A DNA stretch of 35,428 bases from positions 1 through 35,428 of the forward strand of contig VGFL01000017.1 in the NCBI GenBank assembly GCA_016868915.1. The letters run 5' to 3'. Positions 1 through 35,428 of this stretch are shown in pieces; within the stretch, counting starts at the first letter, position 1, and each line of letters opens with the position of its first letter. A model generated the notes under the pieces. It was not told the origin of the DNA. It saw only the letters and a list, made by a program, of their open reading frames with translations, and did no database searches. Source of the stretch: Bacteroidota bacterium. Its GTDB lineage: Bacteria > Bacteroidota > Bacteroidia > Flavobacteriales_D > Crocinitomicaceae. The translations under genes were made by a program, and so were the position numbers.

Positions 1-187
1 TGTTTAAATAGAGACCGGCAGAATTTGTTGGATTTGATCCAGAATTACAATTTGTTATGGTTACAGTTTGACCCGCACAAATAGTCGCATCTGCACCAAG
101 ACACAATTGAACATTTTGCTGAGAAAAAACACCAAAAGAAAACAGGATATTTAAAATCAGAATGTGTCGGAAAATAAACTTTTTCAT
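1..187 (-). CDS. Secreted surface protein, N-terminal fragment (runs off left edge)
   Basis: The ORF starts at an ATG at 187 and is still open at position 1, giving 62 residues. It opens with a basic stretch and a hydrophobic core (residues about 8-21, ending FGVFSQQ), a typical Bacteroidetes signal peptide with cleavage near the SQ. The mature start, around LGADATICAGQTVTI, resembles the short LG-D-tiC-G-vtL motif common at the start of repeats in large secreted T9SS cargo or adhesin-like proteins. That comparison is from memory of the family, not a search. The rest of the protein, including any C-terminal sorting domain, lies outside the window. A good promoter sits upstream on the same strand (245-252). 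Being a secreted protein is well supported; the exact function is unknown. Confidence 0.75.
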   Translation of the reverse strand, partial: MKKFIFRHILILNILFSFGVFSQQNVQLCLGADATICAGQTVTITNCNSGSNPTNSAGLYLN

Positions 188-244
188 TTATTGAATTTGA
201 TTGATCTTAAAACGATAAGTACTGAGTACAGTTGCTTTTTTTTC

Positions 245-276
245 CAAATTTAGTGAAAAAAAAAACAACTTACCAA
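245..276 (-). promoter_or_regulatory. Putative Bacteroidetes-type promoter for the secreted surface protein
   Basis: On the minus strand TAAATTTG (252 to 245) matches the TAnnTTTG -7 consensus exactly. A TTG (276-274) lies 21 bp upstream of it as a -33 element. The predicted leader before the ATG at 187 is about 50 nt. Confidence 0.5.
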
Positions 277-308
277 GCAAATTAAGTAATTAAATGGGCC
301 AACAAATG

Positions 309-316
309 TATCTTTA
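309..316 (+). promoter_or_regulatory. Possible -7 box for the nrnA-gldI-FKBP operon
   Basis: TATCTTTA matches TAnnTTTG at 7 of 8 positions and ends 24 nt before the nrnA ATG. No TTG is seen at the right distance upstream, so this is a weak call. Confidence 0.3.
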
Positions 317-340
317 CAATACAATTTACATTTTTACTTT

Positions 341-1351
341 ATGAACGGCTTTTTAAACGAATTCAGAACTACTTTTCAAGAAATTTTAAATTCAACTAAT
401 ATTGTTATTACATCACACAAGTCCCCAGATGGTGACTCACTCGGGAGCTCACTTAGCCTCTACCATTTTATTAAAAAATTTAACCCAAATGTGGCGATTT
501 GTCATCCTGATGAGGCTCCTCATTATTTTGATTGGATAACTGATATTTCTAAAATCAAATTATTTGAAACAAATAAAGATGAGGTAATAAAAATAATACA
601 AGAGGCCGACCTAATTTTCTGTTTAGATTTTAATGATTTCAAACGACTTGGGGACGACTTTGGGGATCTTGTTCAAAAATCGGATGCAAAGAAAGTAATG
701 ATTGACCATCACCAAAATCCATCAATCAATTCATTTATCTCCATTTCTGATACAACTATTGCCTCGACCTCTGAACTGATTTTCGAATTAATTTTTCAAA
801 CTGACAACCTTCTCGCAATGGATGCTCCAATCGCCGAAATGCTTTACATGGGGATAATGACTGATACGGGTTCTTTTCGTTTTCCTTCTGTTTCCTCGAG
901 GACCCACGAAATTATATCCATATTACTTAAGGTAAAAATAAATCACTCTAAAATTCATGAAAAAATATATGACTCTAATTCACTAGATAAAATAAGATTA
1001 AAATCATACGCTATTGTTGAAAAATTAGAGGTTCTTCCAAAATATTTGACTGGGATAATATCACTTACTAAGGAAGAGTTGGAACGCTTCAATTATAAAA
1101 AAGGAGATACAGAAGGTCTCGTAAATTCAATCCTATCGATTGAAAATATTTTTGTTGCCGCTATTTTTATTGAACACAAAGATGGAATAAAAATATCTTT
1201 TAGGTCAAAGGGACGATTTTTTGTAAATGAATTGGCAAATAAACATTTTAATGGAGGAGGCCATAAGTACGCAGCTGGAGGATTTTCATCTGAAAAACTT
1301 GAACAAGCAGTAAATCGATTTAAAAAACTAATCGCCAAAAATGAAAAATAA
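341..1351 (+). CDS. nrnA: DHH/DHHA1 phosphoesterase, NrnA type (oligoribonuclease / pAp phosphatase)
   Basis: This is a cytoplasmic metal-dependent phosphodiesterase. NrnA-family enzymes degrade very short RNAs (nanoRNAs) and often dephosphorylate pAp. The DHH domain shows all expected motifs: SHKSPDGDSLGS (Asp30, Asp32), CLDFND (near 94-99), IDHHQNP (Asp122-His124) and GIMTDTGSFRF (Asp175). The C-terminal DHHA1 substrate-binding motif GGGHKYAAGG is at about residues 305-314. The length (336 aa) is normal for the family. It is the first gene of a three-gene operon, and its last 11 bases overlap the start of the next gene, suggesting translational coupling to gldI. Family assignment is secure. 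Which substrate dominates cannot be told from the sequence. Confidence 0.9.
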   Translation: MNGFLNEFRTTFQEILNSTNIVITSHKSPDGDSLGSSLSLYHFIKKFNPNVAICHPDEAPHYFDWITDISKIKLFETNKDEVIKIIQEADLIFCLDFNDFKRLGDDFGDLVQKSDAKKVMIDHHQNPSINSFISISDTTIASTSELIFELIFQTDNLLAMDAPIAEMLYMGIMTDTGSFRFPSVSSRTHEIISILLKVKINHSKIHEKIYDSNSLDKIRLKSYAIVEKLEVLPKYLTGIISLTKEELERFNYKKGDTEGLVNSILSIENIFVAAIFIEHKDGIKISFRSKGRFFVNELANKHFNGGGHKYAAGGFSSEKLEQAVNRFKKLIAKNEK

Positions 1352-1892
1352 CTTATCTAAATTTTTGGTTTTAGGAGTGGCCATTCTTTGTCTTCTATCT
1401 TGTGAACAAGGCACAACTGATAGTACATCAAAAAATGTTTGGACTGATAGCACTTCGATTGACTTCAATACCGGTCGTGTCAAAGAGGAAGAACTTCAAA
1501 TAAATCTCTACCTCGGTCACCACAAAGAGTTGAATTTAGCACCTACTGGGACTGGTTTACGATATGAAATTATCAGGAAAACAGAGGGAATTAAAGCTGA
1601 ATCTGGAGATTCGGTTGATGTCATTATGAAAATTTATTTATTAAATGAGAAAATTTGTTATGAAACAGATTCTTCTGAGGTGGACCAATTTTTAATCGAT
1701 AGAAGCCATGTTGAATCTGGAATTCAAGAAGGTATAAAACTAATGAAGCAGGGTGAAAAAGCAATTTTCATTTTACCAAGTAATCTGGCTCATGGACTAC
1801 TTGGCGATTTTAAAACCATCCCCCCAATGTCACCGATTGTTGTAAATTTGGAGTTGAACAAAGTGATAAAAAATAAAATTAAAAATTTGTAG
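1341..1892 (+). CDS. gldI: FKBP-type peptidyl-prolyl isomerase lipoprotein, GldI-like
   Basis: A 183-aa protein with a lipoprotein signal peptide whose lipobox is LLSC (Cys21), so it should be lipid-anchored in the envelope. One FKBP-type domain follows (about residues 70-178), recognisable from GDSVDVIMKIYL, GIQEGIKLMKQGEKAIFILPS and the family end LGDFKTIPPMSPIVVNLEL. GldI is an FKBP-like lipoprotein needed for gliding and T9SS function in Flavobacterium johnsoniae. The size, the lipobox, the AHGLLGDF segment and the location between a DHH phosphoesterase and a second FKBP lipoprotein all fit GldI as I recall it. The start codon lies inside the end of nrnA. Being an FKBP lipoprotein is near certain; the GldI name is an inference from size and context. 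Confidence 0.72.
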   Translation: MKNNLSKFLVLGVAILCLLSCEQGTTDSTSKNVWTDSTSIDFNTGRVKEEELQINLYLGHHKELNLAPTGTGLRYEIIRKTEGIKAESGDSVDVIMKIYLLNEKICYETDSSEVDQFLIDRSHVESGIQEGIKLMKQGEKAIFILPSNLAHGLLGDFKTIPPMSPIVVNLELNKVIKNKIKNL

Positions 1893-1894
1893 GC

Positions 1895-2755
1895 ATGATA
1901 AATCGATTTTTTCACTTTTGGCAATATTTGCTGTTTGCATTTATTTTGCTCATTTTTAGTTCATGCTCAGGTGAAATTGAAAAAAAGGGGGTAGTTAAGG
2001 CGAGTGAAAATACAGGTAAGCCTTTCGTATTTCCAAAAAATGTAAAATATATCGATTCTCTTAAAGAACAAAATGGTTTAAATATTAAGTGGGTTAAAAA
2101 AGGCAAAGGTTCAAAATTAAAAGATGGAGATTTAGTATTGATTAATTACATGGTTACTCTACCAAACGGAAAGTTAGTTGATGGAAGTTCCAAAATCAGT
2201 AAGTCAGATTTACCTTTCCTTGTGGGATACAATATGCAGTCAAAAGGTTGGGATGAAGCAATGAGAAAGATGTCTGTTGGTGATATTGCAACAGTTATTC
2301 TTCCATCGGAACTTGCTTGGGCTGAGCATTCTATGGGCGAAACATTACCTGCGAATTCAGATTTGATTATTCAATTTCTCATTGTTGGTAAAGTGAAACC
2401 CGCAATTACAGTTAATGGAAGTAAAATCTGGCGGTGGAATTTATTTAAACCAAATAAAGATGATATTGGTTTTGGTCCAGGAAAAACGGTTAAATTCAAT
2501 TTAATCGTTAATAGTATGAAAAATATAAGTCTTATTAACACTTACACCAAGAAAACGCTCATTTCGAACAAATTTGAAGATAATTTTGAACCTCAATCAC
2601 TCAAAAAAGCGTTAACAAATGCTAAAAAAAATCAGGGAATATTTCTTTTGGTATCTCCGCAGGAAGTTTCTCAAATAAAAGGAATTCAACAAAAATTCAC
2701 TAAAGAAGAGTCATTATTTTACAATATTCAAATCGTTGAGGTTAGTGAAAAATAG
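1895..2755 (+). CDS. FKBP-type peptidyl-prolyl isomerase lipoprotein with an extra C-terminal domain
   Basis: A 286-aa lipoprotein (lipobox FSSC, Cys24) starting 2 nt after the gldI-like stop. Residues about 65-170 form an FKBP domain: KDGDLVLINYMVTLPNGKLVD, GWDEAMRKMSVGDIATVILPS, AWAEHSMGETLPANSDLIIQF. The remaining ~115 residues (WRWNLFKPNKDDIGFGPGKTV onward) are not FKBP and I do not recognise them; they look like a second small beta-rich domain. It is likely a periplasmic folding factor for surface or outer-membrane proteins, working alongside the preceding FKBP. Tandem FKBP lipoproteins suggest one is catalytic and the other chaperone-like, but the sequence does not say which. Confidence 0.8.
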   Translation: MINRFFHFWQYLLFAFILLIFSSCSGEIEKKGVVKASENTGKPFVFPKNVKYIDSLKEQNGLNIKWVKKGKGSKLKDGDLVLINYMVTLPNGKLVDGSSKISKSDLPFLVGYNMQSKGWDEAMRKMSVGDIATVILPSELAWAEHSMGETLPANSDLIIQFLIVGKVKPAITVNGSKIWRWNLFKPNKDDIGFGPGKTVKFNLIVNSMKNISLINTYTKKTLISNKFEDNFEPQSLKKALTNAKKNQGIFLLVSPQEVSQIKGIQQKFTKEESLFYNIQIVEVSEK

Positions 2756-2767
2756 GAGAAATAAGGT

Positions 2768-2775
2768 TAACTTTG
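2768..2775 (+). promoter_or_regulatory. Putative -7 promoter box before the M23-bamD-...-recN operon
   Basis: TAACTTTG is an exact TAnnTTTG match lying 18 nt before the next ATG (2794), in a 38-nt gap. No TTG lies at a good distance upstream, so the -33 element is weak. The downstream genes could also be read from the nrnA promoter. Confidence 0.4.
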
Positions 2776-2793
2776 TTTACATTCTCAATCTAA

Positions 2794-3789
2794 ATGTGCA
2801 AAGTAATTCGAATATATTCAACTTTTTTTGTTCTATATTTCTGTAGTGCGTTTACTCTCTGTTTTTCCCAAAAAATACTTGATACTATACAAACACCAGA
2901 CGGAGAAATAATTTTATACTCAAATCGAACCTGGGAATATTTAAAAGATAAAGGTTTTAACGGCGTATTAAATCAAGATATGTACACAGGTTTAAAAAAG
3001 CTTACGGGAATAGATTTTTCGCAATCGTGGGATAGTCAACGATGTTTTACCTCCTCGAAATCGTCAGATCCAACAAAAATTGACGACACGCTGTGGTTAA
3101 CGGTATCTAATGATGAGCATTTAAAATTTGTGATGCCTGTCAAAGGAATAAAAACGTCCCCATTTGGCCCCCGTTGGGGTAAAAACCACAATGGGGTTGA
3201 TTTAGATTTAGAAACTGGAGATTCCGTTGTATCGGCGTGGGCAGGTAAAGTTCGTTATGCAAAATTTAATGAAGGGGGCTTCGGAAATTTGGTCATTGTT
3301 AGACACTATAATGGACTAGAAACTTTTTATGCGCACCTTAGCAAGTTACTCGTGCAGCCGAATGATGAGGTAAGTGCAGGAGACGTTATCGGCCTCGGAG
3401 GTAACACCGGTCATTCTTTTGGTGCCCATCTCCATTTTGAGGTTCGCTTTTTTGATGTACCACTAAACCCGGAGCTATTTGTTGATGTCATTAAAAAAGA
3501 GCAAAAAGTATCGAAACTATTTATTCATAAAACATTATTTGGAACTGGGTCAAAGCCTATTGAATATGTGCAAACCCAGCCTAAACAAGAAATTGCTAAA
3601 AAGACTCCCCCTGTAAAAGCTAAATCAACTACTAAAAAAGAATCCGTTGTTTATCATAAAATTAAAAGTGGTGATACATTGAGTAAAATTGCATCGAGAT
3701 ACGGCACAACTGTTCAAAATTTATGTAAATTAAATGGCATTAAATCTTCCTCTGTCCTGACTGTTGGTAAAAGTCTGCGCGTAAAATAA
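2794..3789 (+). CDS. M23 family peptidoglycan endopeptidase with C-terminal LysM domain
   Basis: A 331-aa secreted protein with a signal peptide ending near Ser25-Gln26. The M23 (LytM) zinc peptidase domain spans about residues 113-230. Metal ligands are visible in HNGVD (His132, Asp136) and HLHFE (His214), with catalytic-type histidines at His181 (YAHLS) and His212. A single LysM domain (about 288-331: YHKIKSGDTLSKIASRYGTT...) should bind peptidoglycan. A low-complexity Lys/Pro/Thr linker joins the two. All zinc-site residues are present, so it should be an active hydrolase that trims or cross-link-cleaves the wall rather than an EnvC-like degenerate activator. It ends with a 1-base overlap into bamD (TAATG). 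Confidence 0.9.
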   Translation: MCKVIRIYSTFFVLYFCSAFTLCFSQKILDTIQTPDGEIILYSNRTWEYLKDKGFNGVLNQDMYTGLKKLTGIDFSQSWDSQRCFTSSKSSDPTKIDDTLWLTVSNDEHLKFVMPVKGIKTSPFGPRWGKNHNGVDLDLETGDSVVSAWAGKVRYAKFNEGGFGNLVIVRHYNGLETFYAHLSKLLVQPNDEVSAGDVIGLGGNTGHSFGAHLHFEVRFFDVPLNPELFVDVIKKEQKVSKLFIHKTLFGTGSKPIEYVQTQPKQEIAKKTPPVKAKSTTKKESVVYHKIKSGDTLSKIASRYGTTVQNLCKLNGIKSSSVLTVGKSLRVK

Positions 3790-4607
3790 TGATTAGAATG
3801 AAAACAATTTTCCTACTTTTTTTGATAATGATTGCTTTAAGCAGTTGTACTGATTTCAGGAAGATCGTTAATTCTGATGATTATGATTTAAAATTTAAGC
3901 TCGCTAACGAACTTTTTGATAAGAAAAAATACAACAAAAGCATTCTTTTATTTGAACAAATTTATCAGAATTCGCCAAAAACAGATCAAGGACAGGTTTC
4001 ATATTATCGGCTCGCAAAATCATATTATAATCTCGGGGATTTTTACATGGCCGGTTATTACTTCAATTCGTTCAATCAGAGATATCCATACAGCGATAAA
4101 ATAGAAGAAAGTTTATTTATGGTTGCTATGTGTAGTGTTAAAAATTCTCCTGAGTATCAACTTGATCAGGAAGAAACAAACATTGCAATAAATAAAGTAC
4201 AACAATTTATTAATGAATATCCAGAGTCAAAATTAATTGATAGTTGTAATAAAATTATTGATAATCTCAGGTATAAAATTGAAATTAAAGAATTTGAAAT
4301 AGTTAAGTTGTATAGCAAGACGGAAAGTTATAAGGCTGCCTCAGCTGCTGCTAAAATATTTTTAGAAGCTTATCCTCGCTCAAAATTTACAGAAGAGGCT
4401 TGGTATTTATTAATCAAAAACTCTTTTTATTTATCAAAAAATAGTGTAAACAGTAAAAAAAAGGAACGATTTGAACAAACTATCGAAAGATATCGTAACT
4501 TTGCATCCCTCTTTTCAAATTCATCGTATCTACTCGAGTTAGATTTTGTGGAAACCGAATCGCAAAAAGAGCTAAATTTATTAACAAAAAGTAAGTTGGA
4601 AAAATGA
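3789..4607 (+). CDS. bamD: Outer membrane protein assembly factor BamD (TPR lipoprotein)
   Basis: A 272-aa lipoprotein with lipobox LSSC (about residue 20) followed by TPR-like helical repeats: KLANELFDKKKYNKSILLFEQIY, YYRLAKSYYNLGDFYMAGYYFNSF and YPESKLIDSCNKIIDNL. This is the BamD/YfiO architecture and size. BamD sits on the inner face of the outer membrane and works with BamA to insert beta-barrels. A second in-frame ATG nine bases downstream (MKTIFLL) could be the real start; both leave the signal peptide intact. The 4-nt overlap with rpoZ and the following coaBC-DUF4835-recN order match the conserved Bacteroidetes arrangement, which strengthens the call. Confidence 0.88.
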   Translation: MIRMKTIFLLFLIMIALSSCTDFRKIVNSDDYDLKFKLANELFDKKKYNKSILLFEQIYQNSPKTDQGQVSYYRLAKSYYNLGDFYMAGYYFNSFNQRYPYSDKIEESLFMVAMCSVKNSPEYQLDQEETNIAINKVQQFINEYPESKLIDSCNKIIDNLRYKIEIKEFEIVKLYSKTESYKAASAAAKIFLEAYPRSKFTEEAWYLLIKNSFYLSKNSVNSKKKERFEQTIERYRNFASLFSNSSYLLELDFVETESQKELNLLTKSKLEK

Positions 4608-4921
4608 GCTATAAAAATTTAACTGCAGAAAAAACGACAGTGACGAGAGATACAATTCGTTTGGAAGAGAAAACTGGGAATATTTACCAGTCTATCGTTG
4701 TCGTATCAAAAAGAGCCAATCAGATTAGTGCAACATTGAAAGAGGAGTTAACTCAAAAATTGCAAGAGTTCAACACAACAACTGACAATTTAGAGGAAGT
4801 TTTTGAAAACAGAGAGCAGATCGAAATATCTCGTCATTACGAACGCATGGCAAAACCAACTGCAATAGCCACGCAAGAGCTTCTTGAAAATAAGCTTTTT
4901 ATTAATAATCCAGAAGAATAA
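4604..4921 (+). CDS. rpoZ: DNA-directed RNA polymerase omega subunit (Rpb6/RpoZ family)
   Basis: A 105-aa protein overlapping bamD by 4 nt (ATGA). It carries the pattern of the divergent Bacteroidetes omega subunit: TGNIYQSIVVVSKRANQIS near residues 24-42, then HYERMAKPTAIATQELL, the helix that clamps the beta-prime C-terminus. Omega aids RNA polymerase assembly and stability. Position between bamD and coaBC supports the call. Some annotations leave this family as hypothetical because similarity to the E. coli protein is low. Confidence 0.85.
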   Translation: MSYKNLTAEKTTVTRDTIRLEEKTGNIYQSIVVVSKRANQISATLKEELTQKLQEFNTTTDNLEEVFENREQIEISRHYERMAKPTAIATQELLENKLFINNPEE

Positions 4922-4926
4922 TCTAG

Positions 4927-6117
4927 ATGCGTTCGAGACGCATACTTATTGGAATCTCCGGAGGCATCGCAGCCTATAAAATTCCAGTTCTTGTTAGACT
5001 ACTTGTAAAATCAGGTTTTGAAGTAAAGTGTATTTTAACACCCAATGCCTCTGAATTTGTCAGTCCACTTGTTCTGTCAACTCTTTCCTTGAATCCTGTT
5101 GAATCTAATTTGATTTCTGACGATAAGAGATGGATCAATCATGTTGAGTTGGCTGAGTGGTGCGATTTATTTTTAATTGCTCCATTAACTGCAAATACCT
5201 TGGCTAAAATGGCGAATGGAATTTGTGACAATCTTTTGTTGAGCACATACTTTTCAATGAAAGGAAAAGTAATGGTTTCACCAGCAATGGACTTGGACAT
5301 GTACGCTCATCCAACAGTCATAAGAAATATTGAATTGATAAAAAATGATGGAGTTCTCGTTTTACCTGCTGAATTTGGAGAACTAGCAAGTGGTCTGTTG
5401 GGTTATGGACGAATGATGGAGCCGGAAAAAATTTTAGAGGAAGTTCAAAAAGAATTTGAAAAAAAAAACCTAAAACTCAAAGGCAAGAAAGTTTTAATAA
5501 CGGCTGGCCCAACTTATGAAAATATTGATCCTGTTCGATTTATTGGGAATCACTCAAGTGGAAAAATGGGGTATGCCTTAACAAAGTCTTTTCTTTCTTC
5601 AGGATGCGAGGTCATTCTAATATCAGGACCTACTTCACTTTCAATAGAACACCCCAAATTAACGCGAATAAATGTTATTTCCGCCGAAGAAATGATGAAA
5701 TCGGTTAAAAAATATTGGAAAAAACAATCAATTGGTGTCTTTGCTGCTGCCGTTTCAGACTACAGACCTGAAATTACAGAAATTCAAAAAATCAAAAAAA
5801 ACAAGAATAATCGTGATCTCAAACTTGTAAAAAATCCAGACATACTTGAGTGGGCTGGATTAGAAAAGGATAACCAACTTTTGGTAGGTTTTGCATTAGA
5901 AACTGAAAATGGAATAGAACACGCTTCAGCTAAATTAAAGAATAAAAATTTGGATTATGTTGTTTTAAATTCGACAGAAGATACAGGGGCGGGATTTGGT
6001 CACGACACAAATAAAGTTACTATCTTAGATAAAAAAATGGCAAAAATTGAATTGTCTTTAAAGTCGAAATACGAAATTGCGGATGAGATCGTTGAAATAA
6101 TAGCCCAGTCATTTTAA
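4927..6117 (+). CDS. coaBC: Bifunctional phosphopantothenoylcysteine decarboxylase / phosphopantothenate-cysteine ligase
   Basis: A 396-aa cytoplasmic flavoenzyme joining cysteine to 4'-phosphopantothenate and then decarboxylating it, two steps of CoA synthesis. The CoaC half (about 1-180) shows the FMN-binding start GISGGIAAYK (9-18), the catalytic His72 in NHVEL, and APLTANTLAKMANGICDNLL. The CoaB half (about 185-396) shows ITAGPTYENIDPVRFIGNHS, AAAVSDYRP, KLVKNPDIL and VGFALETE. Two CoaC positions differ from the E. coli Dfp pattern: PAMN reads PAMD (Asp122), and the Cys in the flexible flap ACG...GRM reads ASG (Ser155). I believe these are usual in Bacteroidetes, so the enzyme is probably active. 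It starts 5 nt after rpoZ. Confidence 0.92.
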   Translation: MRSRRILIGISGGIAAYKIPVLVRLLVKSGFEVKCILTPNASEFVSPLVLSTLSLNPVESNLISDDKRWINHVELAEWCDLFLIAPLTANTLAKMANGICDNLLLSTYFSMKGKVMVSPAMDLDMYAHPTVIRNIELIKNDGVLVLPAEFGELASGLLGYGRMMEPEKILEEVQKEFEKKNLKLKGKKVLITAGPTYENIDPVRFIGNHSSGKMGYALTKSFLSSGCEVILISGPTSLSIEHPKLTRINVISAEEMMKSVKKYWKKQSIGVFAAAVSDYRPEITEIQKIKKNKNNRDLKLVKNPDILEWAGLEKDNQLLVGFALETENGIEHASAKLKNKNLDYVVLNSTEDTGAGFGHDTNKVTILDKKMAKIELSLKSKYEIADEIVEIIAQSF

Positions 6118-6121
6118 AAAT

Positions 6122-7027
6122 ATGAAGAAGCTCTGTTTATCATTAGTTCTAATCATATGGAACGTCAGTTTATTCTCACAAGAATTAAATTGCCAAATCA
6201 CTGTGGTGGCCGATAATAAACTTGAGTTGACAACTGTTGATCAAGAGGTGGTTGCTCAATTAAAGCAAACCATGGAGGATATGATGAATAATACACAATG
6301 GACAAAAGATAAATTCAAAGTTGAAGAGAGAATTAATTGTGTAATTCAATTACAATTAAAAGAAAAGTCAGGAACAAACGGATTTTCCGGATCGCTTCAA
6401 GTTCAATCGAGTAGACCAGCATTTAATTCTTCATACAATACAACGATTTTAAATTTTTTGGATGAAAATATTGCATTCTCTTATTCAAGAAACGCATTAC
6501 TGGTCTATGCCCCAAATCAATTCCGTGATAATTTGACTTCTATTTTAGCATTCTATGCCTATTTTATAATCGGAATGGATTATGACTCCTTTTCTCTCAA
6601 AGGAGGCACACCATACTTTAACGAGGCTCAACAAATTGTTTCTCTTGCCCAAAATTCAGGGGCTGCAGGTTGGAAATCCAACGAATCTTCTAAAAGAAAT
6701 CGTTTTTGGTTAGTTGATAATGTGTTGCATCAGTTGTTTGAACCCTTACGAGAGTGTAATTATTTATATCACAGGAAGGGGATTGATAAATTGTATGAGA
6801 ATAAAGTTGAGGCACGAAAGCAAATATTTGATGCTTTAAATAAATTGAATCCAGTAATTCAAACCAGACCCAACTCAATTAACCTAATCAATTTTGCTCA
6901 AGCCAAAAGATTAGAACTCAAAGAAATTTGTACTGATGCCGAGGTCAAACAAAAAACAGATTTAGTAAATCTAATGAAGAAAATTGATCCTTCAAATGCG
7001 ACAAAATACGATGAAATTCTTCAATAA
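6122..7027 (+). CDS. porD: DUF4835 family protein, PorD-like (T9SS-associated)
   Basis: A 301-aa secreted protein with a signal peptide ending VSLFSQ|ELNC. The pattern ELNCQITVVADN ... TQWTKDKFKVEERINCVIQLQL ... RPAFNSSYNTTILNFLD, followed by ILAFYAYFIIGMDYDSFSLKGG, is what I know as DUF4835. The family is found in T9SS-bearing Bacteroidetes between coaBC and recN and is named PorD in some annotations. It is predicted to be periplasmic or membrane-associated; its biochemical role is not known to me. It overlaps recN by one base (TAATG). Family membership is a confident recognition; the T9SS role is from recalled literature naming and not visible in the sequence. Confidence 0.75.
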   Translation: MKKLCLSLVLIIWNVSLFSQELNCQITVVADNKLELTTVDQEVVAQLKQTMEDMMNNTQWTKDKFKVEERINCVIQLQLKEKSGTNGFSGSLQVQSSRPAFNSSYNTTILNFLDENIAFSYSRNALLVYAPNQFRDNLTSILAFYAYFIIGMDYDSFSLKGGTPYFNEAQQIVSLAQNSGAAGWKSNESSKRNRFWLVDNVLHQLFEPLRECNYLYHRKGIDKLYENKVEARKQIFDALNKLNPVIQTRPNSINLINFAQAKRLELKEICTDAEVKQKTDLVNLMKKIDPSNATKYDEILQ

Positions 7028-8676
7028 TGCTTCGGATTCTTCGAATTTCTAATTTTGCACTGATTGATTTTTTAGAACTTGAAATAAAGCATGGTTTTTC
7101 GGTTTTTACCGGAGAAACAGGTTCGGGAAAATCGATTTTATTAAATGCTTTAAATTTAATTTTGGGAGATCGGGCTGATTTTACAGTGATTGGGCCTGAA
7201 AGTTCCAAATGTTTTGTAGAAGCAGAATTTCAAATTTCTGATTCGTTTTCTGATTTCTTTGAATCCAATAATTTAGATTTCTGTTCAAATACAATAGTTC
7301 GAAGAGAGATAAGTACACAAGGAAAATCGAGAGCTTTCATAAACGATACCCCCGTTTCACTTTCTATATTACGAGTATTTTCAACAAAATTAGTTGCTAT
7401 TCATTCACAATACAATACTTTAGAACTCAAGGAAAAAGAATTTCAACTGGATATTTTAGACTGCCTTGCTGATCTTGAGTCAATTCGTAAAGATTACCAA
7501 CAAAAATTTGATGAGTGGAAAAAAAATAGACTTGAGCTCGAAAAACTGAAAAGTGACTTTCTAAATCAATCTAAACTTTTGGATTATAATCAGTTTCAAT
7601 TAAATGAATTATATCAATTAGACTTAAATCAGATTGATTATTCAAAATTGGAAAATCAATTAACAGAACTTGAAAACGCAGAAGAATTATTATCAACAAT
7701 TCATTTGATATCTGAATCTCTCGGCTCAGAATCTGGCATTTATTCAAAAATTACCACCTTAAAATCCTCACTGGATCGAATTAGAATAACCTCCGAAAAA
7801 TTAACTGAAATTAAAACAAGAATTAACTCCATTCTACCAGAGGTTAAAGATATTTTAGAGGATTCAGATCGCTACTTGGATGAACTAACCGTAAATCCTG
7901 AACTTCAGCAGGAGCTTACAGTTGCTATGGACCAATACAACCGAATTATCAGTAAGCATCAAAAAAGAACGCAAAAAGAATTGCTCGAATTTCAAATAGA
8001 ACTTGAATGTCTTGTAAATCACTCTAGTAACCTTGGAGAAAAAATAGAAAAGCTCGAAGATACAGTTCAGAAAAATTTTGATAATGCGAAAATACTTGCA
8101 GGTATTCTTCATTCAAAACGAATGAATGCCATTTCCTCAATTTCGATATCAATTCAAACAATTTTGTGCGAACTAAATTTAAAAGACACACTGCTTATTT
8201 TCCAGTTAAAAGATTCAGGCCAACTTAACTCATATGGAACAACAGATATTGATTTGTTATTTTCGGCAAATAAAGGAATCGAACCAATATCGATTGAAAA
8301 AGCAGCGAGCGGCGGTGAATTATCTCGTGTTATGTTGGCGCTACAAAAATTAATTTCAGAAAAGCGTCATTTACCCTGCATGATTTTTGATGAGATTGAT
8401 ACCGGTGTTTCTGGTGAGGTTGCTCACAAAATGGCGTCACTACTTGGAAGTATGAGTAGCAAAACTCAATTGCTAACTATAACCCATTTACCCCAAGTTG
8501 CTGCGAAAGCAACACAGCACGCAAAAGTATTCAAAATTCAAAAAGAAAATCGGATTATATCAAAAGTGCAATGGTTATCCACAAATGAAAAAATTGAAGA
8601 AATTGCTCGTTTGATGAGTGGTGAAAAAATTACAGAGGCAGCCATTGCAAACGCAAAGAATTTAATCTTAAATTAA
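7027..8676 (+). CDS. recN: DNA repair protein RecN (SMC-like ATPase)
   Basis: A 549-aa SMC-family ATPase for double-strand break repair. The N-terminal half-head carries Walker A FTGETGSGKSILLNALN (GETGSGKS at 29-36). A long coiled-coil region of charged and Leu-rich heptads fills about residues 150-365. The C-terminal half-head has the ABC signature ASGGELSRVMLAL (about 425-437), Walker B MIFDEIDTGVSGEVA (about 453-467) and the switch His in LTITHLPQVAA. Length is normal. Start ATG overlaps the DUF4835 stop, and the next gene starts immediately after its stop, so it belongs to the bamD operon and its expression may be mainly constitutive rather than damage-induced. Confidence 0.95.
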   Translation: MLRILRISNFALIDFLELEIKHGFSVFTGETGSGKSILLNALNLILGDRADFTVIGPESSKCFVEAEFQISDSFSDFFESNNLDFCSNTIVRREISTQGKSRAFINDTPVSLSILRVFSTKLVAIHSQYNTLELKEKEFQLDILDCLADLESIRKDYQQKFDEWKKNRLELEKLKSDFLNQSKLLDYNQFQLNELYQLDLNQIDYSKLENQLTELENAEELLSTIHLISESLGSESGIYSKITTLKSSLDRIRITSEKLTEIKTRINSILPEVKDILEDSDRYLDELTVNPELQQELTVAMDQYNRIISKHQKRTQKELLEFQIELECLVNHSSNLGEKIEKLEDTVQKNFDNAKILAGILHSKRMNAISSISISIQTILCELNLKDTLLIFQLKDSGQLNSYGTTDIDLLFSANKGIEPISIEKAASGGELSRVMLALQKLISEKRHLPCMIFDEIDTGVSGEVAHKMASLLGSMSSKTQLLTITHLPQVAAKATQHAKVFKIQKENRIISKVQWLSTNEKIEEIARLMSGEKITEAAIANAKNLILN

Positions 8677-9606
8677 ATGAGTGATTTTTTTCTTCGATTT
8701 GACATCCCAAAAAAAACAGAATTTTTAATTACTCATTCTCATAGACTTACTTTTCTGGGAAGTTGCTTTTCTAATGAAATTTCGAACTATGCCTCCCAAG
8801 CAGGTTTTCATGCGTTAAGCAATCCATTCGGGACAATTTACCATCCTTACCCAATTGCCAAAAATATTCTTGATGCCCTCAATGGAAATGCAGCTTTTAC
8901 TTTTTTAAAAAGAGATGATTTGGTGTATTCATGGGACGCTTCTACAAAAGTAAATGGAAAGACCGAGGAAGAATTAAAAATAATAATTAATAGCCTGAAT
9001 GAAGAACTCATTGAACAATTAATGCAACCAGGATTTTTATTTATCACATTCGGATCAGCATTTATTTACAAACTAAAGAGTGAAAATAGATATGTTGCAA
9101 ACTGCCATAAACAACCGGGTATTTTATTCGATAAAGAAATTACATCTGAGGACAGCATTTATGCTCTCTGGAGAGAAACATTAACTAAACTTTGGCAATT
9201 AAATCCCAATTTAAAAGTTATTTTTACCGTAAGCCCTGTTCGACATATTCGGGATGGATTAATAGAAAATAATCATAGTAAAGCTCGTCTAATTCGAGTG
9301 ATTGAGCAATTAGCAGCCACTCTGAAGGTTGATTATTTTCCATCTTATGAAATAATGATTGATGAATTAAGAGATTACCGATTCTACAAGGAAGATCGAG
9401 TTCATCCATCGGCAGAGGCAATTCAATACATTTGGAATCAATTTTCAGATTTATATTTTGATGGCCAAACAAAAAATAATATTCAAGAAATTTTAAAAAT
9501 TAGAAAAAGATTAGGGCATCGTTCGAATACAGAATCAAGTTTGGATTTGAATTTAGTGAAGTCAATGGAGCAAATGAAAGAAAAATTTCCTTGGATAAAT
9601 TGGTAG
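8677..9606 (+). CDS. GSCFA domain protein (SGNH-hydrolase-like)
   Basis: A 309-aa protein starting at the base after the recN stop. It opens with the name-giving motif FLGSCFSNEIS (about residues 28-38), in which the Cys takes the place of the SGNH nucleophile block. It also has the conserved NPFGTIYHPYPIA, TFGSAFIYK and a C-terminal DRVHPSAEAIQYIW block that resembles the Asp-x-x-His of SGNH hydrolases. No signal peptide is seen, so it should act in the cytoplasm. GSCFA proteins are common after recN in Bacteroidetes as I recall. Substrate and reaction are unknown; the fold similarity suggests an esterase or acyl-transfer role. Confidence 0.85.
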   Translation: MSDFFLRFDIPKKTEFLITHSHRLTFLGSCFSNEISNYASQAGFHALSNPFGTIYHPYPIAKNILDALNGNAAFTFLKRDDLVYSWDASTKVNGKTEEELKIIINSLNEELIEQLMQPGFLFITFGSAFIYKLKSENRYVANCHKQPGILFDKEITSEDSIYALWRETLTKLWQLNPNLKVIFTVSPVRHIRDGLIENNHSKARLIRVIEQLAATLKVDYFPSYEIMIDELRDYRFYKEDRVHPSAEAIQYIWNQFSDLYFDGQTKNNIQEILKIRKRLGHRSNTESSLDLNLVKSMEQMKEKFPWINW

Positions 9607-9673
9607 TCAAAAAAATAGTTAGTATCAAGATATAAAATTCTAAATCTGTCGCTCTGAAAATAATTGAAAATAG

Positions 9674-9681
9674 TATATTTG
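9674..9681 (+). promoter_or_regulatory. Putative -7 promoter box for fbaA
   Basis: TATATTTG is an exact TAnnTTTG match ending 19 nt before the fbaA ATG, in a 94-nt intergenic gap. No clear TTG at 17-23 bp upstream. Confidence 0.45.
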
Positions 9682-9700
9682 TTGGTGCAATTCTTCGAAT

Positions 9701-10768
9701 ATGGACATTAAACCAGGAGTCGTAACGGGTGATGGGGTTCAAAAAATCTTTGAACATGCCAAAAAGCATAAATATGCGCTTCCAGCCGTTAACGTAACAA
9801 GTTCGAGTACGGTTAATTCTGTAATGGAAACAGCTGCCAAATTAAATTCTCCAGTTATCATTCAATTTTCAAATGGAGGAGGATCATTCAATGCCGGAAA
9901 AGGGTTATCGAATACGAACGAACAATCTGCCATCTTAGGTGGAATAGCGGGTGCACTGCATATAAATACCTTGGCCGAGGCATATGGGTCAACGGTTATT
10001 CTTCATACTGATCATTGTGCAAAAAAACTCTTGCCATGGATAGATGGATTATTGATGGCTAGTGAAAAACATTTTATTCAAACAGGGAAACCTCTTTACA
10101 GTTCTCACATGATTGATTTATCAGAGGAACCTCTGACAGAAAATCTTGATATCTGTAAGCGATATTTAGAACGTATGACCAAAATGGGGATGACCTTAGA
10201 AATTGAACTTGGAATAACTGGCGGTGAGGAGGATGGGGTTGACAATTCAGACGTAGACTCCTCCAAACTTTATACCCAGCCAGAAGAAGTCGCATTTGCG
10301 TACGAGGAGTTAATGAAAATATCTTCACGATTTACCATCGCAGCTGCATTCGGTAACGTTCATGGAGTGTATAAACCAGGAAATGTAAAATTGACACCCA
10401 TTATTCTTAAGAATTCTCAAGAGTATATTCAAAAAAAATTTAATACAAACGATAACCCCATCAATTTTGTTTTCCACGGAGGATCAGGATCAACAGTAGA
10501 AGAAATTCGCGAGGCAATATCTTATGGAGTCGTAAAAATGAATATCGATACTGATTTACAATTTGCATACACAGAGGGTGCTAGAGATTATATTTCATCA
10601 AAAATCGATTTCTTAAGAACACAAATAGGAAATCCAGAAGGGGAAGACTTACCGAATAAAAAGTACTATGACCCAAGAAAGTGGATTCGCGAGGCGGAAT
10701 TAACCTTCATAAAGCGGTTGGAGCAAGCATTCTGTGATTTAAATAATGTGAACAGCCTGTCCAAATAA
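9701..10768 (+). CDS. fbaA: Class II fructose-bisphosphate aldolase
   Basis: A 355-aa zinc aldolase of the class IIA (E. coli FbaA) type, cleaving fructose 1,6-bisphosphate to DHAP and glyceraldehyde 3-phosphate in glycolysis and forming it in gluconeogenesis. Seen: the substrate and Zn loop ILHTDHCAKK (Asp104, His105), the acidic stretch LEIELGITGGEEDGVDN, the second metal segment AAAFGNVHGVYKPG and the third FVFHGGSGS with the following VKMNIDTDLQ. The insertions LPWIDGLL and QPEEVAFAYEEL are features of the class IIA subgroup. Length matches E. coli FbaA (~359 aa). It has its own promoter box and is followed 25 nt later by accD. Confidence 0.95.
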   Translation: MDIKPGVVTGDGVQKIFEHAKKHKYALPAVNVTSSSTVNSVMETAAKLNSPVIIQFSNGGGSFNAGKGLSNTNEQSAILGGIAGALHINTLAEAYGSTVILHTDHCAKKLLPWIDGLLMASEKHFIQTGKPLYSSHMIDLSEEPLTENLDICKRYLERMTKMGMTLEIELGITGGEEDGVDNSDVDSSKLYTQPEEVAFAYEELMKISSRFTIAAAFGNVHGVYKPGNVKLTPIILKNSQEYIQKKFNTNDNPINFVFHGGSGSTVEEIREAISYGVVKMNIDTDLQFAYTEGARDYISSKIDFLRTQIGNPEGEDLPNKKYYDPRKWIREAELTFIKRLEQAFCDLNNVNSLSK

Positions 10769-10793
10769 TTGTTTTTAAAATATAATTAAAATT

Positions 10794-11639
10794 ATGAGTT
10801 GGTTTAAGAGAAATAAAGAAGGGATTACTACAGCAACCAAAGATAAAAAAGAAACTCCGGAGGGTCTATGGGTAAAGTGTCCGAATTGTAAAACACTTTT
10901 TACCTCAGATGAGTTTGTCAAGAACAATTACGTTTGTAATCGGTGTTCACACCACGAAAAAATTGGTTCTGAGGAATATTTCCAACTCATATTTGATGAA
11001 GGAAAGTATACTGAACTTCACAAGGGTGTATTGGCTGGCGATCCTTTAAAATTTGAAGACACTAAAAAATATAGCGATCGTATTTCCTCTACTCAAAAAG
11101 CGACTGGTCTAAAAGATGCCATTCGGACTGCCCGTGGCAAATTAAACGATCAAAATTTCATTGTTGCAGCAATGGATTTTGCCTTTATTGGAGGGTCTAT
11201 GGGTTCGGTTATGGGAGAAAAAATTAGCCGCGCAATCGATGATGCCATAAAATTGAAATGTCCTTTTATGATCATTTCTAAATCAGGGGGTGCTAGAATG
11301 ATGGAGGCTGGATTTTCATTGATGCAAATGGCAAAAATTTCCGGTAAATTAGGTCAACTCGCTGAGCATAAACTTCCTTATATTTCCTACTTAACAGACC
11401 CTACAACAGGTGGTGTAACAGCGTCATTTGCCATGCTCGGTGATATAAATGTTGCTGAGCCTGGAGCACTCATTGCATTTGCTGGCCCACGGGTTGTAAA
11501 AGAAACAATTGGTAGAGATTTACCTGATGGCTTTCAAACCTCAGAGTTTCTGCTTGAGCACGGTTTCTTAGACTATATAATTGATCGAACGGAAATTAGA
11601 GATAAATTGAGCCTCTCACTAAAGTTATTTACCAACTAA
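10794..11639 (+). CDS. accD: Acetyl-CoA carboxylase carboxyltransferase subunit beta
   Basis: A 281-aa subunit that, with AccA, transfers the carboxyl group from carboxybiotin to acetyl-CoA to make malonyl-CoA for fatty acid synthesis. The N-terminal zinc ribbon is intact: CPNC (Cys29, Cys32) and CNRC (Cys48, Cys51). The carboxyltransferase domain follows with FAFIGGSMGSVMGEKISRA, SGGARMMEAGFSLMQMAK and YLTDPTTGGVTASFAMLGD, then GFAGP-like AFAGPRVVKETIG. Length is typical. It overlaps the next small gene by one base (TAATG). Confidence 0.95.
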   Translation: MSWFKRNKEGITTATKDKKETPEGLWVKCPNCKTLFTSDEFVKNNYVCNRCSHHEKIGSEEYFQLIFDEGKYTELHKGVLAGDPLKFEDTKKYSDRISSTQKATGLKDAIRTARGKLNDQNFIVAAMDFAFIGGSMGSVMGEKISRAIDDAIKLKCPFMIISKSGGARMMEAGFSLMQMAKISGKLGQLAEHKLPYISYLTDPTTGGVTASFAMLGDINVAEPGALIAFAGPRVVKETIGRDLPDGFQTSEFLLEHGFLDYIIDRTEIRDKLSLSLKLFTN

Positions 11640-11893
11640 TGAAATTAAAAAAGGAAAATTGGGAGTTGACAAGAAAGAAGGGTTTTGTTCATTTTCTGTT
11701 GGTTAGAAGCTTTTTATTTTTTGGTTTACCTTTTACTTTCGTTCAATTTTTGTTTTTATCCTATGAGGGAAATGAACCTCAAATAGTTACGCTTTTATTA
11801 TCTGGGGTGATTGCATCCTTAATTTATGGTTTCTCGATGTGGCATTTTGCGGAGCGAAAGTATAAAAAGGAAAATTCCAAAGAAAAGGCTTAA
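11639..11893 (+). CDS. Small two-helix membrane protein of unknown function
   Basis: An 84-aa protein coupled to accD by a TAATG overlap. A basic N-terminus (KLKKENWELTRKKG) is followed by two hydrophobic segments (about 18-42 and 49-70) and a basic, Lys-rich tail (AERKYKKENSKEKA). This gives a hairpin topology with both ends in the cytoplasm by the positive-inside rule. I do not recognise a family. The overlap with accD and the intact coding frame argue that it is real, but not that it works with acetyl-CoA carboxylase. Confidence 0.65.
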   Translation: MKLKKENWELTRKKGFVHFLLVRSFLFFGLPFTFVQFLFLSYEGNEPQIVTLLLSGVIASLIYGFSMWHFAERKYKKENSKEKA

Positions 11894-12228
11894 TTTTTTT
11901 CTCAAAATATAAATCGGAACAATAAATTGAGCTAAAACCTTTGTCTTTTTTTAATTGTCAATTTTCAACATTCGAATATTCCCAGCATATTTTCTCTTAA
12001 ATTGATTCAAAATTGGTGGTATTGTCGTAAATCAACCGAGCGAGGTGGCTTAAACATGCTAAAGAGTAAAAATTTCGACCGAATAATTTGATTGAAAGTA
12101 GAAATAGTAAAATTTAGAAACTTGATTATTTGATGATTTAGGAAAATCCATTAAATTATTCTGAAGTTAGATCTAGAAGAAAAACGTACTTTTTAAAACA
12201 TTCTTATTCTTTAATCTGTTTGCATTAT
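11894..12228 (+). other. Noncoding interval before the photorepair cassette
   Basis: About 335 bases, AT-rich, without an ORF, tRNA or strong terminator hairpin. A slightly GC-richer patch (12031-12053) holds a small imperfect inverted repeat ACC-GAGCGA-GGT. No exact TAnnTTTG box was found. The closest is TCTGTTTG at 12215-12222, only 6 nt before the SDR start, which would give an essentially leaderless transcript. Regulation of the cassette is presumably encoded here, but I cannot point to an operator. Confidence 0.4.
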
Positions 12229-12903
12229 ATGAAAACATTTTTATTTATCGGTTCTAATTCTGACGTTGCATTAGAGGCAAAAAAACAACTCGAAAGACAG
12301 GGAAATAAAATTATTTCAATTTCGAGAAATACATCGGAAGATGTTTCTAATTTCTTGAACGGCAATCCAGTGACAAATAATCTTCCTGAAATTGAAGACT
12401 CTATCGACGGATTGGTATATTTTCCCGGAAGTATACTTCTTAAACCGTTTAAAGCACTCAAGCAAGGAGATTTTCAGAATGAATACGAAATAAATGTTTT
12501 GGGTGCTATCAACTCCATTCAAAAGTATAGTTCCAAATTAACCGAGGGATCAAGCGTGATATTATTCAGTACTGTTGCTGTGCAGATAGGAATGCCATTT
12601 CATAGTGCTGTATCGGTGTCAAAGGGAGCTATTGAAGGTTTGACGCGAGCTCTTGCAGCTGAATTTGCTCCAAAAATTCGAGTAAATTGCATTGCCCCTT
12701 CCCTTACGAATACAAAAATGGCTGAAAAATTTTTAAGTACTCCGGAAAAAGTAGAAGCGGTTGGCCAAAGACATCCCTTGAAGAAAGTTGGAAAAAAAGA
12801 GGATATTGCAAATGCTGTACTATTTCTATTAAATGAATCTTCGGATTGGATGACTGGCCAAATTTTACATATAGACGGTGGTATGTCAACATTAAAAATA
12901 TGA
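12229..12903 (+). CDS. SDR-fold protein lacking the catalytic tyrosine; first gene of photorepair cassette
   Basis: A 224-aa short-chain dehydrogenase/reductase-like protein. ATG at 12229 is chosen over an in-frame TTG at 12220 because it begins MKTFLFIGSNSDVA, the beta-1 strand and nucleotide-binding loop. SDR landmarks seen: Asn89 in INVLG, Ser114 in ILFSTVAV, Lys132 in SVSKGA, then ALAAEFAPKIRVNCIAPS and the C-terminal GQILHIDGGMS. The catalytic Tyr of YxxxK is Val128 here (VSVSK), and the glycine-rich loop is reduced to one Gly (Gly8). So it keeps the fold and Lys but probably not classical dehydrogenase chemistry. It overlaps the next gene by 4 nt. I recall similar Tyr-less SDRs beside photolyase genes in other bacteria. 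The function is unknown. Confidence 0.85.
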   Translation: MKTFLFIGSNSDVALEAKKQLERQGNKIISISRNTSEDVSNFLNGNPVTNNLPEIEDSIDGLVYFPGSILLKPFKALKQGDFQNEYEINVLGAINSIQKYSSKLTEGSSVILFSTVAVQIGMPFHSAVSVSKGAIEGLTRALAAEFAPKIRVNCIAPSLTNTKMAEKFLSTPEKVEAVGQRHPLKKVGKKEDIANAVLFLLNESSDWMTGQILHIDGGMSTLKI

Positions 12904-13046
12904 GTTTTAAGGGGAATAAAAGATACCTTCCTATTAAAATCTGCACAACATGTAATAAAGAATTTTCATGGCGTAAAAAGTGGGAAAAAAATTGGAATGA
13001 GGTGAAATTTTGCAGCCAGCGATGCCGAAAAAATAGAAATGAATAA
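12900..13046 (+). CDS. DUF2256 small zinc-ribbon protein
   Basis: A 48-residue protein beginning in the SDR stop (ATGA) and ending 8 nt inside the photolyase gene. Four cysteines form a zinc-ribbon pattern: CTTC (Cys15, Cys18) and CSQRC (Cys38, Cys42), separated by the aromatic/basic segment FSWRKKWEKNWNEVKF. The pattern C-x2-C...SWRKKW...W-x-EVK-x-C-S-x-R-C is what I know as DUF2256, a family of ~50-residue proteins commonly next to cryptochrome/photolyase genes. A possible upstream TTG- or ATG-initiated version (12846) would start inside the SDR gene and add non-conserved residues, so it is rejected. Biochemical role unknown; size and charge suggest nucleic acid or protein binding. Confidence 0.85.
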   Translation: MSFKGNKRYLPIKICTTCNKEFSWRKKWEKNWNEVKFCSQRCRKNRNE

Positions 13047-14586
13047 AACATATATTTCTGCAAAACTAATTATGGGTGACCAGTTAAATTCTAGGCACCC
13101 TTGGTTTGACTCAGTCGACAATAACGTCTGCTTTGTATTCATGGAGGTACGGAGTGAAACGGATTATGTAAAACATCACATTCAAAAAGTAGTCGCTATT
13201 TTCGACAGTATGCGGAAGTTTGCTCAAGAAATAGAAAATAAAGGGCATCACGTTCATTATCTAAAAATCACAGACCCAGAAAATAAGCCAACGATAACAG
13301 AGAATTTAAAATCGATTTGTTCCAAATTTTCTGTTCAGGAACTTCATTACCAACTGCCAGATGAATATAGAGTCGACCAAGAGCTAAAACAACTTAAAAA
13401 CAAGCTTGGAATTACTGTCTTTGAATCAGACACAAATCATTTTTTAACTTATAGAGAAGAGTTTGGCGAGTTTTTTAAGGGTAAAAAATCTTTTTTAATG
13501 GAAAATTTTTACCGCCACATGCGAGTTAAGCATGATATTCTCATGGACACATTCGGTAAACCGCTGGGCGGTAAATGGAATTTTGACCAAGAAAATAGAA
13601 AAAAAGTTCCTAAAAACCATCAAATTAAAACAGTTCCCCTTTCAAATAAAGATATTACAAAAGTACTTGAGGATATTAATCAATCTGGCATCAAGACGAT
13701 CGGGGAAATTTCTCCTGGTCAATTTTCCTGGACTACAACCAGAAAAGAGGCGCTTGAATTATTGGAAAATTTTATCTCAATTGCCCTTCCTTTTTTCGGG
13801 ACTCTCCAGGATGCGATGACTGAAAACCATTGGTACTTGTACCATTCTCGACTTTCTTTTGCGATGAATGTAAAATTGCTAAGTCCAATTGAAGTTATCA
13901 AACGAGTAGAGAAAGCATATCTTGAAAATCCAAACAAATATGAACTTAATCAAATTGAAGGTTTCATTCGTCAAATACTTGGTTGGCGTGAATATATGCG
14001 CGGAATCTATTGGTCTCAAATGCCTAATTATTCCAAACTCAATTTTTTTAAATACGAAAGACCACTTCCTGCTTGGTATTGGAACGGAAATACTAAAATG
14101 AATTGTTTGAAACATGCAATAGACCAATCACTTAAATTTTCCTATGCACATCACATACAACGCTTAATGGTCACAGGGAATTTTGCACTTCTCGCAGGAG
14201 TAAATCCGGATGAAGTGGACAATTGGTATTTAGGAATTTATATTGATGCATTTGAATGGGTTGAGATAACGAATACACGAGGCATGAGTCAATTTGCTGA
14301 TGGAGGGATTGTGGGCTCGAAACCATACGTAAGTTCTGCTTCCTACATCAATAAAATGAGCGACTATTGTGGGAGCTGTCATTACTCATACGATAAAAAA
14401 GTTGGTCAAAATGCATGTCCTTTCAATTCCCTTTATTGGAATTTCTTTGATCAAAATTTTGATAAACTGCGCTCCAATCCAAGATTAGGGATGATGTTAA
14501 ATGTTTGGAACAAAATGGCGCCACCTGATAGAACAGCTTTAATTTCACAAGCTCAATATTACTTAGAACGAATAGATACATTATGA
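13039..14586 (+). CDS. FeS-type bacterial cryptochrome/photolyase (PhrB/CryB class, likely (6-4) photolyase)
   Basis: A 515-aa flavoprotein of the FeS-BCP class, whose characterised members repair (6-4) photoproducts with blue light (Agrobacterium PhrB) or act in light responses (Rhodobacter CryB). An N-terminal antenna-binding Rossmann domain (LIMGDQLNSRHPWFD...) is followed by the class motif GGKWNFDQENR. The helical FAD domain has SRLSFAMNVKLLSP, IEGFIRQILGWREYMRGIYW and HHIQRLMVTGNFALLAG, then GMSQFADGGIVGSKPY. All four [4Fe-4S] ligands are present: Cys356, and Cys444-x2-Cys447-x12-Cys460, the same spacing as PhrB. Class members use 6,7-dimethyl-8-ribityllumazine as antenna. Overlaps both neighbours (8 nt and 4 nt). 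Class assignment is secure; repair versus signalling cannot be told from sequence alone. Confidence 0.93.
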   Translation: MNKTYISAKLIMGDQLNSRHPWFDSVDNNVCFVFMEVRSETDYVKHHIQKVVAIFDSMRKFAQEIENKGHHVHYLKITDPENKPTITENLKSICSKFSVQELHYQLPDEYRVDQELKQLKNKLGITVFESDTNHFLTYREEFGEFFKGKKSFLMENFYRHMRVKHDILMDTFGKPLGGKWNFDQENRKKVPKNHQIKTVPLSNKDITKVLEDINQSGIKTIGEISPGQFSWTTTRKEALELLENFISIALPFFGTLQDAMTENHWYLYHSRLSFAMNVKLLSPIEVIKRVEKAYLENPNKYELNQIEGFIRQILGWREYMRGIYWSQMPNYSKLNFFKYERPLPAWYWNGNTKMNCLKHAIDQSLKFSYAHHIQRLMVTGNFALLAGVNPDEVDNWYLGIYIDAFEWVEITNTRGMSQFADGGIVGSKPYVSSASYINKMSDYCGSCHYSYDKKVGQNACPFNSLYWNFFDQNFDKLRSNPRLGMMLNVWNKMAPPDRTALISQAQYYLERIDTL

Positions 14587-15872
14587 AAAAAATAGGAATT
14601 ATATTATTTACAAGTGATTTACGTCTTCACGACAATGCTCCTGTTCTACAAGCTATCAAAGAAAATGATGAAGTAATTCCACTTTATTGTTGGGATGAAA
14701 ATTATATGAATAGTGAACAGTTTGGTTTTAAAAGAATGGGTGACATTCGAAGAGGATTTCTGCAAAAGGCATTAGAAGATCTCCACCAAGGTTTCAAATC
14801 TATTGGTGGTTATTTACTGGTTAAAAAAGGAAATCAATTTGAAGTAATACAGGAACTGCTGACACATTACTCAGTTTATAAAATTTATACGAAAAAGCAA
14901 GTTGGTATTGAAGAAAAGCGCGAAAATGAGCGCCTAAAAAAAATGCTTCTTACAAAAGGAGTAGATTTTGAGGAATACAGTACGAGTACGGTATATCACC
15001 CATCGGATTTACCGTTTTCAATGTCTTCTATACCCGAGATTTTTACTAAATTCAGAAAAATAGTCGAAAAAGAAGCATCGGTTCGTCAATCGTTACCTGT
15101 GCCTCAATCCATTTCGTGTCCCTTAATTCGTAATGATGTACAAGAACTGAATAGCCTCAATTACGTGCTTGCTGTGGACGAAAGAAATTCACTTCCGGCA
15201 TTTGGAGGAGAATCAATGAGTCTTAAGCATTTAAATGCCTATTTATTTTTTGGAAAGCATATATTACACTACAAAGAAACACGCAATGAACTTTTAGGTA
15301 GTGCTTTTTCATCGAAACTATCACATTGGTTAGCTTTGGGTTGTATCTCCCCAAAATTTATTTATCACGAAGTAAAGCGATTTGAATATGAGGTTGAGTC
15401 AAATGACTCAACATATTGGCTCATATTTGAATTATTATGGCGTGACTTCTTTCGTTTTTCATTCAAAAAACATCCGATTGATTATTTTCAATTACACGGT
15501 ATTCTTGGGAGGTCAGAGCGAAAAGAGACAAATGACCCGAAATTAATTGAATCGTGGATAAATGGAGAAACGCCAAATGCATTTGTAAATGCTGCCATGA
15601 AGGAATTAAAATTAACCGGCTGGACATCAAATAGAATGAGGCAAATAGTTGCGAGCTATTTCATTTATGATTTAGAACAGGATTGGAGAATCGGTGCAGC
15701 ATATTTTGAATCGCAATTAATTGATTACGATGTGTCTTCAAATTGGGGTAATTGGGCATACATTGCAGGTGTTGGAAATGATCCCCGAGCAGGTAGGAAA
15801 TTTAATACTGAAAAACAAGAGGAACAGTATGATAAAAATAAACGTTATCAAGTTTTATGGAACAAAGTTTAG
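14583..15872 (+). CDS. DASH-family cryptochrome
   Basis: A 429-aa cryptochrome-DASH, a flavoprotein with an FAD catalytic domain that repairs cyclobutane pyrimidine dimers in single-stranded or loop DNA. The N-terminal photolyase domain starts IILFTSDLRLHDNAPVLQA. The FAD-binding part shows FGGESMSLKHLNAYLF, LSHWLALGCISPKFIYHEV, WLIFELLWRDFFRF and the CRY-DASH segment TGWTSNRMRQIVASYF (from residue 345). The diagnostic end is GVGNDPRAGRKFN (about 395-407). The length is at the low end of the family, with no long C-terminal extension. ATGA overlap with the upstream photolyase implies co-translation; its last 16 bases overlap the next gene. Confidence 0.92.
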   Translation: MKKIGIILFTSDLRLHDNAPVLQAIKENDEVIPLYCWDENYMNSEQFGFKRMGDIRRGFLQKALEDLHQGFKSIGGYLLVKKGNQFEVIQELLTHYSVYKIYTKKQVGIEEKRENERLKKMLLTKGVDFEEYSTSTVYHPSDLPFSMSSIPEIFTKFRKIVEKEASVRQSLPVPQSISCPLIRNDVQELNSLNYVLAVDERNSLPAFGGESMSLKHLNAYLFFGKHILHYKETRNELLGSAFSSKLSHWLALGCISPKFIYHEVKRFEYEVESNDSTYWLIFELLWRDFFRFSFKKHPIDYFQLHGILGRSERKETNDPKLIESWINGETPNAFVNAAMKELKLTGWTSNRMRQIVASYFIYDLEQDWRIGAAYFESQLIDYDVSSNWGNWAYIAGVGNDPRAGRKFNTEKQEEQYDKNKRYQVLWNKV

Positions 15873-16207
15873 TCTGTGAATACAGCAACTTACCCTCACC
15901 ATTGGCGTATGCAGTAATACAGCCTGAGAAAGGTTCAAATCTATCTAATTCGGATATTGATCGAATCATTGAGATGGCATGGGAGGATCGCACTCCATTT
16001 GATGCTATAAAATGTCAATTTGGACTCAACGAGCAAGCGGTTCGCAATTTAATGCGCAAGGAACTGAAAGCTAAATCATATAGCCGCTGGAGAAAACGCG
16101 TTGAAGAATGTAAAACAAAACATAGTAAGACACGATCTGAGGAAATAAATCGCTTTAAATGTTCAAGGCAGCGAACTATAACTAAAAATAGAATCTCCAA
16201 AAGATGA
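15857..16207 (+). CDS. DUF2805/TIGR03643-like protein with basic C-terminal extension
   Basis: A 116-aa protein starting inside the end of the DASH cryptochrome gene. The core (about residues 28-85) reads LSNSDIDRIIEMAWEDRTPF, then AIKCQFGLNEQAVRNLMRKEL and SRWRKRVEECKTKHS, which I recognise as the small bacterial family TIGR03643/DUF2805. The segment TPFDAIKCQFGLNEQAVRNLMRK has the shape of a helix-turn-helix (FGLNE as turn), so DNA binding is plausible. After the core there is a ~30-residue Lys/Arg-rich tail that the family does not usually have as far as I recall. Function unknown. Occurrence with photolyases and the coupling to cry and the flavin reductase suggest a regulatory or accessory role. 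Confidence 0.8.
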   Translation: MEQSLVCEYSNLPSPLAYAVIQPEKGSNLSNSDIDRIIEMAWEDRTPFDAIKCQFGLNEQAVRNLMRKELKAKSYSRWRKRVEECKTKHSKTRSEEINRFKCSRQRTITKNRISKR

Positions 16208-16821
16208 TTTGCATCGATAAAATTGAATTTCAGAAATTAGCAAAGGTTCCCCGATTACATCTAATCAATTCTTGTATGGGTTTTAAATCAGCTAATCTCA
16301 TTGGTACTATTTCGAAAGATGGCATCACAAATCTCGCTGTATTCTCAAGTATTACTCATTTGGGAAGTGACCCGGCTTTACTAGGTTTTATACTTCGTCC
16401 TACTACGGTTCCTCGTCATACCTATACTAATCTTAAAGACATAGGCTTTTTTTCGGTTAATGCTATTTCAGAAAGTTTCATCAGGTCAGCACATCAAACT
16501 TCTGCCAATTATCCGAAAGAGGTGAGTGAATTCGAAGCGACGGGAATCGCTGTTGAATGGAAACAAACTATTAACGTTCCCTTTGTAAGAGACAGCGCAG
16601 TTCAATTACTCTGTAAATATGTAAATGAATACGAAATTAAAGAAAATGGAACCATCCATGTCATTGCATCTATTGAAAAAATCTTTGTAAAAGATGAATT
16701 GTTAGGTGAAGACTACTGGATTCAGTTGGATAAAGGAAATGTCGTGGCTATTAATGGTCTAGACGGATATTCAAAAACAGAACTTATCGAGCGTTTGCCA
16801 TATGCACGCGCTCCAAAATGA
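16204..16821 (+). CDS. Flavin reductase-like (FMN-binding split-barrel) protein
   Basis: A 205-aa protein, last gene of the cassette, overlapping the previous one by ATGA. It shows the flavin reductase-like split-barrel pattern: ANLIGTISKDGITNLAVFSSITHLGSDPALLGF, then RPTTVPRHTYTNLKDIGFFSVN and, in the second half, CKYVNEYEIKENGTIHVIASIEKI. Such proteins bind FMN or FAD and reduce flavin with NAD(P)H, or act as flavin carriers. In this operon it could supply or keep reduced flavin for the two photolyase/cryptochrome proteins, whose repair-active form is FADH-. That link is inferred from context only. It ends 4 nt before the convergent kinase gene. Confidence 0.85.
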   Translation: MICIDKIEFQKLAKVPRLHLINSCMGFKSANLIGTISKDGITNLAVFSSITHLGSDPALLGFILRPTTVPRHTYTNLKDIGFFSVNAISESFIRSAHQTSANYPKEVSEFEATGIAVEWKQTINVPFVRDSAVQLLCKYVNEYEIKENGTIHVIASIEKIFVKDELLGEDYWIQLDKGNVVAINGLDGYSKTELIERLPYARAPK

Positions 16822-16825
16822 TTAA

Positions 16826-18172
16826 TTATCCCCTTAAAAGAGGAAAGCAACAGGTAAATGTACTTCCTGAATTTGGTATACTTGAAACATAAATTTTCCC
16901 TTTGTGGGCCTCAATGATCGTCTTAACATAATTTAATCCAAGACCAAATCCCTTCACATTATGGATATTACCATTGGGAACACGGTAAAATTTCTCAAAA
17001 ATTAGTTCAATATTATCTTTTGAAATTCCAATCCCATTATCAGAAATAGCAACTTTTAAAATTTTTTCATTCGAGCTTGTGTGAATTATGATCATGGGCT
17101 CTTTTTCACAATATTTTGTAGCATTATCTAAAAGATTAAAAAATAAATTGGTAATATGAACCAAATCCGCATGAATAAAATGATTTTCAGCCTCTGCCTC
17201 CAACGTAATTTGACCTCCTTTTATTTCTTGACTGAATTCATAATTTTCTTTTATATCCTTTAGTATTTCGTGAATATCAATTTTTTCATTTTTCATTGTA
17301 ATTTCTTCGCGATCTAACTTCGCAAAATTCAATACTTTTTCAACTTGACTTTCTAATCTTTTATTTTCTTTAAATATGATTGAAGCATAGCGTTGAATTT
17401 TTTCAGTATCACTATGGTTAGTAGGTCTCATCATCATTTCGGCAGATAATCCAATTGTTGAAATGGGTGTTTTTAACTCATGTGTCATATTATTGATGAA
17501 ATCATTTTTTATTTCTGACAGTTTTTTCTGCTTGACAATGACATTAATAGTAAAAACAAAAAATACGAGAATAAGAATGGCTATTAGAACCACATATATC
17601 CAAGGAGAAAAATTAGTTTTTAGTGGATTCATTTTTTTAAAGTCTGTACTAGGAAAATAGACTGTAAAATAATGTCCATCAAGCTTTTTTGATAATTTAG
17701 GTGAAATAATCTTTACTGTTTTTGGGGCATTTTGAAAAGACCCTTGTCCTTTGTATTGTATTAAGTCACTGTAAATCATTTTCTCAACGAAACAATCGTA
17801 AATTCCCACTTGAAAATCCTGATTTATCTTGTTATAATAAAATTCTCGTTTTAGAATGGTTTCTAAATAAAATAATTGAAGCTCATCACTTATTTCAACC
17901 AAAAAATAATTATCACTCAACAATTGAACAGCCCCATATTGATCCGTACTATCCGCAGTTTGTTTTGATATAATTCGTCTTATATTTTGAAGTGATGAGA
18001 TCACCTGACTCTTAAAATAATTCTTATTTAATTCAACTTGTTTTTGTTGAATTTCAATATTTTCACCTTGTATGGATTGCGTATTTTTAATCCACATTAT
18101 TTGAATCACTAAAATGCAGATCATTGAAATAATAGCAAAAAGAATAACTGTATTGATAGTTCGAACTTTCAT
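16826..18172 (-). CDS. Membrane sensor histidine kinase without adjacent response regulator
   Basis: A 448-aa two-component sensor. ATG at 18172 is chosen over an upstream TTG (18199) because the TTG lies inside the promoter -7 box (18197-18204). Topology: TM1 about 8-28, an extracytoplasmic region of ~160 residues with no family I recognise, TM2 about 190-212. The HisKA site is His231 (NMTHELKTPIS). The HATPase domain has the N box NLFFNLLDNATKY, G1 DNGIGIS, F box EKFYRV and G2 KGFGLGLNYVK. No HAMP domain is evident between TM2 and the HisKA helix. No response regulator is encoded on either side, so its partner is elsewhere. The signal is unknown. Confidence 0.92.
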   Translation of the reverse strand: MKVRTINTVILFAIISMICILVIQIMWIKNTQSIQGENIEIQQKQVELNKNYFKSQVISSLQNIRRIISKQTADSTDQYGAVQLLSDNYFLVEISDELQLFYLETILKREFYYNKINQDFQVGIYDCFVEKMIYSDLIQYKGQGSFQNAPKTVKIISPKLSKKLDGHYFTVYFPSTDFKKMNPLKTNFSPWIYVVLIAILILVFFVFTINVIVKQKKLSEIKNDFINNMTHELKTPISTIGLSAEMMMRPTNHSDTEKIQRYASIIFKENKRLESQVEKVLNFAKLDREEITMKNEKIDIHEILKDIKENYEFSQEIKGGQITLEAEAENHFIHADLVHITNLFFNLLDNATKYCEKEPMIIIHTSSNEKILKVAISDNGIGISKDNIELIFEKFYRVPNGNIHNVKGFGLGLNYVKTIIEAHKGKIYVSSIPNSGSTFTCCFPLLRG

Positions 18173-18196
18173 TTTCTTACTAAAGAATTGAATTAT

Positions 18197-18225
18197 CAAA
18201 GTTAAAAATTCAAGTTAGACTTCAA
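18197..18225 (-). promoter_or_regulatory. Promoter for the sensor kinase gene
   Basis: On the minus strand TAACTTTG (18204 to 18197) is an exact TAnnTTTG box with a TTG (18225-18223) 18 bp upstream. Predicted transcription starts near 18190, about 20 nt before the ATG at 18172. This placement decides the start codon. Confidence 0.55.
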
Positions 18226-18263
18226 TCATTAAAAAATCAGTAAGTTTAAGTTTAATTTATCAA

Positions 18264-19772
18264 ATGGTAGAAAAAAAATCAATTTGGAGTATTATAACAG
18301 CATCCTCGCTCGGAACTGTAATCGAATGGTATGATTTTTATATCTTTGGAAGCTTAGCACCCATAATTGCCACGCAATTTTTCCCCAAAGAAAACCCGAC
18401 GGCCGCATTTTTAGCAACCCTTGCTGCTTTTGGTGTCGGATTCGTTATTCGTCCTTTTGGAGCAATAGTTTTTGGTAGACTTGGAGATTTAATGGGCCGA
18501 AAATCTACCTTTTTACTTACTTTGGTTCTAATGGGTATTTCAACATTTGCAATTGGTTTGATACCTTCCTATGAGTCTATTGGGATATTAGCGCCAATAA
18601 TTGTCTTCATCCTACGAGCTATTCAGGGCTTAGCTTTGGGCGGAGAGTACGGTGGCGCTGCGATTTACGTGGCTGAACACGCACCGGAAGGGAAAAAAGG
18701 TTATTTCACAAGCTTTATTCAAACCACGGCAACTTTCGGATTACTTCTCTCACTTGCGGTTATTTTACTCTGTAAATATTTAGTTCCTGAGGGGCAATTT
18801 GAATTGTGGGGTTGGCGATTGCCTTTTCTTATATCTATAATTTTAGTTATCGTTTCCTATTTTATCCGAATAAAAATGGATGAATCTCCCGTTTTTCAGC
18901 AAATGAAAGCAGCTGGTAAAACCGTCAAAAATCCATTAAAAGATAGTTTTACAAAATGGAAAAATCTTCGGTTGGTCCTTATTTCTTTATTTGGAGTGGT
19001 AGCAGGGCAAGGTGTAATATGGTATACAGGTCAATTTTACGCTATGAATTTTAGTATAAAAACACTGCACATTCAGGAGGATCAAATTCAATATATGTTG
19101 ATTCCGGTTTTACTATTAGCAACCCCATTTTTTATCCTTTTTGCAAAGCTTTCAGACCGTATTGGTAGAAAAAAAGTAATGATGACCGGAGTACTATGCG
19201 CAAGTTTATTATACATACCCATTTACAAACAGATGACTATTTTGGCTGACTGGCGCTCATGGGAGCAAAATCCGGAAGATTATCATACACAATCTTTTTC
19301 TAAGAAAATAGAAAACAAGGAAGGAAATACAAGTGGCTCTGTCATTGTGACCAATAAAACTTCCTACACAAATGGTTGCAAACGCATTGAAAAAATGAAG
19401 TTAGAGAATTCTAGCAAAGGAAAAAATGCAGTAGAAACCAAGCAGCAAATTCAATTAAGCTCCTCAAAATTATTCTTCTTAGGTTTTCTTATTTTTATCC
19501 AATTGCTTTTTGTTTGTATGGTTTATGGACCAATTGCTGCATTTTTAGTCGAATTATTTCCTCCCGAAATTAGATATACTTCATTATCGCTACCTTATCA
19601 CATAGGAAATGGCATTTTTGGTGGTTTAACACCCTTAATTGCTGAAGTTCTAGTTCTCAAATTTAATGATCCACTTGCAGGGCTATGGTACCCGGTTAGT
19701 ATCGGAGTGATAACATTTATTGTTGGAATGCTATTTATAACTTCTCCAAAAAATAAGGTAACCATTGAATGA
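18264..19772 (+). CDS. MHS-family MFS transporter (ProP/ShiA-like metabolite:H+ symporter)
   Basis: A 502-aa inner-membrane transporter with about 12 helices. The family start is clear: SSLGTVIEWYDFYIFGSLAP (about 14-33), the MFS loop 2-3 motif GRLGDLMGRK (71-80), RAIQGLALGGEYGGAA (118-133) and the repeat motif SDRIGRKK (297-304). It should be a proton symporter for an organic solute (betaine, proline, dicarboxylate or similar); the substrate cannot be assigned. A hydrophilic loop of about 80 residues (about 322-402, Lys/Glu/Ser rich) separates helices 8 and 9, longer than in E. coli ProP. The gene is divergent from the kinase, with 91 bp between the start codons, so it might be under that system's control. 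Confidence 0.88.
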   Translation: MVEKKSIWSIITASSLGTVIEWYDFYIFGSLAPIIATQFFPKENPTAAFLATLAAFGVGFVIRPFGAIVFGRLGDLMGRKSTFLLTLVLMGISTFAIGLIPSYESIGILAPIIVFILRAIQGLALGGEYGGAAIYVAEHAPEGKKGYFTSFIQTTATFGLLLSLAVILLCKYLVPEGQFELWGWRLPFLISIILVIVSYFIRIKMDESPVFQQMKAAGKTVKNPLKDSFTKWKNLRLVLISLFGVVAGQGVIWYTGQFYAMNFSIKTLHIQEDQIQYMLIPVLLLATPFFILFAKLSDRIGRKKVMMTGVLCASLLYIPIYKQMTILADWRSWEQNPEDYHTQSFSKKIENKEGNTSGSVIVTNKTSYTNGCKRIEKMKLENSSKGKNAVETKQQIQLSSSKLFFLGFLIFIQLLFVCMVYGPIAAFLVELFPPEIRYTSLSLPYHIGNGIFGGLTPLIAEVLVLKFNDPLAGLWYPVSIGVITFIVGMLFITSPKNKVTIE

Positions 19773-19809
19773 TTCTACAATTACAAAACTTTAGTTCAAT
19801 AGGAATTCT

Positions 19810-19817
19810 TACTTTTG
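19810..19817 (+). promoter_or_regulatory. Putative -7 promoter box for the 173-aa protein gene
   Basis: TACTTTTG is an exact TAnnTTTG match ending 18 nt before the ATG at 19836. No TTG at the proper distance; a TTTA at about 19790 is the closest -33 candidate. Confidence 0.4.
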
Positions 19818-19835
19818 TCTGCAGTTTAAATAATT

Positions 19836-20357
19836 ATGGAAACTATTACAATCATATTTACAGCACTCATTTCTTCTGGAGGCGTTATTACAATGGCATA
19901 TTACTTATTAAAGCGAGAAACCGATCGTGAAAAATTGAACTTACAGTTAGAATTACGCAAGAGCCGGCAGGAATATTTTTTACCTAGCAGAGTTGAATCC
20001 TATCAACGAGCAATTTTATTGCTAGAACGAATTCACCCAAATAGTTTAATTATGCGGATACATAATCCTGGACTTTCCGCACGAGCGATGCAAGCTGAAC
20101 TCCTCAAGACAATTAGAGAAGAATACGACCACAACGTTGCTCAACAGTTATTTATCTCTCCAAAAGGTTGGAAAATGTTAAAAGATTCCAAAGATGAAAC
20201 AATTAAAATTATCAATATCGCTGGAAATCAAATGATCGAAACAGCTGTAAGTACTGATTTAGCTACAAAAATCTTTGAATTAGTTAGCGAAATTGGAGAG
20301 TTGCCGACTGAAATAACTGTTGAATTCCTTAAACAAGAATTACAAGATTTATTTTAA
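19836..20357 (+). CDS. Conserved N-terminally membrane-anchored protein of unknown function
   Basis: A 173-aa protein. Residues about 4-24 form one transmembrane segment (IIFTALISSGGVITMAYYLL), followed by a charged helical stretch (REKLNLQLELRKSRQ). A soluble domain follows, with LPSRVESYQRAILLLERIHPNSLIMR, LKTIREEYDHNVAQQLFIS and the ending PTEITVEFLKQELQDLF. I recognise this as a family widespread in Bacteroidetes with a helical cytoplasmic domain, but no function is known to me. It has its own -7 box and sits between the transporter and glnN without overlaps, so no operon partner is implied. Confidence 0.75.
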   Translation: METITIIFTALISSGGVITMAYYLLKRETDREKLNLQLELRKSRQEYFLPSRVESYQRAILLLERIHPNSLIMRIHNPGLSARAMQAELLKTIREEYDHNVAQQLFISPKGWKMLKDSKDETIKIINIAGNQMIETAVSTDLATKIFELVSEIGELPTEITVEFLKQELQDLF

Positions 20358-20565
20358 TCATTATCTATTCAACATTTTATTCTTAAATAACCGGGATTCT
20401 TTTCATACAGAAAAGTAATGAATTTCGGTGAAAATTACCTTTTATCCTTGAAAATATCGTTTTTTGAGAAGTTACCCCTACTTTTTGAACATATGTTAAT
20501 ATTTTTTATCATTTTTTTCATTTACCCCCCTTAAAATTTTATTAATTTCGTGAAAAAATATTAAA
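20358..20565 (+). promoter_or_regulatory. glnN upstream region with direct repeat, palindrome and -7-like box
   Basis: Two TTACCCC direct repeats start exactly 50 bp apart (20472 and 20522). Between them lies a perfect 10-bp palindrome AACATATGTT (20488-20497). The likely -7 box TAATTTCG (20543-20550, 7 of 8 matches) ends 15 nt before the glnN ATG. The arrangement suggests regulator binding sites, which is inference. Confidence 0.35.
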
Positions 20566-22752
20566 ATGGCAACAAAAAGACTTCGAGCATACCAGGATGT
20601 ATTAAATAGAAAACCAAACCCCATTGAATTTGGAGGAAAACTATCTGATATTTATGCAAAAAATGTTTTTCATATTGATGTAATGCGAGAGTATCTCCCT
20701 TCAGAGGCATTTAAATCCATGATGGCATCCGTAAATAGTGGTGCCCGCCTTGACCGTAAAAATGCAGATCAAGTTGCCTCCGCGATGAAGGATTGGGCGA
20801 TTTCAAAAGGAGCAACTCATTACACCCATTGGTTTCAACCATTAACGGGTGCTACTGCTGAGAAACACGATGCCTTTTTTAAACCAACTGGTCCAGGTAG
20901 AGCAATTGAACGCTTTGATGGCGATTTGTTGGTTCAACAAGAACCGGATGCATCATCTTTCCCAAATGGAGGAATCAGGAATACTTTTGAAGCAAGAGGA
21001 TATACCGCTTGGGATCCATCTTCTCCGGCTTTTGTTATCGGGAAAACACTTTGTATTCCAACTATTTTTATATCATATACCGGTGAATCTCTGGATGTTA
21101 AAATGCCTTTATTGAAAGCGCTTCATGCAGTTGATGAGGCTGCAGTTGCTATTTGTCAATATTTTGATAAGAACGTTACAAAAGTTAATGCTACATTGGG
21201 TTGGGAACAGGAATATTTCTTAATCGATAAAGCTCTTTTTAATGCTCGACCAGATTTAATTATGACTGGACGTGCTCTTTTTGGACATGCACCTGCCAAA
21301 GGACAACAATTAGAAGACCATTATTTTGGATCTATTCCGGAAAGAGTTACCGCCTTCATGCGAGAATTTGAAATGGAATCTCTGTTGTTGGGAATTCCTG
21401 TTACAACACGTCATAATGAAGTTGCGCCAAATCAATTTGAATGTGCGCCAATTTTCGAAGAATGTAATTTGGCAAATGATCATAACTTATTATTGATGGA
21501 TTTATTAGAAAAAATTGCCATTAAACATGATTTTAGAGTTTTGTTGCACGAGAAGCCTTTTGCGGGAGTGAACGGATCAGGAAAACATAACAATTGGTCA
21601 TTAAGTACAAATACAGGTGTGAATCTACTTGCTCCTGGAAAAAATCCAAAATCTAACTTACAATTTTTAACATTCTTTGTAAATACGATTAAGGCTATTC
21701 ATGACAATGCTGATTTATTGAGAGCTTGTATCGCATCAGCGGGAAATGATCACAGACTTGGTGCAAACGAAGCTCCGCCTGCAATTATATCCGCATTTAT
21801 CGGTTCGCAATTATCCGCTCTTTTAGATGATTTAGAAAAGAATATCAAAGCGGGTAAAATGACACCACAAGATAAGACAGAATTAAAGTTAAATATTGGT
21901 AAAATCCCTCAAATCTTGTTAGATAACACAGATCGAAATAGAACCTCTCCATTTGCTTTTACAGGAAATAAATTTGAATTCAGAGCGGTTGGTTCATCGG
22001 CAAACTGTGGTTCATCAATGATTGTTTTGAATACCATTATGGCAAATCAGTTGATTGAATTCAAAAAATTAGTAGATGCTCGTATCGACAAAGGAGAAGG
22101 AAAAGATGAAGCCATTTTAAAAGAATTACAATCCTTGATTAAACAATCAAAGAAAATTCGATTTGAAGGAAATGGATACGGCGATGAGTGGGTAAAAGAA
22201 GCTGAAAAACGCGGATTATCGAACTTGAAAGATACGCCAAGAGCCCTGAAAGTATTGCATGATAAAAATGTAGTTAAGTTATTCGACAAAATGAATGTAC
22301 TTTCTCCTCGCGAACTTGAAGCAAGGCAAGAAATTGAGTTTGAAAACTATTGTTTAAAAATTCAAATTGAATCTCGTTTAATGGGCGATATCACGCAGAA
22401 TTACTTCATTCCAGCAGCAGTCGAATATCAAAATAAATTAATTCAAAACGTACAAGGTTTGATGAATGTGTTAGGAGATAAAGCGGGCAGAGAGGCTTCA
22501 AAAGCTCAAATTTCTTTGATCGAACGCGTTTCAATTCACCTCAATGCTATGAAAACCGCTTCGGATACGATGCTTGATAATCGCAAGAAAGCAAACAAGA
22601 TTGATAACGCTGAAAAGAAAGCATTGGCATATTGCGATACTGTAAAAATTCATTTTGACGAAATTCGCTATCACGCTGATAAACTCGAATTATTGGTTGA
22701 GGACGAATTATGGCCTTTGCCAAAATTTAGGGAAATGTTATTCACTAGATAA
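20566..22752 (+). CDS. glnN: Type III glutamine synthetase
   Basis: A 728-aa GSIII enzyme making glutamine from glutamate, ammonia and ATP, the major ammonia-assimilating synthetase in many Bacteroidetes. GSIII features: the extended N-terminal region (LPSEAFKSMMASVNSG, THYTHWFQPLTGATAEKHD), the glutamate/ATP-site motif LGWEQEYFLID, the block RHNEVAPNQFECAPIFEE, HEKPFAGVNGSGKHNNWSLS, AGNDHRLGANEAPPAI and NRTSPFAFTGNKFEFRAVGSS. The long helical C-terminus (about 560-728) is also typical. Length matches known GSIII (~730). It is monocistronic by position: the next gene is convergent, 20 nt away. Upstream repeats may mediate nitrogen control. Confidence 0.96.
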   Translation: MATKRLRAYQDVLNRKPNPIEFGGKLSDIYAKNVFHIDVMREYLPSEAFKSMMASVNSGARLDRKNADQVASAMKDWAISKGATHYTHWFQPLTGATAEKHDAFFKPTGPGRAIERFDGDLLVQQEPDASSFPNGGIRNTFEARGYTAWDPSSPAFVIGKTLCIPTIFISYTGESLDVKMPLLKALHAVDEAAVAICQYFDKNVTKVNATLGWEQEYFLIDKALFNARPDLIMTGRALFGHAPAKGQQLEDHYFGSIPERVTAFMREFEMESLLLGIPVTTRHNEVAPNQFECAPIFEECNLANDHNLLLMDLLEKIAIKHDFRVLLHEKPFAGVNGSGKHNNWSLSTNTGVNLLAPGKNPKSNLQFLTFFVNTIKAIHDNADLLRACIASAGNDHRLGANEAPPAIISAFIGSQLSALLDDLEKNIKAGKMTPQDKTELKLNIGKIPQILLDNTDRNRTSPFAFTGNKFEFRAVGSSANCGSSMIVLNTIMANQLIEFKKLVDARIDKGEGKDEAILKELQSLIKQSKKIRFEGNGYGDEWVKEAEKRGLSNLKDTPRALKVLHDKNVVKLFDKMNVLSPRELEARQEIEFENYCLKIQIESRLMGDITQNYFIPAAVEYQNKLIQNVQGLMNVLGDKAGREASKAQISLIERVSIHLNAMKTASDTMLDNRKKANKIDNAEKKALAYCDTVKIHFDEIRYHADKLELLVEDELWPLPKFREMLFTR

Positions 22753-22772
22753 AATTAACTAAAGTTCGCTTT

Positions 22773-23336
22773 CTACTTGTTATTCCATTGTGTCATTGCT
22801 AAACTCAATCCGATGGTTACAAACGATTTTACTGCTTCCTTTGCAACATCAATTCTTTCTGAAAGAACTTCAAACTCATCTGAATCCCATGTTCCTAACA
22901 CATAATTAGACTGTTGGCCCTTCAAGAAATCGTTTCCAACACCGAACCGTAAACGAGCATACTCTTTTGAATTCAGCGTGGATTGAATATCCTTTAAACC
23001 ATTGTGTCCACCATCACTCCCCTTGCCTTTCATTCTAATTTTCCCAAAAGGAAGCGAAATATCGTCTGTAACAACTAAAATATTCTCAGGGTGAATTTTC
23101 TCGTGCTGCATCCAATAATTAAGTGCTTTACCACTTAAATTCATGAATGTTGTTGGTTTAATTACAACCAAAATTCTTCCTTTAAACTTAACCTCTGCTC
23201 GATCTGCCAACTTTGAGGATATGAATTTTCCATCTAAATCAGCAACTAGTTTTTCAGTAACAAGAAATCCAATATTATGTCTTGTTTGCTCATATTGAAC
23301 ACCCGGATTACCCAATCCTATAATTAAATACTTCAT
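22773..23336 (-). CDS. pth: Peptidyl-tRNA hydrolase
   Basis: A 187-aa enzyme recycling peptidyl-tRNAs released from stalled ribosomes. All key residues are at family positions: GLGNPG with Asn10, catalytic His20 (TRHNIGF), Asn66 in PTTFMNLSG, the Asp91-Asp92 pair in VVTDDISLPFG and Asn112 in GGHNGLKDI. Length is normal. It overlaps the mtnA stop by 4 nt, so it is translated from the mtnA message, an unusual partner for this gene. Confidence 0.95.
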   Translation of the reverse strand: MKYLIIGLGNPGVQYEQTRHNIGFLVTEKLVADLDGKFISSKLADRAEVKFKGRILVVIKPTTFMNLSGKALNYWMQHEKIHPENILVVTDDISLPFGKIRMKGKGSDGGHNGLKDIQSTLNSKEYARLRFGVGNDFLKGQQSNYVLGTWDSDEFEVLSERIDVAKEAVKSFVTIGLSLAMTQWNNK

Positions 23337-24427
23337 ATTGATTGAATTGAAAATTCAGGAAATAATGAAAGAATTCCATTTTCATTCGCCTCACAAACCC
23401 CCCTTTCCGTTATGAGGCCCGAAACAAGTCGTGCTGGTGTAACATCAAATCCATAATTACGCGCTGAAGTAGTTTCTGGACAAATAAGAATAGAATCAAT
23501 CTGCCCATCAGAACGTAAACCGGTTAAATATTTTACCTCATTTTGATCACGTTCTTCAATTGGAATTTCAGTCAATCCATCACGAATATTCATATCGAGT
23601 GATGTGGATGGAAGGGCAACATAAAACGGAATATTATTATCTTTCGCAGAAAGAGCTTTCAAATAAGTTCCAATTTTATTGGCTACATCTCCATTTCTCG
23701 TAGTTCGATCCGTTCCCACAATTACCATATCTACCATTCCATGTTGCATCAAGTGCCCACCAGTATTATCAACAATTAGAGTATGAGGGATTCCATGACG
23801 AGTTAATTCATACGCTGTTAAATTTGAACCTTGATTGCGTGGGCGAGTTTCATCTACCCAAACATGCACTTTAATTCCTTTTAAATGAGCTTGATAAATG
23901 GGTGAGGTAATTGTCCCCCATTGAATACATCCCAGCATTCCGGCGTTACAATGGGTTAATATATTGATTGTTTTTCCCTGTTTATGTAATGATATTTCTT
24001 CAAGTAATGGCAACCCATGAACACCAATCATTCGGCAAGTTTCAATATCATCTGATACAATGGAGTTTGCCTGACTTAAGGAGTCTGCCAAAAAATTATC
24101 TGATTTATCTAAACATTCGCGCATTTTATCCAATGCCCAAAAGAGATTTACGGCAGTTGGTCGTGATGCCTTAAGTTCTTCAAAAGCACTATCTAAAAAG
24201 TTACCATCAAATTCTTTTTCGATCATTTCTCTGACCGCAAGATAAACCCCATAGGCTGCAGTGGCTCCAATTAATGGAGCGCCACGAACGGTCATATTTT
24301 TAATCGCATCCACAGCATCCTTGTGGGTCCTTAATTGAATAATTTCTAATTTATGCGGTAAAATGCGTTGGTCAATGACTTCAACATAACCACTCTCATT
24401 TAGCCAAATTGTCCGAAAATCCTTCAT
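23333..24427 (-). CDS. mtnA: S-methyl-5-thioribose-1-phosphate isomerase
   Basis: A 364-aa enzyme of the methionine salvage pathway converting 5-methylthioribose 1-phosphate to the ribulose form. Seen: MTVRGAPLIGATAAYG (45-60), the catalytic Cys160 in THCNAG, VDETRPRNQGSNLTAYEL, and catalytic Asp240 in VGTDRTTRNGDVANKIGTY. Both catalytic residues fall at the positions numbered in the B. subtilis enzyme. The motif GTDR instead of GADR is a variant I associate with a subgroup of the family. No other salvage gene is adjacent. It is the first gene of a two-gene unit with pth. Confidence 0.92.
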   Translation of the reverse strand: MKDFRTIWLNESGYVEVIDQRILPHKLEIIQLRTHKDAVDAIKNMTVRGAPLIGATAAYGVYLAVREMIEKEFDGNFLDSAFEELKASRPTAVNLFWALDKMRECLDKSDNFLADSLSQANSIVSDDIETCRMIGVHGLPLLEEISLHKQGKTINILTHCNAGMLGCIQWGTITSPIYQAHLKGIKVHVWVDETRPRNQGSNLTAYELTRHGIPHTLIVDNTGGHLMQHGMVDMVIVGTDRTTRNGDVANKIGTYLKALSAKDNNIPFYVALPSTSLDMNIRDGLTEIPIEERDQNEVKYLTGLRSDGQIDSILICPETTSARNYGFDVTPARLVSGLITERGVCEANENGILSLFPEFSIQSI

Positions 24428-24532
24428 TTTACCTTATTTGTTGACTAAAATACATAAAAAGCTCGATTAATTTTATTGGACGTAATTACTTTACGTTCTT
24501 CTATAATAATATTTGTATTCAAAATTATAAAT

Positions 24533-24844
24533 ATGAAAACACACTTTATTGAAAATATCGAATTTAATAGCCTTGACAACGATATTCGTGTTCAATGCTT
24601 GGTTGAAGATGGAAATTTTTCGCACCAAAGTACAATAATCCTCGCATCACGATGGATAAACAAATTATTAATGTATATTCAAAAATTAAATCCTGAGGAG
24701 CAAATTGACGAAAAAATTGAGCGAATATTTTTCCCGAATGGAACAATTTTGTACAAACTAAATACGCTGAGATTTGTAAAAAATCAAATAGCTTGGGAGG
24801 AATTTTTAGGCGAAGATGTTGAACTCAAAAAAATTCGGGCTTAA
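24533..24844 (+). CDS. Small protein of unknown function
   Basis: A 103-aa protein starting at ATG 24533; an in-frame upstream TTG (24476) would add 19 non-protein-like residues. It looks soluble, alpha/beta and acidic in its second half: [51 protein letters not shown] do not recognise a family and see no signal peptide or metal motif. Its TAA stop shares bases with the infB stop (4-nt tail-to-tail overlap in TTAA). An AATATTTG (24508-24515) might serve as a -7 box. Intact frame and residue composition suggest a real gene. Confidence 0.6.
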
Positions 24845-27486
24845 AGTTTACGTGCCACTTCCACTTCTTCAAATGCTTCAATTACGTCACCGATATTGAT
24901 ATCGTTAAACTTTTCAATATTCAAACCACATTCGTAATTATTTTTTACTTCTTTAACATCGTCTTTAAATCTCTTTAATGATCCTAAAATTCCGGTATGA
25001 ACTACAATTCCATCTCGGATAATTCGGATTTTCGATGTTCTTTTGATAATTCCATCAATCACAAAGCAGCCTGCAATTGTGCCGACTTTAGTAATATTGA
25101 ATGTTTCGCGTATTTCTGCCGTCCCCAAAATTTTCTCCTCAATATCGGGGGATAGCATTCCTTCCATGGCTGATTTAATTTCTTCAATCGCCTTGTAAAT
25201 TATAGAATACAATCGTATATCAATTTGTTCATTTTCGGCAAGCTTACGCGCAGTTACAGTGGGTCTAACTTGGAATCCCAGAATGATTGCATCCGATGCT
25301 GAAGCCAAATTTACATCTGCTTCTGATATTGCTCCCACACCTTTGTGAATAATTTTAACTTGAATTTCCTCCGTTGATAATTTGAGTAAGGCATCTGATA
25401 AGGCCTCTATTGAACCATCAACATCTCCTTTTACGATAATATTTAATTCTTTGAAATCTCCAATAGCTAATCGTCGACCAATTTCATCAAGTGTAATGTG
25501 CTTGGTAGTTCTGAGACCTTGCTCTCGATATAATTGTTCTCTTTTTGTAGCGATATTCCGCGCTTCCTTTTCATCATCGAGAATGTTAAACTTATCGCCT
25601 GCACTTGGCGCTCCGCTAATACCAAGGATTGAAACGGGTTGTGATGGACCAGCTTCTTTAACAACTCTTCCATGTTCGTCATGCATGGCTCTTACCTTTC
25701 CATAATATCGTCCCACCAGAATAACATCACCAACTCGCATCGTTCCGGCCTCAACTAATAAATTTGTAACATAACCTTTCCCTTTATCAAGAGAAGACTC
25801 TATTACAGTTCCTACTGCATTTTTATCTGGATTTGCCTTCAGGTCAAGAATTTCTGCTTCAAGCAATACTTTATCAAGCAGAGCATCTATATTCAAGTTT
25901 TGTTTCGCTGAAATTTCTTGTACTTGGTATTTTCCACCCCAATCTTCGACTAAAATATTCATTCCTGAAAGTTGCTCACGAATTTTATCCGAATTGGCAC
26001 CTGGTTTATCGATTTTGTTAATGGCAAAAACCATCGGTACTCCGGCAGCCTGAGCATGAGAGATGGCCTCTTTTGTCTGAGGCATCACATCGTCATCAGC
26101 TGCGACAATGATAATTGCAACATCAGTAACTTGAGCTCCGCGGGCACGCATCGCTGTAAAAGCCTCGTGACCTGGTGTATCTAAAAATGTCATTTTACGA
26201 CCATCTTTCAAGGTAACAGAATATGCACCAATATGTTGTGTTATTCCTCCGGCCTCTCCTTCAGATACATTGGCATTACGTATTTTATCCAATAATGATG
26301 TTTTACCATGATCAACGTGCCCCATCACAGTGATAATTGGTGGACGAGAAAGAAGTTCATCTTCCGTATCTTCTTGAACAGTAATGGCCTCGGAAATTTC
26401 TGCGCTCACGAACTGTGTTTCGAATCCAAACTCATCTGCAATTATTTGAATGGTCTCAGCATCGATTCGTTGGTTAATGGAAGCAAAAATACCGAGTGAC
26501 ATACATGCAGAAATAACTTGTGTAGATTGAATATTCATCATAGATGCCAATTCTGACACTGTCACAAATTCGGTTAATTTTAAAATCTTTTCCTCAAGTT
26601 CAGCTTGTTCTAATTCTTCCTGGCGGCGCTGAGAAACAATTTCACGCTTCGCCCGTCTATTTTTTGATGCTTTTGATTTACCTCCTTGATTGGATAATCG
26701 AGCTAAAGTCTCTTTAATTTCTTTTTGAATATCAACCTCTCTTATTTCTTGCTTTTCAACTTTTTCTTTATTGGAATCTTTGCTGTACGTGCTCGATCGA
26801 GAATCAACGGAACCAGAATTTTCAACTTTTTTAATTCTTTTTCTTTTTTTCCGCTGATCTTCCACTGAATTTGCAGGGGTTGAAGGCTTCGGTTTTTCTA
26901 TTGGCAAATCAATTTTTCCAAGTACAGTTGGTCCAGACAAAACTTTCCGCTCAATGCGAATGGTTTCGATATTCTCTCGATTTTCGGTTGAATCAGATTC
27001 TTTATTTTTATCCTCAGTCGGTGTATCGTGGATCTCATCAGCATCAATTCTGGGTGCCTCATCACTTTCGACTTTTGGTTCTACTTTATGACCAGCAGAC
27101 TTCAAATCAATATTTCCAACAATATTTACTTTTGATTTCGGAGCAGGTGAGAAGGGTTCTAAAACGGAACGCTTTATCTCATCCAAGTTGATGGGCGTAT
27201 CCTCTTCATCATCCGCCTCTTCTTGATAATTAACCTCATCTCGAGTTACCTTCACAATTACAGTGTCTTTAGTTTCTCTTGCTTCAATCACATTTTTTGA
27301 CTGCTCATTTGATTCTACGTCCGAACCAAATTCTGCACGCAAAAGCAAAATTTGAGACTCTTCCAATTTAGTATTTGGATTGGAATCTATTTTTATCCCC
27401 TTAGACTCGAGAAATTCGACAAGCGTTGAAACCCCAATATTGAGTTCACTTGCCGCTTTTCCTAAACGAATTGGTTTTCCAGCCAT
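24841..27486 (-). CDS. infB: Translation initiation factor IF-2
   Basis: An 881-aa GTPase that brings initiator tRNA to the 30S subunit. Domains: an N-terminal IF2_N-type helical module ([20 protein letters not shown]), a long charged variable region to about residue 290, and a second IF2_N module ([18 protein letters not shown]). The G domain follows, with G1 [13 protein letters not shown] (about 387), G2 [11 protein letters not shown]3 DTPGHEAF and G4 NKID. After it come domains II-IV, ending in the C2 beta-barrel ([22 protein letters not shown]). Size is usual for Bacteroidetes IF-2. It is last in rimP-nusA-infB, an order conserved in most bacteria. Confidence 0.96.
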
Positions 27487-27534
27487 AACTTTTCAATATT
27501 CTTTAAAACTAAACGTATATTACTCCAAAAATAA

Positions 27535-28770
27535 TTATTCAAATTCTGCCATTAAAATTCGAAGCACCTCTTCAACGGTTTCATATTCTAAATCAGTTCG
27601 TTGTACCAAATCATCAATACCAATTTCAATTACTGCTTTGGCTGTATCACAGCCGATTGCTTTTAATTCGTCTAATATCCAACCATCAATTTCATCTGCA
27701 AATTCTTCCAAATCAACATCCTCAATGTCAACTTCACCATCCCGATAAACATCGAGTTCATATCCGCTCAATCTACCGGCTAATTTAATATTATTTCCCC
27801 CTTTTCCAATAGCTAAAGACACCTGGTCTGGCTTTAAAAAGATTTTTGCACGTTTATCACTTTCATTTAATTCAATGGATGTAATTTTTGCCGGTGATAA
27901 AGCTCTTTGGATAAGTAATTGAGCGTTTGAAGTATAGTTGATGACGTCAATATTTTCATTTTTCAGCTCTCTAACTATTCCATGAATTCTAGAACCCTTC
28001 ATTCCGACACATGCTCCAACAGGATCAACACGATCATCGTAGGATTCAACAGCAACTTTTGCCCTTTCGCCAGGCTCGCGCACAATACGCTTAATTGTTA
28101 TTAAGCCATCAAAAACCTCCGGGACTTCTAATTCAAACAATCTTTCTAAAAATTCAGGCGCTGTTCTTGACAAGATAATAACAGGTGTTGAATTACGCAT
28201 ATCAACTTTCGAAACGACCGACCGAACGCTCTCTCCTTTTTTGAAATAATCTGAAGGAATCTGTTCAGATTTTGGTAGAATTAATTCGTTCCCTTCATCA
28301 TCTACCACCAAAATTTCTTTTTTCCATACCTGATAAACTTCCCCGGTTATTATTTCACCAACTCTTTCTTTATATGCTTTATATAGGCTATCTTTCTCCA
28401 ACTCCATAATTCGGGAAATTAAGTTTTGTCGTAAAGAAAGAATATTTCGTCTGCCAAAATCGGCAAACTTGAACTCCTCCGTTACTTCCTCCCCAATTTC
28501 GAAATCAGGTTCAATTTTTACAGCATCTGAATAAGCTATCTCAATATTTGGATCCTCAACTTCCCCGTCATCAACAATTTCTTTGTTCAAAAAGATTTGT
28601 ACATCACCTTTATCAATATTAACGATGATGTCAATATGCTTATCTGTATTAAATTTCTTTTTAAACATGGAACGAAAAACATCTTCTAAGACATGTTGCA
28701 TTGTCTGTTTGTCAATATTTTTTAATTCTTTAAACTCTAAAAACGAGTCGGTTAATTCTACATTATTCAT
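27535..28770 (-). CDS. nusA: Transcription termination/antitermination factor NusA
   Basis: A 411-aa RNA polymerase-binding factor. N-terminal domain (about 1-130), S1 domain (about 133-200, GEIITGEVYQVWKKEILVVD), KH1 (about 230-295, VGACVGMKGSRIHGIVREL) and KH2 (about 300-345, VSLAIGKGGNNIKLAGRLSG) are visible. They are followed by an acidic tail with one helix-hairpin-helix-like segment (LKAIGCDTAKAVIEIGIDDL). It lacks the two acidic repeats of the E. coli protein, as expected outside Gammaproteobacteria. NusA promotes pausing and intrinsic termination, which matters here because its own operon leader carries a terminator-like hairpin. Confidence 0.95.
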   Translation of the reverse strand: MNNVELTDSFLEFKELKNIDKQTMQHVLEDVFRSMFKKKFNTDKHIDIIVNIDKGDVQIFLNKEIVDDGEVEDPNIEIAYSDAVKIEPDFEIGEEVTEEFKFADFGRRNILSLRQNLISRIMELEKDSLYKAYKERVGEIITGEVYQVWKKEILVVDDEGNELILPKSEQIPSDYFKKGESVRSVVSKVDMRNSTPVIILSRTAPEFLERLFELEVPEVFDGLITIKRIVREPGERAKVAVESYDDRVDPVGACVGMKGSRIHGIVRELKNENIDVINYTSNAQLLIQRALSPAKITSIELNESDKRAKIFLKPDQVSLAIGKGGNNIKLAGRLSGYELDVYRDGEVDIEDVDLEEFADEIDGWILDELKAIGCDTAKAVIEIGIDDLVQRTDLEYETVEEVLRILMAEFE

Positions 28771-28779
28771 AGTTTGAAT

Positions 28780-29256
28780 TTAATTAAATGAAATCACAAT
28801 TTTTGTTTCTTTTATTTGTTTAAAGGGAAGAATTACTTCTTCGACTATTTTCTGTTTTTTCTTAGTGCCTTGAATTTTTTCTACTCTTTCATTTTGTAGT
28901 TTAATATAATCACCCTCTACTTCGACCAATTGACCTTCAACTTTTTTGCCTTCAATGGTAATTACTTTTACGCGTTTTCCTCTGTGCTTTCTGTACTGAT
29001 TCCAATGAATTAAAGGCCGGTCAAGACCTGCAGAGGAAACATTTAATTCAAAATCTTCTCTTTCGCGATCTAAATTTTTCTCAATATTTCTCGAAACTGC
29101 AATACATTCCTCGATAGAAACCCTTCCTTCTGTTTTATCAATCGCCACATGAATTACATTGGATGAACTAATTGATAGGTCCACCAAATAGATTTTCTCA
29201 TCCAACTCTTGCGTTCGCTCCTCAATCAATTTTATGACTTTTTTCTTATCGATCAT
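28780..29256 (-). CDS. rimP: Ribosome maturation factor RimP
   Basis: A 158-aa protein needed for 30S subunit maturation. N-terminal alpha/beta domain (VDLSISSSNVIHVAIDK, SIEECIAVSRNIEKNLD), the conserved FELNVSSAGLDRPL near residues 82-95, and a C-terminal SH3-like barrel (HRGKRVKVITIEGKKVEGQLVEV) match RimP. First gene of rimP-nusA-infB. Its ATG lies 12 nt after a terminator-like hairpin in the leader, so transcripts must read through that structure to express the operon. Confidence 0.93.
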   Translation of the reverse strand: MIDKKKVIKLIEERTQELDEKIYLVDLSISSSNVIHVAIDKTEGRVSIEECIAVSRNIEKNLDREREDFELNVSSAGLDRPLIHWNQYRKHRGKRVKVITIEGKKVEGQLVEVEGDYIKLQNERVEKIQGTKKKQKIVEEVILPFKQIKETKIVISFN

Positions 29257-29288
29257 ATGGTAATAAAAGAGGGGACTTTCGTCCCCTC
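29257..29288 (-). terminator. Terminator-like hairpin in the rimP-nusA-infB leader (possible attenuator)
   Basis: On the minus strand GAGGGGAC (29288-29281), loop GAAA (29280-29277) and GTCCCCTC (29276-29269) form a perfect 8-bp stem closed by a GNRA tetraloop. It is followed at once by TTTTATTACCAT and the rimP ATG. Predicted transcription starts about 20 nt before the stem. No gene on either strand ends here, so it is not an ordinary 3' terminator; it looks like an attenuator or leader structure. Confidence 0.6.
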
Positions 29289-29313
29289 ATTCTTAATTTC
29301 TATAAAAGTGACA

Positions 29314-29344
29314 CAAAGATAAGGCAATCTTATTGATTTTCCAA
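29314..29344 (-). promoter_or_regulatory. Promoter for rimP-nusA-infB
   Basis: On the minus strand TTG (29344-29342), 20-bp spacer, then TATCTTTG (29321 to 29314), an exact TAnnTTTG. Predicted leader is about 50 nt. Its -33 element lies inside the spacer of the opposite-facing promoter for the DUF3109 gene. Confidence 0.65.
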
Positions 29345-29364
29345 AAGAAAATGGATTATTTTTG
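29333..29364 (+). promoter_or_regulatory. Promoter for the DUF3109 gene
   Basis: TTG (29333-29335), 21-bp spacer, TATTTTTG (29357-29364), an exact TAnnTTTG. Transcription would start about 10 nt before the GTG at 29382. It overlaps the divergent rimP promoter. Confidence 0.55.
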
Positions 29365-29381
29365 TTCAAAAATACGGAAAA

Positions 29382-29945
29382 GTGCTAATTGAACTTGATA
29401 ACAAAATCATATCGACTCAAATCTTTGAAAAGAAATTTGTTTGTGACTTGAATCAATGCAAAGGCAATTGTTGTGTGGAAGGAGATGCCGGAGCTCCTCT
29501 CCGGTGGGATGAAGTTAATCAAATAGAAAAAGACATCGAATATATAAAACCTTTTATGAAAAAGGAAGGAATTGAAAAAGTTGAGGAAACAGATTTTTTT
29601 TATTTAGATCCTGAAAATGAACCGGTTTCGTCACTTGTAAACAACAAGGAATGTGTTTTTGTAGTTTTTGAAAACGGGATAGCTAAATGTTCTATAGAAA
29701 AAGCTTACAACCAGGGAGCGACAAAATTAAAAAAACCTCTTTCCTGCCACCTCTACCCCATTCGATTAAAAAAATTCAATGAATCAATAGCGATTAATTT
29801 TGAGGAATGGGGAATTTGTGCGCCTGCTTGCAGTTGTGGGGAGAAATTAAATGTCCCAGTATTTAAATTTCTCAAAGAACCTCTTATTCGTGCTTTTGGA
29901 GAGGATTTTTATAACGAATTGGAAATAATTAGTAAAGAAATTTAG
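29382..29945 (+). CDS. DUF3109 cysteine-rich protein (YkgJ-like)
   Basis: A 187-aa cytoplasmic protein with a GTG start; no other start lies between the promoter and this codon. The N-terminal motif FVCDLNQCKGNCCVEGDAGAPL (Cys21, Cys26, Cys30, Cys31) is what I know as DUF3109. Further cysteines occur in NKECVF, AKCSIEKAY, LSCHLYPIR and GICAPACSC, making about ten in total. The motif resembles Cys-rich Zn- or FeS-binding families such as YkgJ. Function unknown; a metal or cluster site is a reasonable inference. It ends 1 nt before the convergent metB-like gene. Confidence 0.82.
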   Translation: MLIELDNKIISTQIFEKKFVCDLNQCKGNCCVEGDAGAPLRWDEVNQIEKDIEYIKPFMKKEGIEKVEETDFFYLDPENEPVSSLVNNKECVFVVFENGIAKCSIEKAYNQGATKLKKPLSCHLYPIRLKKFNESIAINFEEWGICAPACSCGEKLNVPVFKFLKEPLIRAFGEDFYNELEIISKEI

Positions 29946-29946
29946 T

Positions 29947-31086
29947 CTACGCAAGAGCCTTTTCCAAATCACTAATTAAATCCTCTGAATCTTCAATTCC
30001 AACGCTCAAACGAATTAAAGAATCAACTACCCCACTTTGTTCTCTTATTTCTTTTGGAATAGATGCGTGAGTCATTGTTGCGGGATGCCCAATTAGAGAC
30101 TCAACACCACCCAACGATTCGGCGAGAGAAAATAGATGAACCTTTTTAACGACTTCAAGGGCATCTTCTAATTTATTTCCTTTTAAAGTGAATGAAATCA
30201 TACCACCAAAACCACGCATTTGCTTTTTAGCAATGGTATGATTGGGATGAGATTCAAATCCGGGCCAGTATACCTTTTCAATTTTTGAATGTTGGTTGAG
30301 ATAATTTGCAATTTTTTCCCCATTTTCGCAATGACGTTGAATTCTCAAGTGCAAGGTTTTTATCCCACGTAAAACGAGAAAAGAATCCATTGGTCCAGTT
30401 ACAGCACCTGAGGAATTTTGAATTCGGTACATTTCTTTCGCAATTTCATCATTTGAAGTAACCAACGCTCCCATTATTACATCTGAGTGCCCACCTAAAT
30501 ACTTAGTTACTGAATGCATTACTATATCAGCCCCTAAATCAAGAGGTGTTTGTAAATAAGGAGTAGCAAATGTGTTATCAACACAAACCCATGCACCACA
30601 ACTCTTAGCTATTTTGGACATTGCTTCAATATCTACAATATTCATCATGGGATTTGTTGGAGTTTCTACCCAAATCATTCTCGTTTTGCTATTCACGAGA
30701 TTCCGAACTTCCTCAGGATTTTGCATATTTACGAAGTGGAATTTAATTCCATACTTTTGAAATATCGTTGTAAAAATTCGATATGAGCCCCCATATAAAT
30801 CGTTGGTAGAAATGACCTCATCGCCAGGATTCAGCATTTTTATTACACAATCAATGGCAGCTAATCCTGAACCAAAACAAGCTCCATATTTTCCATTTTC
30901 AATGGCTGCGATATTTTGTTCCAAAGCATGTCTAGTAGGATTTAAAGTTCGTGAATATTCGTACCCCTTATGATTCCCTACTCCCTCTTGGACATAGGTT
31001 GAAGTTTGATAAATAGGTGTCATAATTGCTCCAGTTGCTGGATCTGGCTCAACACCTGCATGAATGGCTTTGGTTGCAAATTTCAT
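29947..31086 (-). CDS. PLP-dependent trans-sulfuration enzyme, cystathionine gamma-synthase/lyase type
   Basis: A 379-aa Cys/Met metabolism PLP enzyme. Seen: TPIYQTSTYV, the phosphate-binding YEYSRTLNPTR (Tyr44, Arg46), CFGSGLAAIDCVI, VETPTNPMMNI, the PLP aspartate in CVDNTFATPYLQ and the Schiff-base lysine Lys195 in HSVTKYLGGHSDV. The C-terminal substrate segment is SLGGVESLIGHPATMTHA, followed by RLSVGIED. This family includes cystathionine gamma-synthase (MetB), gamma-lyase and beta-lyase, which cannot be separated confidently by eye. The general pattern fits the gamma-synthase/gamma-lyase branch. Methionine-related like mtnA, but not in an operon with it. Confidence 0.88.
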   Translation of the reverse strand: MKFATKAIHAGVEPDPATGAIMTPIYQTSTYVQEGVGNHKGYEYSRTLNPTRHALEQNIAAIENGKYGACFGSGLAAIDCVIKMLNPGDEVISTNDLYGGSYRIFTTIFQKYGIKFHFVNMQNPEEVRNLVNSKTRMIWVETPTNPMMNIVDIEAMSKIAKSCGAWVCVDNTFATPYLQTPLDLGADIVMHSVTKYLGGHSDVIMGALVTSNDEIAKEMYRIQNSSGAVTGPMDSFLVLRGIKTLHLRIQRHCENGEKIANYLNQHSKIEKVYWPGFESHPNHTIAKKQMRGFGGMISFTLKGNKLEDALEVVKKVHLFSLAESLGGVESLIGHPATMTHASIPKEIREQSGVVDSLIRLSVGIEDSEDLISDLEKALA

Positions 31087-31167
31087 CGACTAAGTTTTTG
31101 GTAAAATTAAAATATCTTTTGGTTGAATAATGAAAAATAATTCTTAAATTCAATAATATAACTAAAA

Positions 31168-31527
31168 ATGAACAACGCAGATTTAGGAACATTCGGTGAG
31201 CAATTAGCTTGTGACTTCATTCGAAAAAAAAATTATCAAATTATTGATCGCAATTACCGATTCAAAAAAAATGAAATTGATATTGTTGCAAAAAAAGATA
31301 ACAAATTAATCATTATTGAAGTTAAAACGAGACAGACATCAGAAATTGGAGAGCCCTGGCAAGCAGTGAGTAAACAAAAACAAAAACAAGTTATAAAAGT
31401 TGCCAATCATTACGTGCAGAATAATAATATTGAATTGGAAACTCGATTTGATATTATCTCAATTATTCACAACTCATTTAGAACAGAATTAATTCATATT
31501 GAGGAGGCATTTTACCCACGTTGGTAA
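31168..31527 (+). CDS. YraN/UPF0102 family nuclease-fold protein
   Basis: A 119-aa cytoplasmic protein of the YraN family. The restriction-endonuclease-like core is present: GEQLACDFIRKKNYQIIDRN, then NEIDIVAKKDNKLIIIEVKTR with the Asp and E-x-K of a PD-(D/E)xK site. This is followed by WQAVSKQKQKQVIKVANHYV. Members are predicted nucleases or Holliday-junction resolvase-fold proteins; the biological role is unknown. The rluB promoter begins inside its last codons. Confidence 0.9.
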   Translation: MNNADLGTFGEQLACDFIRKKNYQIIDRNYRFKKNEIDIVAKKDNKLIIIEVKTRQTSEIGEPWQAVSKQKQKQVIKVANHYVQNNNIELETRFDIISIIHNSFRTELIHIEEAFYPRW

Positions 31528-31550
31528 GTTCAGCCTTTTGCCTATCTTTG
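31521..31550 (+). promoter_or_regulatory. Promoter for the rluB-lipoprotein-OMP operon
   Basis: TTG (31521-31523), 19-bp spacer, TATCTTTG (31543-31550), an exact TAnnTTTG. Predicted start near 31557 leaves an unusually long leader of about 110 nt before the rluB ATG at 31669. Confidence 0.65.
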
Positions 31551-31668
31551 CACGAAAAAAAATAAACAATTACAGATTGTAAGATTATCAGATAGTAACA
31601 CAGAAAGTTAAAACAGAAATACAATTCAATGGTTAAATCCATTACATTGATAACCGTTAAACTTAAGC

Positions 31669-32568
31669 ATGATTAAACGAACAAAATCGGAGACCTCTAG
31701 AAGAAATACAGAAAAAAACCCACTATCAAAATCTTCTTCGAATAAATCAAAATCAAAAAAAGATTCTGGAGAGGGAGTAAATTCGAGGGATAAGCGAAAA
31801 TATATTGAGTTTAAACAACGAATGAAAAAAGGTGACCCGCTTCCTTCCTTTAATGAAGATGCCATTCGTCTTAATAAATATCTTTCAAATGCAGGAGTTT
31901 GCTCTCGGAGAGAGGCGGATGTATTAATTCAAACTGGCGTTATAACTGTGAATGGAGAAATAATTAATGAATTAGGCTATAAAATTAAGCCAAATGATGT
32001 TGTTCAATATGACGGTGAAACAATTAACGCAGAAAAAAAACGTTACGTTTTACTCAACAAACCCAAGGGATTCATCACAACTATGGATGATCCTAGAGGG
32101 AGAAAAACGGTAATGTCTTTGGTCAAGAAAGCATGTAGAGAACGAATTTATCCAGTTGGTCGTTTAGATCGAGAGACGACAGGACTCCTACTTTTTACAA
32201 ATGATGGTGACATGGCTAAAAAGTTGACGCATCCACGCTATCAAGCACGAAAAATTTATCACGTAGAAACGGATAAACAGATTAAAAAAGAAGACTTAGA
32301 AAAATTGCTAAGTGGAGTAGTATTGGAGGACGGTAAAACCCAATGCGACAAGGCCAACTATGTCGAAGGTGGGACGGATCATGAGGTGGGAGTTGAACTA
32401 CATTCGGGTAAAAATAGAATTGTACGAAGGTTGTTTGAGGCATTAGGATACAAAGTAGTGAGACTTGATCGTGTGCAATTTGCTAGTTTAACGAAAAAAG
32501 ATTTGCCTCGGGGAATGTATCGTCACCTAACAGAGCATGAAATCGCATTTTTAAAAATGACAAAATGA
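31669..32568 (+). CDS. rluB: Pseudouridine synthase, RsuA/RluB family
   Basis: A 299-aa rRNA pseudouridine synthase. Residues 1-60 are a basic, Ser/Lys-rich low-complexity tail seen in Bacteroidetes homologues. An S4 RNA-binding domain follows (about 65-125, IRLNKYLSNAGVCSRREAD). The catalytic domain has KPKGFITTMDDPRGRKTV, the catalytic Asp167 in GRLDRETTGLLLFTNDG, and the end HSGKNRIVRRLFEALGYKV with VRLDRVQFASL. RluB modifies 23S rRNA; RluE/RluF or RsuA specificity cannot be excluded. It overlaps the following lipoprotein gene by 4 nt (ATGA). Confidence 0.88.
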   Translation: MIKRTKSETSRRNTEKNPLSKSSSNKSKSKKDSGEGVNSRDKRKYIEFKQRMKKGDPLPSFNEDAIRLNKYLSNAGVCSRREADVLIQTGVITVNGEIINELGYKIKPNDVVQYDGETINAEKKRYVLLNKPKGFITTMDDPRGRKTVMSLVKKACRERIYPVGRLDRETTGLLLFTNDGDMAKKLTHPRYQARKIYHVETDKQIKKEDLEKLLSGVVLEDGKTQCDKANYVEGGTDHEVGVELHSGKNRIVRRLFEALGYKVVRLDRVQFASLTKKDLPRGMYRHLTEHEIAFLKMTK

Positions 32569-33245
32569 AGTTTACTCTTTTCATTTACATAGTATTAATT
32601 CTGGCATCTTGTAATTTTGAAAAAAATGAGGGTGTGGGACCAAAATCAGCACATCCTCTAGTAAATTATTTTTACCCTTACGACAGTTCCGCGAGAATCT
32701 ACTGTTATAGAAACGTTACCGATGGCATATCAGAAGAATTTCACCGTGTATACGGTTATAAAGATTCAAAAGGATATCATATCGGTGTTGATATATTATC
32801 ACCCGATGGACAACGCTTAATCGAGGCATTTGTTTACAATTATGACTCATTAGATGTACACCTACAAATGGAAACAATTTCAACAGGTGTGCCGAAGCCC
32901 GCTCGTATCATTAAAAAAAATATATTTCCTTGGAACGAAAAATCTGTGGGAGTTTTTACGTCTGCGTATCCGAGTAGCCAAAAATCATTGGAAATAAGTC
33001 AAGAATTAAACAGAACTTTTCTTGAAAAAATTAACTCATTTCTTGTAATTAGTAATGAACAAAGAAAAGCAGTTTCTTTTAAGGAGGTGAGAAAAAAAAG
33101 AAAGTATTTTAAAGCAAGCAATAAAATTCAAAACAGCGATAGTCTGGAAACTATATCAATATTTGCCGAAGGGTTCGGGTTAGTTGAATTTTATGATAAA
33201 AATAAAAAGATACATTTTAAACTTGAAAAAGTAATCACTCAGTAA
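32565..33245 (+). CDS. Lipoprotein of unknown function
   Basis: A 226-aa protein with a short lipoprotein signal (lipobox LASC, Cys16), so probably anchored in the envelope. The mature part has a start rich in aromatic residues (HPLVNYFYPYDSSARIYCYR), then a beta-rich central region (FHRVYGYKDSKGYHIGVDIL, VHLQMETISTGVPKPARI) and a basic patch EVRKKRKYFKASNK. I do not recognise a family. It is co-translated with rluB by ATGA overlap and is 11 nt from the next OMP-like gene, so the two envelope proteins may work together. Confidence 0.75.
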   Translation: MKFTLFIYIVLILASCNFEKNEGVGPKSAHPLVNYFYPYDSSARIYCYRNVTDGISEEFHRVYGYKDSKGYHIGVDILSPDGQRLIEAFVYNYDSLDVHLQMETISTGVPKPARIIKKNIFPWNEKSVGVFTSAYPSSQKSLEISQELNRTFLEKINSFLVISNEQRKAVSFKEVRKKRKYFKASNKIQNSDSLETISIFAEGFGLVEFYDKNKKIHFKLEKVITQ

Positions 33246-33256
33246 ACAAAAAGTTT

Positions 33257-34183
33257 ATGATTTCAAAAAATTACGTGAAATACTTATTCCTTTATTCGTT
33301 ATCTGTTATCTGGATTAAAGATGCTTGTTATTCTCAATATTCTTCCTCTATCTCGTTAAGTAGCTTCCCAATAGAAAAAAGAAAAAAACCGAAAAATTCA
33401 ATGGCAAAAGGAACTGCATTTATTTATTGGGGATACAACAGATCAGCATACTCCCGAAGTACCATAAATTTTGAAGGAGTAGGTTATAATTTTGCTTTGA
33501 AAGGAGTTCAAGCAACAGATAGACCTTCGAAAAAAATTAGCGAATATTTTAATCCAACAAAATGGACTGTTCCTCAATTCAATGTTCGTGTGGGGTATAA
33601 TTTTAAAAATTATTGGAATATTTCTATTGGCTACGATCATATGAAATACGTTATGATTCATGGTCCTCAATACCTTTTAAATGGAAAAATAAATGAGGGC
33701 GTCGACCCAAATTGGTCAGGGAATTACGATGATGAATTGGTTATTACCAACGAAAAAGATTTTCATTATGAAAATTCCAACGGGATGAATTACATTCGTC
33801 TTGAACTATCGAACGTAAAAAATTTGGTAAGGAATGGTAGAGATAATTTTACTTTAAGCTACTTGCTTGGTCTGTCAAGCGGAGCTATCCTATCCATAAA
33901 TGATTTTAATTTTAGTAATCAAAAAGATATGGCTACAATGTCTTTATCGGGATTAGGAGTTTCAGGACATGCAGGAGTGCGCTTTGAATTCTTCAAACAT
34001 ATTTTTCTCCAAACAAACGTTGGAGTTGGTTTCTTGAGACAAATGAACGTTCGCACTAGGAACAACGAATACAATTCATTCGCAAGACAAAGCATCGGAT
34101 ATATTGAAGGAAATATTGTGTTGGGTGCATTGCTTTATTTACGCCCAACGAATTCATGCGATAGCTGCCCCGTCTGGCACTAA
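33257..34183 (+). CDS. Secreted, probably outer-membrane beta-barrel protein of unknown function
   Basis: A 308-aa protein with an N-terminal hydrophobic signal (YLFLYSLSVIWIKDACYSQ). Alternating strand patterns with terminal aromatics follow: TAFIYWGYNRSAYS, FNVRVGYNFKNYWNISIGYDH, TLSYLLGLSSGAIL, HAGVRFEFFKHIFLQTNVGVGF and GNIVLGALLYLRP. This suggests an 8- to 12-stranded barrel in the outer membrane. It ends in an unusual CDSCPVWH instead of an aromatic barrel end. No family recognised. It is last in the rluB operon and overlaps the TonB-receptor stop tail to tail by 4 nt (CTAA). Confidence 0.72.
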   Translation: MISKNYVKYLFLYSLSVIWIKDACYSQYSSSISLSSFPIEKRKKPKNSMAKGTAFIYWGYNRSAYSRSTINFEGVGYNFALKGVQATDRPSKKISEYFNPTKWTVPQFNVRVGYNFKNYWNISIGYDHMKYVMIHGPQYLLNGKINEGVDPNWSGNYDDELVITNEKDFHYENSNGMNYIRLELSNVKNLVRNGRDNFTLSYLLGLSSGAILSINDFNFSNQKDMATMSLSGLGVSGHAGVRFEFFKHIFLQTNVGVGFLRQMNVRTRNNEYNSFARQSIGYIEGNIVLGALLYLRPTNSCDSCPVWH

Positions 34184-35428
34184 TCCTTTTTACCGGCTAC
34201 CTTAAAATCAATTTTATAATAAAAGATAGGTAATCTTCCCAATTGGGTCTTCTTAGCGACCGGAAAATAATTTGGCGAATTTACAACAGAAGGATCCAGC
34301 GATGGTGCATAAGCTAAGCTCAGCAGGTTTTTTGTATTCAGCAAATTAACCAAATCTAAGCCAAATTCATGTGTTAATTTTTTGGTATTCATCCTCCAGT
34401 TAATTTTCAAATCCACGCGGAAATAATCTGCAAACGTCAATTCATTGAACAGTGAATCTTGAAATAAGATTTCTTTGGAATCCATTGTTTGCTGAATATC
34501 TACCAGTCCATATCTACGTCCACCAGCTCGTGTAATTTTTGTTCCAACACCAATTACATGTTTTTTTCCGATATTGAATTCTTTACCTGCTAGTACATTC
34601 CAAACATAAGATAAGTCAATATTATCAGCAATATTAGCTCCTTTGTATGAAGTATTGCGCCATTTGCCATCACTCGCTAAGTATTTTGAATCGTATATAC
34701 TTGCGGAAAACATGAAGAAGAAGCTTTTACTAAAGTACTTTTGAAGTGTAAATTCTAGACCGTAGTTTACGCCTTTGCCATCGTTAACAAGTGTGCCATT
34801 CGGAAACACGCGAGAAAACCCTCCTCCTGCATTCACCAGGGAGAAAGAATTAGGATCTGAACTGATTGGGAGATTATATAAATACTGGTAATATGCTTCA
34901 GTTCTGAAATTCAGTCCAGGGCCAAAAGATTTCTCGTAACCCAAACCAGAATGTACACTTCTTGAAAAATCCATTTTTAAATTGTGTGCAACGTCATCGT
35001 TATCTGGGTCATACATGTAGGTATAATAAGGCTGAGTCTGACTATGTAAACCTGCGCCTGCGAAAATAGCCTGATCTCCTTTCATTCGATATTTCCATCC
35101 AAGTCTTGGCTCAAATGCACTCAAACTATTACTAAGCGAAAAATATTGTGCGTGAGCACCGGCTGTAAGGTCCATTTTGTCACTCATTTTCCATTTCCAT
35201 TGAACAAATGGTTGGACTAAAAGTCCCATGCCGTTGTAATTCCATCTTGGTTCCCAACTATTTCTATCATCTAAATCATTTAAAACGGAGTCAAGTAAAT
35301 TGAAAGACATTACATCAAAATTAACTCCCGCTTTAATGAGGTGTTGCTTATTGATTTTATGATTGATTGCAAAATAACCAGATAATTTCATGGTTCTGAA
35401 ATCATAGCCCAGCATTTGGTAGGAGCTA
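34180..35428 (-). CDS. TonB-dependent receptor, C-terminal part (runs off right edge)
   Basis: The frame is open to the last base of the window; an internal Met at 35415 is not the start. The visible ~416 residues are repeated beta-strand patterns of a large outer-membrane barrel: KLSGYFAINHKINKQHLIKAG, VQPFVQWKWKMSDKMDLTAG, GWKYRMKGDQAIFAGAGLHSQ, VHSGLGYEKSFGPGLNFRTEA, GLEFTLQKYFSKSFFFMFSAS and EFGLDLVNLLNTKN. This matches the C-terminal barrel of Bacteroidetes TonB-dependent receptors of the carboxypeptidase-regulatory-like type. The N-terminal plug is outside the window. The substrate is unknown. Confidence 0.85.
   Translation of the reverse strand, partial: SSYQMLGYDFRTMKLSGYFAINHKINKQHLIKAGVNFDVMSFNLLDSVLNDLDDRNSWEPRWNYNGMGLLVQPFVQWKWKMSDKMDLTAGAHAQYFSLSNSLSAFEPRLGWKYRMKGDQAIFAGAGLHSQTQPYYTYMYDPDNDDVAHNLKMDFSRSVHSGLGYEKSFGPGLNFRTEAYYQYLYNLPISSDPNSFSLVNAGGGFSRVFPNGTLVNDGKGVNYGLEFTLQKYFSKSFFFMFSASIYDSKYLASDGKWRNTSYKGANIADNIDLSYVWNVLAGKEFNIGKKHVIGVGTKITRAGGRRYGLVDIQQTMDSKEILFQDSLFNELTFADYFRVDLKINWRMNTKKLTHEFGLDLVNLLNTKNLLSLAYAPSLDPSVVNSPNYFPVAKKTQLGRLPIFYYKIDFKVAGKKD

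Follow-up and report, generated by a model that had tools for sequence, protein, structure and literature searches.

The question raised by this locus is whether a hairpin lying between a promoter and the first gene of the rimP-nusA-infB operon restrains transcription of that operon and, if so, which factor sets the restraint. The window, that is, the whole stretch of 35,428 nt that was analysed, carries on its minus strand rimP (28780-29256), which is the first operon gene, nusA (27535-28770), whose product is the proposed feedback factor, and infB (24841-27486). The earlier note had named these genes, and the naming was borne out by Pfam, which returned RimP_N (4.3e-11) for rimP, NusA_N and KH_5 for nusA, and IF-2 and GTP_EFTU for infB.

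The hairpin occupies 29288-29269 of the minus strand and reads GAGGGGAC-GAAA-GTCCCCTC. The 5' arm GAGGGGAC (29281-29288) and the 3' arm GTCCCCTC (29269-29276) form a perfect 8-bp stem, six of its pairs being G-C, around the GAAA loop (29277-29280). Directly behind the stem comes the tail TTTTATT (29262-29268), where the transcript is presumably released; from the stem end to the rimP ATG at 29256 there are 12 nt. The sequence thus has the make-up of an intrinsic terminator, a GC-rich hairpin with a U-rich tract at once behind it. Reading, folding and shuffles agreed with the structure and the 12-nt spacing described in the earlier note; the hairpin alone folded with -16.9 kcal/mol (z -4.9), and equal stability was reached in 0 of 200 shuffles. 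When up to two mismatches were allowed, the stem pattern matched once in the window and in none of 100 shuffles. In the organism's own genome, a 2.2-Mb assembly of 128 contigs, AGGGGA-N6-TCCCCT with one mismatch matched at the rimP leader only. One fixed rule was then applied to 34 window genes, hand-picked out of 49 listed ORFs. A terminator-like hairpin within 70 nt before the start was found for rimP alone, and the rimP stem therefore stands out among the genes examined. By the same rule, none of the 34 genes had a terminator-like hairpin within 90 nt past its stop codon, and convergent pairs in this set that abut, overlap or lie less than 20 nt apart were likewise without one.

A promoter ahead of the hairpin had been claimed before, and the claim was supported by the related loci. 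The -7 box TATCTTTG (29314-29321, minus strand) was read as a match to the Bacteroidota consensus TAnnTTTG, as the consensus is given in PMC9723704. The stem starts 25 nt 3' of this box. Among the 30 genus loci, window counted, a TAnnTTTG box was present 20-28 nt upstream of the stem in every case; by chance, the motif occurred in 426 of 6000 mononucleotide-shuffled 60-mers. A possible -33 element, TTG (29342-29344, minus strand), lies 20 nt upstream of the -7 box, the reference for this distance being the customary -33 to -7 consensus spacing. Transcription is predicted to start a few nt downstream of the -7 box, near 29305-29311. For context, a divergent DUF3109 gene (29382-29945, plus strand; Pfam DUF3109) lies on the other side of the promoter and is divergent in 30/30 genus loci. 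No ATG in frame was seen close to where this gene should begin; its first listed start codon is the GTG at 29382.

The stem proved to be nearly frozen within the genus. A RimP search gave a match in 78 of 86 genus genomes, own genome included, and the best 30 loci by RimP, window included, were taken as the genus set (RimP identity 48-100%; a few mutually close). All 16 stem bases were identical in 30/30 of these loci, and the loop was GAAA in 29 and GCAA in one. The 40 nt upstream of the stem showed 38% identity against 32% after shuffling and were thus near-random. Of 249 genomes of the order, 96 carried GRGGGGAC-N4-GTCCCCYC, among them 30 of the 32 genus genomes in that sample; the other two genus genomes carry a G-U variant (L091, L092). 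Each genome had one copy except G018, which had two. The second copy (L332:660-679) lies, by reading, between T9SS-like and response-regulator genes and is apparently an ordinary terminator. Mimicry of rRNA by the whole hairpin was considered and is unlikely in view of this near-universal single copy, with the qualification that some assemblies may lack rRNA.

Beyond the order, the exact stem is confined to part of the phylum, since a search of 296 genomes sampled from the phylum for GAGGGGAC-N4-GTCCCCTC-TTTT gave only three positives, among them the window's own genome and a genome of the same genus. When about 85,000 genomes were scanned for the stem with TTTT, at least 118 stretches matched, and 116 of the 118 listed were rimP leaders. 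For 111 of these, tblastn placed rimP or nusA behind the stretch in the same orientation; four (L175, L180, L183 and L195) were assigned by RimP profile, and one at a contig end (L225) by reading. L180 has the exact TTTT on the opposite strand and TTTC on the rimP side. The two stretches that were not rimP leaders belonged to Phascolarctobacterium (L168:2382-2401, which by reading precedes an sfsA-like gene) and Paenibacillus (L177:2449-2468), and both are probably chance matches. Among the listed matches, 78 of 80 record titles bear names that we take to be those of Bacteroidota.

Since these scans rely on the motif itself, we also surveyed leaders chosen independently of it, through RimP or NusA homology. 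Overall, 130 of 139 leaders had a terminator-like hairpin no more than 70 nt from rimP. By set, the counts were 30/30 in the genus, 19/20 in genus and family genomes picked among those negative for the exact pattern, 29/30 in the order (30 of 34 searched), and 52/59 in the class and phylum. The last set comprised 60 leaders hand-picked out of 138, from which L291 was dropped because its RimP was not recognised. The controls gave 0.2-2.6% for dinucleotide shuffles and 0/139 for pieces of rimP coding sequence. Among the misses, the hairpin was further away in L255, L272 and L328, the T-run was shorter in L106, and in L275 and L279 the only hairpin lay far upstream of rimP. The leaders of families f16, f31, f34, f36 and f40 were scored as hairpin-less under the uninterrupted-stem rule; on reading, most of those printed had interrupted or larger-loop hairpins with T-runs, and a rule permitting one mismatch raised the hairpin count. 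Rows L031, L032 and L112 were left out as duplicates, L047 because its contig ends ahead of the leader, and L042 from the T/A count owing to a contig edge.

The specificity for rimP was further examined in the 894 kb around the listed stretches (at least 118). This sequence held 116 other terminator-like hairpins, 93 without repeats, and the GGGGA/TCCCC core occurred in 2 of the 116. A looser covariance model made from the hairpin (R1) scored the rimP leader at 46.3 bits in the own genome, with the next site at 29.5 bits. This model is too general to prove uniqueness, as seen in genome G035, where two other sites, G035:C51:5288-5319 (40.8 bits) and G035:C3:77740-77772 (37.8 bits), outscored the rimP leader (37.4 bits). 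R1 did not find the E. coli leader.

A nearly invariant palindrome could in principle act as RNA or as DNA, and the changes among relatives bear on this choice. Stems differ by clade, namely GAGGGGC or GAGGGGT, GAGGCACGC in two Flavobacterium-like genomes, GAAGGGAACG, ATGGGCT, and TCGCCCC. Across the order, 7 of 8 pairs were altered on both sides, with 0/500 shuffles as high and slid controls reaching at most 4, a count raised in part by 7-bp stems that sit one column out of register. Within the family, 2 of 8 pairs (4 cells) were changed on both sides, with 5/500 and 0/500 shuffles as high, but one of the two pairs came from the out-of-register row L093, and a control slid by -3 columns gave the same 2 pairs and 4 cells. 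The covariation suggested as a check was thus clear across the order and weak within the family. By reading, A-U had become G-U in L043, L091 and L092, C-G had become U-G in L094 and L099, and C-G had become U-A in L096, L098 and L103. Loops measured 3 to 5 nt between full arms, and up to 7 nt when the inner pair was lost. The GNRA loop emphasised earlier is present in the window as GAAA, but it is not essential, since non-GNRA loops occur in other family members and in other orders. Of the 76 genus and family loci, 75 had at least four T, and 52 had five, in the 5 nt 3' of the stem (three genomes counted twice). For the order set, the search rule itself asked for a T-run, which is therefore no evidence there. 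The 5 nt upstream of the stem were A-rich in the genus and family loci (mean 2.7 A of 5; five of five in one), so the T/A polarity is strong and not absolute, and the two sides differ in degree.

These data disfavour a palindromic DNA operator for a dimeric repressor, which we regard as highly improbable. Both arms are indeed nearly invariant, as an operator would have them, and in some genomes with AATT loops the full 20 bp are palindromic, but the arm-to-arm gap varies among relatives, G-U pairs and C-G to U-A swaps occur as listed above, other clades pair with different sequences, and the T-run lies on the rimP side. A role in translation was also considered, in which the hairpin would hide or shape the rimP start or protect the 5' end of the mRNA, termination being incidental. 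Occlusion of the start had been raised as the alternative reading in the earlier note, and it fits the 12 nt between stem and ATG in the window and the family median of 12 nt. The distance to the assigned start nevertheless ranged from 10 to 55 nt over 107 genus, family and order hairpins (three genomes counted twice) and from 7 to 123 nt in 45 class and phylum hairpins. The T-run past the stem is needed neither for occlusion nor for 5' protection, and this role appears unlikely.

The hairpin might instead be an ordinary terminator serving a neighbour, by stopping read-through or antisense transcription. It had been stated that the hairpin cannot terminate any other gene. Strictly, this does not hold, as a Cys/Met PLP-enzyme gene (29947-31086, minus strand) faces the hairpin from about 660 nt across the DUF3109 gene, and no terminator-like hairpin lies between. 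The nearest upstream ORF of at least 90 aa is nevertheless divergent in 30/30 genus loci. In nine loci picked by eye (L114, L123, L127, L133, L141, L154, L156, L160 and L179), the rimP leader is closely preceded by a tRNA-Gln (UUG) gene of the same strand. The arrangement recalls metY-rimP of E. coli, and the hairpin could end the tRNA transcript there too. DUF3109 was not found near rimP in 90 of 107 other loci (some sequences being short); the neighbourhood thus changes and the hairpin stays with rimP. Together with the promoter box ahead of the stem throughout the genus set, this makes service to a neighbour the least probable of the readings considered.

An attenuator of this operon is already known, and the hairpin was compared with it. 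The rimP-leader of Naville and Gautheret (2010; PMC2965389) is a terminator hairpin with a U-stretch in the 5' UTR of rimP-nusA-infB, which the main text of that paper calls the most ubiquitous attenuator, found in a majority of the species it covers, including Firmicutes and Gammaproteobacteria, and for which its authors favour NusA. The window has such a hairpin and U-stretch in the rimP 5' UTR, and its 12 nt from stem end to gene fall within the 4-130 nt given for the rimP-leader. The likeness extends to the G-rich 5' arm, the C-rich 3' arm, the unusually conserved stem, and the absence of an antiterminator in the general form, as reflected here by the stem shared in 30/30 genus loci behind near-random upstream sequence. 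In contrast, the rimP-leader core GGGc(...)gCCC is not seen in the window, where GAGGGGAC(...)GTCCCCTC has GGGGAC/GTCCCC; it does fit the GAGGGGC/GCCCCTC stems of four same-order relatives (L307, L312, L314 and L315). The window stem departs from the core and some relatives in the order conform to it, and the hairpin is therefore filed as a variant. The word 'Bacteroidetes' is absent from the main text of PMC2965389, and Bacteroidota may still figure in its supplementary species lists.

Rfam holds a leader element of the same operon, RF01770 'rimP', as a 102-position model. A search of the own genome with RF01770 gave 16 matches up to E 10, none of them at this locus, and no Rfam family exceeded its cut-off in the window; such matches as appeared were weak and at chance level. 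In Flavobacterium psychrophilum, PMC9723704 describes a transcribed, structured and unexplained rimP 5' element, also present in other Flavobacteriaceae genera and without an Rfam hit; it is probably the same hairpin. No description of this stem appeared in the main-text literature examined. The hairpin is a well-supported form, missing from Rfam, of a known attenuator and not a new kind.

Precedents for its control come from two model organisms. In B. subtilis, as summarised in the review PMC12288461, NusA was shown by experiment to stimulate intrinsic termination in its own leader. The window resembles this leader, as it is described there, in having an intrinsic terminator in the 5' leader and, as proposed here, NusA feedback. 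For E. coli, PMC6511841 reports two terminators upstream of rimP and a rise in operon transcripts when NusA-dependent termination falls. The E. coli metY-rimP leader (NC_000913) contains a short GGGCT[tta]GGCCC hairpin with T7, located 24 nt upstream of rimP. Unlike the window, which has one hairpin and no tRNA, E. coli has 206 nt between tRNA and rimP and a second terminator-like hairpin.

Taken on the sequence, the hairpin is very probably a real brake on rimP-nusA-infB. The earlier reading as a leader attenuator is well supported by the conservation, the clade-specific stems that still pair, the T-run, and the specificity for rimP. We therefore favour, with a probability of roughly 60%, a minimal intrinsic-terminator attenuator in a leader of about 50 nt, most likely set by NusA. 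Polymerase would start near 29308 and transcribe the hairpin and the U-tract; a fraction of transcripts would stop ahead of the rimP start codon, and the remainder would read through. Partial termination of this kind in vivo is to be expected with considerable confidence. Because the stop site precedes the start codon, a ribosome on rimP would have no influence on the decision. No antiterminator, aptamer or conserved leader peptide was seen in the short leader. A leader peptide was considered because an upstream ATG overlaps the window stem, yet relatives differ in the base that precedes the stem. With no conserved antiterminator partner and neither aptamer nor leader peptide seen, a trans factor that acts on the hairpin or the polymerase and sets the termination level is the simplest remaining control.

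In view of the precedents in B. subtilis and E. coli, NusA is the best candidate for this factor. A rise in NusA would raise termination and thereby lower rimP-nusA-infB expression. By analogy with these organisms, and with no other sensing element seen, we lean slightly towards NusA as the controlling factor. What can be read from the sequence is the hairpin, the promoter arrangement, the conservation, the rimP specificity and the pairing across clades, and none of these points to NusA over another factor. The hairpin is strong, with an uninterrupted T7 in many relatives, and could terminate without NusA. An attenuator set by something else, such as hairpin-melting cold-shock proteins, NusG/Rho, RimP, or elongation rate and nucleotide levels at the early U-tract, is accordingly a minority reading that we take seriously: the leader showed no dedicated sensor, which leaves room for any general factor, and the CspA family has been put forward as acting by antitermination on the E. 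coli operon (a proposal cited in PMC6511841). The E. coli northern patterns reported in the same paper do not fit Csp antitermination, however, and the direct B. subtilis precedent belongs to NusA (PMC12288461).

More tentatively, the nearly frozen stem of the favoured attenuator may also be a specific RNA ligand whose bases are read by an operon product (NusA, RimP or IF2). If so, sensor and terminator of an attenuator of about 50 nt would be the same 20 nt, which would account for a fixed stem among the otherwise diverse terminator-like hairpins of these genomes. The rimP-leader attenuator gains a well-defined Bacteroidota form, whose nearly invariant stem escapes the Rfam model. The clade-specific stems reveal what in a terminator is free to drift and what is not, and NusA feedback in Bacteroidota becomes a simple test on a 50-nt leader.
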